Assembly (NCBI GenBank): GCA_945861625.1
Contig: CAMAVI010000008.1
Coordinates: 1 to 64,000, forward strand
Reading direction: 5' to 3'
Source: Candidatus Sulfopaludibacter sp. SbA3
GTDB taxonomy: Bacteria > Acidobacteriota > Terriglobia > Bryobacterales > Bryobacteraceae
DNA length: 64,000 bases
Numbering within the stretch: the stretch's first letter is position 1; the number at the start of each line of letters is the position of its first letter. Both the position numbers and the translations under genes were made by a program. Shown in pieces: positions 1 through 64,000 of this stretch. The notes under the pieces were generated by a model. It was not told the origin of the DNA. It worked only from the letters and a program-made list of their open reading frames with translations, and searched no databases.

Positions 1-85
1 TGGCCGCCACCAGACGGCGGGCGTGTTCGTCCAGATGCGGCCACATGCCAGCAAAGTACTGAGCAAGTTGGGCATCGGTGTCCAT
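1..85 (-). mobile_element. Partial transposase, ISAzo13-like N-terminus
   Basis: Minus-strand reading from the ATG at 85 gives about 28 residues running off the window edge. They include PHLDEHARRLVAA, which resembles the start of ISAzo13-family transposases (typically ...PhLDERtRRL.aA). A TTG two codons upstream (91) is another possible start. The gene lies just after a TonB-receptor gene that stops abruptly, which fits an insertion sequence lodged in that receptor. No terminal inverted repeat or target duplication can be shown because only one end is in the window. The family call rests on a short stretch. Confidence 0.55.
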
Positions 86-128
86 CTCCAACGTGATATC
101 ACATCAAGATGGTAGATGTAAAGGTTAT

Positions 129-506
129 TTATTTACGATGCCTAAGCGCTTCGGTGACCTCAACCACGACCGTGGTCGTACCGAGCGTCAGCAGCACGGG
201 GAGGCGCACGGCCGATCCCGCCGAGACGACAACGCCCTTCAACTCGGCGGTGGCGAAACCAGAGGCTTCAACGGTGACGTCATACTGGCCAGGATCGAGC
301 AGCACGGCGCGGAATTCACCGTCGGGTCCAGAAGTCAGCTGACGGGCCGCGTTGGTGTTGACGTTCTTGATATTGATCTTCGCGTTCGGAACCAATGCCT
401 GTTTGGGATCGAGGACGGTCCCGTTAATCTGCCCCTTGTTGGCATCGGCTTGTCCGAACAACATGGCAGAAAAAATGAAGAGATGTAGCGCCAGTAGTCG
501 TTTCAT
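129..506 (-). pseudogene. TonB-dependent receptor, N-terminal fragment cut by IS
   Basis: 125 residues from an ATG with a GGAGG ribosome site 5 nt upstream. A signal peptide ends near LFGQADA. It is followed by a carboxypeptidase-regulatory-like domain (GQINGTVLDPKQALVPNA, later LDPGQYDVTVEASGF), the usual start of acidobacterial Oar-like receptors. Normal members run to about 1000-1150 residues with a plug and beta-barrel. This one ends at VVVEVTEALRHRK, just where the domain would pass into the plug, and a transposase start follows within 45 bp. The receptor is therefore almost certainly inactivated, unless the short secreted domain has its own use. Confidence 0.8.
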
Positions 507-611
507 GAAGTCCTCCGCAAGACTAGAAGCCCAGGATAAGCCATTCCCTAATGCCCGCACAAATGAATATTTGGTTTCAAACTAGGCTCCTCAAGGCGCT
601 AAAATAGGATC

Positions 612-1571
612 TTGGCAACTTTGCGCCACGATTGGACCGTCAAGGAGATCGCGGCGATCTATACGGAACCGCTGCCCGACCTGATCTTCCGCGCACAGAC
701 GGTGCATCGCGCCCGCCATCGGCCCGACCAGGTGCAAGGCTGCGTTCTTCTGAGCATCAAGACCGGCGGATGCCCCGAGGATTGCGCCTACTGCCCGCAA
801 TCGGCCCACTATAAAACCGGCGTCAACCGCGAGGGTTTGGTCAGCGTGGAAGAGGCGCTGACGGCCGCGAAAAACGCCAAAGCCCAGGGTGCCACGCGCT
901 TCTGCATGGGCGCGGCGTGGCGCGATATCCCGAAGGGAGAGCAATTCGACCAGGTGCTGGCCATGGTGCGGGGTGTACGGGCTCTCGGCATGGAAGCCTG
1001 CTGCACGCTGGGAATGCTCACCGACGAGCAGGCGCAAGCCCTGGCCGAAGCGGGCCTAACCGCCTATAACCACAATTTGGACACGTCGGCGGAATTTTAC
1101 GGCGAGATCATCAGCACGCGCACCTATCAGGACCGCCTGACGACGCTCGATCGCGTGCGCCGCGCCGGAGTTACGGTGTGTTGCGGCGGCATCATCGGCA
1201 TGGGAGAGAGCCGCACGGAGCGTTACCGCCTGCTGCGCGAGCTGTCATCGCTCAACCCGCATCCGGAAAGCGTCCCGGTAAACATGCTGGTGCGCGTGGA
1301 AGGCACGCCGCTGGCTCACGCGAAGGAAGAAGATCCACTGGAACTGGTGCGCATGATCGCCACGGCTCGTATTTTGATGCCGGCGTCCATGGTGCGGCTG
1401 AGCGCGGGGCGGCTGTCTCTTTCCGACGAAGCGCAGGCGCTGTGCTTCCTGGCCGGAGCGAATTCGATCTTCATGGGTGACAAACTACTCACGACGCCCA
1501 ATCCGGAAGCCAACGAAGACCGGCGGCTGTTCGAGAAGCTCGGCATGAGTTTGTCTCATGCGACCGTTTGA
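612..1571 (+). CDS. bioB: Biotin synthase
   Basis: 319 residues. A radical-SAM enzyme that inserts sulfur into dethiobiotin in the last step of biotin synthesis. The [4Fe-4S] motif CPEDCAYC gives Cys54, Cys58 and Cys61. The ligands of the second, sacrificial [2Fe-2S] cluster are recognisable in [28 protein letters not shown] and RLSAGR. Length matches the family. No ATG precedes the conserved start; the TTG at 612 gives the expected N-terminus ([14 protein letters not shown]), with a weak AGGA upstream. First gene of bioB-bioF-bioD-bioA and overlaps bioF by 14 bp. No BirA-type operator was recognised upstream. Confidence 0.96.
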
Positions 1572-2697
1572 CCTGAGCGAACGGCTCCGCGATCGGCTGG
1601 CGGCCCGGCTGACATCTATAGACCGGGACGGACTGCGGCGAACCCCGCGTCCACCCGTGGGCATCGATCTTTCTTCCAACGACTATCTGGGCCTGGCGCA
1701 GCATCCGCTGTTAAAGCAGCGCATGGCGGAGGCAGTGCTCGCCGATGGCGTGGGCAGCACCGGATCACGCCTGTTGCGCGGGGAACGTGAGGCATTCCAG
1801 CGCGTGGAGCAGCGGTTTGCCGGCTTCAAGGGTGCGGAGCGCAGCCTCTATTTTTCCAGCGGCTATCTGGCGAATCTCGCCGTATTGACTGCGTTTCCCG
1901 AAGAGGGCGACGTGATCTTTTCCGATGAGCGCAATCATGCCAGTTTGATCGACGGGGCTCGCCTGTCGCGCGCGCGGCGCGTGATCTTTCCGCACATCTC
2001 TTCACGGCACGACATGGGCGCGCTGGCAAAATTGCTGCGCGAAGAAGACGGTCCGGGGCAGAAGTTTGTGGTCGTGGAGTCGCTGTTCAGCATGGATGGC
2101 GACGAAGCGCCGCTGCCTGAATACGCCGCGCTGTGCCGCGAAACGGGCGCGGCCCTGATTGTGGACGAAGCGCACGCCGTCGGTATCTACGGTGCAACCG
2201 GCAGTGGACTGATCGAGGCGCGCGGCGTTGCGGACGATGTTTTCGTGTCGATCAATACGGCGGGCAAGGCCATGGGCGTCAGCGGGGCGTTCGTGACCGG
2301 TCCGGCGGATGCGATCGAGCTATTGGTCCAGCGGGCGCGTCCGTTTATTTTTTCGACAGCGCCTCCACCGGCGGTGGCGGCCGCACTGGACGCGAGCCTG
2401 GACGTGATCGCGGCGGAGCCGGAGCGCCGGGTGCGGCTGTTGGAAAGATCGCGATATTTGCGCGCGCGGCTCGGGATGCCGGAAGGCTCACAAATCGTTC
2501 CCGTGATCGTCGGCGATAACCAACGCGCGGCGAGGGTCGCTGCGGAGATTCAGGCTGCCGGATTCGATGTGCGAGCGATCCGTCCGCCCACGGTACCTGA
2601 AGGCACCGCCCGCCTGCGCGTGTCGGTTAATTGCGAGTTGAGTGAAGAGACGCTGGACCGCTTCGCGGCAGTTCTGGAACAGGCTCTGCGCGTATGA
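1558..2697 (+). CDS. bioF: 8-amino-7-oxononanoate synthase
   Basis: 379 residues. A PLP enzyme of the alpha-oxoamine synthase family that condenses pimeloyl thioester with alanine. Visible motifs are [33 protein letters not shown] (PLP-contacting Asp/His) and [12 protein letters not shown] carrying the Schiff-base lysine. Length is normal. The ATG lies inside the end of bioB (14-bp overlap) and the stop overlaps the bioD start as ATGA, so translation is probably coupled. Confidence 0.95.
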
Positions 2698-3350
2698 AAG
2701 GTTTATTCATCACGGGCACCGATACGAGTGCCGGCAAGACCGTCGCGTCCGCCGCACTCATGCACCGCTATCGCGCCGCGTGTTCGCTGTGCTACTGGAA
2801 GCCAATTCAAACAGGCATTGAGCAAGACGACGACACGGAGACCGTGCGGCGCCTAGGCGGCTGCGCGGAGCAAGAAGTGTTTACCGAAGGCATTCGTTTG
2901 CCGAAGCCCGTCTCGCCGCATCTCGCCGCGCGCCGGATGGGAGTTACGATTGATCTGCGGACTCTGGCCTCGTCGCGGCCCAATGAAGAAGCGGGGTGGA
3001 TCGTCGAAGGGGCCGGCGGGTTATTGGTTCCGGTCAACGAAACGGAAACGATGGCTGATTGGATCGCTCTGCTAGGTCTGCCGGTGTTGGTGGCCGCACG
3101 CTCCGGGCTAGGCACAATCAACCACACGCTACTGACACTGGAAGCGCTGCGTGTACGATCATTGCGCGTCGCCGGCGTCATCATGGTCGGCGAACCCAAC
3201 CCGGACAATCGTGAGGCGATCGAGAAATACGGCGAGGTACAGGTGATTGCCGAGATGCCGCCGCTCAATCCGCTCGACTCCGCGACGCTAGCCGCGTGGA
3301 GCGCGGCGCATCTGGATCCCGCCGGGTTGTTGCTACACTATCTGCGATGA
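2694..3350 (+). CDS. bioD: ATP-dependent dethiobiotin synthetase
   Basis: 218 residues. Closes the ureido ring of 7,8-diaminononanoate using CO2 and ATP. The P-loop GTDTSAGKT (residues 8-16), the substrate motif KPIQTG and the EGAGGLLVPVNE stretch are all present. It overlaps bioF by ATGA and bioA by ATGA, which places it firmly in the operon. Confidence 0.95.
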   Translation: MKGLFITGTDTSAGKTVASAALMHRYRAACSLCYWKPIQTGIEQDDDTETVRRLGGCAEQEVFTEGIRLPKPVSPHLAARRMGVTIDLRTLASSRPNEEAGWIVEGAGGLLVPVNETETMADWIALLGLPVLVAARSGLGTINHTLLTLEALRVRSLRVAGVIMVGEPNPDNREAIEKYGEVQVIAEMPPLNPLDSATLAAWSAAHLDPAGLLLHYLR

Positions 3351-4663
3351 GCCTGGGCTCTAACCTTATCGACCGGGACCGCAAACACCTGTGGCATCCC
3401 TACACGCAGATGCTCACGTGTCCGGACCCGTTGCCCATTGCGCGCGGCGAAGGGGTCTATCTTTATACGGAAGACGGGCGCAAAATCCTGGACGGCATTT
3501 CCTCCTGGTGGGTGAACATCCACGGGCATGCGCATCCCAAGCTCAATGCCGCGCTGGCGGCGCAGGCTCGCGAACTGGAGCATGTCATGTTCGCGGGTTG
3601 CACGCACCGTCCGGCCGTCGAGTTGGCCGAGCGTCTGGTGGATGTGATCCCATCCGGATTGAACCGGATCTTCTATTCCGACAATGGTTCCACCGCGGTT
3701 GAGGTGGCAATCAAGATGGCGCTGCAGTATTGGCGCAACCGGGGCGAGCCACAGCGCCAGACCTTCATCACGCTGCATCACGCCTACCACGGCGATACGG
3801 TTGGCGCGATGTCAGCGAGCGAAGATTCTGTTTTCACCCGCGCGTTTTCACGGTTGTTATTTCCCGTGGTTCGCGCTCACGCGCCTTATTGTTACCGCTG
3901 CCCGCTGGGGCTGCGGCGTGAGTCGTGCCAGATGGACTGCCTGGGCGATCTCGAGCGCAGCCTGAAGGAACACGGCGGCAAGATCGCGGCAGTTCTCGTC
4001 GAGCCGATGCTGCAGGGCGTGGGAGGCATGATCGTCTGGCCCGCTGAATTCCTCGCCGGCGTGCGAGCGCTGTGCGACCAGCATGGAGTGCTGATGATCG
4101 CCGATGAAGTGCTGACCGGCTTCGGGCGCACCGGCCGCATGTTCGCCTGCGAGCACGCGAGTATCAGTCCCGACATTTTGTGTCTCTCAAAAGCGCTGAC
4201 GGCGGGGTATTTGCCGCTGGGCGTCACGGCCGCAACGGAAGCCATCTACGAGGCGTTCCTAAGCCAAGACCGCGGCAAGACGTTCTTCCACGGCCACTCC
4301 TATACGGCGAATCCACTGGCCTGCGCGGTGGCAATCGCGAGTCTTGACCTGTTCGGCGAGAGCGATGTCCTTGGCCGCATCGGGCGCCTGGAGAATCAAT
4401 TGCACGCGAGCTTAGACCCTTTGCGGACGCTACCGCGAGTCGGCGACGTGCGCGTGATCGGCGGTGTGGGCGTGGTGGAATTGCAGGGAGATGAAGGTTA
4501 CCTGGATCAGATCGGCCCCCGCCTGACGGCGGCGTTTTTGGAGCGCGGCTTGCTACTTCGTCCGCTCGGCAACGTGCTCTATTTCATGCCGCCTTATGTC
4601 ATCACAGACCTGGAAACCGAGTGGGCGATCGGGCAGATCCGCACCGTATTAGCTGGCCTGTGA
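3347..4663 (+). CDS. bioA: Adenosylmethionine-8-amino-7-oxononanoate aminotransferase
   Basis: 438 residues from the ATG at 3347, which overlaps the bioD stop (ATGA). An upstream in-frame start at 3296 would lie deep inside bioD and is rejected. This class III PLP aminotransferase makes 7,8-diaminononanoate with SAM as amino donor. BioA-specific features are LWHPYTQM near the N-terminus and SSWWVNIHGHAHPKLN. The PLP motif DEVLTGFGRTG is followed by the lysine loop SKALTAGYLPLG. Last biotin gene of the operon. Confidence 0.95.
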   Translation: MSLGSNLIDRDRKHLWHPYTQMLTCPDPLPIARGEGVYLYTEDGRKILDGISSWWVNIHGHAHPKLNAALAAQARELEHVMFAGCTHRPAVELAERLVDVIPSGLNRIFYSDNGSTAVEVAIKMALQYWRNRGEPQRQTFITLHHAYHGDTVGAMSASEDSVFTRAFSRLLFPVVRAHAPYCYRCPLGLRRESCQMDCLGDLERSLKEHGGKIAAVLVEPMLQGVGGMIVWPAEFLAGVRALCDQHGVLMIADEVLTGFGRTGRMFACEHASISPDILCLSKALTAGYLPLGVTAATEAIYEAFLSQDRGKTFFHGHSYTANPLACAVAIASLDLFGESDVLGRIGRLENQLHASLDPLRTLPRVGDVRVIGGVGVVELQGDEGYLDQIGPRLTAAFLERGLLLRPLGNVLYFMPPYVITDLETEWAIGQIRTVLAGL

Positions 4664-4675
4664 TAAATTCGTGAA

Positions 4676-6739
4676 TTGCCTGCCGCATTTCTTTCCATCA
4701 CGATTTTTCTGAGCGCGTTCCTTCTGTTCCAGGTACAGCCGATGATGGGCCGCTTCATCCTGCCCTGGTTCGGCGGAGGCCCGGCCGTGTGGACCAACTG
4801 CATGCTCTTTTTCCAGGCCGTGCTGTTGGCGGGTTATGGATATGCGCACTGGCTCGGTTCGCTCCGCGATCAAAAACTGCAATCGCGGATTCACTTGGGA
4901 ATGCTGGCGGTGTCGCTGGCGTTTCTGCCCATCGCGCCGCGCGCGGAGGTCTGGAAGCCGGTAGCGGCAGGCGATCCGTCCGGCCGCATTCTGCTCTTGC
5001 TCGCGGCGACCATCGGGGGGCCTTATTTTCTGCTGTCTTCGACCACGCCTCTGCTGCAACGTTGGCTGCACATCGCGCGTCCCGGCGAGTCGCCGTGGCG
5101 GCTGTATGCGCTTTCCAATCTAGGGTCGTTTCTGGCATTGTTCAGCTATCCGTTCCTACTTGAGCCGTTTCTCCGGCTACAAACACAAGCGTGGATCTGG
5201 TGCGGACTCTACATCGCTTTCGCGGCCCTTTGTGGCTACGCGGCATGGAAGATGAGTGCACGGCCGCAGCCGGTGGAACCCGGCGCCGTTCCCGCGACGG
5301 CCGCATATGGGCCCGAGCTCTCGGATGTTCTCTACTGGCTTGGGCTGGCCACCTGCGGTTCGGTTCTACTGTTAGGCACCACCAACCAGATCACGCAGGA
5401 GATTGCGGTACTTCCCTTCCTCTGGATCGCGCCGCTTTCGATTTATCTGCTGACCTTCATCCTCACGTTCGAAAGCGATCGCTGGTACCGGCGGGGAATT
5501 TTCGCGGTTCTGGCGGGAGTGCTGGCGCCAGTCACGTGCTCCGTCGTCAGCTTGAGCGTGGTGATCCCCGTGTGGAAGCAAGTCGGCGTCTATCTGGCGG
5601 CGCTGCTGGCCACATGCATGGTTTGCCACGGCGAACTGGCGCGAGCCAGACCCTCGCCTCGCCATCTCACCACGTACTACCTGACAATTTCGGCGGGCGG
5701 AGCGCTGGGCGGCCTGTTCGCGGCGCTGGTCGCACCGCGCATCTTTACGGAATTCACGGAGTACCTGATCGGACTCAGCGGGGCGTGCATCCTTGGTTTC
5801 TGGGGCTGGATGCGCAGCGGGGCGCTCACACAATGGACCGGGCGCAATTTCTCCGTGCGCTTGCCGCTGATGGCCCTGCTGTTCGGAAGCCTAATCTCGG
5901 TCTATGCCAGCTTCACCAACCGGCAGCCCGATATCGAAGTCCGCCGCAATTTCTACGGCATCCTGCGTGTGGATGAACCCGGCGCCGACAAAAACGGCAA
6001 GTACCGGCGTTTGACGCACGGGCGCGTGCAGCACGGCCTGCAGTATCTGGACGCGGACAAACGTGGCTTACCGACTACGTATTACGGACCGCATAGCGGT
6101 GTCGCCCTAGCCCTGGATGCTCTGCCGCATCCGCGCCGCGTGGCGGTGGTCGGGCTGGGCACGGGAACCTTGGCCGCTTGGGGAGTCGAAGGCGATACGT
6201 ACCATTTCTACGACATCAATCCGAACGTGGAGCGGATCGCGCGCAAATGGTTCTCGTTTCTAGGCGATTCCAAGGCGAAAACGGATGTCGTGCTGGGCGA
6301 CGCCCGCATTCAAATGGAACAGGAACTCGCCGCGGGCCGCAAGCACGACTTCGATCTGATCGTGGTGGACGCGTTCTCCGCGGATGCCATCCCGATGCAT
6401 TTGCTCACGGCCGAGTGCGCTGAAATCTATCGCCAGCGTCTGGCCCCGGGAGGCATTTTGGCGCTGCATATTTCCAACCGTTCGCTCAATTTGGAACCGG
6501 TTACCCTCGGCCTGGCGCGCTATTTAGGCTGGAAGGCACATATGGTGGTGATCGCGGCGGACCTGATCGACGACAACAAAGGCGAGAGCGGCTCGCGCTG
6601 GGTATTGCTGGCGGAAAGCCAGGACACGTTCGCACGGTCAAAAATTCGCGACACCTTCATCGGCTGGGGAGCACCCAACGATCCGCGGATTCTGTGGACC
6701 GACGACTTTGCGAGCCTGTGGCCGATTCTGAAGTTCTAA
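4676..6739 (+). CDS. Membrane-fused spermidine-synthase-like protein
   Basis: 687 residues. The N-terminal ~420 residues form a series of hydrophobic helices (about ten or more). The C-terminal ~250 residues are a Rossmann methyltransferase-like fold of the spermidine synthase type, with VAVVGLGTGTLAAWG, FYDINPNVERIA, VLGDARIQME and DLIVVDAFSADAIP. Such fusions are common in soil bacteria and their substrate is unknown. Polyamine aminopropyl transfer is only one possibility. The gene begins 12 bp after bioA at a TTG with no clear ribosome site, so the start is uncertain, but an in-frame stop at 4664 limits alternatives. It may be read through from the bio operon. Confidence 0.8.
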   Translation: MPAAFLSITIFLSAFLLFQVQPMMGRFILPWFGGGPAVWTNCMLFFQAVLLAGYGYAHWLGSLRDQKLQSRIHLGMLAVSLAFLPIAPRAEVWKPVAAGDPSGRILLLLAATIGGPYFLLSSTTPLLQRWLHIARPGESPWRLYALSNLGSFLALFSYPFLLEPFLRLQTQAWIWCGLYIAFAALCGYAAWKMSARPQPVEPGAVPATAAYGPELSDVLYWLGLATCGSVLLLGTTNQITQEIAVLPFLWIAPLSIYLLTFILTFESDRWYRRGIFAVLAGVLAPVTCSVVSLSVVIPVWKQVGVYLAALLATCMVCHGELARARPSPRHLTTYYLTISAGGALGGLFAALVAPRIFTEFTEYLIGLSGACILGFWGWMRSGALTQWTGRNFSVRLPLMALLFGSLISVYASFTNRQPDIEVRRNFYGILRVDEPGADKNGKYRRLTHGRVQHGLQYLDADKRGLPTTYYGPHSGVALALDALPHPRRVAVVGLGTGTLAAWGVEGDTYHFYDINPNVERIARKWFSFLGDSKAKTDVVLGDARIQMEQELAAGRKHDFDLIVVDAFSADAIPMHLLTAECAEIYRQRLAPGGILALHISNRSLNLEPVTLGLARYLGWKAHMVVIAADLIDDNKGESGSRWVLLAESQDTFARSKIRDTFIGWGAPNDPRILWTDDFASLWPILKF

Positions 6740-6775
6740 AAGAAAAACGCGCGCACCCGGTAGGATGCGCGCGTT
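6738..6775 (-). terminator. Rho-independent terminator for the coiled-coil gene
   Basis: Stem AACGCGCGCA (6746-6755) pairs with TGCGCGCGTT (6766-6775) around a 10-nt loop. On the minus strand it is followed by a T-rich tract (6747-6738). It sits between two convergent genes and is oriented for the minus-strand gene ending at 6813. It lacks a T-run in the plus direction. Confidence 0.8.
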
Positions 6776-6812
6776 GCTGCCGACGGAGGAGTGTCGGAGG
6801 TTCGAAGGTCGC

Positions 6813-7718
6813 CTAACGGCGGGCCACCTTCACTTTCGGAGTGGAGAGGTAACCGGTGATGTGATCCTTGGTCACCGTGTTCACCACGATTTCGTAGGGC
6901 TGCACGTTGCCGGCGACGTAAAGCTGCACCGGCTCATTGATGGTCTTGTCCTTCTTTTCCAGGCGGCGGTCATCGGCCAGCACATCCATGGTGAAGCGGT
7001 TGCGCTTGGGGTCTGCCTTCTTCAAGGTCAACGTAATGTCGCCCACTTTCTTGGCGCTCTGCTTGGTCATATCGAACTCGAAGTAGTTCCGCTCGCCCAG
7101 CGCGCGCAAGGCCACCAAATCCTTGGAGTTGGTGGCGATCAAGCCACTCATCACGCCCATGTCGCCCATGGCGCGGTGCAGATCCAGGCGCGTCTTCTCG
7201 ATGTCGCTTTGGGCGGTGGCGACGGTGGCCTTCACGTTTTCGACGTTGGCCTTTACGCCATCCACGTTGGTCTTAACGCTATTGACGTCGGTGGCGACCT
7301 CATTGAACTTGGAGCTGGTGGTGTCCTTGATCTGTGTCAGCTCGGACGCCACATGCTGTTGCTGCTCGGCGATCTTGGCGGAAAGTTCATGATCGCTTTT
7401 TTCCGCTTCCTGACGGGCGCGCCGGATGGCCGAATTGGCCGAATCGCTGACACCCTTCACGTCCTGCTTGACCTGTTGGGCGAACTGATCCACGCGGGCC
7501 TGCTCCTGACGGATCATGTTGCCGGTCACTTCGTTCAGCTTGGAAATCTGCGCCTGTGTGCCGGCCTGCGCGCGGGCAATCTCGTCGTTCAAATTGTTCG
7601 ATCGCACCATAAGATATCCGTCGCCCGCCAGAGCCACTGCCAGGCCGACTCCCAATGCGATGATCGTCTTGCTCATCCCGGTCGCTTCCATCCGCGTCTC
7701 GTTCTCGTTGATCCCCAT
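6813..7718 (-). CDS. Membrane-anchored coiled-coil protein, unknown function
   Basis: 301 residues from an ATG with AAGGAG 6-7 nt upstream. A short N-terminus precedes one hydrophobic segment (about residues 16-34), which could be a membrane anchor. A long charged, Ala/Val/Lys/Gln-rich region (about 40-200) has the heptad look of a coiled coil, with repeats such as NVDGVKANVENVKATV. The C-terminal ~90 residues (ERNYFEFDMTKQSAKKVGDI onward) look like a beta-rich domain. No family is recognised. Overall plan: inner-membrane anchor, periplasmic coiled coil, beta domain. Followed by a strong terminator, so probably monocistronic. Confidence 0.7.
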   Translation of the reverse strand: MGINENETRMEATGMSKTIIALGVGLAVALAGDGYLMVRSNNLNDEIARAQAGTQAQISKLNEVTGNMIRQEQARVDQFAQQVKQDVKGVSDSANSAIRRARQEAEKSDHELSAKIAEQQQHVASELTQIKDTTSSKFNEVATDVNSVKTNVDGVKANVENVKATVATAQSDIEKTRLDLHRAMGDMGVMSGLIATNSKDLVALRALGERNYFEFDMTKQSAKKVGDITLTLKKADPKRNRFTMDVLADDRRLEKKDKTINEPVQLYVAGNVQPYEIVVNTVTKDHITGYLSTPKVKVARR

Positions 7719-7861
7719 TTTGTGCTCCTTGTGGCCCCCACTCAGTTGGCCTACGCCGAAAAGGAACGCATGCTGGATGCCAATCCCAGGAAAGCTATCT
7801 AAGATGCTTATAACTCAAGGAGTTCCACCCGTTGAATGGAAAACATTCTGAGTGGTAAATG

Positions 7862-8644
7862 TTACCGGCCTGCTGTAATCAATTCGACGTCCAGTACCCC
7901 AAAACCTCCCAATTCGACGTGAATCGGCGTCTGGAGGGGGGCGTCGACAATCCCGGCATAGGAGCCGGTGGTGACGATCTGGCCGGCCTTCAGGCCCTGT
8001 CCGCGGCTGTTCAGAAAGTGTACGAGCCAGCGCATGGAGTTCATGGGATTGCCGCTAGGGTGAGGCTGGACCTTGTCGAACAGCGCCCCCGACGGCGTCG
8101 TGATCTTGGCGTGGAGTTTGTCCAGGTCGTACTGAAATACATCAGGAACAACCGGCCCAATCACCAATCCATGATTATTGAAAGCGTCGGCCAGAATTTC
8201 GGGTGGCGTCGCGGAGGCCTTATCGGCAAAGCGCGTGGTAATGAGTTCGAGCACGAAGCGCGCTTCCCCGATCGCCGCGCGGATTTCGTCGTCGTTGTAT
8301 GGCGTGCTATAGGGTGTCGCACGGGGAGGCAGATCGCGCGCCATCACAAACGCAATCTCCGGCTCGATCTGGCCTTTGCCGCCAAAAACGGCGCACTTGG
8401 ATGAACGCAAAAGAGCCGAGGAAGCAATGTGGGAGATGATGGGTCCTGTCACCGGATTGGGCAGACCGCACTTCCAGCCGCCGATACTTTCCCCGAGCAA
8501 TTCCAGAACGCGATCCTGGATCGCGAGCGCCGAGTCCACGTCAGCCGGGCGGCACGATTCCGGTATACAGGGTCCTGGTTTTTCGGCCTTGCGCGCGGTG
8601 ATTAAGTGTTGAGCGGCCTGATCGATTTGCTGTTGCGAGAGCAT
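7862..8644 (-). CDS. FAH-superfamily 2-keto-4-pentenoate hydratase-like enzyme
   Basis: 260 residues. Similar in length and pattern to 2-oxopent-4-enoate hydratase / 4-oxalocrotonate decarboxylase (MhpD/DmpE/DmpH) of the fumarylacetoacetate-hydrolase superfamily. Supporting stretches are IGGWKCGL, GQIEPEIAFVMARDLP (metal-binding Glu-x-Glu type), VLELITTRF and GQIVTTGSYAG. These enzymes act late in meta-cleavage of aromatics, but no other such genes are adjacent. The exact substrate cannot be assigned. Confidence 0.78.
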   Translation of the reverse strand: MLSQQQIDQAAQHLITARKAEKPGPCIPESCRPADVDSALAIQDRVLELLGESIGGWKCGLPNPVTGPIISHIASSALLRSSKCAVFGGKGQIEPEIAFVMARDLPPRATPYSTPYNDDEIRAAIGEARFVLELITTRFADKASATPPEILADAFNNHGLVIGPVVPDVFQYDLDKLHAKITTPSGALFDKVQPHPSGNPMNSMRWLVHFLNSRGQGLKAGQIVTTGSYAGIVDAPLQTPIHVELGGFGVLDVELITAGR

Positions 8645-8660
8645 CTCTTCATGTTAGTGC

Positions 8661-8702
8661 AAAAGTAAAAACCCCCGAAGACTGCTCGCGCAGCCCCGGG
8701 GG
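8661..8702 (-). terminator. Rho-independent terminator after the porin gene
   Basis: Short stem CCCCCG (8672-8677) pairs with CGGGGG (8697-8702). On the minus strand it is followed by a T-rich run (8671-8661). It lies 29 bp beyond the porin stop codon. Confidence 0.7.
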
Positions 8703-8730
8703 ATCCTCCGACAAACGTGAATTCAAATCG

Positions 8731-9924
8731 CTATTTGGGTAACGGGAAATACATCACCAGGCCGACCAGCGCGGTGTCCTGGTTCTTCCTGAATCCAGCG
8801 GAGCCAGTGGCGAAATAGGCCACGTCGGACCAATCACGACGGTACTCGAACTTGGTCATGATGCCGGGCACAAACTCGTAGTTGAGCGTGCCGGTAAACT
8901 CCTTGATATTCTGCTTGGCGCCGGTGATGAAACCGTCGTTGTCTTTGTAGAGTTCCCAGCGAGGCGCGAAGTACAGCTTGCGGGTACCGATCTTGCCGGC
9001 GACGGCGAAGGCATGCCAATCCGCCGTAACATTGACGGGCTGCGAGTTGTTCCGGCCGTAGGCGTAGTTGACGTAGAAAGCGAACTTGTCGCTGGGCGTG
9101 ACGGTCACGTTTGTGTCGAAGTAATTCCGGAATCCTTTTCCGGCGCCGGTGATGAAGTTACCGGTCGCCGGGTTCACCGCCGAATTCTCCGGCCCAAAGT
9201 AGTAGCTGCTGGCCCACGCGACCTTACCGAACGTCACGGCGCTGGTCAGCCCGACGGTCTTGCCGCTATTATTGTCGAACACGTTGTTCCAACCATTCAC
9301 CAATTGGACACCAGCCGTGAAGTGGCTGCCCATAGGCTTCGAGAAGCGCGCGCCGAAGTGATAGAAAGGACCGTTGGTATACAGCAGCGCGCGTGAGTAG
9401 TTCCAGTTCACGTACGTTTCGGTAAGTTCGGCGCCGGCAAACGTATAGAACTTGCCGAAATCCATCTGCACGCCGCCCCAACCCTTGGGCTTTACGCTCA
9501 GATAGCCTTGCGCCACGTGATTCAAGAAGGTGTTGCTGACCACTGAATTGCTGTATGCGGTGGTTCGCGCGAAGCCGGCGATGTTGGGATTACCCGGCTC
9601 GCCCGCGCTGAAGATTTCCATGCCGGTGCCGAACCCGAAGTCAAACACGAAGCCGACGGGATCGGGCGCCATCTCCAACCGCATCTTGGCGAAGTTCAAG
9701 TCGAAAGAATTCGCGCTGGCGTCGAAATTGTGCAGCGTGTTAACCCGCGACGCCGGATGGTTGTTGTTGAAGCTAAAGTAACCGTCCACGGTTCCGCTGA
9801 GGCTAATGGAGCCAATGGAAAAAGCCGTCGGCGTGGAAGCCGGAGCCGGAGCCGGAGCCTGGGCAAACACGACCGTCGAGGCGGCAAGCAGACAACTCGC
9901 GGCACATAATCTTATCTTGTTCAA
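8731..9924 (-). CDS. Outer-membrane beta-barrel porin (OmpL-like)
   Basis: 397 residues. The TTG at 9924 is chosen because GGAGG sits 5-6 nt upstream; a further in-frame TTG at 9936 would place that ribosome site inside the gene. A signal peptide ends at ASTVVFAQA, followed by a short Ala/Pro linker and then alternating aromatic/polar beta strands to the C-terminus (GLVMYFPLPK). The pattern SLSGTVDGYFSFNNN and the full-length barrel match the putative beta-barrel porin family. A general diffusion or substrate channel is likely; substrate unknown. Has its own terminator. Confidence 0.8.
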   Translation of the reverse strand: MNKIRLCAASCLLAASTVVFAQAPAPAPASTPTAFSIGSISLSGTVDGYFSFNNNHPASRVNTLHNFDASANSFDLNFAKMRLEMAPDPVGFVFDFGFGTGMEIFSAGEPGNPNIAGFARTTAYSNSVVSNTFLNHVAQGYLSVKPKGWGGVQMDFGKFYTFAGAELTETYVNWNYSRALLYTNGPFYHFGARFSKPMGSHFTAGVQLVNGWNNVFDNNSGKTVGLTSAVTFGKVAWASSYYFGPENSAVNPATGNFITGAGKGFRNYFDTNVTVTPSDKFAFYVNYAYGRNNSQPVNVTADWHAFAVAGKIGTRKLYFAPRWELYKDNDGFITGAKQNIKEFTGTLNYEFVPGIMTKFEYRRDWSDVAYFATGSAGFRKNQDTALVGLVMYFPLPK

Positions 9925-10032
9925 GAGAACCTCCAAAGCTTTCTGAGCTGATATATCGCCAACAGCAACTTAGGCTGCCGGAACTGAAGTGCGAATAACC
10001 CGATTGTAACGATTGATCCGGGGCTTGGCTAA

Positions 10033-10109
10033 TAGATAATTTGAATTGACCTCATGGTCTCTAACTGATTCTTTATCAATGGGTTAGATATAGATAATTT
10101 GGATTGGCC
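10033..10109. repeat. Two-copy 19-bp imperfect direct repeat upstream of glnD
   Basis: TAGATAATTTGAATTGACC (10033-10051) recurs as TAGATAATTTGGATTGGCC (10091-10109), 17 of 19 bases identical and 58 bp apart start to start. The repeat lies in the AT-rich gap between the divergent porin gene and glnD. It may be a pair of regulator-binding sites, since the spacing is close to 5.5 helical turns. No known consensus was recognised. Confidence 0.6.
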
Positions 10110-10181
10110 CCATACACAGGTTTTGTCACTAAACCGTTGCTGTATGCGTAATACTGGAGGTGGGACGCAACCGGAAGTTAC

Positions 10182-12656
10182 ATGGCATCGGCAACAACCA
10201 GCCTCGAGAAGTTGCACACCAGCCAGGCCTGGACCGAGAGCCGGACGACGTTTTACGCCGACGGAGACGCGGCGGCGGTGCAACGGGTGCTGTCGTCGGT
10301 GATCGACCAGATGTGCACGCAGGCGTTTCAAGCAACGCTGCAGCCGGCGTTTCCCTTGGGCTTGGCCATGCTGGCCGTGGGCGGCTACGGCCGCCGCGAG
10401 TTGTTCCCGTACTCCGACATCGACATCATGATCCTGCTGGAGAACGAAGCTCTGGCCCTGTCGATGAAAGAACCGCTTTCCGAGTTCATGCGACTGTTGT
10501 GGGACGCGGGCCTGCGGCTGAGCCATTCCGTGCGCACGGTGAACGAGCTCTTGGAAGTCCACGAGCAGAATGTGGAGCTGGATATCAGCCTGCTCGACCG
10601 CCGGTTCCTGGCCGGCGACCGCGGCGTGTTCGCCCGGCTGGAGGGCAAGCTGCCGGCGTTTCTGGTCAAGCAGGGGCAGAAGCTGGCGCGGCACCTGTGC
10701 CAGCTCACGCGCGGCCGGCACGAGAAATACCAGGCCACGTTGTTCCACCTGGAACCGGACATGAAGGAGACTCCGGGCGGCCTGCGCGATCTGCATTTCG
10801 TGGCGTGGATTGCGAAACTGCGGCCGGAGTTGAGCGCCCACGAATCTCTGGGGCCGACGGCGGCATTTCTCAGCTCGCTGCGCTGCTTCCTGCATTATGA
10901 AGTCGGCCGCGACCGCAACGTGTTGAACTTCGAAGCCCAGGAAAGCATCGTCAACCAGGCATTCAGTGAGGTCAAAACGCCTCCCTTGTGGATGCGCGAG
11001 TATTTTACGCACGCCCGTGCCGTGTTCCGCGAAGCGCAGCGCACGCTGGATGCCTGCGAAAAAAGCGAGACCTCGCTGTTGAACAGTTTTCGCGATCTGC
11101 GGTCCCGTTTTTCAAACTCGGAGTTTACGGTTTCCCGCGAGCGCACCTTCCTGCGCAACCCGGCGCAGTTGCACAGCGATCCGGAACTGGTGCTGCGTCT
11201 GCTGGAATTCGTCGCGCGGCACGGCGTTCCGCTGGCCGCGGAAACGGAGCGTAGGCTGGAGGCGGCCCGCCCTGTGTTTGCGGCGTGGTGCTCCACTCCG
11301 CGCCCCTTGTGGCGTTCGCTCAAGATCGTTCTCGGCCTGCCGCACGCGGCCGCCGCTTTGCGGGTTCTGCAGAATACCGGGCTGATGCAAGCAGTCTTTC
11401 CGGAATGGGAGAGCATCGTAAGTCTGGTCGTGCGCGATTTTTACCACCGCTATACAGTGGATGAGCACACGCTGGTGTGCATCGAGCGCCTGGCCGAGTT
11501 GCGGTCGACCAAGGATCCTGTCGCCGGCCGTTTTGCCGAGTTGTTCTCAGAGATCGACAACCCCGCCGTGCTGGTGTTTGCCTTGCTGTATCACGATGTC
11601 GGCAAAGGTGCGTTTACCGGCAGACATTCCCAGGTCGGCTTCGATTGGGCGCGGACTGCCATGGCCAGGATGCAAGTTCCGGAGGACGAACAAGAGACCG
11701 TCGGGTTCCTGATTCTGCATCATCTGGCGCTTACCGAAGTCATGACGGGCCGCGATCTCAGCGATCCCACGACGGCGCGCGCGCTGGCCGATCGCGTGGG
11801 CACCATCGAGCGCTTGAAGATGCTGGCCGTACTGACGTTCGCGGATATCTCCGGGGTAAACCCCGGCGCGATGACGCCGTGGCGCGCCGAGCAGTTATGG
11901 CGTGTCTATCGGATCGCCCAACAGGAACTCACGCGGGAGCTGGAGACGGATCGCATCGAGGAAGTGCCCCCAGATTTGGCCGGCGCCGACTTCATCAAGG
12001 GGTTCCCGGTGCGTTACTTGCGGACGCACTCTCCAGCGGAGATTCAGAACCACATCCGGTTGTACGAATTGAGCCGGCCCACGGGCGTGGCCGTGGAACT
12101 TAAGCACAGCGAAGGCAGTTGGCGCGCTGAGGTCGTCGCGCGCGACATGCCGTTTCTGTTCGCGTCGCTGGCCGGCGCGTTGTCCAGCTTCGGGCTGGAC
12201 ATTTTGAAAGCCGAAGCGTTCTCCAATGCCAAGGGCCTTATCCTCGACACGTTCGTGTTTGCCGATCCGCGGCGGACGCTGGAATTGAATCCATCGGAAG
12301 CCGATCGCCTGCGGGATCTGATCGGCAAAGTGGCCACCGGTAAGCAGGACGTGCAGAATCTGCTGAAAACCAGGACGCAGCCCGATCCCAAGCGTTCCGG
12401 TGAACCGCCCAGCGTCTTGTTCGATTCCGACGCCTGCGAGACGGCAACCCTCGTCGAGATCGTCACCGAAGACCGGCCGGGATTACTGCACAACCTGGCG
12501 ATGGCGTTCTCCTCGGCGGCCTGCAACATCGACGTAGTGCTCATCGACACCAAGGGCAAACGCGCCATCGACGTATTTTACGTGGAACATCAAGGCGCCA
12601 AGCTCACGCCGCAAACCCAGGCCGCGCTCAAAGAGCGATTGCTCGCGGCGTGCTGA
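10182..12656 (+). CDS. glnD: [Protein-PII] uridylyltransferase / uridylyl-removing enzyme
   Basis: 824 residues. Senses glutamine and adds or removes UMP on PII signalling proteins. Domains in order: nucleotidyltransferase (GGYGRREL followed by PYSDIDIMIL, residues about 67-85, with catalytic Asp79 and Asp81), PII-uridylyltransferase helical region, HD hydrolase domain (LLYHDVGKG near residue 468) and two C-terminal ACT domains (about 645-720 and 750-824). All catalytic motifs look intact. GGAAG lies just upstream of the ATG. It converges on a glutamine synthetase gene, consistent with a nitrogen-control locus. Confidence 0.94.
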   Translation: MASATTSLEKLHTSQAWTESRTTFYADGDAAAVQRVLSSVIDQMCTQAFQATLQPAFPLGLAMLAVGGYGRRELFPYSDIDIMILLENEALALSMKEPLSEFMRLLWDAGLRLSHSVRTVNELLEVHEQNVELDISLLDRRFLAGDRGVFARLEGKLPAFLVKQGQKLARHLCQLTRGRHEKYQATLFHLEPDMKETPGGLRDLHFVAWIAKLRPELSAHESLGPTAAFLSSLRCFLHYEVGRDRNVLNFEAQESIVNQAFSEVKTPPLWMREYFTHARAVFREAQRTLDACEKSETSLLNSFRDLRSRFSNSEFTVSRERTFLRNPAQLHSDPELVLRLLEFVARHGVPLAAETERRLEAARPVFAAWCSTPRPLWRSLKIVLGLPHAAAALRVLQNTGLMQAVFPEWESIVSLVVRDFYHRYTVDEHTLVCIERLAELRSTKDPVAGRFAELFSEIDNPAVLVFALLYHDVGKGAFTGRHSQVGFDWARTAMARMQVPEDEQETVGFLILHHLALTEVMTGRDLSDPTTARALADRVGTIERLKMLAVLTFADISGVNPGAMTPWRAEQLWRVYRIAQQELTRELETDRIEEVPPDLAGADFIKGFPVRYLRTHSPAEIQNHIRLYELSRPTGVAVELKHSEGSWRAEVVARDMPFLFASLAGALSSFGLDILKAEAFSNAKGLILDTFVFADPRRTLELNPSEADRLRDLIGKVATGKQDVQNLLKTRTQPDPKRSGEPPSVLFDSDACETATLVEIVTEDRPGLLHNLAMAFSSAACNIDVVLIDTKGKRAIDVFYVEHQGAKLTPQTQAALKERLLAAC

Positions 12657-12660
12657 CCTG

Positions 12661-12705
12661 CTAAAGAAAATGCCCCAGGTTCTCACCCGGGGCATTCTAT
12701 ATTTC
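12661..12705. terminator. Bidirectional terminator between glnD and glutamine synthetase
   Basis: Stem AATGCCCC (12669-12676) pairs with GGGGCATT (12689-12696). T-rich sequence follows on the plus side, and an A-rich tract (12663-12670) gives T's on the minus side. It therefore serves both convergent genes. Confidence 0.75.
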
Positions 12706-12729
12706 GACTTCTGTCTACGGACTTCTTCC

Positions 12730-14160
12730 CTAGAACTGATTCCAGAGGTACTGATTGTAGACCTCATGGTGGAACTGCACCTCCGCCGGTTTGACGATGG
12801 TACCCAGCAGGCGCGCGCAGCGGTCCGCCGAGCCTTTCTTCAATTCGGCGTAACGCGCCTTTACATCTTCGCCCAGAATCTTGGTGGTCCATTCGGACTT
12901 GTTGAAGTTATCCATGGCGTCGTAGATGTTGTCGGGCAGGAAGCGCTTGGCCGTGCGTAGATCCTTGATCTTCGAAATGTTGCCGTCGATGCCGGTCTTG
13001 AAGATCGAATACAGGACCATATAGGGGTTGGCGTCGGGACCCACCGCGCGCACCTCCACGCGAATGCTGCGCTCGTTGCCGAGCGGTATTCGCACCAGCG
13101 AACCACGATCCACTGCCGAAGCGATGAGCTGATTGGGGGCTTCAAAGTGCGGGTCCAAGCGCCGGTAGGCATTGACGCTGGCGTTGAGCAGCAGGCAGAT
13201 GTCGTTGCCAGCCGTAAGAATGCGGTCGGTGAAATCCCAGCCGAGTTTGCCCAGTTTCTCCTCGCCCTTGGGATCCCAGAACTGATTCTTGCCATCCTTG
13301 CTGATGGAAACATTGGTGTGCATACCACTGCCGTTGACGCCCACCACCGGCTTGGGCAGGAAGCAGGCGGTGAGACCCATCTGGGCGGCCACCTGGCGGC
13401 AGATGAACTTGTAAAGCTGGATGTGATCCGCGGCAGCCACTACTTCGGCGTAGCTGTAGTTGATTTCAAACTGCGACGGCGCGACTTCCGGATGGTCTTT
13501 TTCGTTCTGGAAGCCCATGGCGCGCTGCACTTCCGCTACGCGATCAATGAAGGTGCGAAGCGGATCGCCGGGCAGTGAATGATAATAGCCGCCGGTGTTG
13601 ACGTACTCGAACTTGCCGGTGTCGTGATAGCGGCGCTCGGCGTCGGTGCCCGCAAACAGGAAGCCTTCGATTTCGTTGGCGGCGTTCAGCGTGTAGCCAT
13701 TCTTCTTGAACTGCGCGCCGGCGTAAGACTTGAGGACGCCGCGAATGTCGGCCGCATAGGGGCTGCCGTCCTTGTCAATGACTTCACCAAATACCAGCAC
13801 CTTGCCCGCCCCGAAAAAGTCGGCCGGAGCCCAATAAAACGCGGCCCAATCAATGCCTAGGCGAAGATCGCTTTCCCGCTGCGCCGTGAAGCCACGAATC
13901 GAAGAGCCGTCGAAGGTCAGGTTGTCCCAGCTGCCCAGCAGGAACTTCTTGTCATAGTCCAGCATGTGCAGCCGGCCTTCGAGATCGCTGAACATGACCG
14001 TGACCGCTTTGATGCGCTTCTCATCGGTCAAATACTTCAACCGTTCTTCGCGAATCTTCTCGATGGGAACGCGGCTCAGGCGCTGCTTCTTGGCATGCAG
14101 GTTCAACTCTTCCAATTCGGTGTATGAAAGTTGCAGGAAATCGTGCAGTTGGTTGCTCAT
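12730..14160 (-). CDS. glnA: Glutamine synthetase, type I
   Basis: 476 residues, with GAGGAGAAGA immediately before the ATG. Makes glutamine from glutamate, ammonia and ATP. Recognisable GS signatures include FDGSSIRGF, EIEGFLF, GVNGSGMHTNVSISKDG (ATP region) and NERSIRVEVRAVGPDANPY (glutamate/cation binding). The C-terminal segment reads LPDNIYDAMDNFN. A Tyr sits where the adenylylated Tyr of enteric GS lies (NLYDLP), but the neighbouring residues differ, so control by adenylylation is doubtful. The C-terminus (YNQYLWNQF) resembles the Gram-positive alpha type. Convergent with glnD. Confidence 0.92.
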   Translation of the reverse strand: MSNQLHDFLQLSYTELEELNLHAKKQRLSRVPIEKIREERLKYLTDEKRIKAVTVMFSDLEGRLHMLDYDKKFLLGSWDNLTFDGSSIRGFTAQRESDLRLGIDWAAFYWAPADFFGAGKVLVFGEVIDKDGSPYAADIRGVLKSYAGAQFKKNGYTLNAANEIEGFLFAGTDAERRYHDTGKFEYVNTGGYYHSLPGDPLRTFIDRVAEVQRAMGFQNEKDHPEVAPSQFEINYSYAEVVAAADHIQLYKFICRQVAAQMGLTACFLPKPVVGVNGSGMHTNVSISKDGKNQFWDPKGEEKLGKLGWDFTDRILTAGNDICLLLNASVNAYRRLDPHFEAPNQLIASAVDRGSLVRIPLGNERSIRVEVRAVGPDANPYMVLYSIFKTGIDGNISKIKDLRTAKRFLPDNIYDAMDNFNKSEWTTKILGEDVKARYAELKKGSADRCARLLGTIVKPAEVQFHHEVYNQYLWNQF

Positions 14161-14309
14161 TCTTCTCCTCGGGGCTGTCTAGGACAGGATTTGACTTTGC
14201 GACTGATCCTACATTGTCATCGAAAACCAGGCTTTCCGGCAAGGCTTCGTCGATAGATTGTGTTTATGGGGTTGATTCCCCGGGGAAATAGAGCAGGAAC
14301 CGGCGTAGG

Positions 14310-14984
14310 ATGGAAGACATCCGTATGGCGTTTCCGTTCTTGCGGCGGCTTTTGGGGGCCCTTGCGCTGGCAGCGGCGGGCTTCGGCATTTTAGCCCCGT
14401 CTATCTCCGCCCAGGCAGCATCGGATCAGGTTCCGGGCATCGGCAAATTGCTGGTTGCGCGTAGCGACGCCCCAGATCCGGTGTTTGGGAAAACCGTCAT
14501 ATTGCTGGTCCGCTACCAGCGGGACGGAACTTTGGGTCTGGTGATCAACCGTCCGACGGATGTCCCGATATCGCGGGCATTGCGTGGCGTGAAGGGAGCC
14601 GAACGTCGCGACGAGCCCGTGTATGCGGGAGGTCCGGTAGCCTCGGGCACAGCGCTGGCGCTGCTACGGGCGAACGTCATGCCCGAGGAAGGCGTGGCGC
14701 ATGTCCACGGTAAGGTCTACACGATTACGAACGGGCCGTTCCTCGAAAAGACTCTGGAGAGCAAAGCCGGACCCGAGGAGTTGCGCGTTTTCATGGGCTA
14801 TAGCGGCTGGGCACGAGGCCAACTTGAGAGCGAAATCGAGAGTGGCTTCTGGCATGTTCTTCCGGCCGACGCCGGCCTTGCCTTCGACGAGGAGCCCGCG
14901 ACTCTGTGGACCCGCTTAGCCGCCCGGGCCGAGCAGCGCATCGCGCGGGTGTTGTTTCCCAGGCTCGCTCGCCCCGCGAATTAG
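14310..14984 (+). CDS. YqgE/AlgH-family protein with signal peptide
   Basis: 224 residues. After a hydrophobic N-terminal segment (signal peptide, likely cut after ISAQA) comes the AlgH/DUF179 fold: GIGKLLVARSDAPDPVFGKTV, GTLGLVINRPTDVP, VYAGGPVASGTALAL and VFMGYSGWARGQLESEIESG. Classic AlgH proteins are cytoplasmic and about 185 residues, so the exported form is unusual. The internal Met at codon 6 is an equally possible start. Biochemical role unknown. It converges on the threonine aldolase gene with a 4-bp overlap of stop regions. Confidence 0.85.
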   Translation: MEDIRMAFPFLRRLLGALALAAAGFGILAPSISAQAASDQVPGIGKLLVARSDAPDPVFGKTVILLVRYQRDGTLGLVINRPTDVPISRALRGVKGAERRDEPVYAGGPVASGTALALLRANVMPEEGVAHVHGKVYTITNGPFLEKTLESKAGPEELRVFMGYSGWARGQLESEIESGFWHVLPADAGLAFDEEPATLWTRLAARAEQRIARVLFPRLARPAN

Positions 14985-16018
14985 CTCGAAGCCAGTGCGG
15001 CGATCATTTCCGCCGCGCGCTCGCACTGCTGACGGGTCACGTCCAAGTGGGTCACGGCGCGAATGGTGCGCGGGCCGAAGATGCTGACTAGAAGTCCGCG
15101 CTCCCATGCGCGCGCCGCGAATTCAGCAGCGCTGGGCGCGTCCGGCGCAAGATGAAACACGATGATATTGGTCTGCACGGTGGCCAGATCCACAACGATG
15201 CGGCTGCTCGCGGCGATGCTTTCGGCGATCATGCGCGCGTGGGCATGATCTTCGGCAAGGCGCGTCATGTTGTGGTCCAGGGCGTACAGCGCGGCGGCCG
15301 CGAGCAGACCCACCTGACGCATGGCCCCGCCCAATGTACGGCGGCAGCGCACGCAGCGTTGGATGGTTTCCTTGCTGCCGGCGAGCAGGCTTCCGGCGGG
15401 CGCGCCCAAACCTTTCGAAAAAGCCACTGACACCAAATCGAAGGGCGCGGCGCATTGGGCGAGCGACAGGCCGCTCGCTACAGCCGCGTTCCACAAGCGC
15501 GCGCCGTCGAGGTACGTCGCGATGCCGCGAGCGGCCGCCTCCTGGCAGATCGCCGCGGCTTCCGGTTGTGGGAATACGATGCCGCCGGAGCGGTTGTGCG
15601 TGTTTTCGACTTCGACGAGCGTGGTCGCCGGGTATAGCATGTGCCCGCGCGGCTTGATGGCGGCGGCAAATTCATCGCGCGTGAAGACGCCACGCGCACC
15701 AATCGCGGTAAACTGCACGCCGGCGTTGGCGGCCGAGGCTCCCGCCTCATGCCACACGGCATGAGCCTCATGACTCACAATCACGTCGTCGCCGGGACGG
15801 GTCAACGCCCGCAGTGCAGCCTGGTTCGCCATCGTACCCGTGGGAAACCACAACGCGGCTTCCTTGCCCAGCAGAGCGGCGGCGCGCTCCTGCAATAGGT
15901 TGATCGTCGGGTCCTCGCCGAATTGATCGTCGCCAACAGGCGCGATGGCGATTTCCGCGCGCATCTCCGGCGATGGTCGCGTCACAGTGTCGGAACGGAG
16001 GTCAATGGTTTCTGCCAT
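14981..16018 (-). CDS. ltaE: Low-specificity L-threonine aldolase
   Basis: 345 residues. A PLP enzyme that cleaves threonine or allo-threonine to glycine and acetaldehyde. Family motifs are IDLRSDTVTRPS, GDDQFGEDPTINLL, FPTGTMANQAAL, LVEVENTHNRSGG, YLDGARLWNAAVASG and SVAFSKGLGAPAGSLLAG with the PLP lysine. Length is typical. The ATG lacks a clear ribosome site. Confidence 0.93.
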   Translation of the reverse strand: MAETIDLRSDTVTRPSPEMRAEIAIAPVGDDQFGEDPTINLLQERAAALLGKEAALWFPTGTMANQAALRALTRPGDDVIVSHEAHAVWHEAGASAANAGVQFTAIGARGVFTRDEFAAAIKPRGHMLYPATTLVEVENTHNRSGGIVFPQPEAAAICQEAAARGIATYLDGARLWNAAVASGLSLAQCAAPFDLVSVAFSKGLGAPAGSLLAGSKETIQRCVRCRRTLGGAMRQVGLLAAAALYALDHNMTRLAEDHAHARMIAESIAASSRIVVDLATVQTNIIVFHLAPDAPSAAEFAARAWERGLLVSIFGPRTIRAVTHLDVTRQQCERAAEMIAALASS

Positions 16019-16112
16019 GAAGGGTAGTATGACCTTTATTCAGATGCTCGGGGGGCGGTAGCGTCCGGCGAAAAATTTTAGTAGCCTGTGCTGTTTGGGA
16101 GCAAGACCTACT

Positions 16113-17087
16113 ATGCCGAAAACTACGAAGATTTCATTACTGATTTCCTTGGCCGCAATTGCTTTGGCCTTGAGCGTGACCAGGAGCGTCGCGCAGACGC
16201 CGAAGCCGAAGCCGAAGCATATCAACCGGGCACTCGAACTTTTGGAACAAGGTCAGCCGATTTACTATACCGGCTCGCACTCCGGAACTGAAGGAAGCTT
16301 TGAGCAGGGCAAGAAAGACGCACACATTTACGCCGACTATATCAGCTACGACATGGAGCACGCCCCTTACGACATCAAGGGGCTGTCCGACTACATGCGC
16401 GGGCTCGTCGCCGGCGGACCCACCAAGAGCGGGCATCGCACGCCGCCCGTCATCGTGAATGTGCCGGTGAATGGCACCGATGAGGCCGCGGTCCGTGCCA
16501 ACGCGTGGATGTTCCAGCAGGTGCTGGCAACAGGAGTCCACGGCGTTTTGCTGACACATGCGGACACGCCCGGCGCCGTGCGTGCTTTTGTGGAGGCCAT
16601 CCGTTTTCCGATCCACAAGCAGGGCGTCGGCAAAGGCATTAACGAAGGCCGGCGCGGCGCGCACGGGACTCCCACGGCGGCGCAGATCTGGGGCGTATCC
16701 AACGAAGAATATCTGGACAAGGCCGACGCGTGGCCGCTCAACCCCAACGGTGAATTGCTGCTGGGCCTGAAGCTGGAGGACAAGTACGCGCTGGAGAATG
16801 CGGAAGCGAACTTGAAGGTCCCGGGCATCTCGTTTGCCGAGTGGGGTCCGGGCGATATGGCCTTGTCGCTGGGCGTTCGCGGCAAGAACACCGAGAACGA
16901 CCCCAAAATGGCGGCGGCGCGAGCGAAGGTTTTCGCCGCCTGCAAGGCCAACAAGATCTTCTTTTTGAACTCGATGAACGCCAAGAACGTGATCGACATG
17001 ATCAAGGAAGGCGTCATGGTCGGCCCGGCCAGTCCAGAAGCGGCCGAGATCGGGCGCAAGTTCACCAAGCGGCAGATGCCTTGGTAG
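16113..17087 (+). CDS. Secreted HpcH/HpaI-type aldolase
   Basis: 324 residues from the ATG at 16113, which has GGGAGCAAG upstream; the TTG at 16095 is less likely. An N-terminal signal peptide ends near SVAQT and is followed by a Lys/Pro linker (PKPKPK). The body matches the HpcH/HpaI aldolase/citrate-lyase TIM barrel: ADYISYDMEHAPYD, GVHGVLLTHADTPGAVRAFVEA, EWGPGDMALSLG. Relatives in the cytoplasm cleave 2-keto-3-deoxy sugar acids or 4-hydroxy-2-oxo acids. Export to the periplasm is unusual and the substrate is not known. It lies directly upstream of the TonB-receptor cassette. Confidence 0.8.
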   Translation: MPKTTKISLLISLAAIALALSVTRSVAQTPKPKPKHINRALELLEQGQPIYYTGSHSGTEGSFEQGKKDAHIYADYISYDMEHAPYDIKGLSDYMRGLVAGGPTKSGHRTPPVIVNVPVNGTDEAAVRANAWMFQQVLATGVHGVLLTHADTPGAVRAFVEAIRFPIHKQGVGKGINEGRRGAHGTPTAAQIWGVSNEEYLDKADAWPLNPNGELLLGLKLEDKYALENAEANLKVPGISFAEWGPGDMALSLGVRGKNTENDPKMAAARAKVFAACKANKIFFLNSMNAKNVIDMIKEGVMVGPASPEAAEIGRKFTKRQMPW

Positions 17088-17221
17088 CGCCGTTCGGAAC
17101 GCCGCGACAAACCCCGCGACAAACCCCTTCCATTCCGGAAGGAGTTATGTTAACGTCTCATGAAGCTGTGTGCCATGTGGCATAGGGTCAAGGTAGCGGG
17201 ACTGAAATAAAGGAGGTTTCC

Positions 17222-20200
17222 ATGTTGAGACGTTTTTGCTTGATCGCGTTTGCGGCACTGTTGAGTGTTCCCGCGTTCGCGCAGACCAGCGGCGAGATCA
17301 CAGGTACTGTAACGGATCCTAGCGGCTCTGCCGTACCCGGCTCCAAGATCACGTTAACCAACACAGCGACGAATGCTGTCCGCACAGCGGAAAGTAGCAG
17401 CGAAGGATTGTACAGGTTCACGCCGGTGCCTCCTGGTGCCTACAATCTCAAGGTGGAACATCAGGGCTTCAAGGCGACGAATACCGCGAATATCGAGGTC
17501 CTGGTACAGCAAACCGTGCGTCTCGATTTGACGCTCCAGGTCGGCCAAGTGACGGAATCCATCGAGGTTTCCGCCTCCTCGGCATTGCTGCAAGCCGAAA
17601 ACGCGACGGTCGGCACCGTGATTGAAAATAAGGCGATTGTGGAGCTCCCCCTCAACGGGCGCAATTACCTGAACTTGGTGAATCTGGCTCCCAACGTCAG
17701 CAATCTTGCTCCGTCGTCAGGCCAGGCAGGCACGCGGCAAGGCGGCGACCGTGCCGGCCAGGCCATCGCGGCGGGCGGCAACCGCGTCGTGTTTAACTAT
17801 TTCACGCTCGATGGCGTGACCAACACGGATCCGAATTTCAATACCTATATTGTTCTCCCTTCCATCGACGCGCTGCAGGAATTCAAGGTCCAGACGGGCG
17901 TCTATCCCGCGGAATTCGGCCACGCCGCCACGCAGATCAACGTGCTCACGAAGTCCGGCGGGAATGCCTACCACGGATCGCTTTTTGAGTTCCTCCGCAA
18001 CGACGTAGTTGATGCCAGCCCCTACTCGTTTACGAGGATCCGTCAAGTGAAGCCCCCCTTTAAGTGGAACGATTACGGCTTCGAACTGGATGGCCCGGTT
18101 TCGATTCCGAAAGTTTTCAACGGCAAGGACAAACTGTTCTTCATGACCAATTACGAGGCGCTGCGGCAGCGGCAGGTTACGCAGGGCACTTATAACGTGC
18201 CGACGGCCGCCATGTTTAGAGGGGACTTCAGCCAATATGGAGCCATCATCCACGACCCCAACACCAAGCTCCCGTTTGCGGGCAATATCATTCCGGCGAA
18301 CCGGATCAGTCCATACTCGCAGGCTCTTTTGAAGTACTACAATTCCGCCACGTTGCCGGGCTTGACCAACAACTACGTCCAGGACAACGGTTCCCCTATG
18401 AACCAGGATCGCTTTGTTGCGCGGATGGACTACGTGGAATCCGCCAAGTCGACTTGGAGCGGCCGTTATAGCTGGGGCGACGAGAATCAGTCCAACCAGA
18501 GCATCAATGCTGCCGGGACCAAGATTACCGTCAACTATGAACAGTACATGGGTTCCAATACCCGCATCCTCACACCGAATCTTGTGAACGAAACGCGCTT
18601 TGGTTACTCGCGGTTCTATAATGCTCTCGGCACGCTCTCGGCGTTCAACACGGACGTTGTCAGTCAATTGAATCTCCCCAACCTGCCGTCGGGCCCACCC
18701 GTAGCCTGGGGTATCCCGGCCGTCAACTTTCAAGGGAGTGGCTTCCAGGCCTTCGGTGATGTCACCGACGGGCCCTTCGAGAACAGCAACAACACGGCAC
18801 AGTTGATGAACAACCTTTCCTGGAACAAGGGCAAGCATAGCTTGAAATTCGGCTTCGAGATTAACCGCCAGAACTTCAACCAGGTTGGGAATCAGTTCCC
18901 CCGCGGCCAGTACACCTACCAGGCCAATGCGACGCGGAGCGCCACGAATACCGGCGGCGATGCCTTTGCCGAATTCCTGCTGGGAACCCCATTTCAAAGT
19001 ACGGTAGCTCTGCAGATTGCCGAGTCTAAGTTCCAGCGCAATACGATGTACGGTTTCGTGGACGACACCTGGAAGGTGACGCCGAAACTTACGATCTCCC
19101 TGGGCTTGCGCTATGAGTTTACGCCGCCCTTCGTAGACCAACTCAACAAGTTGTTTACCGTTTACGTGCCGAAGATCTATAACATCGCGGGTGCGCCGCA
19201 GGCGGACTTTCCGTTCTTCGTGCGGCAAGGCACCTGCTCCAACGCCTATACCACGGCTCCGGCAATCTCCGTCCGCTGGACCGGAATCGACGCGCGCTGC
19301 AGCAACGGGTTGCTGCCTAACGCTCTGATGAAGACGCGGTATAACGATATCGCACCGCGCTTCGGCATTGCCTATTCGCCGGATGCCAAAACCGTGATCC
19401 GCGCCGGCTTCGGTACTTTCTTCAGCCAGGATAATGCGAATTCTCCGTTTTTCGATCTGGCACGCAACCTAGCTGCCCGTAACTCACAATTCGCCACTAC
19501 CGGCTTGGCGGACGTTGGCTATAACAACGCGTTTCCGTCTTCCAGCGGTGGCACGTTGACCCTCCCGGCGCGGCCATACGCCTACTCCGACACGCCTGAC
19601 CATCACACGGCTTACTCCATGCAGTACATAGTGAACCTCCAGCGCCAGTTTGGCGAAAACTGGTCCGTCGAAGTGGGGTATATGGGTTCCGTGAGCCGCC
19701 ACTTGGCGGGCTTCATGAATAAGAACCAAGGAATTCCCTCGCCGGTTGGAACAGCCGTCTCGCATCTGCCGTTCTCGAACTTTGGGTTTATCCAAACTGT
19801 CGACGATGCCGGCATGGCCGTGTACAACTCTCTGACCGGGAAGATCACCAGGCGTTTCAGCAACGGTTTGAGCATGATCGCGGCTTATACGCATGCTGTT
19901 GCGATCGACACCACCAGCGCCATCCGCATACAGGGCTATGACACGCTATTTCCGCAGAACAGCTATTGCAGACCTTGCGAGCGCGGGCTCTCCTCCTTCG
20001 ACACGCGCGACCGCCTGGTGGTTTCCCCGCTCTACGAACTACCGATCGGGAAGGGCAAGCGGTTGAACATTACGAATTCCGTGATGAACGCCATCGCCGG
20101 AGGGTGGCAGGTCGGCGGCATTCTGACGCTGCAAAGCGGAATCCCCCAAACCATCAACATCGGCAACCAGGACAACTCCGTCACGCAAAGCGGTTACGAC

Positions 20201-20614
20201 CGGCCGGATGCGACGGGAATCAGTCCAATGCCTAACAATCCGGGCACCGGCGGATGGTATGACCGCGCCGCTTTCGTCTTAGCACCGCGCGGGAGATTCG
20301 GCACGGTCGGACGCAACTCGGCGACATCGCCGGGGATCTACACGATCAACGCCGAGGTCCACAAGAACATCCGCATGCCTTACAACGAGCGTCACCAGCT
20401 TCAGTTCCGCGTCGAAGCATTCAATCTGTTGAATCACCCGGTCTGGGGGCGCCCGGACCCGAACATCCTGTCGGGCGCCGTGATTCCGGGAGCTCCGGCG
20501 AACGCGCCTCGCGCGGGTTTCGGCGTCATCAGCGGTTTGCTGAATCAGTTGAATGGGTTTCCTCCTTCGATCCCCATGCGGCAGATTCAGTTGGGCTTGA
20601 AGTACACCTTCTAA
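17222..20614 (+). CDS. TonB-dependent receptor, Oar-like, with carboxypeptidase-regulatory domain
   Basis: 1130 residues, preceded by a strong AAAGGAGG. The signal peptide ends at PAFAQ. Residues about 22-105 are a carboxypeptidase-regulatory-like beta domain (GEITGTVTDPSGSAVPGS; YNLKVEHQGFKA). A plug region follows (ELPLNGRNYLNLVNLAPNVS; PSIDALQEFKVQTGVYPAEFG). A long beta-barrel ends in LGLKYTF with the C-terminal Phe typical of outer-membrane proteins. It is the only intact receptor in the window and stands 132 bp before a DUF1592-DUF1552-ankyrin cassette, suggesting uptake of whatever that cassette acts on. Two other receptor genes here are truncated. Confidence 0.92.
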   Translation: MLRRFCLIAFAALLSVPAFAQTSGEITGTVTDPSGSAVPGSKITLTNTATNAVRTAESSSEGLYRFTPVPPGAYNLKVEHQGFKATNTANIEVLVQQTVRLDLTLQVGQVTESIEVSASSALLQAENATVGTVIENKAIVELPLNGRNYLNLVNLAPNVSNLAPSSGQAGTRQGGDRAGQAIAAGGNRVVFNYFTLDGVTNTDPNFNTYIVLPSIDALQEFKVQTGVYPAEFGHAATQINVLTKSGGNAYHGSLFEFLRNDVVDASPYSFTRIRQVKPPFKWNDYGFELDGPVSIPKVFNGKDKLFFMTNYEALRQRQVTQGTYNVPTAAMFRGDFSQYGAIIHDPNTKLPFAGNIIPANRISPYSQALLKYYNSATLPGLTNNYVQDNGSPMNQDRFVARMDYVESAKSTWSGRYSWGDENQSNQSINAAGTKITVNYEQYMGSNTRILTPNLVNETRFGYSRFYNALGTLSAFNTDVVSQLNLPNLPSGPPVAWGIPAVNFQGSGFQAFGDVTDGPFENSNNTAQLMNNLSWNKGKHSLKFGFEINRQNFNQVGNQFPRGQYTYQANATRSATNTGGDAFAEFLLGTPFQSTVALQIAESKFQRNTMYGFVDDTWKVTPKLTISLGLRYEFTPPFVDQLNKLFTVYVPKIYNIAGAPQADFPFFVRQGTCSNAYTTAPAISVRWTGIDARCSNGLLPNALMKTRYNDIAPRFGIAYSPDAKTVIRAGFGTFFSQDNANSPFFDLARNLAARNSQFATTGLADVGYNNAFPSSSGGTLTLPARPYAYSDTPDHHTAYSMQYIVNLQRQFGENWSVEVGYMGSVSRHLAGFMNKNQGIPSPVGTAVSHLPFSNFGFIQTVDDAGMAVYNSLTGKITRRFSNGLSMIAAYTHAVAIDTTSAIRIQGYDTLFPQNSYCRPCERGLSSFDTRDRLVVSPLYELPIGKGKRLNITNSVMNAIAGGWQVGGILTLQSGIPQTINIGNQDNSVTQSGYDRPDATGISPMPNNPGTGGWYDRAAFVLAPRGRFGTVGRNSATSPGIYTINAEVHKNIRMPYNERHQLQFRVEAFNLLNHPVWGRPDPNILSGAVIPGAPANAPRAGFGVISGLLNQLNGFPPSIPMRQIQLGLKYTF

Positions 20615-20677
20615 CCAAGGCCCGCAAGTGTGCGACCGGGAGTCGCGCCGCCTTAGCCAATCTTGGCCGAAATGGCG

Positions 20678-20706
20678 TTGACTCTCACTATTTTCTAGGC
20701 TAGCCT
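20678..20706 (+). promoter_or_regulatory. Possible promoter of DUF1592 cassette 1
   Basis: TTGACT (20678-20683, 5 of 6 to the -35 consensus) is separated by 17 bp from TAGCCT (20701-20706), a weak -10. It lies 40 bp before the likely start at 20747, in the gap after the receptor. The cassette could be read from here as well as from the receptor promoter. Confidence 0.35.
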
Positions 20707-20746
20707 CATAAACGGTGTAGTGTCCGCGCGGGAGGTGTTTTTTTCG

Positions 20747-23074
20747 ATGTTATCGTTCTCGATACTGAGGAGTTCCGTCCTCGCGCTGGCGATGGCCGGC
20801 TCCTTTCCCGCGTACGCCCAGACTCCCGCCCCCCACACCGCCGTCGTCAACCAGTACTGCGTTAGCTGTCATAACAGCAAGTTAAAGGTCGGCGGACTGG
20901 CGCTGGACGCCATCAGCGCCGACAGCGTTACGCAGCATCCGGAAGAGTGGGAAAAGGTGCTGCGCAAGCTCAGCCGCCATTACATGCCCCCGCCGGGATC
21001 GCCGCGTCCGGATGACCGTACCTACAACACCGTTGTATCGTCCTTAGTGAAGCAACTGGATGATGCCGCCGCAGCCAAGCCGAATCCGGGACGGGCGGGG
21101 TCGATCCGGAGATTGACCAGAACAGAGTATCAGAACGCCATTCGTGACCTGCTGGGCGTGGAAGTCGACGTTACCCCGCTGTTGCCCGCCGATGAATCGA
21201 GCCGCGGTTTCGATAACATCACCGTCGGCAATCTAACCCCAACTCTGCTCGAAAAATACCTGGCGGCTGCCGAAAAAATCAGCCGGCTGGCGGTGGGCGG
21301 AGCCCTTTCTTCTCCCGGCGGAGACACCGTCATCCTAGCGCCGGACCTGACCCAGGAACAACGCTTCGCGGGTCTGCCGTCGGGCTTGCGCGGCGGGACT
21401 TCGTTCAGTTACAACTTCCCGGTCGACGCCGAGTATGAAATCCAACTGCGCCTGATGCGGGATTCGCGGGAGCGCGTCGCCGGGCTGTATGACATCCACG
21501 AGCTCCAGCTTTTTCTGGACAAGGAAGAAGTCAAAACCTTCAAGGTGATCCCGCCCATCGGCGAGGACGAGTCCGGAGTCGATTTGGATTTTAACGCCCG
21601 TATCCCGATGAAAGCCGGTCCGCACACCGTCAGCGTGGGGTTTGTAAAGAAGCCTTGGACCTTGCTGCCGACCGAGCACGCACCTTACCAGGCGCATTTC
21701 AATATGGAGCGGCATCCCCGCCAGCAGCCGGGTCTGGGTACGGTGACAGTCAACGGCCCGTACGGATTGCAGAGCCCTGGCGACACTCCCAGCCGCCGCA
21801 AAGTCTTCGTCTGCAAGCCGGCGAGGGCGAGCGAGGAAGAGGCCTGCGCCAAGCGAATTCTTTCCACGCTGATGCGCCGGGCCTATCGCAGGCCGGTAAC
21901 GGATGCCGACCTCGAAGCGCCGCTAAAATTCTACCAGCTCGCGCAGGCGGAAAAGGGATTTGAGGCGGGAGTACAGACCGCTTTGTACTCCATGCTGACA
22001 AGCCCTGGATTCATCTTCCGCGTGGAGGCCGATCCGGCCGGGGTAGCGCCGAATACGGCCTACCGCATCGGCGACCTGGAATTGGCCTCGCGACTTTCGT
22101 TCTTCTTGTGGAGCAGCATTCCGGACGATCAACTTCTGGACGCCGCGGTGAGCGGCAAGCTGAGTACTCCCGTTGGGATGGAACAGCAAGTGCGCCGCAT
22201 GCTGACCGATGCGCGGTCGCGATCGCTGGTGAACAACTTCGCTTCGCAGTGGCTGTATCTGCGGAACTTGGCGAGCACGACCCCGGACATGCGCCTGTTC
22301 CCGGATTTCGACGACAATCTGCGGCAGGCTTTCCGGGAAGAGACCGAACTGTTCTTCGACAGCGTCATGCGCAACGACCGGGGGGTATCGGAGCTCCTGA
22401 GCGCCAACTACACCTTTGTCAATGAGCGCCTGGCCAAGCACTACGGGATTCCCAACGTTTACGGCAGCCGCTTCCGCCGGGTTGAGTATGAGGGCCGCGG
22501 CGGCTTGCTGCGCCAAGGCAGTATTCTGATCGCGACATCCTATGCCACGCGGACGTCGCCCGTAATTCGCGGCAAGTGGATTCTGGAAAACATCGTGGGA
22601 GCGCCGCCGCCCCCGCCGCCGCCCGCCGTACCGCCGCTCAAGGAAAATGGCGGATCGACGAAGAATCTTTCCGTTCGCGAGAGACTCGCGCTGCACCGCG
22701 CCAACATGCCGTGTGCGGGCTGCCACCGGTTGATGGACCCGGTCGGATTTTCGCTGGAAAACTATGATGCCGTCGGCCGCTGGCGGACGATAGAGGAACT
22801 GAAGCCGATCGACTCTGCCGGCGGGCTGCCCGACGGCACGACGTTCCAGGGAGTGGACGGCTTGCAGAAGGCGCTGATGGCCAAGCCCGAGTTGTTCGTA
22901 TCGACATTCACGGAGAAATTACTCACCTACGCGCTTGGCCGCGGGGTGGAATATTATGACGCTCCCGCCGTGCGCAAGATTGTGGCGGATGCGCGGACCA
23001 AGGACTACCGGTTTTCGTCGGTGGTCCTAGGAATCGTCAACAGCACACCGTTTCAAATGAGGAGAACGCAATGA
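20747..23074 (+). CDS. DUF1592 diheme cytochrome-type protein, cassette 1
   Basis: 775 residues from the ATG at 20747, which has GGGAGG upstream; a GTG at 20720 precedes that site and is unlikely. After a signal peptide (ends PAYAQ) come PSCyt1 with heme motif CVSCH (Cys38), DUF1587 (LTRTEYQNAIRDLLGVEVD), DUF1595 (MRRAYRRPVTDADL), DUF1592 (ASRLSFFLWSSIPDDQLLD), DUF1588 with a second heme motif CAGCH (about residue 655) and C-terminal DUF1585 (ALGRGVEYYDAPAVRKIV). Predicted to be a periplasmic or surface diheme protein. Its function is unknown in this family. A run of seven prolines precedes the second heme region. The stop overlaps the next ATG (ATGA). Confidence 0.9.
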   Translation: MLSFSILRSSVLALAMAGSFPAYAQTPAPHTAVVNQYCVSCHNSKLKVGGLALDAISADSVTQHPEEWEKVLRKLSRHYMPPPGSPRPDDRTYNTVVSSLVKQLDDAAAAKPNPGRAGSIRRLTRTEYQNAIRDLLGVEVDVTPLLPADESSRGFDNITVGNLTPTLLEKYLAAAEKISRLAVGGALSSPGGDTVILAPDLTQEQRFAGLPSGLRGGTSFSYNFPVDAEYEIQLRLMRDSRERVAGLYDIHELQLFLDKEEVKTFKVIPPIGEDESGVDLDFNARIPMKAGPHTVSVGFVKKPWTLLPTEHAPYQAHFNMERHPRQQPGLGTVTVNGPYGLQSPGDTPSRRKVFVCKPARASEEEACAKRILSTLMRRAYRRPVTDADLEAPLKFYQLAQAEKGFEAGVQTALYSMLTSPGFIFRVEADPAGVAPNTAYRIGDLELASRLSFFLWSSIPDDQLLDAAVSGKLSTPVGMEQQVRRMLTDARSRSLVNNFASQWLYLRNLASTTPDMRLFPDFDDNLRQAFREETELFFDSVMRNDRGVSELLSANYTFVNERLAKHYGIPNVYGSRFRRVEYEGRGGLLRQGSILIATSYATRTSPVIRGKWILENIVGAPPPPPPPAVPPLKENGGSTKNLSVRERLALHRANMPCAGCHRLMDPVGFSLENYDAVGRWRTIEELKPIDSAGGLPDGTTFQGVDGLQKALMAKPELFVSTFTEKLLTYALGRGVEYYDAPAVRKIVADARTKDYRFSSVVLGIVNSTPFQMRRTQ

Positions 23075-24405
23075 TCATTACCAAGAAAGCTCTGCCGCGG
23101 AGAACCTTCCTGCGGGGCGCCGGCGCCGCGCTCGCGCTGCCTTTGCTGGATGCCATGGTCCCGGCGCAGACCGCGCTCGCTGCAACGCCCGGCAATCCGG
23201 TCCGCCGCCTGGGCTTCGTCTACATCCCCATGGGCGCCAGCATGGCCCAGTGGACCCCGAAGCAGGTGGGCACGCTCACCGAGCTATCGCCGATCCTCCG
23301 TCCGTTCACGCCGGTGATCGATCAGGTTACCGTTCTTAGCAACATGGAGCTGCAGACGGCCTATCCCGGCACGCACGCGACCGCGAATTGCGCCTTCCTG
23401 AGCGCAGTCAGAGCGAAGATGACCGAGAGCAGCGACTACCGCCTGGCTACCACGGTCGATCAGGTCGCGGCCAAGCAGATGGGACAGGATACGCCGCTGC
23501 CCTCGCTCGAACTGGCCATGGATCTGCTGGTGAACGTCGGCCAGTGCGACAACGGCTTTGCCTGCGTGTACCAGAATAATTTGTCGTGGTCCTCGCCGAC
23601 CACACCGCTGCCTTACGAGGCGCACCCGCGCATCGTTTTTGAACGCCTGTTCGGCGACGGCGGCAGCGCCTCCACGCGGTTGCAGGCTTTGAAGCTGCGC
23701 TCCAGCATCCTGGATTGGGTCAACGCGGACGTGGCTAAGTTGCAGCGGAAACTCGGGCCGGGCGACAAGACCATTGTCAGTGAGTACCTGGACACGATTC
23801 GCGAAGTCGAGCGGCGCATTCAGAAGGCCGAAGCCGACACCGCCGAGAATCATCTGCCGGATCTGGAGCGCCCCGTGGGCGTTCCGATCAAGTATTCCGA
23901 CCACGCCAAGCTAATGTTCGATCTGCAATTGCTGGCCTTCCAGGGAGACGTTACGCGCGTGATCACCTTCCAGATGGCGCGCGAACAGAGCGTGCGCACC
24001 TATCCCGAAGTGGGCGTGCCGGAAGCGCATCACCCCACGTCGCACCACGGCGGCGACCCCGAGAAGCTGGAGAAACTGGCGAAGATCAACACGTTCCATA
24101 TGTCGCTGTTCGCCTACTTCCTGGAAAAGTTAAAGAACACGCAGGACGGCAACGGCTCCTTGCTGGATCATTCGCTGTTCCTGGCCGGCAGCGGTATGGG
24201 CAACCCAAGCGTGCACAGCCACTCCGACCTGCCGATCATAGTGGTGGGCGGCGGAGCCGGCAAGATGAAGGGCGGGCGTCACATCAAATACGCGCAGCCG
24301 ACACCGATGGCCAATCTGTTGTTGACCATCCTGGACAAAGTCGGGATTCACCAGGACAGCTTCGGCGATAGCCAGGGCCGCGTGGACGAATTGCTGGCTC
24401 TCTAA
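23071..24405 (+). CDS. DUF1552 (HXXSHH) Tat-exported protein, cassette 1
   Basis: 444 residues. The twin-arginine signal has PRRTFLRGAG followed by a hydrophobic stretch. Body motifs of PF07586: RLGFVYIPMGASMAQWTP, the Tat-linked N-terminal domain, and the signature HHPTSHHGGD near residue 320. SLLDHSLFLAGSGMGNP and LPIIVVGGGAG near the C-terminus resemble the metal-site segments of the alkaline-phosphatase/sulfatase-like DUF1501 proteins. Enzymatic activity is unknown. Translation is coupled to the DUF1592 gene by a 4-bp overlap, implying the two products work together outside the cytoplasm. Confidence 0.9.
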   Translation: MIITKKALPRRTFLRGAGAALALPLLDAMVPAQTALAATPGNPVRRLGFVYIPMGASMAQWTPKQVGTLTELSPILRPFTPVIDQVTVLSNMELQTAYPGTHATANCAFLSAVRAKMTESSDYRLATTVDQVAAKQMGQDTPLPSLELAMDLLVNVGQCDNGFACVYQNNLSWSSPTTPLPYEAHPRIVFERLFGDGGSASTRLQALKLRSSILDWVNADVAKLQRKLGPGDKTIVSEYLDTIREVERRIQKAEADTAENHLPDLERPVGVPIKYSDHAKLMFDLQLLAFQGDVTRVITFQMAREQSVRTYPEVGVPEAHHPTSHHGGDPEKLEKLAKINTFHMSLFAYFLEKLKNTQDGNGSLLDHSLFLAGSGMGNPSVHSHSDLPIIVVGGGAGKMKGGRHIKYAQPTPMANLLLTILDKVGIHQDSFGDSQGRVDELLAL

Positions 24406-24411
24406 GGAACC

Positions 24412-25926
24412 ATGACCATGCGCCGCCTAAACTTGTTTGCGCTTACACTCTGTTCCGCCGCGAGCCTATTGGCCGCAAGTTCTCCGCTCGCGGATGCCGT
24501 GGAAACTGGCGACAAAGCCGCCATCCAAGCTCTGCTCAAGAAGGGGACGGACGTTAACGCCACCCAGCCGGACGGCATGACGGCGCTGCTGTGGGCGGCC
24601 GATCGCGATGATCTGCAAACGGCGGGACTGCTGGTGCGCGCGGGCGCGAACGTGAAAGCCGCCAACCGCTGGGGCGTGACTCCGCTTTCTATCGCCTGCG
24701 AGGCCGGGAACGCGCCCATGGTGGAACTGTTCCTGAAAGCCGGGGCGGATCCCAGCACGATGCTGCCGGGAGGCGAAACCGCTTTAATGACGGCCGCGCG
24801 CACGGGCGGCGTGGAAATGGTGAAGTCGCTGATTGTCCACGGCGCCAACGTGAACGCGCGCGAGGCCCGCGGGGGACAGACCGCGCTGATGTGGGCGGCG
24901 GCGGAAGGTAACACGCAGGCCGTGGAGGCGCTCTTGAAGGCCGGCGCGGATTTCAAGGCCCGCGAGAACTTCGGATTTACTCCGCTTCTCTTCGCCGCGC
25001 GCGAGGGCAAGCCGGGGACGGTAGAAGCGCTGTTGAAGGCGGGCGAGGACCCGAACGAAATCGTGATGCCCCGCTTCCGGTTGCGGCAGCGCGGCGCCGC
25101 CGACCGTGTGGCCGATATTTCCAAGCCCGGCACCAGCGCGCTGGCTTTCGCGGTGGTCAACGCGCATTACGAAGTGGCCACGAAGCTCCTGGAAGCGGGC
25201 GCGAATCCCAACGCCGCGGCTCCCGGCTTCACGGCATTGCACGCGATCACCTGGATTCGCAAACCCGGCACCGGCGATAACCAACCCGCTCCCGAGGGTT
25301 CGGGAAGCATGACCAGCCTCGAGATGGTCAAGCAACTTGTGGATCACGGAGCCAATATCAATGCGCGGATGACTCGGAACGTGAACACGGTCCTGACCAA
25401 GTTGAACCTCAAGGGAGCGACGGCGTACATGCTCGCCGCCCGCACGGCTGACGCGGAAATGATGCGGTATCTGATCAAGCTCGGCGCGGACCCCAAGATT
25501 TCCAATGAAGATAACACCACGCCTTTGATGGCGGCCGCCGGAGTGGGGACCAGGGCTCCTGGCGAAGATCCAGGGACCGAGAGCGAATCGATCGAGGCCG
25601 TTCAGGTAGCTCTGGATAACGGCGGCGATATCAACGCGCTCGACAGCAAGGGCGAGACCGCCATGCACGGAGCGGCGTACAAGACTGCGCCGGCGGTTGT
25701 ACAGTTTCTGGCCGGCAAAGGCGCCGACGTCAAGATCTGGTATCAAAAGAACAAGCAGGGGTGGACACCCTTATCGATCGCGCAGGGTTTTCGCTTCGAT
25801 AACTTCACGCCGTCGCCGGAAACCGAAACCGCGGTTCGCAAGCTGATGGACGCGGCCGCTGTAGCCCCCAACTTGGAAAACGTACAGTTCTGCGACCATT
25901 ACGGCAAGGAAGATTGTAAGAAGTAG
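24412..25926 (+). CDS. Secreted ankyrin-repeat protein, cassette 1
   Basis: 504 residues, starting 6 bp after the DUF1552 stop. A hydrophobic N-terminus (LNLFALTLCSAASLLAAS) looks like a signal peptide. It is followed by about eight to ten ankyrin repeats, for example DGMTALLWAADRDDLQTAGLLVRAGANV and its successors, interrupted by longer linkers around residues 215-245 and 275-305. Being exported and encoded with heme and DUF1552 proteins, it probably acts as a periplasmic scaffold or partner. Homologous genes follow DUF1552 in cassettes 2 and 3. Confidence 0.88.
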   Translation: MTMRRLNLFALTLCSAASLLAASSPLADAVETGDKAAIQALLKKGTDVNATQPDGMTALLWAADRDDLQTAGLLVRAGANVKAANRWGVTPLSIACEAGNAPMVELFLKAGADPSTMLPGGETALMTAARTGGVEMVKSLIVHGANVNAREARGGQTALMWAAAEGNTQAVEALLKAGADFKARENFGFTPLLFAAREGKPGTVEALLKAGEDPNEIVMPRFRLRQRGAADRVADISKPGTSALAFAVVNAHYEVATKLLEAGANPNAAAPGFTALHAITWIRKPGTGDNQPAPEGSGSMTSLEMVKQLVDHGANINARMTRNVNTVLTKLNLKGATAYMLAARTADAEMMRYLIKLGADPKISNEDNTTPLMAAAGVGTRAPGEDPGTESESIEAVQVALDNGGDINALDSKGETAMHGAAYKTAPAVVQFLAGKGADVKIWYQKNKQGWTPLSIAQGFRFDNFTPSPETETAVRKLMDAAAVAPNLENVQFCDHYGKEDCKK

Positions 25927-25935
25927 CCGGACTGG

Positions 25936-27000
25936 CTAGCCCTTCAGGCCCGCCAGCGCTTTCACGTGCGCGGTCACTCCGGACGCAAGTCCGCTCAGGC
26001 TGTATCCGCCTTCAAGTAGCGATACTAAGCGCCCACCCGCGTGTTTATCGGCGATTTCCATCATGAGCGCGGTGAGGTCCGCGAAATCCTGATCGGTGAG
26101 CGTGAATCGCCCCAGAGGGTCATGGATGCGCGAATCGAAGCCCGCGGAAATCAGCACTAGTTCCGGCTTAAAGCGCTCGGCGGCTGGCGCGAGCTGCTTT
26201 TGAAAGGCTTCCAGAATCTCGGCGCGGCCGGATCCAGCGGGCAGGGGGCAGTTAATGGTGCAGTTCTTGCCCTTCCCGTCGCCGGTCTCAGCGGCAGCAC
26301 CGGTACCCGGATACCACGGCGACTGGTGCGTGCTGAAGAATAGCACGGAGCCGTCTTCGTAGAACGTGTCCTGCGTGCCGTTGCCGTGGTGCACGTCCCA
26401 ATCCGCGATGAGCACTTTGCCGATGCCGTGTTTCTTCTGCGCGTGGCGCGCCGCGATGGCGACCGTATTGAAGATGCAAAATCCCATGCCCTGATTCGGC
26501 CGCGCATGATGCCCCGGCGGCCGCACGACACAGAAGGCGTTTTTCGCCTTGCGGTCCATAACGGCATCAACGGCGTTTAGAGTGCCACCGACGGCCTTGA
26601 GTGCGACGTCCAGCGAAGATGCGCTGACATTGGTGTCGCCCGTGCTGAGTTCGTGCGCGCCCGCGCCGATTTCCTGCTTCACTTTTTGGATGTAGGCACG
26701 GCCATGGCACAGCGCGATTTCATCCTCGTTAGCCGCGCGCGCTTCAATCCGGCCCAGCGACTTTAGCAATCCAGCGTCCGTCAAGGCATCCACCACGGCG
26801 TCATAGCGCTCGGGACGCTCGGGATGGCCGGCGCCAGGCTCATGCCGCCGGTAGACCGGATCCGCCAGAATGGCGGTGTTTGGCGTGGCTGCGCTGGATT
26901 CCGTGTTCATAGTGAGAAGCGACGCGCCCATGGACCATTTCAGCAATTCCCGTCTGGTGTTGGGGTGCGGCATGGCCAGCTCGCGTTCTTGAAATTTCAC
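25936..27000 (-). CDS. Histone-deacetylase-family (acetylpolyamine amidohydrolase-like) enzyme with Tat-like signal
   Basis: 354 residues from a GTG with GAGAGGTG upstream. The N-terminus has [15 protein letters not shown], a twin-arginine-like export signal. The deacetylase core is complete: [31 protein letters not shown] (general base His pair), [15 protein letters not shown] (zinc Asp and His), [13 protein letters not shown] (zinc Asp) and [12 protein letters not shown]. Family members deacetylate acetyl-lysine, acetylpolyamines or acetylated metabolites. An exported member suggests an extracytoplasmic acetylated substrate. Its stop lies only 9 bp from that of the convergent ankyrin gene. 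Confidence 0.87.
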
Positions 27001-27071
27001 TGTAGCACCTCTCAGTAAATGTATACTGGCTCGTGACGGGAATCACAATGCGAAACCAAGGGAGGTCAATT

Positions 27072-28238
27072 ATGCGGACGGTCACGGGGGCGGGAGTCGT
27101 GCGACTGGCAGCCTGGGCACTCTTGTGTCTGGCGCCCGCACACGCGCAAACCACCGCCCCGAAATACGAGCTGGACCCGTTCTGGGCCAAACTGCCCGCC
27201 AATTGGGTCGTCGGACCGTTGGGCGGAACTTGTGTGGACAGCCGCGATCACGTATTCGTCTTGCACCGTCAGGAGGGCGTGACCGAAGAAATGCTGAACG
27301 TCCGGGAACGCTTCGGCGGCGCGGCCAAGGCCCGCGTCAAAGCCCCGCCCGTCGTTGAGTTCGACCCGCAGGGCAACGTAGTGAACTCCTGGGGCGATGC
27401 CAAGGTGCTGGGAAATTATCTACATGACTGTTTTCCGGACAAAGAAGGCAATCTGTGGATCGCGCCCGCGCGCTCCGGTTACGTGCAAAAGTATTCGCGC
27501 GACGGAAAGCTCCTGCTGCAGATCGGGAAGTCGGGCGTCGTTGACTCGTCCGACGGCACGGTCAAAGGCAAGCCTCTCAATTCGAACGCCGCGCAGTTTT
27601 TCGGACCTTCGGCAGTGGATGTGGATCCGCAGAACGGAGATGTGTACGTGGCCGACGGCCATGGGGGCGGGAACACGCGCATCGCCGTGCTGGACAAGAA
27701 TGGAAAGTTTCTGCGCCAGTGGACCCTGCACCACACGGAGGCGGAAAAGAATATCGAAGTGCTGCCGCACTGCATGCGGCTGTCGGCAGACGGCCAGGTG
27801 TATGTGTGCGACCGCATGGCGAACCGGCTGCAAGCCTACGACAAGATGGGCAACTTCAAGAGGAACATCGAGCTCCCCTGGAAAAACTACACAGCCGACA
27901 ATGAAGACCTGCGCAAGTATTGCCACGCCGTCTGGCGGACGTTCCCGCCTTGCGAATTGGTGCAGAAGATCGGCCGCGGCACTTCCGCCGTTTCCGTCGA
28001 GTTTTCCCGCGACGCGAACCAGAAGTTCATCTATGTCGCCAATCAGAACCAGAGGGAAATTGACGTCCTGGACCGCGTGACTGGCAAGGTTGTATCTACC
28101 ATCGGACACGGTACCGGGCTCTTCTTCGCGGGCCAGATCTTCGATGCCATCCGCGCCGCCGTGGACTCCAAGGGCAACGTCTATGTTGCCGAAGATGAAG
28201 GCCGCCGGCTGCAACGATTCAGAATGGTGGGCCAGTAA
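27072..28238 (+). CDS. Secreted NHL-type beta-propeller protein
   Basis: 388 residues from the ATG at 27072, with AAGGGAGG upstream (an earlier in-frame start at 27033 lacks one). The signal peptide ends at LAPAHAQ. Repeats of the form DPQGNVVNSWG, DKEGNLWIAPARSGYVQKYSRDGKLLLQIG, NGDVYVADGHGGGNTRIAVLDKNGKFLRQW and SADGQVYVCDRMANRLQAYDKMG mark a six-bladed NHL/SMP-30-like propeller. Function unknown; such proteins bind ligands or hydrolyse lactones. Confidence 0.82.
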   Translation: MRTVTGAGVVRLAAWALLCLAPAHAQTTAPKYELDPFWAKLPANWVVGPLGGTCVDSRDHVFVLHRQEGVTEEMLNVRERFGGAAKARVKAPPVVEFDPQGNVVNSWGDAKVLGNYLHDCFPDKEGNLWIAPARSGYVQKYSRDGKLLLQIGKSGVVDSSDGTVKGKPLNSNAAQFFGPSAVDVDPQNGDVYVADGHGGGNTRIAVLDKNGKFLRQWTLHHTEAEKNIEVLPHCMRLSADGQVYVCDRMANRLQAYDKMGNFKRNIELPWKNYTADNEDLRKYCHAVWRTFPPCELVQKIGRGTSAVSVEFSRDANQKFIYVANQNQREIDVLDRVTGKVVSTIGHGTGLFFAGQIFDAIRAAVDSKGNVYVAEDEGRRLQRFRMVGQ

Positions 28239-28287
28239 CGTGTTTCAGCGTCAACGGCGATCACGATAGCTTGTGGATAAGGCAGGA

Positions 28288-29145
28288 ATGATTTCCAGTA
28301 GACGTGATTTCCTCGCCGCGCTAGGAGCCGCCGCTCTCAGTCCGCCGGCATCGGCGGGAGTAGGCGCCATCGAATTTGGCGTTTGCGCGGACGCCGCGCA
28401 TTTTGACGATGCCGTCCTCCACGGTTTCGACTATTACGAAATGGAAGTCGCCGAAATCGACCGTATGGACGACACCCGCTTTTCCGCCTTGAAGGCACAA
28501 GTATTGGCTTCTCCGATCCGTTGCCGCGCTTTCCGCAGTCTGATTCGCAGGTTCCAGGTGGTGGGTGAGACGGCCAGCGCACAGCAAGGAGAGGTGAAGG
28601 CATATCTCGAACGGAACCTGGACCGCTGCCGCCAATTAGAGGGTAAGGTCGTCGTGTGGGGCAGCGGCGGCTCGCGCAATGTTCCTCCTGGATTTTCGCG
28701 CGATCGCGCGTGGGGCCAGATTCAGGAGTTTCTTCACATTCTGGGCGACATCGCGCGAAAGAACAATCTGGTGATTGGCATCGAGCCGCTCCGCAAACAG
28801 GAGAGCAACATCATCAATTCAGCGGGTGAGGCATTCAAGCTGGCGCGAGAGGTCAATCACTCGAATATCAAGATCATCGTGGATTATTACCATCTGCGCC
28901 AGGAAAACGAAGACGCCGAAATCGTCCGCACAGCGCGCGACAAGATTGTGCATCTGCATTTTGCCAACCCCACTGGGCGGCGCTGGCCTCACAGCGCTTC
29001 CGAAGATTCTGAGTATCGCCGTTTCTTCTCGCTGGTAAAAGAGACGGGCTACAAAGGCGGCCTTTCGATCGAAGGCAATGGAACCTTCGAAGCAGACGCA
29101 GACGCGAGCCTGCGCTTTTTCCGCGAAATGCTGGCCGCGGGATAG
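28288..29145 (+). CDS. Tat-exported sugar phosphate isomerase/epimerase-like protein
   Basis: 285 residues from the ATG at 28288; a GTG at 28273 would add five residues. The N-terminus SSRRDFLAALGAAALSPP is a twin-arginine signal. The rest is a xylose-isomerase-like TIM barrel (IEFGVCADAAHFDDA, NNLVIGIEPLRKQESNIINSAGEAFKLA, IIVDYYHLRQENED, IVHLHFANPTGRRWP, GGLSIEGNG). Metal-ligand Glu, Asp and His residues are visible. Substrate unknown; exported relatives are frequent in Acidobacteriota and Planctomycetota. Confidence 0.82.
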   Translation: MISSRRDFLAALGAAALSPPASAGVGAIEFGVCADAAHFDDAVLHGFDYYEMEVAEIDRMDDTRFSALKAQVLASPIRCRAFRSLIRRFQVVGETASAQQGEVKAYLERNLDRCRQLEGKVVVWGSGGSRNVPPGFSRDRAWGQIQEFLHILGDIARKNNLVIGIEPLRKQESNIINSAGEAFKLAREVNHSNIKIIVDYYHLRQENEDAEIVRTARDKIVHLHFANPTGRRWPHSASEDSEYRRFFSLVKETGYKGGLSIEGNGTFEADADASLRFFREMLAAG

Positions 29146-29168
29146 CTTTTGGGGCGCCTTGACGGCGG

Positions 29169-29765
29169 TTAATTCGGCCTTCTGAACAAGCCGCCGTAAA
29201 CCGCTTTACCCAGAATGTGGCCTTGCATTGCCTTCAGCACGTTGGCGCGTGTCTCGAAGGGATCGGCCGTCGGCTTTACGTCGATCTTGGTGTCCAGCGC
29301 GTACAGCTCAAACACATAGTGGTGGAAAGGGCCATTGGCGCCGGCGCCGGGGCCACGGTACATGGGGCCGGTAGCGCTGATCTGATAGCTGCCGTCGGGC
29401 ATCTGCGATCCCTTGGGCACGCCTTCCGGAAAGCCCGTGGCTGACGCGGGAATGTTCCAAACCACCCAGTGAACCTGATCGTCGGTGGTCTTGTTGCGGG
29501 CCAGATCCATGTCATGCATGTTGAGCACGAAGCTCTGCGCGCCTGCCGGGACGCCGGCCCAGCTCATGGCGGGCGACGTGCCTTCGCCGACAGGAACTCC
29601 AGGAGCAGCCTGGCTAAACTTCACGGGAATCTGGCCACCGTCGGGGAATCCGGGAATCGACATGGTCATCGCGGGAGGCGCGGCACCACCCTTGGCTTGA
29701 GCCAATAGCGGCAGCGTGCTGGAGGCAAAGATCGTTGACAAGAGAAAAAAGCGGCGCGGGTTCAT
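29169..29765 (-). CDS. YbhB/YbcL-type Raf-kinase-inhibitor-like (PEBP) protein
   Basis: 198 residues from the ATG at 29765; an upstream ATG at 29774 is also possible and neither has a clear ribosome site. A signal peptide (FFLLSTIFASSTLPLLAQA) precedes the PEBP fold: GTSPAMSWAGVPAGAQSFVLNMHDMDL, HWVVWNIPASATGFPEGVPKGS and GANGPFHHYVFELYALD. The ligand-pocket sequences are conserved. Bacterial members have no settled biochemical role. Confidence 0.86.
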   Translation of the reverse strand: MNPRRFFLLSTIFASSTLPLLAQAKGGAAPPAMTMSIPGFPDGGQIPVKFSQAAPGVPVGEGTSPAMSWAGVPAGAQSFVLNMHDMDLARNKTTDDQVHWVVWNIPASATGFPEGVPKGSQMPDGSYQISATGPMYRGPGAGANGPFHHYVFELYALDTKIDVKPTADPFETRANVLKAMQGHILGKAVYGGLFRRPN

Positions 29766-29848
29766 AATGAGCATTCTACTCTACTTGAGCTCATCATGAA
29801 GCCCGGCCCGTCTTGATCCGGCCCCGGCAACAGGCGGCTATTCCGAAT

Positions 29849-31060
29849 CTACTCGCTGCCGCAGTTGGTTGCGAAGGCGGGAGCTACGAATTCGTGCCCG
29901 GCCGGCGTAACCTTGATCGTCCGGATGGCACCCCAAGTGCCCAACGTGCCGATAGACTCTTTGCCGATGGCTACCTCGAGCGCGCCGGAGTTTCCGGATC
30001 GTACCACCGCTAGCCGTGAGAAGGGAACCTCCTCGGCGTCGCCTTTTTTGAATAGCTTCGAAAAGAGGTTCTTGCCATCCACGCAAGCCGTCACCCAACT
30101 TACGTCGGTGGCCTTCAGTGAAATGCGGTTTGCCATGCCGGCGGCGGGGACGGCTACTGTTGCGGAAGACGGGCCCGCCGACGTTTTCGGCGCGAGGGAT
30201 GCGGTTACCGTGCCGGCGCCGCTCGGTCGTGCCGACGGCATGCTAACTGCGGCTGTAGTTGCTGGAGCCGTACGGAGCGGCGTTGTCTTGGCTGGGACTG
30301 TAGTCAGCGAGTTCACCTTGGCCGGAGTTGCGTTCGGCTGGGTTGCGTTCGGCTGGGTTGCGTTCGGCTGTGAAGAGCTCGACGCTGTGGTCGGCGGCGT
30401 GGTGTCCAGCGGAGGCGTCTTCGGCTGAACGGGCCGTGTAGCGGGAGCGCTCGCCTCGGGCGAGGCAGCTTTCTCCGAAGGCTTAGGACCGTGGGACCGC
30501 CAAGGCACGACTCCTCCCGCCCATCCGGCTAACGCAATGCACCCGGCGGCAAGCAGTGCGCCCTGATAATTGAGGACGCGCTTTGCTTTCGGCGGCGCCG
30601 TTTCATTCGGCTGGTCGCCTTCTTTCGGTGTGCTCGTTTCCTTGCGCGGCCCCGTTACTTTCGAACGCGAACTGCGGAATAGTTCGCGCAGCGCCATGGA
30701 ACCCAGGGTGTCCAGCGATTTCCGGAGAACTGGCCGGCCCAATGCCGCCGGCGGGTCCGCTACAGCCGATGCTGCTGTGGTCGGGCCGGACGCGGGACTG
30801 TCCCATTGGTCAATCCGTTCTACGCCGATCTCGAAATGCGATCCGGATCGCACGGAACGGCGGACCTGGGCAAACAAGTGGTAACCGTCCACGGTAAGCC
30901 GGATGGTTTCACCCACCATTAGTGAATGGGCGAGCTCCAGTTGGAAGCCCAGCGCGGAGACGTCCGTGATGCGGCCGTCGAATGTATAAGCTTGATCGCG
31001 AACCACCTCAATGACGGTGGCGGAATCGGTCTTGAATCTTGGCTCAGCCCTCTCATCCAT
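29849..31060 (-). CDS. PilZ protein with transmembrane helix and RodZ-like C-terminal domain
   Basis: 403 residues. The N-terminal PilZ domain (1-90) has both c-di-GMP motifs: RxxxR at Arg4-Arg8 and DVSALG (33-38), the D/NxSxxG motif. A linker leads to one membrane helix (about 162-185). A Pro/Thr/Ala-rich periplasmic stalk then includes three QPNAT repeats (231-245). The last ~80 residues (ATDVSWVTACVDGKNLFSKL ... GNSGALEVAIGKESIGTLG) resemble the DUF4115 domain at the C-terminus of RodZ. This reads as a single-pass protein that could pass a cytoplasmic c-di-GMP signal to the periplasm. The PilZ call is firm; the DUF4115 call is by pattern. Confidence 0.8.
   Translation of the reverse strand: MDERAEPRFKTDSATVIEVVRDQAYTFDGRITDVSALGFQLELAHSLMVGETIRLTVDGYHLFAQVRRSVRSGSHFEIGVERIDQWDSPASGPTTAASAVADPPAALGRPVLRKSLDTLGSMALRELFRSSRSKVTGPRKETSTPKEGDQPNETAPPKAKRVLNYQGALLAAGCIALAGWAGGVVPWRSHGPKPSEKAASPEASAPATRPVQPKTPPLDTTPPTTASSSSQPNATQPNATQPNATPAKVNSLTTVPAKTTPLRTAPATTAAVSMPSARPSGAGTVTASLAPKTSAGPSSATVAVPAAGMANRISLKATDVSWVTACVDGKNLFSKLFKKGDAEEVPFSRLAVVRSGNSGALEVAIGKESIGTLGTWGAIRTIKVTPAGHEFVAPAFATNCGSE
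30327..30371. repeat. 15-bp tandem repeat, three copies
   Basis: The unit GTTGCGTTCGGCTGG is repeated three times at 30327-30341, 30342-30356 and 30357-30371, the last ending in T. It lies in frame within the PilZ gene and encodes the QPNAT repeats of the stalk. Slippage would change stalk length without breaking the frame. Confidence 0.9.
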
Positions 31061-31121
31061 GCCTTTTGATCGGCGACATAAGAAAAGATCTGTAGAGTCA
31101 GATACTTAATACTTCTTAAGT

Positions 31122-31208
31122 CCGGATCATATCCGGGCTACGACTAGTAGCTTCACGTTCGTTAACTCGTTTATTGCAAATATATTAGTGCGCTCCACAG
31201 CGGAGCGA
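31122..31208. other. Intergenic hairpins between the DUF1501 and PilZ genes
   Basis: Two inverted repeats lie in this 197-bp gap. CCGGAT/ATCCGG (31122-31136, 3-nt loop) is a perfect 6-bp pair. CGCTCC/GGAGCG (31192-31208) could act as a weak terminator for the minus-strand DUF1501 gene, though the T content after it is modest. No gene is seen. Confidence 0.35.
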
Positions 31209-31257
31209 GCCCGGCGTGACCGGATCGATTCACGCAAGCCAATCAGAGTACGATGGA

Positions 31258-32718
31258 TCAGGAAATCAACTTCAGGATCGGGTCGCCCGCAGTGTCGGTC
31301 AGCCGGAAATCGCGGCCCTGGAACTTGTAAGTCAGCTTCAGGTGGTCGAGTCCCAGCAGACGCAATGCCGTGGCGTTCAGATCGTGCACGGAGGCGCGGT
31401 CCACCACGGCGTTGTAGCCAAACTCGTCGGTTTCGCCGTAGCTGATGCCGGGCTTCACGCCGCCGCCCGCCATCCACACGGTGTAACCCTTGGGATGGTG
31501 GTCGCGGCCGAGAAACGGCCCGGGCTGGCGCATGGGCGTGCGGCCGAATTCGCCGGCCCAGATGATGAGCGTGCTGTCCAGAAGCCCTCTCTGCTTGAGG
31601 TCCTTGATCAGCGCCCCGGCGGCGCGGTCCGTCTCACGGCACACCTGCGGAGTCTTGTTGATGACATCCTCATTGTAATTCGTTCCGTGCATGTCCCAGT
31701 TGCGGTGAGCGACCTGGACGAAGCGCACGCCGCGCTCGACCAGGCGCCGCGCTAGCAGGCAATTGTTGGCAAAAGAGGGCCGCCCCGGCGTGGTGCCGTA
31801 CATCTCATGAATGGAGGCCGGTTCCGAAGCCACATCCATCAAACCGGGCACGCTGGTTTGCATCTTGTAAGCCATTTCGTAAGCGGCAATGCGAGTGGCG
31901 ATTTCGGGGTCCTTCTCGACGCGGAGTTCCTCTTGATTCAGCTTGCCGATGACATCGAGCGAACCGCGGCGCATATCGGCGCTCACGCCCTTGGGGTTGG
32001 AAACGAAATTGATCGGGTCGCCGGTCTTCTGGAACGGAATCCCCTGATGGACTGTGGGCAGGAAGCCGCACTCCCAGCAGGCCGCACCACCATCGGGAAC
32101 AGTCACGCCCGACAACATCACTACATAGGCCGGCAGATCCTTGCTTTCGCTGCCGATGCCGTAGGAGAGCCAAGCGCCGAAGGCCGGCCGCAACGGGATT
32201 TGATGTCCCGTCATCTGGAAGACTTGCGCAGGGCCGTGGTTGAACTGCGTGGTGTACATCGACTTAATGAACGACACGTCGTCGACCACTTCCGCGAGTC
32301 CGGGCAGAAGGTGAGAAAGCGTCGCGCCCGATTTTCCGTGCTTCTTAAAGTCAAACGGGGATTTCTGTAGGCTCGGGTTGCCCGTAATAAACGCAAAGCG
32401 TTCGCCTTTGATCAGGCTTTCGGGGATGGGCTCGCCGTCGCGCTTGACCAGTTCCGGCTTGAAGTCAAACAGATCGACGTGCGGAGGCCCGCCGCACTGT
32501 TGCAGGTAGATCACGTGCTTGGCCTTGGGAGCGAAGTCCAGCGGATGGTTGATGGCGCTTTGCGCCAAGCCCTCTTCGGCGAACAAGCTACCCAGCGCGG
32601 CCGAGCCAATTCCGAATGCGGCGCTCTTGCCGAACGCCTCCTCAAAAAAATGCCGCCGCGTAACGTCCACCTGCCGTTGCTGCGCGAGATGTTCTAGTTT
32701 GGTGATGCGTTTGGTCAT
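31258..32718 (-). CDS. DUF1501 Tat-exported protein, pair 2
   Basis: 486 residues. The N-terminal [23 protein letters not shown] is a twin-arginine-type signal. The body is a DUF1501 protein of the alkaline-phosphatase/sulfatase fold: [66 protein letters not shown] and [21 protein letters not shown]. Metal-type Asp/His residues are retained, but no substrate is known for the family. It starts 7 bp after the PSD1 gene, forming the usual PSD1-DUF1501 pair. Confidence 0.9.
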
Positions 32719-32725
32719 GAAAATC

Positions 32726-35700
32726 TCACTTCTTGCTGATGCTCTCGTCCAGGTTCAGCAGCGAGTTGGAAAGCATGGTCCAGGCCGCCAGTTGGGCGTC
32801 CGGCTGTCCGGCCACCTGTTCGGCTTCCTGCGGGTTGCTTTGGTAATATTGCAGGCTCTTTTCGTACCCGGACAGCAGTGCGTCTTTCTCGGAAGCCCGC
32901 GGCACGCGCGAGGTCGCCAGCCGGAACCCGTAAGTGACACGCGACGACGGATCCGCGCCGCCTTCCTTCACGATGCGCTTCGCCATCGCCTGGGCAGCCT
33001 CAAAGAAGGCCGGATCGTTGAGCGTGGTGAGCGCCTGCAGCGGCGTGTCGCTCTTGGTGCGGCGAGCCGTGCAGAACTCGCGCGTCGGTGCGTCGAATAC
33101 AGCCAGCGCGGGATACCGCGCGCTACGGCGCACAAACGTGTAAAGTCCGCGGCGGTAGCGGTCTTCTTGAGGGGAGACCACCCAGCGGTCCGCATCGCCC
33201 TGGTTCACGAAGTTGCCCCACACGCCTTCCGGCTGATACGGCATCACCGGGGACCCGAACATCTTGCTGCTGAGCAAGCCGCTCGCCGACATCGCGATGT
33301 CGCGAATCATTTCGCCTTCCACGCGAATCCGGGGGCCACGCGCCAGAAGAGCGTTGCCGGGATCTTTCTCCAGCAACTCCGGCGTCACGGTAGACGCTTG
33401 GCGGTACGTCGCCGAAGTCACGATCGTGCGCTTGATGGCCTTCATGTCCCAGCCTTTTTCCATGAACTCCACGGCCAGCCAGTCCAGCAGATCGGGATGC
33501 GACGGGGCGAAGCCCTGCGAGCCGAAATCTTCGGCGGTTTCCACAATGCCCCGGCCGAAGATGGTTTCCCAGAAATGGTTGACCGTCACGCGGGCGGGGA
33601 GAGGATTGTCGCGGCTGACCAGCCACTGGGCCAACCCCAGGCGATTATAGGGCGCGCCGGCCGGCATGGGAGCCAGGAATTCGGGCGCGGTGGCCTGCAC
33701 TTCTTCGCCCTTGCTGACGAAAGCTCCGCGCTGCCGGATAAAAGCCTTGGGCCGCGCGACGTTCATGTCTTCGCTCATGATCAGCGCCTTGGGGATGCCC
33801 AGCGCATCGATATCCTTCTTCAAAGACGCGATCTTGTCGCGCAGCGGCTTCAGTTCGCCGTCCAGGGTCCGGAAGTGCGCCACCACGCCCTCGGCCTGCT
33901 CCGCGTTGCGCTCGCCGGCAGGGATGCTCAGCACCGGGCGCAGGCTCGCTTTGACGTCGGCGGCGAACTCGGGATTCGGCGCTGATGTAACCGCGATGCG
34001 GAACTTGCCCAGGTTCACGTTCTTGTATTCAGAGAACTGCTCTAGCGACACGCGCACTACTCCGTTCGCGTCGGCCTGAATCGGCTTATCCGGAATCAGA
34101 ATGAGCTGCGCGCGCACGCGCCCTTCGGTGCCGCCCGTGACCTTCAGGGCTCCGCGCGCGGACTGAAGGGACGCATCCACAACCCAGATCTGCTTAACGC
34201 GGCCCGCCTCGCCGTCCTTATTCTCCAGCGGCGGTGCGTCGATATCGGTGACCACCTGCTTGAAAGTAACTTTCGAGAGTTGCCGTTCGGACGGTCCCAC
34301 TTCCACGCGCACGTCGCGCATCATGAAGTTGCCGTAAAAATCGCGGCCGGGTCCGCCGTGCGGCAGAATCATATCGGGCAGAGCTTCCACGCGAATTCCG
34401 GTGATCTTGGCGAACGGAGCCTTCCCGGTCACTACGTACGTGTCGGCCTCCGGATTCTTGCCGGAAGCCACCACCGATCCGTCAGCCGACGCGGTCAGTG
34501 TCGTGCCGTCGGTCGAAGTCACGCTCGACGGGATCAGCGGCTTCCATTCGCTTTCGAAAGCGACGATTTCGCGCTCCCACTTGATCTGGCGCGCTGTAAA
34601 CGCCGGGATCACTTCGTTCAGTTGCTTCTCGGTGTTCGCGATATCGGCCGTCATGGCGTTGCGCTTGGCTTCCTGCTCGGGGGTCGCCAGGTCCAGCTTC
34701 TTTTCGAAGTAGGTCTTCGCCAGCGAGAAGGCCGTGATGGGACGCTTGGGGTCGCGCACCGGAACGTCGAAGGTGCCGTTGTTGAAGAACGCCACCATCG
34801 AATAGAAATCCTTTTGCGTGAACGGATCGTACTTGTGGTTGTGGCACTGCGCGCAACCGAGCGACGAGCCCAGGAACACGGTACCGATGGTGCTCGCGCG
34901 GTCGACCTGAATCACCCAATGCGCTTCTTCGGGATCCACTCCGCCCTCGGTGATCTGCATGGAGTTGCGCAGGAATCCGGTGGCGATCCTCTGGTCCGTT
35001 GTAGGGTTCGGCAGCATGTCGCCGGCAATCTGTTCCATGGTGAACTGGTCGAACGGCATGTTCTTGTTCAGAGCGCGGATCACCCAATCGCGATAGGGCC
35101 ACGCCACGCGCTGGCGGTCGTTGGTCCAGCCTTCAGAATCCGCATAGCGGGCGTAATCGAGCCACGGCGTCGCCCAGCGCTCGCCGTAGGCAGTCGATGC
35201 AAGCAACCGGTCCACCACTCGCTCGTAAGCGTCCGGGCGCTTGTCGTTCAGGAAAGCATCGATCTCGGCGGGAGTCGGCGGCAGCCCGATCAAGTCCAGG
35301 CTCAGCCGGCGGATCAAGATCTCCCTGGAAGCCTCCGCGGACGGCTTCAGGCCTTCCTTTTCCAGCCGCGCCAGCACGAACCGGTCGATCGGGTTGCGCA
35401 CCCAGGCCGCGTCCTTGACGGTCGGCAGCGCGGACCGGGTGGGCTTCACGTAGGCCCAGTGCTTGGGCTTGGCGGTACCCGCCGCAAGAGCCGGGGCATC
35501 CATCTTGGCGCCTTCGTCGAGCCACTTTTTAATCAGCGCGATTTCAGGCTCGGCCAGCGTACGGCCGGTGGGGGGCATCACCACCCCATCTTTTCCTGTA
35601 ATTCTATGATACAAAAGGCTTCCTGAAGAGTTTCCGGGGACAATCACCTTCCCCGAGACGCTCCCTTTGAGCACCCCCGCGGCCGAATCCAGTTGCAGAT

Positions 35701-35866
35701 CGGCAGGCGCGGCTCCGCCCTGATGACAGCCCTGGCAATTCCTGGTCAGGATGGGCTGGATCTGCGTCGAAAAGACGATCCCCGTATCGGCGGATTGCTG
35801 CGACCAAATCTGTAGCACTGGAAGAATGATCGCAATCAGCAGGATTACGCGCACACGTGTACTCAT
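32726..35866 (-). CDS. PSD1/PSCyt diheme protein, pair 2
   Basis: 1046 residues. A signal-anchor-like N-terminus is followed by PSCyt1 with heme motif CQGCH (Cys44), DUF1549/PSCyt2 ([41 protein letters not shown]) with a second heme motif CAQCH near residue 340, a long beta-rich middle region and C-terminal DUF1553/PSD1 ([62 protein letters not shown]). A secreted diheme protein of unknown function. Its ATG overlaps the stop of a truncated TonB-receptor start (ATGA), so it is probably translated by coupling to that remnant. Confidence 0.9.
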
Positions 35867-36069
35867 ATTAATAAGAGTCCCGCGTCATTCGTCATCGCGG
35901 AGCGTTCGGCACCCGTGCCTTTGTTGACGGCCTTCACGTCCGCCCCGGTGATCACGCTGCCGCTGGGGTCACGCACGTCGCCGGCAATCTCGCCAGATGT
36001 CTGTCCCCAAATAGTGCCCGCCAATAGTGCAACCGCGGCAACCCCAATTAGCCTCGAAAGTAAACGCAT
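35863..36069 (-). pseudogene. TonB-receptor N-terminal remnant, leader of the PSD1 operon
   Basis: 68 residues from the ATG at 36069, preceded by AAGGGGAAACC. The signal peptide (ends TIWGQ) and the first half of a carboxypeptidase-regulatory domain (GEIAGDVRDPSGSVITGADV) are typical of Oar-like receptors, but the frame stops after NDAGLLLI. About 1000 residues of plug and barrel are missing. The stop overlaps the PSD1 start as ATGA. This looks like an internal deletion that joined a receptor start to the PSD1 gene and kept the promoter and ribosome site working for it. A functional leader peptide is possible. Confidence 0.75.
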
Positions 36070-36108
36070 GGTTTCCCCTTGTAACGACCTGAACCTCGGA
36101 TCTTGTCT

Positions 36109-36137
36109 AGTATATAGAATCTTGCGTCGCCTGTAAG
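36109..36137 (-). promoter_or_regulatory. Sigma-70-type promoter upstream of the receptor remnant and PSD1 pair 2
   Basis: Read on the minus strand: CTTACA (36137-36132) as -35, a 17-bp spacer, then TATACT (36114-36109) as -10, five of six to consensus. Transcription would begin about 33 nt before the remnant ATG. Position and spacing both fit. Confidence 0.55.
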
Positions 36138-36215
36138 TAGCTATTTCTAGCCTGTCGCGAAAAGAGACACGGGCGGGGGCATTTCTACCGCGCGCCCACC
36201 GCAACGGACTCTGGC

Positions 36216-37667
36216 TTACGCCAGCGCCTTCTTGATCAGGTTTCCGTGCACATCCGTCAGGCGGAAGTGGCGGCCCTGATACTTGAACGTCAGCTTAGTA
36301 TGGTCGACGCCCATCGTATGCATAACGGTGGTGTTCAGGTCATGCACCGAGACCGGGTCGGTAGCCACGTTATAGCAATAATCGTCGGTTTCTCCGACGC
36401 TGACTCCGGGTTTGACACCGCCCCCCGCCATCCACATGCTAAAGCAGCGCGGATGATGGTCGCGGCCGTAGGCTTCCGGCGTCAGCTTGCCCTGGCAATA
36501 TACGGTTCTGCCGAATTCCCCGCCCCAGACCACCAGCGTGTCTTTCAGCATGTCGCGTTCTTTCAGATCCTGGAGGAGCGCCGCGCAGCCGCGGTCGGTG
36601 TCGCGGGCCTGTCTCTTGATGTTCTCGGCCAAGTTGGAGTGATGGTCCCAACCCCGATGATAGGCCTGGATCACGCGCACCCCGCGCTCCGCCAGACGCC
36701 GCGCCATCAGACAGTTGGCCGCAAAGGTACCCGGCGTCTTGGCGTCCGGACCGTAGAGGTCCATCGTGTGCGCGCTTTCCTTGGACATATCCGTCAGCTC
36801 CGGCACCGAGGATTGCATGCGGAACGCCATCTCGTACTGCGCGATGCGCGTGTTGATTTCCGGATCGTTGAACTCGTCGTAACGCATCTGGTTGAACTTC
36901 CCCAGATCGTTCACGAAACGTTCCCGCTGATTTTTCTCAAAGCCCTCGGGATCGGTAATGTAGAGAACCGGATCGCCGGTCGAGCGCAGCTTCACCCCCT
37001 GATAACGGGTGGGCAGAAAGCCCGTGCCCCACAGACGGTCCGCCAGCGGCTGGCCGGCGGAGCCGGTCTTCGGCGCCGACACCATCACCACGAATGTAGG
37101 CAGGTCCTTGTTGGCGGTTCCCAGTCCATAAGACAGCCAGGCGCCCACGCTGGGCCGTCCGGCCAACTGGAAACCGGTCATCGCAAACGTCGTCGCCGGA
37201 TCGTGATTGATCTGCTCGGTGTTCATCGTTTTGATGATGCACAGATCGTCGGCCATCTTGGCGGTCTCCGGCAGCAACTCGCTGAACCAGTGCCCGCTCT
37301 GGCCGTGCTGGGCGAACTTGAAAATCGGCGGGGCCACCGGGAAGCCGGTTTGCGTCGCCGTCATGCTGGTCAGGCGCTGATTGCCGCGGACCGATGCCGG
37401 CAGGTCGGTTCCGGCCCACTTCTCCAGCATCGGCTTATGGTCCAGCAGCTCCAGTGTGGACGGTCCGCCGGATTGGAACAGATAAATGACGCGCTTCGCC
37501 GTCGGCGCAAAATGCGGAAGGCCGGGCAGCGCACCGCTGACTTCCTCGGCTCCCAGGTCTTCCCTCAATAGATGCGCCAGCGCTGCCATGCCCACGCCGG
37601 TCGCCGTGCGGCCAAAAAAGTGACGGCGGGTCAGCGCCGCGGCGATTTCGTTTCTTGGGTCGGCCAT
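36216..37667 (-). CDS. DUF1501 Tat-exported protein, pair 1
   Basis: 483 residues. The signal LTRRHFFGRTATGVGMAALAHLL contains twin arginines. DUF1501 motifs are KRVIYLFQSGGPSTLELLDHKP, INHDPATTFAMTGFQ, RPSVGAWLSYGLG, LVVWGGEFGRTVY and YGRDHHPRCFSMWMAGGG. It follows the PSD1 gene by 5 bp. Similar in size and motif set to the second DUF1501 in the window, so the pairs look like old duplicates. Confidence 0.9.
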   Translation of the reverse strand: MADPRNEIAAALTRRHFFGRTATGVGMAALAHLLREDLGAEEVSGALPGLPHFAPTAKRVIYLFQSGGPSTLELLDHKPMLEKWAGTDLPASVRGNQRLTSMTATQTGFPVAPPIFKFAQHGQSGHWFSELLPETAKMADDLCIIKTMNTEQINHDPATTFAMTGFQLAGRPSVGAWLSYGLGTANKDLPTFVVMVSAPKTGSAGQPLADRLWGTGFLPTRYQGVKLRSTGDPVLYITDPEGFEKNQRERFVNDLGKFNQMRYDEFNDPEINTRIAQYEMAFRMQSSVPELTDMSKESAHTMDLYGPDAKTPGTFAANCLMARRLAERGVRVIQAYHRGWDHHSNLAENIKRQARDTDRGCAALLQDLKERDMLKDTLVVWGGEFGRTVYCQGKLTPEAYGRDHHPRCFSMWMAGGGVKPGVSVGETDDYCYNVATDPVSVHDLNTTVMHTMGVDHTKLTFKYQGRHFRLTDVHGNLIKKALA

Positions 37668-37672
37668 ATGGG

Positions 37673-40600
37673 TTATTCCTTTGTATTGGTTTCGTCGAGA
37701 TTCATGATGAAGCTGGTGAGCGTGGAGTACGCCGCGAGCTGGCTCACATTCAGCTTCTGATCGCGCGGATACTCGCCCTGACTCACGTACTTCAGAGCGG
37801 CTTCCGGCTTGGACTGGAAGGCGTCCAACTGGAAGTTGAACGATTCCATCAGCATTTGCACTTCCTTGGGACTGGGCTGCCGGCCGGTGACCCGCCGGAA
37901 CGTCCAGCGAATGCGGTCTTCGGGCTTGGCGCCGCCCTCCGCCATGGCCTTCTGGGCCAGCACGCGCGCGGATTCCAGGAACGCCACATCATTCATCAGA
38001 TCCAGCGCCTGCAACGGCGTATTGGTAATGTTCTGCCGCACAACGTGGCTTTCGCGCGCGGCGGCGTCGAAGTTCGCCATGGTGGGCGGCGGAATCGTCC
38101 GCTTCCAGAAGGTGTACAGGCTCCGGCGGTACAGCTTGTCGCCGTGATCCTGGACGTACTTGGCGGCGGATAGATCGGCCCACAACCCATCGGGCTGATA
38201 CGGCATCACCGAGGGGCCGCCGAGCTGGTTGGCCAGCAATCCGGAAACGGCCAATGCCTGATCCCGCACCATCGGCGCGGCCAGGCGGAAACGCGGCCCG
38301 TGCGAGAATAACCGGTTTTCCGGATCCCTCTGCACCATGTCCGGCGTGGTCTTGGACGACTGCTGATACGTCGCGCTCATCACAATGGTCTTCTGGAAGG
38401 CTTTGACGTCCCATCCGATGCGGATGAACTCGGTCGCCAGCCAATCGAGCAGTTCAGGATTCGCAGGAGCATCGCCCTGCGACCCAAAGTCCTCCACCGA
38501 CTTCACGAGGCCCACTCCGAAATACTGCTGCCAGAAACGGTTCACCGTCACGCGCGACATCAGCGGGTTGGACGGTTCCACCAGCCACTGGGCCAACCCC
38601 AACCGGTTGGGCGGGTACTTGGCGGCGATGTTGGCCGGAACCAGGAATCCGGGTAGGGTGGGAGTCACCTTGTCCCCCGGCCGGTTGTATTCACCGCGAA
38701 TCAATACGTGGGACTCACGCGGCGTGGCCATCTCTTCCATCACCATCACGGTCGGGATGGTCATGCTGTAGGTGTCGCGTTTGGCCTTGGTGTCCAGCAT
38801 CTGGTTATAGGCCGCCTTGATCTCGGCCGGCGCCAGATTCTCCAGGAAGTAGTCCCGCAGCTTGTCGGCCTGCGCCTTGCTTCTCTGGGCTTCCGGCATG
38901 GCCGCGATTTCATTCACCGGAGTGGCGTCCGCCAGCACGGCGACTTCAGCCACCGGCAGCGCCCGCTTGTAAATGCGCACATCTTCGATGCTGCCGCGGA
39001 AGCGGTTCTGCGGACCACCGCCCGCGCCGATGCGCAGGGATTCCCGCTTCAACGGTTGCGAGTTATTGATGTCGTCCAGGAGAACCTTGAACTTCCATTC
39101 CTGGCCGTCGACATACAGCTTCACGTTCGCGGCGTACCGCCCGCCATCATAAGACACCGTCACCTGGTGCCACTGGTTCAGATCCAGGGTTTTCTCGGAT
39201 TCAATACGGATGCCGTCGTCAAACCAGGCGTCCACATAGTTGAACTGCAGCTTGCCGTCTTTCAACTGCAAGCCGTAGCCCTCCGGTTCCGTTACATCCT
39301 GGGACTTGCTGATGATCGAACCAGTCGCGGCCGTGGGATAAATCCAGGCTCCCATCGTGATCGGGTCGTCCTGATAGCCGTTGCTGCTGAACCCGGCTGC
39401 GTCGCCATCCTGAATATAGGCTTTGCCGTCGAAGCTGGCTGCTTGGCCCAAGCGCCCCTTCACCAGGCTGACAGTGCCGTCTTTCAGCTCCGCCGAAGCC
39501 GGCTTCGCGTCTTTATCGCCGACGAAAGTCTTCGCCTTAAACTCACCACTAAACGGGTAGTGCGCCACGAGGTCGCGAGAGGAACCCCAATGCACGGCTT
39601 TCGACTTGTCCGCAGTCCGCTCCCAGGCCTTCTGCGCCTGCGCCAGTTTGGACTCCAGACCGGTAAACTTCTTGGCCGCCGCGGAAGCCGCCTCGTCGAA
39701 CTGCTTCAGCTTCGCCGAATGCTCGGGCAGCGGAGCCTGAATGAACGGCGGCGAGTTTCCGTAGCGGCGGGCTTTCCCAAATTCCGGAATGTTGTTGAAA
39801 TAGGCAAAGGTCGAATACACGTCCTTTTGCGTAATCGGATCGTACTTGTGGTCGTGGCAGCGCGCGCAGCCCAGCGTCAACCCCATGAACACCGTTCCAG
39901 TAGTATCCACGCGGTCGAGCACGTACTCCACCTGATATTCCTCGGGAACGATCCCGCCTTCGGCGTTGCCGCGGTGATTGCGGTTGAAGCCGGTGGCGAT
40001 CTTCTGGTCGAGCGTCGCGTTGGGCAACAGGTCGCCGGCGATCTGCTCGGTGGTGAAGCGGTCATACCGCATGTTCTGGTTGAACGCGTTGATCACCCAG
40101 TCGCGCCAGCGCCACATGAAGCGCTCGCCGTCGGACTGATACCCGCTGGTGTCGGCGTAACGCGCGGCCTCCAGCCAGGTAAACGCCATGCGCTCGCCAT
40201 AGCGCGGCGAAGCCAGCAGACGGTCCACGACTTTCTCATAAGCGTTCGCCGACTTGTCGGCTACGAAGGCATCAATTTCGGCGGTCGCCGGCGGCAGACC
40301 CGTCAAATCAAAAGTCACGCGCCGCAGCAGCGTCGCGCGGTCGGCCTGGGGTGACGGCTTCAAGCCTTCGCGATCCAGGCGCGCCAAGACGAAGTTATCG
40401 ATTCCGTTGCGCGGCCACTTGGCGTCGCTCACTTTGGCCAACTCGGGACGCACCGGCGGAATGAACGACCAATGCTGCTGCCAAGTCGCGCCCTGCTCCA
40501 CCCACTTCCGGATCACCGCCACTTCCCGCTCGCTCAGCGGTTCTCCATTCATGGGCATCCGCGCGCCCGGACCCGCGCCGGTGATGCGGTTGATCATCAC

Positions 40601-40861
40601 GCTCTTGGCCGGATCGCCCGCAACGATTGCAAAACGGCCCCCGTTCAACTCGTGCTTGGCGCCTTCTTCGCGGTCGAAGCGGATGGTCCCCGACTGCCTG
40701 CCAGGCCCATGGCATGCGTAGCATTTGTCCGACAGAATCGGCCGGACATCCCGGTTGAACTCGACCTTGGCGGGAATGGCTTCCTCAGCAGCAGGCAGGG
40801 CCGTTGAAATCGTAAATGCCAGGACTCCAACCGTAACTTTCCAATAACTTGGCGTTCCCAT
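37673..40861 (-). CDS. PSD1/PSCyt diheme protein with LamG-like domain, pair 1
   Basis: 1062 residues. A signal peptide (ends ALPAAEE) precedes PSCyt1 with CYACH (Cys47), DUF1549 (RNGIDNFVLARLDREGLKPS, VTFDLTGLPPATAEIDAF) with CARCH near residue 332, then an inserted concanavalin-like LamG domain (about residues 425-640: LVAHYPFSGEF, ITMGAWIYPTAATGSIISKS, WHQVTVSYDGGRYAANVKLYVDG, FRGSIEDVRIYKRAL), and C-terminal DUF1553 ([41 protein letters not shown]). The LamG domain suggests carbohydrate or protein binding. First gene of the minus-strand run, with an operator-like palindrome upstream. Confidence 0.9.
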   Translation of the reverse strand: MGTPSYWKVTVGVLAFTISTALPAAEEAIPAKVEFNRDVRPILSDKCYACHGPGRQSGTIRFDREEGAKHELNGGRFAIVAGDPAKSVMINRITGAGPGARMPMNGEPLSEREVAVIRKWVEQGATWQQHWSFIPPVRPELAKVSDAKWPRNGIDNFVLARLDREGLKPSPQADRATLLRRVTFDLTGLPPATAEIDAFVADKSANAYEKVVDRLLASPRYGERMAFTWLEAARYADTSGYQSDGERFMWRWRDWVINAFNQNMRYDRFTTEQIAGDLLPNATLDQKIATGFNRNHRGNAEGGIVPEEYQVEYVLDRVDTTGTVFMGLTLGCARCHDHKYDPITQKDVYSTFAYFNNIPEFGKARRYGNSPPFIQAPLPEHSAKLKQFDEAASAAAKKFTGLESKLAQAQKAWERTADKSKAVHWGSSRDLVAHYPFSGEFKAKTFVGDKDAKPASAELKDGTVSLVKGRLGQAASFDGKAYIQDGDAAGFSSNGYQDDPITMGAWIYPTAATGSIISKSQDVTEPEGYGLQLKDGKLQFNYVDAWFDDGIRIESEKTLDLNQWHQVTVSYDGGRYAANVKLYVDGQEWKFKVLLDDINNSQPLKRESLRIGAGGGPQNRFRGSIEDVRIYKRALPVAEVAVLADATPVNEIAAMPEAQRSKAQADKLRDYFLENLAPAEIKAAYNQMLDTKAKRDTYSMTIPTVMVMEEMATPRESHVLIRGEYNRPGDKVTPTLPGFLVPANIAAKYPPNRLGLAQWLVEPSNPLMSRVTVNRFWQQYFGVGLVKSVEDFGSQGDAPANPELLDWLATEFIRIGWDVKAFQKTIVMSATYQQSSKTTPDMVQRDPENRLFSHGPRFRLAAPMVRDQALAVSGLLANQLGGPSVMPYQPDGLWADLSAAKYVQDHGDKLYRRSLYTFWKRTIPPPTMANFDAAARESHVVRQNITNTPLQALDLMNDVAFLESARVLAQKAMAEGGAKPEDRIRWTFRRVTGRQPSPKEVQMLMESFNFQLDAFQSKPEAALKYVSQGEYPRDQKLNVSQLAAYSTLTSFIMNLDETNTKE

Positions 40862-40911
40862 GTCAGCTAATCTCCTGCTCGTAATGAATTGCTCAAGCCC
40901 GCACGCGCCAT

Positions 40912-40926
40912 CCTCCCTATAGGAGG
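40912..40926 (-). other. Small leader hairpin before PSD1 pair 1
   Basis: CCTCC (40912-40916) pairs with GGAGG (40922-40926) over a 5-nt loop in the predicted untranslated leader. It is too far from the start codon at 40861 to be its ribosome site, so it may only be a structural element. Confidence 0.35.
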
Positions 40927-40942
40927 CTAGCCACCATCCAGT

Positions 40943-40992
40943 ATAAGCATGTGGAAGTTCATCGTTCCATAGCCATTTATGGCCTATGGAAC
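40943..40992 (-). promoter_or_regulatory. Operator-like palindrome and possible promoter of PSD1 pair 1
   Basis: A long inverted repeat occupies 40964-40992: left arm GTTCCATAGCCAT, right arm ATGGCCTATGGAAC, with 8 bp perfect at the ends and a single extra base inside. On the minus strand its inner end overlaps TGGAAC, a weak -35, followed after 18 bp by TATACT, a good -10 (about 40945-40940). This arrangement fits repressor or activator binding. No T-run follows, so it is unlikely to be a terminator of the upstream cofH gene. Confidence 0.55.
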
Positions 40993-41031
40993 GTTCTACA
41001 ACATAAGAATCCCACCCTTGTGGTGCGATTA

Positions 41032-42285
41032 CTAGCCCGTGACAGAGACCGCCGCTTGGACGGTAGCGGGGGTATATATGGGCAGGGATTGCCGGGGCAA
41101 CCGTTCTTCCGCGTCTGGTCGCTCGAAAACCTTGCGGATCTTATAGGACGTGGCGCGTTCCGCTGGAATGCGCCCGATGCTGCGGATCAAAGCCCGGAAT
41201 TCTCCGGGAGCCACGTATTCGCCAAAATTCGCTCCCGCCGCCTTGGAGATGCTCTCTTCCATCAAAGTACCGCCGAAATCGTTGGCCCCCGCTTCCAGGC
41301 AGGCCAGCGAATCCGCATATCCAAGCTTGACCCAAGACACCTGAATATTGGGGATGTAACCATTCAGCAAAATCCGCGAGAGCGCATGCACGGTCAGATC
41401 TTCGTGAAGCGAATGCCCCGCCCGCGCGCTGCCTCTCTGGAACAGACGGGTTTGCGTATGGATGAAGCCGAGCGGAACAAATTCCGTGAACCCGCGAGTC
41501 TCTTTCTGAATCTCGCGCAGCAGAAGCAGGTGCCGGACCCAATCTTCCGGTTCTTCGGCATGCCCGTACATCATGGTGGACGTCGAGGGGATGCCCAGCT
41601 CATGCGCCGTCCGCACCACTTCGATCCACTGCCGGACTTTGAGTTTATTCGGACTTAAAGACTTGCGAACCCGGTCATCCAGAATCTCCGCCGCCGTTCC
41701 CGGAATGCTATCCAGGCCGGCGTCCTTGAGCATTTGCAAGTATTCGCGCAGCGGCAGGCGCGTTTTCTCCACGCCGTAGACAATCTCCATCGGCGAAAAC
41801 GCATGCACGTGCAGATTCGGCAGCCGGGCCTTGATCGCGCGGATCAAATTGACGTAATAGTAGCCATCCAGATCCTTCGGCAGGCCGCCCTGAATACACA
41901 CTTCAGTGGCGCCAACTTCCACTGCTTCGAGGCACTTGGCCACCAGGGTTTCATTGGAATGGAAATACGCGTCCGGCGCATCCGCATTCTTGCCGAATCC
42001 GCAAAAAGCGCAGCCTACGATGCAGACGTTAGTGAAGTTCAGGTTGCGGTTCACCACGTAGGTGATGTGGTCGCCGGCCACGCGGCGGCGGATCTCGTCG
42101 GCAACTTTCACGAGCGCAACCAGATCGTTCCCTTCGGCGTGCGCCAGAGTCAGGCCCTCTTCCAAGCCGAGGTCCTGCCCGGCCAGCGACCTATCCAACA
42201 GACCGGCTACGTGAGGGCTGGCCGCAGCAAGGGCGCGTTCCCAGGAAAGTTCCCGCCACTCAGGACTCGCCGGTTTCAGCATCAT
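41032..42285 (-). CDS. cofH: FO synthase subunit 2 (5-amino-6-(D-ribitylamino)uracil-L-tyrosine 4-hydroxyphenyl transferase)
   Basis: 417 residues. Radical-SAM enzyme that joins the tyrosine-derived hydroxybenzyl group to the ribityl-aminouracil precursor, the first half of FO (F420 chromophore) synthesis. The cluster motif CIVGCAFC gives Cys88, Cys92 and Cys95. Other supporting stretches are YVVNRNLNFTNVC, EVCIQGGLPKDLDGYYY, GTAAEILDDRVR, STSTMMYGHAEEPEDWV and EFVPLGFIH. Paralogues MqnC/MqnE share parts of this pattern, but the adjacent cofG decides the call. Its start overlaps the cofG stop by one base. Confidence 0.92.
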   Translation of the reverse strand: MMLKPASPEWRELSWERALAAASPHVAGLLDRSLAGQDLGLEEGLTLAHAEGNDLVALVKVADEIRRRVAGDHITYVVNRNLNFTNVCIVGCAFCGFGKNADAPDAYFHSNETLVAKCLEAVEVGATEVCIQGGLPKDLDGYYYVNLIRAIKARLPNLHVHAFSPMEIVYGVEKTRLPLREYLQMLKDAGLDSIPGTAAEILDDRVRKSLSPNKLKVRQWIEVVRTAHELGIPSTSTMMYGHAEEPEDWVRHLLLLREIQKETRGFTEFVPLGFIHTQTRLFQRGSARAGHSLHEDLTVHALSRILLNGYIPNIQVSWVKLGYADSLACLEAGANDFGGTLMEESISKAAGANFGEYVAPGEFRALIRSIGRIPAERATSYKIRKVFERPDAEERLPRQSLPIYTPATVQAAVSVTG

Positions 42286-43466
42286 TACACTCCTTCACGA
42301 GCATAGCCGTTTTCGGCCCGCAGTTTCCGCAGGCTCGGCTCCAGACGCGGAAGCACGAATTCCGGCCGCGAGCAAAACTCAGGATAGAGCGCCAGACGCT
42401 CGCGCAGCACAAAACCCGCTCCGGCCGAGCGCTCCGCCAGCGACGAGATTTGCGGCCAGGCGGCTTCCGGGTTGATGAAGTCCTTGGTTACCGGGGAAAT
42501 GCCGCCCCAATCGTTGATGCCCGCTTTCAGCAAATCGGGATAGTCTTTGGAAAGCAGATTGGGCGGCGACTGAAGATTCATCTCTCCTCCGAAAAGCAAA
42601 CGGGCGACCGCGATGGTGCGCTCCAGGTCCTCCTTGGAAGGCTCCGGCGCGTTGGCCATGCGAATATCGGGCTTGGCCCGGAACGGCTGCACGATGACTT
42701 CCTGGATGTTGCCGTACTTCTCGTGGACCGAACGAATGGCCAGCAGCGCGTCCACGCGTTCTTCCAGTGTTTCGCCGATGCCCATGAGAATGCCGGTGGT
42801 AAAGGCCATCGACAACTGTCCCGCTGTCTCCATGGTTTGAATGCGCAGGGAGGGCACTTTGTCTGGCGCCTTCCAGTGCGCGCCTCCAGCGCGGAGCAGC
42901 CGCGGACTGGCGCTTTCCAGCATAAGCCCGACGCTGACATTGGTCTCGCGCAGGCGGCGTAAATCTTCCAGACCCATCACGCCTGGATTCGAATGCGGCA
43001 GGAGGCCGGTTTTCTCCAGCACCAACTCACTCATCGCGGCGAGGTACTCAAGAGTGCGTTCAAAACCCAGCTTTTTCAGAAATGCCTTCGCTTCGGGGAA
43101 AACGCGCTCGGGCTGGTCGCCCAGACTGAACAAAGCTTCTTTGCAGCCCGCGCGGCGCCCGGCTTCAGCCACGGCGAGAACTTCATCGGGCAGCATGTAG
43201 GCGGCCTCGCCCGGCTTCGGGTCGGACCGGAAAGTGCAGTAGCCGCAATAGTCGCGGCACAGGTGGGTGAGCGGAATGAAGACTTTTCTGGAGTAGCTGA
43301 CCGAACGGCCTTTGGCCCGGTCCCGCACGGCCGCCGCGGCCTCTAAGAGCGGCTGGAGCGGGCCTTCTTGCATCAGGCAAAGCGCGTCTTCACGCGACAG
43401 GCCGCGTCCCTCCATGCCACGTTCGAGAGCGGCATCCACACCGCGTGAGATCGCTATTTCCGCCAT
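42285..43466 (-). CDS. cofG: FO synthase subunit 1 (7,8-didemethyl-8-hydroxy-5-deazariboflavin synthase)
   Basis: 393 residues. Radical-SAM partner of CofH that closes the deazaflavin ring. The motif CRDYCGYC gives Cys70, Cys74 and Cys77. Typical stretches are YSRKVFIPLTHLCRDYCGYC, LPHSNPGVMG, FTTGILMGIGETLEERVDAL, IQEVIVQPFRAKP and INDWGGISPVTKDFINPE. CofG and CofH are separate proteins here, unlike the fused FbiC of actinobacteria. Together they indicate that this bacterium makes FO and probably F420; later steps (cofC, cofD, cofE) are not in the window. Confidence 0.93.
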   Translation of the reverse strand: MAEIAISRGVDAALERGMEGRGLSREDALCLMQEGPLQPLLEAAAAVRDRAKGRSVSYSRKVFIPLTHLCRDYCGYCTFRSDPKPGEAAYMLPDEVLAVAEAGRRAGCKEALFSLGDQPERVFPEAKAFLKKLGFERTLEYLAAMSELVLEKTGLLPHSNPGVMGLEDLRRLRETNVSVGLMLESASPRLLRAGGAHWKAPDKVPSLRIQTMETAGQLSMAFTTGILMGIGETLEERVDALLAIRSVHEKYGNIQEVIVQPFRAKPDIRMANAPEPSKEDLERTIAVARLLFGGEMNLQSPPNLLSKDYPDLLKAGINDWGGISPVTKDFINPEAAWPQISSLAERSAGAGFVLRERLALYPEFCSRPEFVLPRLEPSLRKLRAENGYAREGV

Positions 43467-43529
43467 TCTTTCAGTCCGAACCTCAGTGTATGCTTGGGTT
43501 TATGTGGTGTCAACGTACGCGTATTTCCG

Positions 43530-44075
43530 ATGGCTAACGCGCTCACCGCTCTTCGCCTGCTCCTGGTTCTTCCGTTCGCGTACTTTATGGCGCAGGGAGA
43601 CGCAGGTTCCGCCATGTTCGCTCTCGCGGCGTGGGTGGTAGCGGTGATTACCGACCTACTGGATGGCCCGGTCGCGCGGCGGCGTGGAACGGTAACCTCT
43701 TGGAGCGGCTCCTTCGATCACACCAGCGATTTTCTCTTCGTCACCTGTGGGATGTTTGGAGGAGCCGTGCGCGGCGCGTTTCCGTGGATTCTGCCGGTCT
43801 TGATCACGGCAGCTTTTTCGCAGTACGTGATCGATTCCTACTGGATTCTCCGGCATCGCAAGCTGCGCGGCAGCAAGCTCGGCCGCTACAACGGCATTCT
43901 TTACTTTGCACCCACTATTATGGACTCGCTGATCCGGCTGGGAGTTACATTTCTGCAGCCGGTGCTCACGGTCCTGGTCTGGTTGCTCGTGCTGAGTACG
44001 CTGGTGTCGATGGGACAACGCCTGTGGCTCCGCAGCCTACCCGAACAGCTCCCGGCTGGCGCGCCGGAGAAATAG
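43530..44075 (+). CDS. CDP-alcohol phosphatidyltransferase family membrane protein
   Basis: 181 residues from the ATG at 43530 (MANALTALRLLLVLPFAYF); an in-frame start at 43494 is less likely. Several membrane helices. The family signature is mostly present: DLLDGPVARRRGTVTSWSGSFDHTSD has all four Asp residues, but Ser replaces the Gly normally four residues before the third Asp. Related enzymes transfer a phosphoalcohol from CDP-activated lipid (for example PgsA). The substrate cannot be given. The gene overlaps the convergent membrane-protein gene by 39 bp. Confidence 0.82.
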   Translation: MANALTALRLLLVLPFAYFMAQGDAGSAMFALAAWVVAVITDLLDGPVARRRGTVTSWSGSFDHTSDFLFVTCGMFGGAVRGAFPWILPVLITAAFSQYVIDSYWILRHRKLRGSKLGRYNGILYFAPTIMDSLIRLGVTFLQPVLTVLVWLLVLSTLVSMGQRLWLRSLPEQLPAGAPEK

Positions 44076-45008
44076 CAGCCCCACCGCGGCGTTAAAAAAG
44101 ATGAAGAAGTTGTGCATCACGAAGCCAAAGGCGGTCATTTGCCCGGGCCTATCCGGAAACAGCAGAACCCAAAACAGAATTGCCACCGAGTGCATCGGCC
44201 CGGGCGTCGCCGCGCCAAAGAAAATCACCGGCAAGTAGCCCAGCATTTCTCCAAAGCCCACGGTTCCGCCGAACATCCGCAAGGCCAGCGTGTAGACGAT
44301 CACGCCCGCAATCATGAGCGGCGCCCGCATCGCGATCACGGCTCCGTAGTGCCATACCTTGGCCAGGCGGAAAGCCCGCAAAATGGGCTTGTCGCGCAAG
44401 GCCATGCCCGCGCCGATCTTTCCGCTGAAGAACAACTGAACCAGCACGAAAAACACGGCCGCGCCCACGGCAACCCAGGGGATGACATGAAATGCGGTGG
44501 GGAGGCTATCCCAGCGCAACAGTACGCCCAGGGTCGCCCACAGAATCAGGCTGTAGAACTCGCAAAACATCACCAGGATCATGCTGGAACCGACTTCCCA
44601 GCCCGGCACTTTATCGCGGCGATTGAGGTACAGCGCGATGGCTCCCTTGCTGACCTGTTCGTTCACCAGCGAAAGTATGTAGGCGCTGGCGCGGATGGGC
44701 AGAATATCGGCATAGCCGATTTTGGTGTTGAACCAGTTGATCACGCTGTAGACCACCAGACTGTCCAGCAGCAGAAACAAGAAGCAGTACGGGATCATCA
44801 GCGCCAGCCAGGAATACCAGTCGACGCCCTCAAAACTCTTCGCCAGGTAGGGGAGCAGCGTGTTGCCCTCCCTCACCGCCGCGTGGTTCAGGCGGTTGTA
44901 GAGATAGGCGAAGCAGGCCGCCGTAATCAGAAACGGCAACAGTTGCTGCCAGGCCTTGCCTTGTTTTGCGCCGGCGGCGGGGGGGACAGTAGATTGTGCT
45001 TGGCTCAT
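44037..45008 (-). CDS. Polytopic membrane protein, LPG-synthase-TM-like
   Basis: 323 residues with about eight hydrophobic segments, beginning at QQLLPFLITAACFAYLYNRL. The general shape (ASAYILSLVNEQVSKGAIALYLNRR; LGYLPVIFFGAATPGPMHSVAIL) resembles the lysylphosphatidylglycerol-synthase transmembrane/AglD-like family, which is linked to lipid or glycan transfer, but the similarity is weak. Its start overlaps the stop of the NAD(P)-binding gene (ATGA), so the two are co-translated. The end overlaps the CDP-alcohol transferase gene on the other strand. Confidence 0.6.
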   Translation of the reverse strand: MSQAQSTVPPAAGAKQGKAWQQLLPFLITAACFAYLYNRLNHAAVREGNTLLPYLAKSFEGVDWYSWLALMIPYCFLFLLLDSLVVYSVINWFNTKIGYADILPIRASAYILSLVNEQVSKGAIALYLNRRDKVPGWEVGSSMILVMFCEFYSLILWATLGVLLRWDSLPTAFHVIPWVAVGAAVFFVLVQLFFSGKIGAGMALRDKPILRAFRLAKVWHYGAVIAMRAPLMIAGVIVYTLALRMFGGTVGFGEMLGYLPVIFFGAATPGPMHSVAILFWVLLFPDRPGQMTAFGFVMHNFFIFFNAAVGLLFLRRASRELFG

Positions 45009-45934
45009 TTTTTTTGTTCCGTTTCTCTCGTTGGGCCTAAACTGTTTTGAATCATCTCGTCGATACCGGTCAGGCGGATTCCCAAGGCGCTGGCGGCGGG
45101 TTGCGGGTCCAGACGGGTGTCCGCCGTGATCACATCCAGAACCGCCACGGAAAATCCAGGGCCGCTGGTGCGCCCGCGAAGGGTCAGTCCAAACTTGACC
45201 AACCCCTTGGGGATGGAGGCGATCCTCACCTCGCGGCCCAGCGCGCGCGCAGTCCGTTCGACGAGCTCGCGATCAGGCAGCGAAACGGGGCCCACCAAAT
45301 CCAAAGTAAGATTGTCCGCTACGGAAGGCCGGGCAGCGGCGAGAGCGGCCCGCGCCAGGTCATCCACATAAAGAGGTTGTTGAAAGTGACGCCCGCCGCC
45401 GATGAGCTTGGCTTTGCCGCCACTCGCATGCCGCACCAGCGCGGCTGTGCCTTCGGTTTCCGGACCCAACAGAAGTGGCGCGCGCAAGATCGTATAGCGG
45501 AGGCCAGAGGCGCGCACCAGCGCTTCCGCCTGCCCCTTGGTCCGGTAGTAGCCGTTGGCGGATGCCTCATCGGCTCCGATGGCGCTGATCAAAACCACCT
45601 TCTGCACGCCGCATCGCTTGGCCGCGTCCACCACGCCGCGCGCTGACTCCACGTTCCCTTGCAGGTACGAGGAATCCGGCCTCTCGAACAGAATGCCCGC
45701 CAGGTGAATGGCCGCGGATGAACCTTGCAGAGCCGCGTCGAGACTGGCGGGATCGCTGTACGAGATTTGGACCGCGCTGCTGCCGTGCCCCAGCAGCGGG
45801 CGGATCTCATCGGCGGCGTGAGCCGAGCGAACCGCGGCCACCAGCGTTAGCTCGGCCGATTCTGCTGCGCGGCGCAGGATGGCCTGGCCGACGGCGCCAT
45901 TAGCGCCGGCAATCGCGATTTTCATGCCTTCCAT
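45005..45934 (-). CDS. NmrA-like NAD(P)-binding protein
   Basis: 309 residues. An atypical short-chain dehydrogenase fold with the dinucleotide motif AGANGAVGQAIL near the N-terminus, then AAIHLAGILFERPDSS, VVLISAIGADEASANGYYRTKGQAEALVRASGLRYTILRA and YVDDLARAALAAA. Such NmrA/NDUFA9-like proteins sense or use NAD(P)H. No specific reaction can be assigned. The true start may be the ATG at 45925. It is followed with a 4-bp overlap by the membrane-protein gene. Confidence 0.8.
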   Translation of the reverse strand: MEGMKIAIAGANGAVGQAILRRAAESAELTLVAAVRSAHAADEIRPLLGHGSSAVQISYSDPASLDAALQGSSAAIHLAGILFERPDSSYLQGNVESARGVVDAAKRCGVQKVVLISAIGADEASANGYYRTKGQAEALVRASGLRYTILRAPLLLGPETEGTAALVRHASGGKAKLIGGGRHFQQPLYVDDLARAALAAARPSVADNLTLDLVGPVSLPDRELVERTARALGREVRIASIPKGLVKFGLTLRGRTSGPGFSVAVLDVITADTRLDPQPAASALGIRLTGIDEMIQNSLGPTRETEQKK

Positions 45935-46012
45935 TTCTGCCAGTCATTCCTGTACAAGGCGGCCGGCATGTGCGCTCCAAGACGTGGGAACCCGGCTAGG
46001 AACGCGAGGCGT

Positions 46013-46510
46013 CTAACCTTCCACCGCGCGAAAAATCATGAACTTCGCGCCCGGCGGAATCTTCTGCCGCGGATACTTCTTCCTTTTCGCCTGGTAAGCA
46101 GCTTCATACTCGGCCGGGTCGGTCACGAACACCAGAGTGCGGTCGTACACTTTATCGCCGATCTTCAAACGCACGCGGGGATCGCGGGCGACATCGGTGT
46201 TCCAGCTCCGGCCCGCTGGATACGTCATGCCCGCGCGGTACAGCGAAGTGATGTAGAGCTGCCCGTTCGCGGAGACACAATACGTCGTTACCGAGTGCGG
46301 AAGCAGATACTGGGTACTGGTCTGGAGCTTAATGGTTTCGATCGCATCGACAAACGACCAGTCGGTGACCGGCGTGGTGACAACCTCGCCTGTGAGCCAT
46401 AATCCGGGCGTCCGGCCGTGAGGCTCAAAGCCCGTAATAGGCAGCACCACGACCACCAGCACCAACACAGCGGCAAATACGGTTCCAATCATCTTCAAGA
46501 GCTTCTTCAT
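46013..46510 (-). CDS. Small membrane-anchored protein, possible flavin/F420 split-barrel (FDOR-like)
   Basis: 165 residues from an ATG with AGGAGA upstream. One N-terminal hydrophobic helix (about residues 5-27), then a domain with GLWLTGEVVTTPVTDWSFVD, HSVTTYCVSANGQLYITSLY, RSWNTDVARDPRVRLKIGDKVYDRTL and DPAEYEAAYQAKRKKYP. The R-x-W-N-x-D-V-A-R-D-P-R-V pattern is like the split beta-barrel of pyridoxamine-oxidase and F420-dependent (DUF385) oxidoreductases. The nearby cofG-cofH adds weak support. The family call is tentative. Confidence 0.5.
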   Translation of the reverse strand: MKKLLKMIGTVFAAVLVLVVVVLPITGFEPHGRTPGLWLTGEVVTTPVTDWSFVDAIETIKLQTSTQYLLPHSVTTYCVSANGQLYITSLYRAGMTYPAGRSWNTDVARDPRVRLKIGDKVYDRTLVFVTDPAEYEAAYQAKRKKYPRQKIPPGAKFMIFRAVEG

Positions 46511-46582
46511 GGGGTCTCCTGGCCGACGGACTTGGCCCTGCTCACTGAATGAAGATTATACAATACGGGTCCATGCGGGCCG

Positions 46583-47365
46583 CTAATGGCCGCAGTTGGC
46601 GGCCAGCATTTCCACCCAGGTGACATTGATGCGGACGCCGGCTCCGGCGCGAATCAGAAAACCTTTCGCGTTGACTTTGTGGCCGGCAAGGGCTTCCGGA
46701 TGAAAGGCGCTGCTGAAGAATTCTACGTCCAGCAGTTGAAACGTCTGACTGCCCAGTGGCTTCGCTTTCGCGCCAGCTATCTCCGCTTCGGTGGGTTGCA
46801 TGGGACTTCGCGTCCGCGCCGGCTCGCTGCCGTTGGTCAAAGTCCAGCTATCCCGCGGCCCGGGAGCGAAGCACCCCACAACATCAACCAGAGCGAAGTT
46901 GGGGACGGGTGCCGGCCCGTTCTTCCCTTGAACCTGAATACTGGGTATGGTTTCCGGGTCCAATTCCCGCGCTCCGGCGGGAAACAGGTTCGCCTCCAGA
47001 AGGAAGGCAAGCAGATCCACATACGCGGCATCACCCAAATTCGCGCGGCCCGGCGGCATGGCCTTGACGTGGCCGAACAAGGCGTCGAGGCTGCCTTCCA
47101 TCCAGTGATTCAGGAATTGTTCGCCCTTCAACGGCGGGCGATTCAGGGCGGCGAGATCGGCGCCATGGCACACCGCGCAGTTTGCGGCAAAGCTAGTTTT
47201 TCCGCGCACGGCTTGCTCAGCGGTGAAGACTCCGTCCCAGACGGACTTGCGCGTCTGGGCGGCAAGCTGCCCCATGTGCAAGACCGCGAGGAGCGCTACC
47301 GCGCCGCGGAGGCTGGCGCATAACCGCGCCAGGGACCCGCGCTGAAGCCGGACTTCGCGCCTCAC
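46583..47365 (-). CDS. c-type cytochrome following ankyrin cassette 2
   Basis: 260 residues from a GTG that overlaps the ankyrin stop (GTGA). The signal peptide ends at QLAAQ. A class I cytochrome c domain follows, with CAVCH (Cys63-His67) and a likely axial Met in MPPGRANLG about 40 residues later. The C-terminal ~120 residues (SWTLTNGSEPARTRSP ... FQLLDVEFFSSAFHPEALAGHKVNAKGFLI) are not recognised and look beta-rich. Cassettes 1 and 3 lack this gene. The overlap suggests the cytochrome is the electron partner of cassette 2. Confidence 0.83.
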   Translation of the reverse strand: MRREVRLQRGSLARLCASLRGAVALLAVLHMGQLAAQTRKSVWDGVFTAEQAVRGKTSFAANCAVCHGADLAALNRPPLKGEQFLNHWMEGSLDALFGHVKAMPPGRANLGDAAYVDLLAFLLEANLFPAGARELDPETIPSIQVQGKNGPAPVPNFALVDVVGCFAPGPRDSWTLTNGSEPARTRSPMQPTEAEIAGAKAKPLGSQTFQLLDVEFFSSAFHPEALAGHKVNAKGFLIRAGAGVRINVTWVEMLAANCGH

Positions 47366-48903
47366 TTCGCTGGTTCGGCGGGCTTGGGCGTTTCTTCGAT
47401 CTTCCGGTAGATATCTTCCATCTTCGGCCGCTCGCCCTCCGTCGATAGGCCCGCCGCAAGCATCAGCTTGGTCACGGCCGCGGTCGTCGCCGCATCCGGA
47501 CGCGGGAGACGGCCGACGTAACCCTCAGCGATAAAGAGCGGTGTCCGGCCCGCTTTGTTGGGGTTCTTCCAGACTTGCGGATCGGCTCCACGGTCAGCCA
47601 GCAGCTTCACGATCTGCGGGTAAATGTTATACGCGGCTCCGTGCATGGCCGTATCGCCATTGTTATCCACGGTGTTGATGTCCGCGCCGAGGTCGAGCAA
47701 CAACTTCACGGCTTCCAGCGCTTCATTTTCCTCGCCCGCCTCCTCCAGCGGCTCCGCTGTGCCGACGCCCGCGGCGGCCATCAGCGGCGTGGTGTTGTTG
47801 AAGTTCGCGATCTTGGGGTCCGCGCCCAACTCCAGCAGCAGGCGCATCAGCGGAATGTCGGAGCGGTCCGCGGCGAATAGAAACGGCGTCGCGCCCTCCG
47901 CCCCCACCAAAGAAGACGTCCCCATCTGCTTGGGGTTGCCCTTGGGCAGGCGGAAATTAACATTGGCGCCGCGTTTCACGATCTCCCGCACGAAATCGGC
48001 GCTCGATAGGCGCCCCGCGCCGGACGGCGCCGCGCCATCGCTGCCGTCGCTCGAATCCGGCTTCCGTACGCCGGCCACCATGTGGAGCGGCGTCACTCCC
48101 GTGCGCACATCGTTGGGATCGGATCCCGCGTCAATCAGCGCAATGGCCAGCTCAAAGTGGCCGTTCTGCACGGCAACCAGCAGCGGACTCATCGCCGGCG
48201 CTCTCAGGGAGCCCCGGGCCCGGTTGGGCGAACTTTCGGCACGCTGCATCATCGCCTTCACATCCGTGCCGGACGCCAGAAACGCGCGTACGGTATCGAG
48301 ATGGCCCTCCCGCACGGAAAAAAAGAACGGCGTGAATCCGGAATCGGTTTTCGCGTTCTTATCCGCCCCCGCCTCGATCAGAGCGTTGACCACGACGGTA
48401 TTCCCCTCGGCCGCCGCCCACATCAGAGCCGTCTGTCCGAGCCGTTCGCGCGCCTCGAGTTTGGCTCCGTGGGAAAGGAGCGCCTTCACCACGGCGATGT
48501 TCCCGGAGCGCGCCGCCAACATGAGCGCCGTTTCCCCGCCCTTCAGCGTGGCGTTAGCGTCCGCGCCGGCATCCAGCAGTAACTTCGCGACGGCCGTGCT
48601 GCCGTTCGTGCAGGCTTGTGCCAGCGGCGGCATCCCGTAGCGGTTCACCGCATTCGGCTTCGCGCCCGCCTTGATGAGCAGGGCTACCGTCTCCGCGTCG
48701 TCGTGATACGTAGCCCAATGCAGCGCCGTGGTGCCGTCCACCTGGGTGGCATTCACATCGACGCCCGTCCGCAGGAGCGCGCGGACACTGGTCTTGTCGC
48801 GTTGTTCGGCGGCATCGGCAAGAGCCGCGCGGGCCGCCGCAAAAGTGGGGGCGGTGAGTCCCAACCCCAGTACAATGAGCCCGCTGATTTTTCGCAAGTG
48901 CAT
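47362..48903 (-). CDS. Secreted ankyrin-repeat protein, cassette 2
   Basis: 513 residues, starting 9 bp after the DUF1552 stop. Signal peptide (LIVLGLGLTAPTFAAA), then about nine to ten ankyrin units, such as DGTTALHWATYHDDAETVALLIKAGA and GGETALMLAARSGNIAVVKALLSHGA. A longer acidic linker occurs near residues 390-405. The C-terminus beyond residue 485 (EDIYRKIEETPKPAEPAK) is charged and unstructured. The first repeat is close to the ankyrin of cassette 1 (AVETGDKAAIQALLKKGTDVNATQ versus AAEQRDKTSVRALLRTGVDVNATQ), so they are paralogues. Confidence 0.88.
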   Translation of the reverse strand: MHLRKISGLIVLGLGLTAPTFAAARAALADAAEQRDKTSVRALLRTGVDVNATQVDGTTALHWATYHDDAETVALLIKAGAKPNAVNRYGMPPLAQACTNGSTAVAKLLLDAGADANATLKGGETALMLAARSGNIAVVKALLSHGAKLEARERLGQTALMWAAAEGNTVVVNALIEAGADKNAKTDSGFTPFFFSVREGHLDTVRAFLASGTDVKAMMQRAESSPNRARGSLRAPAMSPLLVAVQNGHFELAIALIDAGSDPNDVRTGVTPLHMVAGVRKPDSSDGSDGAAPSGAGRLSSADFVREIVKRGANVNFRLPKGNPKQMGTSSLVGAEGATPFLFAADRSDIPLMRLLLELGADPKIANFNNTTPLMAAAGVGTAEPLEEAGEENEALEAVKLLLDLGADINTVDNNGDTAMHGAAYNIYPQIVKLLADRGADPQVWKNPNKAGRTPLFIAEGYVGRLPRPDAATTAAVTKLMLAAGLSTEGERPKMEDIYRKIEETPKPAEPAK

Positions 48904-48912
48904 GTGTGGTTC

Positions 48913-50253
48913 CTATCCCAAGCTAACGAAGAGATCTTCGATCTTGCCCGTGCTATCCCCGAACGAATCCATACGAACACCCACGCGATCCAGCAGCGTA
49001 AGGTGGAGGTTGGCCAAATTCGCTGGCTTTTCGTAGCGGATGTGGCGGCCGCCCTTCATGCCGGTTCCGGCGCCGCCCGCCACCAGGATCGGAAGATTTT
49101 CGTGATCGTGAAGGCTGGAATTACCCATGCCGCTGCCGTACATGTAGACCGAGTGATCCAGGAGCGAGCCGTTGCCATCCGGAGTGGCCTTCATTCTCTG
49201 GAGGAAGTCGGAAAATAGCGAAACATGGTACGTATTGATCTTCGCGATCTTGGCCAGCTTCTCCGGGTCGTTGCCGTGGTGGCTGGTGGGATGGTGGGGA
49301 TCGGCGACGCCGATCTCCGGATACGTGCGATTGCACTGCTCGCGGGTGAGCTGGAATGTAACGACGCGCGTGATATCGGCCTGGAAGGCCAGAATTTGCA
49401 GGTCGAACATGAGCTTGGCGTGGTCGGCGAACGCCGCCGGGACGCCTACAGGGCGGTCCAGGTCGGGCATCTTGTTTTCGGCGGCTGCTTTTTCGGCGCG
49501 CTCGATCTCACGCTCGGCCTGACGTACACTATCCAGATACTGTTCCAGGCGCACGCGATCCGGAGTGCCCACGCGGCCCTTCAACTTCGCGATATCCCCG
49601 GTGAAGGTGTCCAGGAGGCTGGCGCGATCGCGCAGCGCCGAGCGGCGCGCGGCGGCGTTGCCACCCTCGCCGAACAGACGCTCGAAGACCACGCGCGGAT
49701 GCGCCTCGGCGGGCAGCGGAGTCCGCGGCGTCGACCAGGAGAGGCAATTCTGATAAACACAGGCGTAGCCGTTGTTGCACACACCGGCGAGCGGGTTCAG
49801 ATCCATGGCGAGCTGGAGCGAGGCCAGTTGTGTGTCGCGGCCCATCTCCTTGGCCGCGATCTGATCGACCGTGGTGCCCAGGAAATAGTCCGAACTCTCC
49901 GTATGCTTTGCGGAGGCCGCGCTGAGAAACGCGGCGTTCGATGTGTCATGCGTGCCCGGATACGCGTTCTGCAGCCGGGTATTGGTGAGGACCGTCACCT
50001 GATCCTTGACCGATTTAAGCGGGGAGAGGATCGGCGAAAGTTGGTCGAGGTTCCCCTGTCCGGGCGGAGTCCAACGCGCATGATCGCATCCCATCGGGAC
50101 AAATACGAAGCCGAGCCTGCGTACCGGTTTGGCGGCGGTCTGGGCCCACGCCGTGCCGGCCGGAATCATGGCGTCGAGCAAAGGCAGCGCCACCGCGGCC
50201 TGCGCGCTCTTCAGAAACGTCCGTCTGGGAATGGCTTTTTTCGTGAGAAACAT
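48913..50253 (-). CDS. DUF1552 (HXXSHH) Tat-exported protein, cassette 2
   Basis: 446 residues. The twin-arginine signal FLTKKAIPRRTFLKSAQAAVALPLL is nearly the same as in cassette 1. Core motifs are RLGFVFVPMGCDHARWTPPG, NCLSWSTPRTPLPAEAHPRVVFERLFGEGG, the signature HHPTSHHGND and SLLDHSVYMYGSGMGNSSLHDH. Located between the DUF1592 and ankyrin genes. Enzymatic function unknown. Confidence 0.9.
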   Translation of the reverse strand: MFLTKKAIPRRTFLKSAQAAVALPLLDAMIPAGTAWAQTAAKPVRRLGFVFVPMGCDHARWTPPGQGNLDQLSPILSPLKSVKDQVTVLTNTRLQNAYPGTHDTSNAAFLSAASAKHTESSDYFLGTTVDQIAAKEMGRDTQLASLQLAMDLNPLAGVCNNGYACVYQNCLSWSTPRTPLPAEAHPRVVFERLFGEGGNAAARRSALRDRASLLDTFTGDIAKLKGRVGTPDRVRLEQYLDSVRQAEREIERAEKAAAENKMPDLDRPVGVPAAFADHAKLMFDLQILAFQADITRVVTFQLTREQCNRTYPEIGVADPHHPTSHHGNDPEKLAKIAKINTYHVSLFSDFLQRMKATPDGNGSLLDHSVYMYGSGMGNSSLHDHENLPILVAGGAGTGMKGGRHIRYEKPANLANLHLTLLDRVGVRMDSFGDSTGKIEDLFVSLG

Positions 50254-50275
50254 AACACTCTCCCTTTCTGTAAAC

Positions 50276-52708
50276 CTATTTATTTCCTATATTCGCCGCA
50301 ACCGCGGATTCATTCATTTCCGCGCGCCTCATTTGAAACGGAACGCTCTTCACGATTCCGAGAATGAGCGAAGAGAAACGGTAATCATCTTTCGCGGCGT
50401 CTTTGACAATCCTGCGAATGGCGGGCGCATCGTAGTACTCAACACCCCGTCCGAGCGCGAAGGTCATCAGATTTTCGGTCAGAGTCGCGACAAACAGTTC
50501 GGGGCGCGCCAGCAGCGCGGCTTCCAGCCCATCGACCCCCTTGAATTCCCCGTCGCCGCCGGGTACGGCCCCGGTTGAATCAACGCGTTGTCCATCTACT
50601 TCCAAGTCCCGCCACTGGCCCACGGCATTGAAGTTCTCGAGCGAAAACCCGACCGGATCGATGACGCTATGGCACGTCGCGCAAACGGCGCTTTTGCGAT
50701 GGGCCGCCAGACGGTCGCGCATCGACAGGTTGGAGGCCACTTTGCTTTCATCCAGAGCCGGCACGTTTGGCGGAGGGGGCGGCGGCGGCGCGCCAAAGAT
50801 GTTCTTCAGCACCAATACGCCGCGCAAAACCGGCGAGGTCCGGGTCGCATACGACGTAACCGACAGCACGCTGCCCTGCCGCAGCAGGCCGCCGCGCCTG
50901 TTTTCGGGGATCAGCGCCACGCGGCGGAAACGGCTGCCGTAAACGTTGGGAATCCCATAGTGCTTCGCCAGGCGCTCATTGAGGAACGTGTAGTCGGACT
51001 TAATAAAGGTCTTCACGCTGCGATCCTCGCGCAGTACGCTGTCGAAGAACATCTCGGATTCCAGCCGGAAAGCTTGCCGCAGGTTGTCGTCGAAATCCCG
51101 GAAAAGGCTGGCGCTGGGGTCGATCGCCTCGACATTGCGCAGCCGCAGCCACTGTCCGGCGAAATTCGTGGCCAGGTTATAGGAGCGGCGGTCAGCCAGT
51201 AGCCGGCGCGCCTGCTTTTCGAATTCCGCGGGTTGGCTCAACCTGCCGCGGACCGCGGAGTCAAGCAGTTCATCGTCCGGAATGCTGCTCCACAGGAAAA
51301 ACGACAAGCGCGACGCCAGATCCATATCGCTGATCCGGTAGGCGCCGCCCGCCCGCACACTCTTTGGGTCGCTTTCCACGCGAAACAGGAATTGCGGGTT
51401 GGTGAGGACGGCGCTCAGCGCCGCCGTAATCCCGGCTTCAAAATCGCCTTCCGCGCGCGCTTTGCGATAGAAGGCCAGCGGCTCGTCCACATCCGCCTTG
51501 GTGGCCGGCCGCCGGTAGGCGCGGCGTACCAGCGTCGATAGAATCGTTTCCGCGCACTTATCTTCCTGCGCTTTATCTTTTCCGGCGGGCCGGCAGACCA
51601 GCAACCGGCGGCGGCTTGGAGTGTCCCCAGCGCCTTTGGCCTCATAAGGCCCCGTCACGGAAATCTGATTAATGGCGGGCGCCGTGCGGGGATGCCGCCT
51701 GTCATTAAAGCGCGATTCCGTGGGCTGCCTGACCGTGTCGATGAGCGAAGAACCCTCTTTCGCGAAGGTGACGCTAATATTGTGCGGTCCCGCGGTCGCG
51801 GAGACGCGCACTTTAAATTCTTTGTCCAGATTCGTGTCATCGCCGTTGGCCGGCTTCTGAATCGTGAAGGTCTTGACAGGTTCGCGGTCGAGCAGCACCA
51901 GCATTTCGTGCGGACGGGTCTCGCGCAATCCGGTGACGGCGCCTTCCAGGTTGCGGGCGAGGAAAATCTGGATATCGTACTCGCCGTCGCGGGCAAACGT
52001 ATAGTTCGTCGACATGCCGCCGCGCGTACCGATCGGCAATCCGGGCAACTGATCTTCCTGCGTGAGATCGGCGGCCACGCTGATGATGTCGCTCTGCAAG
52101 GAAGACGTGCTTCCGACCGCCAGGCGGCTGATTTTCTGGGCTGCCGAGATGTAGCGATTCAGCAGCGTCACCGACAGATCGCCGACGATGACGTTGTCAA
52201 AGCCATGACCGCTCTCATCGGCCGGCAGCATCGCGGCGCCATCGATATCCACCGCCAGCAGGTCCCGGATCGCGTTCTGATATTCAGTCCGATTCAGGCG
52301 CCGCAGTGTTTCCGTGCGCCCGGGATTCGGCTTGGAAGCCGACGCCGCATCCAGCGACGATTCGAGCGACGTCAGCATCGCCAGGCGGTCCGCCGCGGGA
52401 GGCTGCGGCACAGTGCGCGGCGGCATCGCGCCCGTCTGCAGCTTGCGCGCGACTTTCTCCCAAACTTCCGGCTGCGCGTTCGGCTTGGACGGATCGGCCT
52501 GGGACAGAGTCAGGCCGGCGGTCTTCAGCCGGTCGTTGTGGCACGTCACGCAATAGCGATCGAGGAACTGGCGCTGGCCGGCGGCTGGAGCAGATGCCGC
52601 GGGCGCCGCGTTCTGCTGGGCATTAACCTGCAGGGCGAGCAATAGCATCGCTGCCAGTCCGGCCAGGCCCATCCTTGGTGCTCTCATCAACAATACCTGT
52701 TCGGTCAT
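50276..52708 (-). CDS. DUF1592 diheme cytochrome-type protein, cassette 2
   Basis: 810 residues from the ATG at 52708, which has CGGAGG upstream; a longer frame to 52780 lacks one. Signal peptide (ends LQVNAQ). PSCyt1 has CVTCH (Cys53). DUF1587 (LNRTEYQNAIRDLLAVDIDGA), DUF1595 (VRRAYRRPATKADV), DUF1592 (SRLSFFLWSSIPDDELLD ... YTFLNERLAKHYGIPNVYG), DUF1588 with CATCH and a seven-proline run, and DUF1585 (ALGRGVEYYDAPAIRRIV) follow in the same order as cassette 1. It heads a run of four genes ending in a cytochrome c. Confidence 0.9.
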   Translation of the reverse strand: MTEQVLLMRAPRMGLAGLAAMLLLALQVNAQQNAAPAASAPAAGQRQFLDRYCVTCHNDRLKTAGLTLSQADPSKPNAQPEVWEKVARKLQTGAMPPRTVPQPPAADRLAMLTSLESSLDAASASKPNPGRTETLRRLNRTEYQNAIRDLLAVDIDGAAMLPADESGHGFDNVIVGDLSVTLLNRYISAAQKISRLAVGSTSSLQSDIISVAADLTQEDQLPGLPIGTRGGMSTNYTFARDGEYDIQIFLARNLEGAVTGLRETRPHEMLVLLDREPVKTFTIQKPANGDDTNLDKEFKVRVSATAGPHNISVTFAKEGSSLIDTVRQPTESRFNDRRHPRTAPAINQISVTGPYEAKGAGDTPSRRRLLVCRPAGKDKAQEDKCAETILSTLVRRAYRRPATKADVDEPLAFYRKARAEGDFEAGITAALSAVLTNPQFLFRVESDPKSVRAGGAYRISDMDLASRLSFFLWSSIPDDELLDSAVRGRLSQPAEFEKQARRLLADRRSYNLATNFAGQWLRLRNVEAIDPSASLFRDFDDNLRQAFRLESEMFFDSVLREDRSVKTFIKSDYTFLNERLAKHYGIPNVYGSRFRRVALIPENRRGGLLRQGSVLSVTSYATRTSPVLRGVLVLKNIFGAPPPPPPPNVPALDESKVASNLSMRDRLAAHRKSAVCATCHSVIDPVGFSLENFNAVGQWRDLEVDGQRVDSTGAVPGGDGEFKGVDGLEAALLARPELFVATLTENLMTFALGRGVEYYDAPAIRRIVKDAAKDDYRFSSLILGIVKSVPFQMRRAEMNESAVAANIGNK

Positions 52709-52886
52709 CTGCTGCCTCCGCTGAGGATCCCGGGAACACGAGCGCGTTATCTCGGCCGTCCGAGAATTCGCCGCCGCCACCCTTTTAGAGGGTCGTACGA
52801 ACCCGCATTCATTCTACTACCAAAACAACGGCTGCGGGCGAGAGCCGGTTCGCGCGGAGTCCGCTTCTGAATCGCCTCGGCGACTC

Positions 52887-54356
52887 CTATTCGGTGGCGC
52901 CCAACTTACGCAGCAGGTCCGCAGTAACCTTGAACCGGGCCTGTTGGCCGCTATCGCCGCCTTTCCCTCTTCGACGGGTGCTCTCCGCCGCCCCAAGCGG
53001 TGTCAAGCCGCGATTGTTCTTGACGTTCACATTGGCGCCCTTATCCGCCAGCATTTGAACGACGGAGGGGTACCCTCTGGCGGCGGCGAGGTAAACTGCC
53101 GTATTGCCGCCCCGGTTGGCCGTATTGACGTCGGCGCCCAGATCGAGCATGACTTTGACAGCATCCGCGACGTGGCTCTCGTCCTGCGCCAAGCCGCCTG
53201 AGTTTGTGCCCGGCCGCTGTTCACCGTTCACCGCCAGGATCAGCGGCGTCGAGCCGTCTTTGGCGGCCACCTTCACGTTCGCGCCGCCGGCCGCCAGGGC
53301 TCGCAGGATATCCGCATCGGCGTATTTCGCGGCCAGCAGAAACGCCGTTCCACCCGCCATGGACTCCGCCAGCGAATAGTCGGGACCTTCGCGCCGCAGC
53401 GGAGTACCGTTCTCGACCGGGGCATTCAGATTCGCGCCATGCGCCACCAGTGCCTTCACCAGATCCAGTTCGCCGCGCAGAGCCGCGGCATGCAACGCCG
53501 TGTATCCCGCTCCATGAGCGTTCGGGTCGGCATCTTTATCCAGCAGAAACACGCCGAAGGCGCCTTGCCCGCTATGGGCCGCCAGCACCAGGGCGCTGTT
53601 GCCGTCGGGGGCAGTGTCATTGGCGCTCGCGCCGCCTGCCAGCAAGGCTCGGGCGCACTCGATGCAGCCGGCTCGCGCCGCGAACAGCATCGGGGTGCTG
53701 CCGCCCATCTGCACCACCCTGGCCGGTCCGTGCGCTGCCAGGCCCCTTCCGCCCGCATTGATATTGACCAGCACGCCGCTCGCTTGGGTGCGGGCATTGA
53801 CGTTGGCTCCGTGGGTCACCAGCGCGCGAACCACCTCGGGGTGCCGTTGCGATGCCGCCCACATCAGAGCGGTTTGTCCCGCTGAGTTCTCCGCTGCGTT
53901 CGTCTCCGCTCCGCGAGCCAGCAGCGCTTCCACCCCTTCCAAATTGCCGGAGCGCGCGCATTGCATCAGCGGCGTGACTCCGGTCACCGCGGCCAGATTC
54001 GGATTCGCGCCGGCCTTCAACAGCGCTTGCACCATCGCCGCGCTGCCGTTGATGCAGGCCAGAGAGAGCGGCGTCACGCCCAGATCGTTCGCCGCGTTGA
54101 CATTGGCGCCGGCACCCAGCAGCAGTCCGGCCATGTCGCGATCATCCCAGTGAGCGGCCCAGTGGAGCGCGGTGGAACCGTCCCCCTGCGGTGTATTGAC
54201 GTCGGCGTGTTGCTTCAGCAGCGCGCGAACGGCGTCCTTATCCTGGCTTTTCGCCGCCCGCGGGAGATCCATTTCGCCGGATGTCGCCGCAAAACTGGCA
54301 ACCGGCAGCAGTAACAGCAGACACCAGCCTGCCAGGTTTTGAGCTTTGATCTTCAT
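52887..54356 (-). CDS. Secreted ankyrin-repeat protein, cassette 3
   Basis: 489 residues. A signal peptide (LLLLLPVASFAAT) and about ten ankyrin repeats, beginning DGSTALHWAAHWDDRDMAGLLLGAGA. Two linkers break the repeats (around residues 190-215 and 320-340). The C-terminal residues after 465 are basic and Gln-rich. It is shorter than the other two and its N-terminal repeat (AKSQDKDAVRALLKQHADVNTPQ) again matches them. It starts 28 bp after the DUF1552 gene, and cassette 2 begins 178 bp downstream on the same strand. Confidence 0.88.
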   Translation of the reverse strand: MKIKAQNLAGWCLLLLLPVASFAATSGEMDLPRAAKSQDKDAVRALLKQHADVNTPQGDGSTALHWAAHWDDRDMAGLLLGAGANVNAANDLGVTPLSLACINGSAAMVQALLKAGANPNLAAVTGVTPLMQCARSGNLEGVEALLARGAETNAAENSAGQTALMWAASQRHPEVVRALVTHGANVNARTQASGVLVNINAGGRGLAAHGPARVVQMGGSTPMLFAARAGCIECARALLAGGASANDTAPDGNSALVLAAHSGQGAFGVFLLDKDADPNAHGAGYTALHAAALRGELDLVKALVAHGANLNAPVENGTPLRREGPDYSLAESMAGGTAFLLAAKYADADILRALAAGGANVKVAAKDGSTPLILAVNGEQRPGTNSGGLAQDESHVADAVKVMLDLGADVNTANRGGNTAVYLAAARGYPSVVQMLADKGANVNVKNNRGLTPLGAAESTRRRGKGGDSGQQARFKVTADLLRKLGATE

Positions 54357-54384
54357 CGCGCGATTCTCCCCGCAGTTTTAAACC

Positions 54385-55728
54385 TCAGACTAAGCCGGAG
54401 AGCTCTTTGAACTCACCGCTGCTATCGCCGATGTGGTCGATATGCACGCCGAGCATGTCGAGCACGGTCAAGTGAAGGTTGGCGAGCGGGGTGTCCTTGG
54501 GATATTGAATGTGCCGTCCACCCTTGATCTGGCCGTTGCCGCCGCCGAGAACGACGATCGGCAGGTTCTTCGGATCGTGCGCATTGCCGTTGCTCATCCC
54601 CGACCCGTAAATCATGATCGAGTTATCCAAGATGGACCCGTCCCCGTCCGGCGTCGCTTTCAATTTCTCCAGCAGCCGCGTGAATAAAGTGATGTGGTAA
54701 GCGTTGACCTTGGCCAGCTTACCGAGTCTCACCGGATCGTTCTGGTGGTGCGAAATGGCGTGATGCGCGTCGGGAATGCCGAACTCGGGGAAGGTGCGCC
54801 CGCTCTGTTCGCGGCCAATCATGAAGGTGAAGATGCGGGTCATGTCGCCCTGGTAGGCCAGAGCGATCAGGTCGTACATCAACTTGGCATAATCGTCGAA
54901 TTTGACCGGAACGCCGGCCGGGTGCTCCATGGCGGGTAATTCCGTGGCGTGCTGTTGCTCGGATTTCTGAATGCGGCGCTCGACATCACGAATGGCCTCG
55001 AAATACTCGCTGAGCTTGGCTCTGTCGCCGGCCCCGAATTCCTTTTCCAGGCGGCCAATTTTCTGAATCACCGAATCGAGAATACTGGCGTCGGCCCGCA
55101 TGCGCGCGCGGCGGGCGTTGCCATCGGTGCTGCCGCTATCGCCGAACATGCGCTCGAACACCACACGCGGATCGTGCTCCATCGGCAACGGCGTCGTGGG
55201 AGTGCGCCAGGAAATGGTGCTGGTGTAGGCGCAGCTAAAGCCCGACGAACACGTGCCCGCCGACTCGCTCGACTCCAGACCGACTTCGAGCGAAGCCAAT
55301 TGCGTCTGATGGCCGATTTCCTTCGCCGCGATCTGGTCCATGGAAGTCCCCGCGCGGAGATCGGCGGTTCCGCGCGTATATTTCGGCGGAACATCGGTCA
55401 GGAATCGCGTGCTGGCCTTCGGATGCGCGTTGTCGACGGCGTCGGGAGGCGGAATACAGTTGAGCCCGCTCAACACCAGGAGGCGCTCCCGGAACGGAGC
55501 CAGCGGCTGCAGCGTGGGGGACAATTCAAAAGCGGCTCCCTCGGTCTTCGGGGTCCAGTTCTGCATCATAATCCCGTTCGGCACATACACCGCGCCGAAG
55601 CGCTTGGCCGGCTTCGCCGCCGCCGAAAGCGCGGGCGCCATGGCATCCAGAAAAGGCAGCGCCAGCGCCGCCCCGGCTCCGCGCAAAATCGTACGGCGTC
55701 TGATGGCTTTCTTGGTGATGATCGTCAT
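54385..55728 (-). CDS. DUF1552 (HXXSHH) Tat-exported protein, cassette 3
   Basis: 447 residues. Signal TIITKKAIRRRTILRGAGAALALPFL. Body motifs are RFGAVYVPNGIMMQNWTP, SAGTCSSGFSCAYTSTISWRTP and SILDNSIMIYGSGMSNGNAHD. The signature reads HHAISHHQND, which still fits H-x-x-S-H-H but has Ala-Ile in place of the Pro-Thr of the other two. Its start overlaps the DUF1592 stop by four bases. Confidence 0.9.
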   Translation of the reverse strand: MTIITKKAIRRRTILRGAGAALALPFLDAMAPALSAAAKPAKRFGAVYVPNGIMMQNWTPKTEGAAFELSPTLQPLAPFRERLLVLSGLNCIPPPDAVDNAHPKASTRFLTDVPPKYTRGTADLRAGTSMDQIAAKEIGHQTQLASLEVGLESSESAGTCSSGFSCAYTSTISWRTPTTPLPMEHDPRVVFERMFGDSGSTDGNARRARMRADASILDSVIQKIGRLEKEFGAGDRAKLSEYFEAIRDVERRIQKSEQQHATELPAMEHPAGVPVKFDDYAKLMYDLIALAYQGDMTRIFTFMIGREQSGRTFPEFGIPDAHHAISHHQNDPVRLGKLAKVNAYHITLFTRLLEKLKATPDGDGSILDNSIMIYGSGMSNGNAHDPKNLPIVVLGGGNGQIKGGRHIQYPKDTPLANLHLTVLDMLGVHIDHIGDSSGEFKELSGLV

Positions 55729-58283
55729 TTGCTCGACCTCCTGTTGGTAACTTCCTTACCTTTGACAATACTAGTAGCAACGCTAGCCGGAGCGCTCTCC
55801 GCGCCGGCCAACTGTGACTCCGAAGGTCTCACGCTGCTCATCTGAAACGGCACGCTCTTCACGATTCCTTCGATGATCGACGACCAGCGGTAATCGTTGG
55901 CCGCCGCTTCGCGCACGATTTTGCGCACGGCCGGGAGATCGTAATATTCGATACCGCGCCCCAGTGCCCAGGCCAAAAGTTTTTCGGTGAACGCGCCCAC
56001 AAATTGCTGGCGGCGGCCAAGCATGGCCTGCCGCAACCCGGCGACTCCCCTGAGTTTGGTGCCATCGGGGAACGCGCCGTCCACATCGACCGGCGTGCCG
56101 TCCTTGGCGGTGGCGTGCCATTGTCCGATCGCATCGAAATTTTCCAGCGCGAAGCCCAGCGGGTCCATCTTCACGTGACACACCGCGCACGCGGGATTCT
56201 TACGGTGCTGCTCCATGCGCTCGCGTATCGAAGCCAGTTTGCCGTTCTGTGGAGTCTCCGTCAGCGCCGGCACGTTGGGAGGCGGCGGAGGAGGAGGCAG
56301 CGCCAGCAGGTTGTCCAGCATCCATTTGCCGCGGATAACGGGTGAAGTCCGGTTGGCATACGACGTTACCGTGAGAATGCTCCCCTGGCCCAGCAGTCCG
56401 CCTCGTTCGCCGTTGTCGAAAGTGACGCGCCGGAACGCTTCGCCGTAAATGTTAGGGATGCCATAGTGCCGCGCCAGACGCTCATTGACAAACGTATAGT
56501 TCGCCCCCACCAGGTCCACCACGCCGCGATCCGCGCTCAACTGGCTGGTAAGGAATAATTCCGTTTCCCGCTGGAACGCCACGCGCAAATTTTCGTCGAA
56601 GTCCGGATATTCGTCCGGATCCGGAGCCGCGCCCCGCAGCTTCGGCAGCTCCAGCCACTGGGTGGCGAAGCCTTGCGCCAGCGCCTTCGAGCGGCCATCG
56701 GCAAACATGCGCCGGACCTGCTTGGCCAGAACCTCCGGAGTGTGCAGCTTCCCGGCAACGGCCAGATCTAACAGCTCCGCGTCGGGGACGCTGCTCCACA
56801 GAAAAAAGGACAGCCGCGAGGCCAACGCCAGATCATTCAGGCGATAGGGAGTGCCCGGCATCTTGTTCGGCGGATCGGGCTCAAAGCGGAACAAGAACTC
56901 GGGATCGGTAAGGATGCGTTGCAGCGCCGTTTGAATACCGCTATCGAAGCTTCCTTGCTTTCGGCCCGTTTCATAGAAGCGCAGCAGCGGCTGGATGTCC
57001 CCATCCGTTACCGGACGCCGGTAGGCGCGGCGGGCGATGTTCGCGATGATTTTCTTGGCGCAGGCGTCTTCTTCCGTGCTGCGCGCCGGACGGCACACGA
57101 AGATGCCGCGACGGCTGGGAGTGTCTCCCGCGCCCTCTACCTTGAACGGCCCGCCGATGGAGAGTGTCTCCACCGCGGGGTTGCCATTATATTGTTCGTT
57201 GTACTGAATGCCCGTGCCGCCCGTTTGTCGCGGCTGAGCCACGCCCTCGGGCTCCACAACGTCTTCCACGAACGAAACACCCACCACCCGCGTTCCCGCG
57301 CGAGCCGGGAAGTGTACTTCCAGGTCTTTGTCCGCGAAGTGCATGTACTGCTCCCAAGCAGGATCGCCAGGGATCTGTCCGGCATGGCTCAGCGGCGCTG
57401 GTTTGCCGGGAGCCTCGCCGCCCACCGTGAACAGCTTCACGCGCTTGCCGTCCACGCGTACTTCGATCTGGTGCGACCGGCCCATGCCGATGATGTAGTC
57501 GTACTCCTGGCCGCGCAGCTTGATCTTGACCTGATACTCGCCATCCACTGGAAAGTGATGCTGAACCGCAATCCCGCCGCGAGAACCGAACGGGAGATCT
57601 TCACTGGTCCGTTCGTCCTGCTTCATCAGCTTGGGAATATCGTACATTTCGAAGAGGGGCAGGACGGCGGGATCACCCACGGCCTGACGGCTGATCGTTC
57701 GCGCCGCCGACACGTACCGTTCCACTAAGGCCGGCGACATGGTGAGCGCGCTCGCCATGTTGTCGAACCCGTTCTCACCGGCGTCGTCGAGTCCCAACAG
57801 CGACCGGACGTTGATATCCAGCGCGAGCATGTCGCGAATGGCGTTGGCGTATTCGATATTATTCAAGCGATGAACGGCGACTCTGCCGGGATTGGGTTTG
57901 GCCGCCGCCGCCCGGTCGAGCGCCGTCTCCAACCACGCGGTGAAATTGCCGAAGGCAGCGGGATCAGGCCGCGGCATGCCGACGGGAGGCATCACGCCGG
58001 CGTTTACCTTGCGGAGCACTTTCTCCCACACCGGGGCCTCCGCTGCAACATCCGCGACGGCCGTCTTTTCGAGCGTCAGCCCAGCCGTACGCAGCTTATC
58101 GCTGTGGCAGGTTACGCAGTATTTATTGAGGAGCGCGCGCCGCGGTTCGGCAGCCGCTATCGCAGGCGCGTTTGTCTGTGGGCTGGCGGCGTGGAGGCTC
58201 GACACCTCCACCTGTAGCCAACCAAACACGGCCAAAAAGACGATGACCGGGTAACCGACAACCGCCCGCGAGGATTCCGCCAT
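55725..58283 (-). CDS. DUF1592 diheme cytochrome-type protein, cassette 3
   Basis: 852 residues from the ATG at 58283, which has AGGAG 7 nt upstream; the TTG at 58289 is too close to that site. PSCyt1 has CVTCH (Cys56). DUF1587 (LNNIEYANAIRDMLALDINV), a longer beta-rich ligand-type domain, DUF1595 (ARRAYRRPVTDGDIQPLL), DUF1592 (SRLSFFLWSSVPDAELLDLAV), DUF1588 with CAVCH and a PPPPPPP stretch, and DUF1585 (ALGRGIEYYDLPAVRKIVREA) follow. It is the most divergent of the three DUF1592 proteins and heads the tandem cassettes 3 and 2. Confidence 0.9.
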   Translation of the reverse strand: MAESSRAVVGYPVIVFLAVFGWLQVEVSSLHAASPQTNAPAIAAAEPRRALLNKYCVTCHSDKLRTAGLTLEKTAVADVAAEAPVWEKVLRKVNAGVMPPVGMPRPDPAAFGNFTAWLETALDRAAAAKPNPGRVAVHRLNNIEYANAIRDMLALDINVRSLLGLDDAGENGFDNMASALTMSPALVERYVSAARTISRQAVGDPAVLPLFEMYDIPKLMKQDERTSEDLPFGSRGGIAVQHHFPVDGEYQVKIKLRGQEYDYIIGMGRSHQIEVRVDGKRVKLFTVGGEAPGKPAPLSHAGQIPGDPAWEQYMHFADKDLEVHFPARAGTRVVGVSFVEDVVEPEGVAQPRQTGGTGIQYNEQYNGNPAVETLSIGGPFKVEGAGDTPSRRGIFVCRPARSTEEDACAKKIIANIARRAYRRPVTDGDIQPLLRFYETGRKQGSFDSGIQTALQRILTDPEFLFRFEPDPPNKMPGTPYRLNDLALASRLSFFLWSSVPDAELLDLAVAGKLHTPEVLAKQVRRMFADGRSKALAQGFATQWLELPKLRGAAPDPDEYPDFDENLRVAFQRETELFLTSQLSADRGVVDLVGANYTFVNERLARHYGIPNIYGEAFRRVTFDNGERGGLLGQGSILTVTSYANRTSPVIRGKWMLDNLLALPPPPPPPNVPALTETPQNGKLASIRERMEQHRKNPACAVCHVKMDPLGFALENFDAIGQWHATAKDGTPVDVDGAFPDGTKLRGVAGLRQAMLGRRQQFVGAFTEKLLAWALGRGIEYYDLPAVRKIVREAAANDYRWSSIIEGIVKSVPFQMSSVRPSESQLAGAESAPASVATSIVKGKEVTNRRSSK

Positions 58284-58304
58284 TGTCAAACTCCTGTGGA
58301 TTGA

Positions 58305-58313
58305 ATTATATCA
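58305..58313 (-). promoter_or_regulatory. Extended -10 promoter of cassettes 3 and 2
   Basis: On the minus strand a perfect TATAAT (58310-58305) is preceded by TG one base upstream, the extended -10 form, which compensates for the lack of a good -35. The transcript would start about 15 nt before the ATG at 58283, just ahead of the AGGAG ribosome site. Confidence 0.45.
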
Positions 58314-58354
58314 ACGCGCACCCGAGGTTGGCATTGCTAGCTGGAGTAGCGGGA

Positions 58355-58642
58355 TCAATGGCGATTACAAATGGGCGCATATTCTTGAACCAAGCGATCC
58401 TTGCGAGACGATCGCCCGGGAGTCTCACAAACTTCAAAAACAAATCCCGTCGGCTGCCGTTTCATGAGTACTGTGTCCAATTCCCGCAGGTGGCCCAGCA
58501 GGGCGATCCTAATGTTGTCAGACTCGCTGATGAATATCCATTCGTGGGCGTTCGAGATTCCGTACACGCCTGACGATGCCGGTGCGTAAGCCTGTACCGC
58601 CGATGAACTAAGCGGGCGCGGAATTATTTGCGCGAATGGCAT
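58355..58642 (-). CDS. Degenerate GIY-YIG-domain small protein
   Basis: 95 residues from the ATG at 58642 (GTG at 58681 is an alternative). The GIY-YIG-like core reads SGVYGISNAHEWIFIS, so GVY and FIS replace GIY and YIG (residues 25-39). It is followed by ESDNIRIALLGHL, where the catalytic Arg position holds Ala47. The C-terminus keeps the family Glu and Asn pattern in LVQEYAPICN. The fold call is fair, but nuclease activity is doubtful. Last member of a minus-strand set of small genes. Confidence 0.65.
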   Translation of the reverse strand: MPFAQIIPRPLSSSAVQAYAPASSGVYGISNAHEWIFISESDNIRIALLGHLRELDTVLMKRQPTGFVFEVCETPGRSSRKDRLVQEYAPICNRH

Positions 58643-58831
58643 TCCCGTTTCCGTTTCGCAAAAGGGATCCTCCGATGGCACCCTCTTGACGGGCAGACGG
58701 CTGGAGTTGAGGGCGGAATCTGGGCTTATGGGCAGCCCTCGCCTTGTCCAGAACCAGCCGCTCTTCTGCGTCCCGCTGCTTTTGCCGTTCCACGTCCTTC
58801 TGGGGTGCCTTCTGGGCTCTAGGTTGCCGGT

Positions 58832-59002
58832 TCAGGCGGTCCCTCCGAGGGGAGATCGCCATCGAAACAGGAAAAAGTGGCGGCCGCAAAGAGAACACCG
58901 GCACGGAGAAAGGATCCAGCTCAGAGACTTCTCGACGGCATTGCGGAAACCTACCCCTCTAAATTCGATCGATTTACAATACGGGCAATGTGGGGCGGAC
59001 AT
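58832..59002 (-). CDS. Small zinc-ribbon protein
   Basis: 56 residues from the ATG at 59002 with a strong AAGGGGA 8 nt upstream. Two Cys pairs, CPYC (residues 6-9) and CSLC, are separated by about 26 residues, and the end of the domain reads GRHFFLFRW. This is the pattern of acidobacterial zinc-ribbon proteins of unknown function. It begins 13 bp after the basic-protein gene. Confidence 0.7.
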   Translation of the reverse strand: MSAPHCPYCKSIEFRGVGFRNAVEKSLSWILSPCRCSLCGRHFFLFRWRSPLGGTA

Positions 59003-59015
59003 AGTTTTCGTCCCC

Positions 59016-59243
59016 TTAGACATCCGTTTTTGCCGCGCTGCCTGTTCCGCGAGCCGGGCCAGCGCGGGGACCGCGGGGGGCCAAGTGCACGTTGGCTCCA
59101 TCGTTCCGGTCGCCCGCCGGGCGGCTCGCTTCGCGAGCCGCCCGGATTTGCTCCGGCGTCCTCACGTCAGGCTCGGAAACCTTCACGTGGCCTTTAGCGC
59201 GCGAGACTTCACGTTTATGTCTCTTCAATAATCTCTTATTCAT
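59016..59243 (-). CDS. Small basic conserved hypothetical protein
   Basis: 75 residues from the ATG at 59243 with AAGGA upstream. The N-terminus is very basic (MNKRLLKRHKREVSRAKGHV) and is followed by VSEPDVRTPEQIRAAREASR. The C-terminal half is Gly/Ala/Arg-rich and probably disordered. The sequence type is familiar from Solibacter-like genomes. Nucleic-acid binding is possible but not shown. Confidence 0.65.
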   Translation of the reverse strand: MNKRLLKRHKREVSRAKGHVKVSEPDVRTPEQIRAAREASRPAGDRNDGANVHLAPRGPRAGPARGTGSAAKTDV

Positions 59244-59277
59244 CGTTATCCTTCCCTCTCGGCCGCGTCGATATGAC

Positions 59278-59379
59278 TTAGCGCCTGTAGTTGCGTGGCC
59301 GGTTTCTGCGTAGAAAATACACTGCAAGGATCGCGGCGGCCGCGATCCCCAGAATGAGAGCCACCATTGTTCTCGACAT
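59278..59379 (-). CDS. 33-residue single-pass membrane peptide
   Basis: ATG at 59379 (AGGGA 4 nt upstream) to TAA at 59278. The product is one hydrophobic helix (VALILGIAAAAILAVYFL) flanked by a short N-terminus and a highly basic tail (RRNRPRNYRR), giving a clear N-out/C-in topology by the positive-inside rule. It sits 6 bp after its upstream neighbour and 34 bp before the next gene, so it fits the spacing of a real operon member. Confidence 0.6.
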   Translation of the reverse strand: MSRTMVALILGIAAAAILAVYFLRRNRPRNYRR

Positions 59380-59385
59380 AGGTCC

Positions 59386-59664
59386 CTAGCGCGCCGCCGG
59401 CATTACGGATTTCAGAGCACTGGCGCCGAGCAGACTCTGCAGCATGTGTCTTACCCGGATACGGGCGCTTTTTTCGGGGATGCAGGAGACAGATCCCAGC
59501 GCTTGCTCCAGACTGAAGCAATACTCACCATGCATTGCCCCCAATAAAGCCGTGCGCGCCGCGCGAAGATGCTCGACGATCAAGCCGCACGGGCCGCGGC
59601 GATCATGGCCGCTGAGGCTAGCGCTTAGTGCATCCAGATGACTCAATGCGTCGAGTTGCGACAT
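59386..59664 (-). CDS. Small helical hypothetical protein
   Basis: 92 residues with an excellent GGGAGGAAAC ribosome site directly before the ATG. The sequence begins SQLDALSHLDALSASL and is rich in Leu and Ala, then LIVEHLRAARTALLGAMHGEYCFSLEQAL. It looks helical and cytoplasmic. No function is recognised. First gene of the minus-strand small-gene group. Confidence 0.68.
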   Translation of the reverse strand: MSQLDALSHLDALSASLSGHDRRGPCGLIVEHLRAARTALLGAMHGEYCFSLEQALGSVSCIPEKSARIRVRHMLQSLLGASALKSVMPAAR

Positions 59665-60126
59665 GTTTCCTCCCAGAAATTCAGGGCTAAACTCCGCGGC
59701 CGGTTAGCTAAGAAGAAAGGGATCTGGCCACCGTTTCTTAGACCGGCGCCGGAAGAGGTGGGCGGAACTGCTCGTCTCTGTTTCCAGTATGGACCCAGGC
59801 CTTGCCTCGATCAAGATAATTCCGACTCAATTGCGGCGTAGAGCACGGATTCGATCGAGCGTCGCTGCCTGCCCTGCTATACTAAGAGCGTATTTGTTGT
59901 TCCGACCTTCCTGGCAAGAAACGGATTCTGCCTAGAATCGCCCGTGTGGGACGCACGGGACCACTTGGAAAGAGATCTTCGGGTGCTTCGGATGTGAGGC
60001 GAGTTGTCTCGCGAGAAGCGAAAAGGTTCTCTTGGCCGCCTTACTAAATCGAACGGACGCGTTGGCTCTGGCGGATGCCTTGCCGGGCCCATGCTCACCA
60101 GGGCTGGGCCTAGTGGATGCAACGTT
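59665..60126. other. 462-bp divergent intergenic region between small-gene groups
   Basis: No gene is supported here. Three symmetric elements are seen: an imperfect inverted repeat at 59701-59745 (left arm CGGTTAGCTAAGAA, right arm TTCTTAGACCG, 3 extra bases in the left arm), a hairpin CCCGTG/CACGGG at 59941-59959, and a perfect 10-bp palindrome TCTCGCGAGA at 60007-60016. They lie between two divergent small-gene groups and could hold their promoters and operators. Confidence 0.5.
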
Positions 60127-60354
60127 ATGAACAAGCTCGGCCAACTCGAATATTTGCGGTCCCTGTACCGGTCCACGTTCGAAGAATGGGCGTTGCAGGT
60201 AGGCCGCTTGGATGAGATTCGCGATCTTGCTCACGAAGGCGGTGCCGTGGGCGGGACGCAAGAAGGCATTGCGTCGGCGGAAGCTCGTTACCGCGATGTT
60301 CGCAACCAGCTCGCCAGCGAAATGGCAGCCGGTAAAGAAGATAGGAGACTCTAG
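60127..60354 (+). CDS. Small conserved hypothetical protein
   Basis: 75 residues from the ATG at 60127, with only a weak ribosome site. The sequence LEYLRSLYRSTFEEWALQVGRLDEIRD and EGIASAEARYRDVRNQLASEM is mostly charged helix and looks like acidobacterial small proteins in which an LYxxxFDEWxxQVxRL pattern precedes an AExxYRxxRxxL pattern. Function unknown. Its stop lies one base upstream of the next gene's start. Confidence 0.65.
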   Translation: MNKLGQLEYLRSLYRSTFEEWALQVGRLDEIRDLAHEGGAVGGTQEGIASAEARYRDVRNQLASEMAAGKEDRRL

Positions 60355-60501
60355 ATGTCAAAGGTGTGCGGAGATACAGCCCGGTTCCACCGGATTCGAA
60401 GCCAGCAACTCGCAAGGCGCGCCCGTATGCGCCAACTGCGGGCGGAGATTGAGGCCCGTAAGGCTGCCGCGAGTACCGCTGGCGACAAACCAAAGCCGTA
60501 A
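60355..60501 (+). CDS. 48-residue basic conserved hypothetical protein
   Basis: The ATG at 60355 follows the previous stop directly, with AGGAG 7 nt upstream. The product begins MSKVCGDTARFHRIRSQQLA and continues with RRARMRQLRAEIEARKAA. It is strongly basic and helical. Similar short CGDTARFxRIR-type proteins are known from this lineage, but no function is assigned. Confidence 0.65.
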   Translation: MSKVCGDTARFHRIRSQQLARRARMRQLRAEIEARKAAASTAGDKPKP

Positions 60502-60561
60502 CAGAGTTCCCGGGCAGACTACAGCAGTCTGAGATTCCACAGCGCTCAGGGGAGGCCTGAT

Positions 60562-60786
60562 TTGGAAGCCAAGAAGCACAACCACGGCCGCCTTTACCGT
60601 GCCAAAATTGTCCCGTTTCGTGGACCGCCCGAGTACGGGGAATGGTTCGATACGGAAGCTGGCCTGCGCTCCGCGATGTCACTTGCGGCCCGCCTCATTG
60701 GGAATCGATATTATTGTGAGTCGAAGTTGCTAACGTGCGCCGAATGCGACGCAAATGAAGTCCCCAGGGTCATCGCCACGTTGTAA
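60562..60786 (+). CDS. Small hypothetical protein with a Cys pair
   Basis: 74 residues from a TTG with GGGGAGG 7 nt upstream. The sequence has YRAKIVPFRGPPEYGEWFDTEAGLRSAM, then CESKLLTCAECDANEVPRVI, in which CAEC and an upstream Cys may bind a metal. It may be the third gene of the plus-strand group. No family is recognised. Confidence 0.6.
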   Translation: MEAKKHNHGRLYRAKIVPFRGPPEYGEWFDTEAGLRSAMSLAARLIGNRYYCESKLLTCAECDANEVPRVIATL

Positions 60787-60810
60787 CGGAATACATAGCT
60801 CTTTGGGCTG

Positions 60811-60825
60811 CGGGTGGGCCACCCG
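60811..60825 (+). other. Short GC-rich hairpin before the dioxygenase gene
   Basis: CGGGTG (60811-60816) pairs with CACCCG (60820-60825) over a 3-nt loop, 25 bp after the small gene. No T-run follows, so it is at best a weak terminator. Confidence 0.3.
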
Positions 60826-60902
60826 GCATCGCGGACACATCCAACTCGAACGCCAACTCCCTGCGCTACACTAATCGCTGTCCACGCTCTCAGGAGCTTG
60901 TC

Positions 60903-61820
60903 ATGAAAGCCATTAATGAGAACACCATCACGGACGCCGTCATCGAGCAGCTGTCCGGCACCCCCGACCCTCGCCTGAAACAGATAACCGAGATCCTGGT
61001 AAAGCACCTGCATGCCTTCGCGCGCGAGGCGGACCTCACCCCCGGCGAATGGATCCGGGGCATTGGCTTTCTGACCGCCGTAGGGCAAAAATGTACAGAG
61101 TTCCGGCAGGAGTTTATACTTCTCTCCGATACGTTAGGCTTCAGCGCCCTGGTCAATTCGCTGCACGACAAACGCGGCGCCGATCTCGAGGCGGCCACTA
61201 AGAGCAGCCTCCTTGGCCCCTTCTATCGCAAGGATTCACCGGTGATGGAAGCGGGCGCCACCATCGTGACGAAACCCACGAACGGCATGGAAACCTGCGT
61301 CTACGGAAAAGTGACCGACACCAAGGGCCGCCCCATCGCGGATGCGTCCGTCGAAGTCTGGCAGCCCGATGAACACGGCGATTACGACCTGCAGAAAATG
61401 GACCCTTCGGAAATGGATCTGCGCGGCCGCTTTCACTCTGATGCCGCGGGACGTTATCATCTGCGCACCATTTGCCCGGTCGGCTATAAAATCCCGATGG
61501 ACGGGCCGGTGGGCGATATGATCCGCGCTCAGGGCCGCCACGGCTGGCGCCCCTCGCACATTCACTTCCTCATCAGCGCTCCCGGTTACCGCGAGGCGGT
61601 GACGGCTCTTTATATTGAGGGCGACGAGCATATCGACTCGGACACCGTCTTCGGCGCCAGCGACTCATTGGTTGTGCGCGTGAGTAGGAATGACGCTGCC
61701 TCGCCCATCCCGGGCCTGCCCTCGATCGGCTACGATTTCCGCCTGGCCCCCGTGGCCGCCGGCGAAGGCTCCGGGCGCGTCGGCGCCGATCCTTCCGAAC
61801 TCGCGCGCGCCTCCCAGTAA
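60903..61820 (+). CDS. Intradiol ring-cleavage dioxygenase (catechol/hydroxyquinol 1,2-dioxygenase-like)
   Basis: 305 residues with AGGAG 7 nt upstream. A catechol-dioxygenase N-terminal helical domain (about 20-110: KQITEILVKHLHAFAREADLTPGEWIRGIGFL, then EFILLSDTLGFSALV) is followed by the beta-sandwich. Fe(III) ligands of the 2-Tyr/2-His type are visible in GRYHLRTICPVGYKIP and RPSHIHFLI. Length and the N-terminal domain fit catechol 1,2-, chlorocatechol or hydroxyquinol dioxygenases rather than protocatechuate. No other aromatic pathway genes adjoin it, so the substrate is open. Confidence 0.9.
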   Translation: MKAINENTITDAVIEQLSGTPDPRLKQITEILVKHLHAFAREADLTPGEWIRGIGFLTAVGQKCTEFRQEFILLSDTLGFSALVNSLHDKRGADLEAATKSSLLGPFYRKDSPVMEAGATIVTKPTNGMETCVYGKVTDTKGRPIADASVEVWQPDEHGDYDLQKMDPSEMDLRGRFHSDAAGRYHLRTICPVGYKIPMDGPVGDMIRAQGRHGWRPSHIHFLISAPGYREAVTALYIEGDEHIDSDTVFGASDSLVVRVSRNDAASPIPGLPSIGYDFRLAPVAAGEGSGRVGADPSELARASQ

Positions 61821-62043
61821 CGGACGCGTTGGCCGTGGATGACGCGCGCCGATGGCTTGCCCGAGTTGCGGGTTCATCTGATTGCCCGCGCTGTCAAAGC
61901 GCGCTTGGCGTTGATGGCGTTGGGTGAGCGCTTGCAGGGACAGTTCTCCGTTGTGCCGGAGCGCTCCCTTCGCGTGCGCCGCTCTCGCGAATGAGCCACG
62001 GCACCGGGAATACGCCGGCCCGATGCTAAAATAGAACTTCCCC
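61821..62043. other. Intergenic region before rpiB with a hairpin
   Basis: No gene is supported in these 223 bp. An inverted repeat CGCGCT/AGCGCG lies near 61890-61910. The sequence is GC-rich until a TG-C-TAAAAT promoter-like element close to rpiB. Confidence 0.4.
62024..62032 (+). promoter_or_regulatory. Extended -10 promoter directly before rpiB
   Basis: TG (62024-62025) one base before TAAAAT (62027-62032), the extended -10 form with five of six consensus bases. It stands only 11 bp from the rpiB ATG at 62044, with no ribosome site between, suggesting a leaderless or nearly leaderless transcript. Confidence 0.45.
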
Positions 62044-62484
62044 ATGAACATCGCGATTGGCGCCGATCACGCCGGATTTGCCCTCAAGCAGGAGATTGCC
62101 GCGGCGCTGCGCGCGGCCGGGCACAATGTGATGGACCAAGGCACGGATAGCACGGCTTCCACCGATTACCCCGATTACGCCGAGGCCGTCGGTCAGGCCG
62201 TGGCCAACGGGGCCGCGGAGCGCGGAATTCTGGTTTGCTCCACCGGTGTCGGCATGGTGATGGCCGCCAACAAGGTGCCCGGCGTGCGGGCGGCGCTCGC
62301 TGTCAACCCCGAAGAAGTCCAACTTACGCGGCAGCACAATGACGCTAACGTGCTGGCTCTGGGTGCCAAATATACGGGTGCCGCCGACGCGAATCAGTAC
62401 GTGAAGCTGTTTCTGGAAACCCCGTTTGAAGGCGGCCGCCACCAGCGCCGCGTCGACAAAATCTCCCAAATCGAAAAAAGGTAA
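62044..62484 (+). CDS. rpiB: Ribose 5-phosphate isomerase B
   Basis: 146 residues. Interconverts ribose 5-phosphate and ribulose 5-phosphate in the pentose phosphate pathway. RpiB/LacAB motifs: IGADHAGFALKQEI near the N-terminus, GILVCSTGVGMVMAANKVPGVRAAL with the active-site Cys, and ARQ-type RQHNDANVLALGAKYTG. Length is typical. It has no ribosome site and glyA follows 9 bp later, so the two may share a transcript. Confidence 0.93.
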   Translation: MNIAIGADHAGFALKQEIAAALRAAGHNVMDQGTDSTASTDYPDYAEAVGQAVANGAAERGILVCSTGVGMVMAANKVPGVRAALAVNPEEVQLTRQHNDANVLALGAKYTGAADANQYVKLFLETPFEGGRHQRRVDKISQIEKR

Positions 62485-62493
62485 ACCCGCATA

Positions 62494-63801
62494 ATGCCTG
62501 GAGCGACCGAACAACAACGCAGTGCCCGTCCCCTATCCGTGGCCGACCCCGAAGTCTTCGACCTGATCCACAAGGAAACGGAGCGCCAGAATGCGCATCT
62601 CGAATTGATCGCCAGCGAGAACTTTACCTCGGAGGCCATCCTCGAAGCCGCCGGCAGCGTGTTCACCAACAAGTACGCCGAAGGCTACCCCGGCAAGCGT
62701 TATTACGCCGGATGCGAATTCACGGATTTGGTGGAAGACTTGGCTCGCGAACGCGCCAAGAAACTCTTCAAGGCCGAGTACGTCAATGTGCAGCCGCACT
62801 CGGGTTCGCAAGCCAATCAGGCAGCCTACGCCGCCGTCATCAAGCCCGGCGATACCGTTCTGGGGATGAACCTGGCCCACGGCGGCCACCTTACGCACGG
62901 CCACGCGCTGAATTTTTCGGGCAAGACCTACAACATCGTGCCCTACGGCGTGCGCAAGCCGGACGCCGGTCCCGAGGCCGAGCGCATCGATTACGACGAG
63001 CTTGCCCGCCTGGCTGAACAGCACAAGCCCAAGATGATCATCGCGGGCGGCAGCGCCTATCCACGCACGCTGGATTTCCCCCGCTTCCGCCAGATTGCAG
63101 ATTCCGTCGGGGCCATCTTCCTGGTCGACATGGCGCACATCTCCGGGCTGGTCGCCGCGGGCGTACACCCCAACCCTTGCGAATGGGCCGATATCGTGAC
63201 GTCCACCACGCACAAGACGCTGCGCGGCCCGCGCAGCGGCATGATTCTCGCGCGCGAGAAGTATGGCGCTGAAATCGACAAGAACGTTTTCCCCGGCACG
63301 CAGGGCGGACCACTAGTGCATATCCTTGCCGCAAAAGCGGTCTGTTTTAAGGAGGCCCTGACTCCGGAGTTCGTCTCCTACTCCCAGCAGGTGCTGACCA
63401 ACGCCAGTGCGCTGGCGGCGGAACTGGCCGCGGCCGGATTCCGCGTGATTTCCGGCGGCACCGACACGCATCTGCTGCTGGTCGACGTCTTTGCCAAAGG
63501 GATTCGTGGTAAGGAAGCGCAGATCGCGCTCGAAAACGCCCACATCACAGCCAACCGCAATGCGATCCCATTTGACACCAATCCGCCGTTCAATCCCAGC
63601 GGGATGCGCTTCGGGAGCCCGGCGGTCACCACGCGCGGCTTCCGCGAACCGGAAATGAAGACGGTCGCCAAGCTGATCACGCGCGTGCTTGAAAATGTTT
63701 CCCATCCGGATGTAGTCGAAGAGGTTCGCCGTGGTGTCGCGGCGCTCACAGAGCGGTTCCCGCTGTACGCGTGGAAGCTTGGCGCTGCCGCCGCGCGCTG
63801 A
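62494..63801 (+). CDS. glyA: Serine hydroxymethyltransferase
   Basis: 435 residues. PLP enzyme converting serine and tetrahydrofolate to glycine and methylene-tetrahydrofolate. Family motifs are [99 protein letters not shown] with the PLP lysine, and [24 protein letters not shown]. Length is normal and the catalytic residues are intact. Confidence 0.96.
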
Positions 63802-63823
63802 TTTCCCAAGGAGGCCGGGCCGC

Positions 63824-64000
63824 ATGACGGCCTCGGAATATTCGGTGCCCCTGCATATCGCAATCGACGCGCGCAGAGTCCGCGACTTCGGAATCGGCAC
63901 CTACATCCGCAATCTTACGCGGGCCTTGTCGGCGCTCGATCAGGAGAACCGGTACACGCTGCTCGCTCCTCCCAGCGGCCAAGGCGATCTCGCGGGACTG
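63824..64000 (+). CDS. Glycosyltransferase family 4 N-terminus (partial)
   Basis: Starts at an ATG with AAGGAGG upstream and runs off the window, 59 residues visible. HIAIDARRVRDFGIGTYIRNLTRAL is the classic opening of GT4-type glycosyltransferases. The donor and acceptor cannot be given from this fragment. Confidence 0.75.
   Translation, partial: MTASEYSVPLHIAIDARRVRDFGIGTYIRNLTRALSALDQENRYTLLAPPSGQGDLAGL

Follow-up and report, generated by a model that had tools for sequence, protein, structure and literature searches.

To our knowledge, few links are known that lead directly from c-di-GMP to cell shape or the growth of the wall, and the binding partner of the periplasmic domain of RodZ is, as far as we know, an open question in the field. 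RodZ contacts MreB through its cytoplasmic HTH domain, and the receptor LapD senses c-di-GMP via a degenerate EAL domain, not a PilZ domain. The periplasmic domain of E. coli RodZ is largely dispensable for rod shape and may contact the divisome, and the periplasmic disordered part of RodZ self-associates (PMC6946637). For B. subtilis RodZ, NMR led to a prediction of nine strands in the folded domain of the periplasmic region, which follows a disordered stretch (PMC6946637). RxxxR and DxSxxG are the c-di-GMP-binding motifs of PilZ domains, and mutating their residues in Alg44 abolishes both c-di-GMP binding and alginate (PMC12564702).

The window analysed here, a stretch of 64,000 nucleotides from Candidatus Sulfopaludibacter sp. 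SbA3 (a MAG of 3.8 Mb, 94% complete), encodes a protein that joins a PilZ domain, through a single predicted transmembrane (TM) segment, to RodZ_C, the present name of DUF4115. Its features are as follows.

29849..31060, minus strand: PilZ-TM-RodZ_C protein, 403 aa, ATG start, stop included in the coordinates
30818..31051, minus strand: PilZ domain, residues 4-81 (Pfam PF07238; AlphaFold2 barrel 9-82)
31037..31051, minus strand: RxxxR motif, R4-AEP-R8; R4, E6 and R8 unchanged across the eight aligned fusion PilZ domains (one RxxR copy gapped)
30947..30964, minus strand: DxSxxG motif, D33-VSAL-G38; D33, S35 and G38 unchanged across the eight aligned fusion PilZ domains
30674..30721, minus strand: predicted helix 114-129 past the PilZ barrel (AlphaFold2, low confidence)
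30506..30562, minus strand: single TM segment, residues 167-185 (hydropathy 1.83; helix 167-181 in the model)
30137..30505, minus strand: Pro/Thr/Ala/Ser-rich linker, residues 186-308, with QPNAT repeats and without predicted structure (dN/dS 0.58 versus the ortholog)
29915..30118, minus strand: RodZ_C domain, residues 315-382 (Pfam PF13464; nine predicted strands at 311-392)
30083..30085, minus strand: Cys326, first of a conserved Cys pair, co-occurring with Cys400
29861..29863, minus strand: Cys400, second of the pair, co-occurring with Cys326

Both ends of the protein were recognised by Pfam profiles, RodZ_C with 33.3 bits (E 4.6e-8, cut-off 23.9) and PilZ with 23.2 bits (E 9.2e-5, cut-off 22.5); the PilZ domain of a second copy in the same genome scored 27.8 bits. 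A sequence-only reading had placed a PilZ domain with intact c-di-GMP motifs at the N-terminus, a DUF4115-like domain at the C-terminus and one membrane crossing between them. The profile searches bore out both domains, R4/R8 and D33-V-S35-A-L-G38 were present and kept across the fusion family, and a single hydrophobic segment (residues 167-185, mean hydropathy 1.83) was predicted between PilZ and RodZ_C. It is followed on its C-terminal side by the linker of about 120 residues with its QPNAT repeats. The Pfam scan gave neither an HTH nor a membrane-fusion-type match in the window protein, which is not a RodZ: the N-terminal HTH_25 is absent and PilZ stands there instead. A chance Pfam match was ruled out, since both cut-offs were passed by six tested fusion proteins from two genera; together with purifying selection at both ends, this makes the architecture more than a product of chance.

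In close pairs, dN/dS was 0.14 and 0.16 for PilZ and 0.11 and 0.23 for RodZ_C, and reached 0.58 (window linker versus ortholog) and 0.43 for the longer linkers; one stretch past PilZ gave 0.18, with near-saturated dS. Both ends are under purifying selection and the linkers are loosely constrained. These values bear on the proposal that RodZ_C is a mere anchor, holding a c-di-GMP-responsive PilZ domain at one site of the envelope, and that PilZ acts on a cytoplasmic partner, as YcgR does, with no signal crossing the membrane. Selection on RodZ_C as strong as that on PilZ speaks against an anchor, as does the persistence of PilZ-less TM-RodZ_C relatives, which points to a separate function for the periplasmic part. 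Tight transmembrane coupling is nevertheless hard to picture across some 120 poorly conserved residues, and most other PilZ proteins of the genus are short and lack RodZ_C. We consider the anchor unlikely.

In an alignment of eight fusion PilZ domains, the invariant positions were M1, R4, E6, R8, D33, S35, G38, G73 and G79, the majority of them belonging to the RxxxR and DxSxxG motifs. Because the ligand residues are invariant, we infer that the window PilZ domain binds c-di-GMP. That the domain has lost its ligand and now plays a structural or dimerisation role would fit the window score, which lies barely above the cut-off (23.2 versus 22.5), and the RxxR in place of RxxxR in one member (G017, gapped in the alignment). 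We regard such a loss as improbable, given that the ligand residues are among the few positions kept while identity to the window copy has fallen to just 21-28%.

Structure prediction agreed with the assignment of the N-terminal part, which is predicted to fold like c-di-GMP-bound PilZ domains. Built on a three-row alignment, the full-length AlphaFold2 model is of low confidence as a whole (pTM 0.29), and pLDDT in the two domains is about 65-80; its order is a PilZ-like barrel (9-82), helix 114-129, the TM helix, an unstructured linker (186-308) and nine strands (311-392). The predicted PilZ part has the six-strand barrel, with strands at 9-82 and pLDDT of about 70-80. Its structural neighbours were headed by PilZ chains, mostly c-di-GMP-bound: PA0012 (Z 10.0, rmsd 2.1, 76 residues aligned), VCA0042 (Z 10.0) and E. 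coli BcsA (Z 9.9), with the Alg44 PilZ structure 4rt0 also among the matches (Z 7.8). When the model was superposed on PilZ chains such as BcsA, the aligned region often extended to residues 122-131. A PDB sequence search with the PilZ or the RodZ_C domain found no relative, and it was the fold search that then brought up PilZ.

At the other end, the nine strands appeared again when the C-terminal part was modelled alone, and the predicted nine-strand domain past a disordered linker corresponds to the description of the RodZ periplasmic domain (PMC6946637). A fold search with this model returned SpyCatcher first (Z 6.8) and carbohydrate-binding modules next; we rejected any reading of function from these matches, Z 6.8 being too weak. 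Every fusion member examined has a single TM segment. The charges flanking that of the window protein (+1 on the N-side, +2 on the C-side) give no clear N-in signal by the positive-inside rule. Two cysteines 74-76 residues apart, one early in RodZ_C and the other just past the last strand, occur together in 8 of the 12 family members examined and are missing together from the other four, counts that reflect shared ancestry and are not independent. Their co-occurrence fits a disulfide and an oxidising compartment, which suggests a periplasmic RodZ_C. A PilZ domain outside the cytoplasm would have no ligand. Taken together, the putative disulfide and the confinement of the PilZ ligand to the cytoplasm make an N-in/C-out orientation likely.

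The same MAG carries five RodZ_C proteins, among them a canonical HTH_25-TM-RodZ (L001), a long coiled-coil-like protein with RodZ_C (L002), a TM-RodZ_C protein without PilZ (L003) and a second PilZ-TM-RodZ_C (L004). A narrow-alignment scan of genome contigs gave two loci only, and across 396 sampled Acidobacteriota genomes the PilZ profile was found at E 1e-12 in a long frame only in the genome of the window. A subsequent, denser search within the family added a further genus, g46. In total, PilZ-TM-RodZ_C was found in 12 proteins from 9 genomes, in two genera of one acidobacterial family, a count that leaves out the G002 ortholog of the window protein, which is truncated by the end of its contig. 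Among 23 genomes of the window's own genus, fusions occur in G000, the genome of the window (two), G009, G011, G012, G013, G015 and, weakly, G017; of these, G011, G012, G009 and G017 lie under the Pfam cut-off in at least one domain and were assigned by purpose-built profiles and alignments. Two g46 genomes have two fusions each, one form with an extra N-terminal Cys-containing stretch. As far as searched within Acidobacteriota, the architecture was found in this one family.

In a tree of 72 RodZ_C domains, a single branch (support 99/95, 100% of bootstrap trees) separated 15 rows, all the included fusions together with PilZ-less relatives, from every canonical RodZ and coiled-coil-like protein; G017 was left out, and with few columns the inner forks are unsure. 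This single clade makes one origin of the fusion most likely, and independent origins are not favoured. PilZ-less forms exist: G000:C114 holds a TM-RodZ_C member without PilZ, G005 has a complete PilZ ORF and a TM-RodZ_C ORF apart, near two contig ends, and G010 has a PilZ-like remnant immediately upstream of TM-RodZ_C. The two-gene forms in G005 and G010 might suggest that two adjacent genes had been read as one through an annotation or assembly artefact. This is refuted by the independent genomes, since 12 single-frame fusions in 9 genomes, each with a TM segment between the domains, fall in one clade, and we give it next to no credence. The simplest account of the split forms is that a fused ancestor underwent fission or decay. 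In G002, the ortholog of the second PilZ-TM protein (L097:7692-8660, contig C28) has a shifted-frame C-terminus that resembles an SH3-like domain (SH3_3, E 0.01, under the cut-off) and not RodZ_C, which may reflect either a frameshift or a domain swap.

RodZ_C has a second use outside RodZ. The L002-type proteins (L002:154-1758, L088-L092), found in many genomes of the genus, consist of a conserved N-terminal domain (MARLRIRIELNRGG...), a coiled-coil-like middle, a TM segment and RodZ_C; their N-terminal part had no Pfam match.

In the genome of the window, a REC-GGDEF protein carries GGEEF and an RxxD site, and there are also an EAL protein and one of the TM-HD-GYP-GAF-GGDEF type. With activities read from motifs, c-di-GMP can probably be both made and removed. 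Ten PilZ matches, MreB and the canonical HTH-RodZ are present as well. An 842-aa ORF on the minus strand of G000 contig C49 (L109) has membrane segments followed by HD-GYP, GAF and GGDEF domains, the last with the signature GGNEF; it may be a phosphodiesterase whose cyclase domain is degenerate. In G015, three domains, EAL-HDOD-PilZ, share one chain (L121, G015:C177 from 33000).

The window gene itself is flanked on one side by a phosphatidylethanolamine-binding-protein (PEBP) family gene, a side common to the G002 ortholog, whose opposite side is cut by the contig end. On the other flank lie genes that presumably resemble DUF1501/DUF1549. Window positions 31258-40861 are taken up by long minus-strand genes arranged as two tandem pairs, whose products we take to resemble DUF1501 and DUF1549/DUF1553 (planctomycete-type cytochrome) proteins. 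The window gene adjoins no gene for wall, shape or c-di-GMP, and a promoter scan gave no match. No synteny of the fusions with wall genes was found, and the gene order around the window gene is common only to the G002 ortholog. In G013, a tight same-strand run with short gaps comprises EAL-HDOD, PilZ-TM-RodZ_C and a single PilZ gene; this run is the sole direct genomic tie of the fusions to c-di-GMP, and their tie to the envelope is weak. The fusion gene adjoins a gene resembling prolyl oligopeptidase in G009, G012 and G015. The paralog on G000:C75 is the last gene of a same-strand run common to G002, namely a 771-aa protein, TPR, GYD and PilZ-TM-RodZ_C. The 771-aa protein of this four-gene run (L095:1528-6879) has an N-terminal cysteine ribbon and one hydrophobic stretch, and had no Pfam match. 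A resemblance by eye between the cysteine-rich N-termini of the L095 upstream protein and L134 was dropped after BLASTP came back empty.

The reading that we favour, and hold to be rather probable, is a single-pass inner-membrane c-di-GMP receptor of Alg44-like design, with a cytoplasmic PilZ domain and RodZ_C as its periplasmic output. The N-terminal PilZ domain would bind c-di-GMP, and the TM helix and long flexible linker would tether it to the RodZ_C beta-domain, which in most members a disulfide probably stabilises. By analogy with Alg44, ligand binding would shift the oligomeric state, position or recruitment of the receptor, and this change would in turn alter how RodZ_C engages an envelope partner. 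The sequences show the architecture and its conservation, the single clade, the invariant motifs and the selection at both ends; ligand binding, topology and signal transmission are inferred. As to the partner, our guess is a morphogenetic or peptidoglycan-synthesis protein, or perhaps RodZ itself. The PilZ-less members (G000:C114, G005, G010) count against the receptor reading, as the RodZ_C part can exist alone, and so do a window gene without a c-di-GMP or cell-wall neighbour, the indecisive flanking charges and the low overall confidence of the full-length model.

A narrower version of the receptor reading, differing in the partner, has the protein regulate exopolysaccharide export or another envelope machine, as Alg44 does, rather than shape or peptidoglycan. 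Polysaccharide synthesis is the process served by Alg44, to date the known receptor of PilZ-TM-periplasmic build (PMC12564702), and the genes that come after the fusion in G009 and G012 encode a toast_rack/LiaF-like envelope protein and dTDP-sugar functions. No synthase or exporter was recognised beside the inspected fusions, most neighbours having been read by eye, and we hold this version as doubtful.

A route leading directly from c-di-GMP to the wall, part of what the sequence-only reading proposed, is not supported in that form. The MreB-binding part of RodZ is the very part replaced by PilZ, the E. coli RodZ periplasmic domain can largely be spared in rod-shape maintenance (PMC6946637), and the window gene adjoins no wall or shape gene. 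The fusion RodZ_C clade also lies apart from canonical RodZ, so the partner may differ. A c-di-GMP-controlled counterpart of RodZ, whose RodZ_C would join or compete with the elongation or division machinery and let c-di-GMP directly tune envelope growth, appears rather unlikely.

On the receptor reading, the fusion points to a connection, so far undescribed, that would link c-di-GMP signalling with the envelope. The family kept RodZ_C and swapped the MreB-binding half for a c-di-GMP sensor, and the other group swapped it for a long coiled-coil-like protein; evolution has thus treated RodZ_C as a portable periplasmic module. The fusion family offers a ready test of the role of RodZ_C apart from MreB.

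The window protein resembles RodZ (HTH_25-TM-RodZ_C) in its C-terminal PF13464 domain and in the order of cytoplasmic module, TM segment, disordered linker and nine-strand domain (PMC6946637). Unlike in RodZ, PilZ replaces the MreB-binding HTH; a separate canonical RodZ (L001) is present in the genome and the RodZ_C clades are distinct. With LapD and related receptors it would share inside-out signalling, in which c-di-GMP is sensed in the cytoplasm and the output lies in the periplasm (PMC3032545, PMC5231407). The periplasmic domain of LapD acts on the protease LapG. The sequence-only reading knew of no described family with this arrangement, and we likewise found no description of PilZ joined to RodZ or DUF4115 in open-access papers. 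Alg44 of Pseudomonas aeruginosa, which acts in alginate synthesis, likewise has an N-terminal PilZ domain with RxxxR and DxSxxG, a membrane segment and a periplasmic domain. The Alg44 gene lies in the alginate cluster, whereas no polysaccharide operon was recognised beside the window gene, and the periplasmic part of Alg44 is a membrane-fusion domain where that of the window protein is RodZ_C. PilZ-TM-periplasmic receptors are already known from Alg44; RodZ_C as their output is, as far as searched, new.
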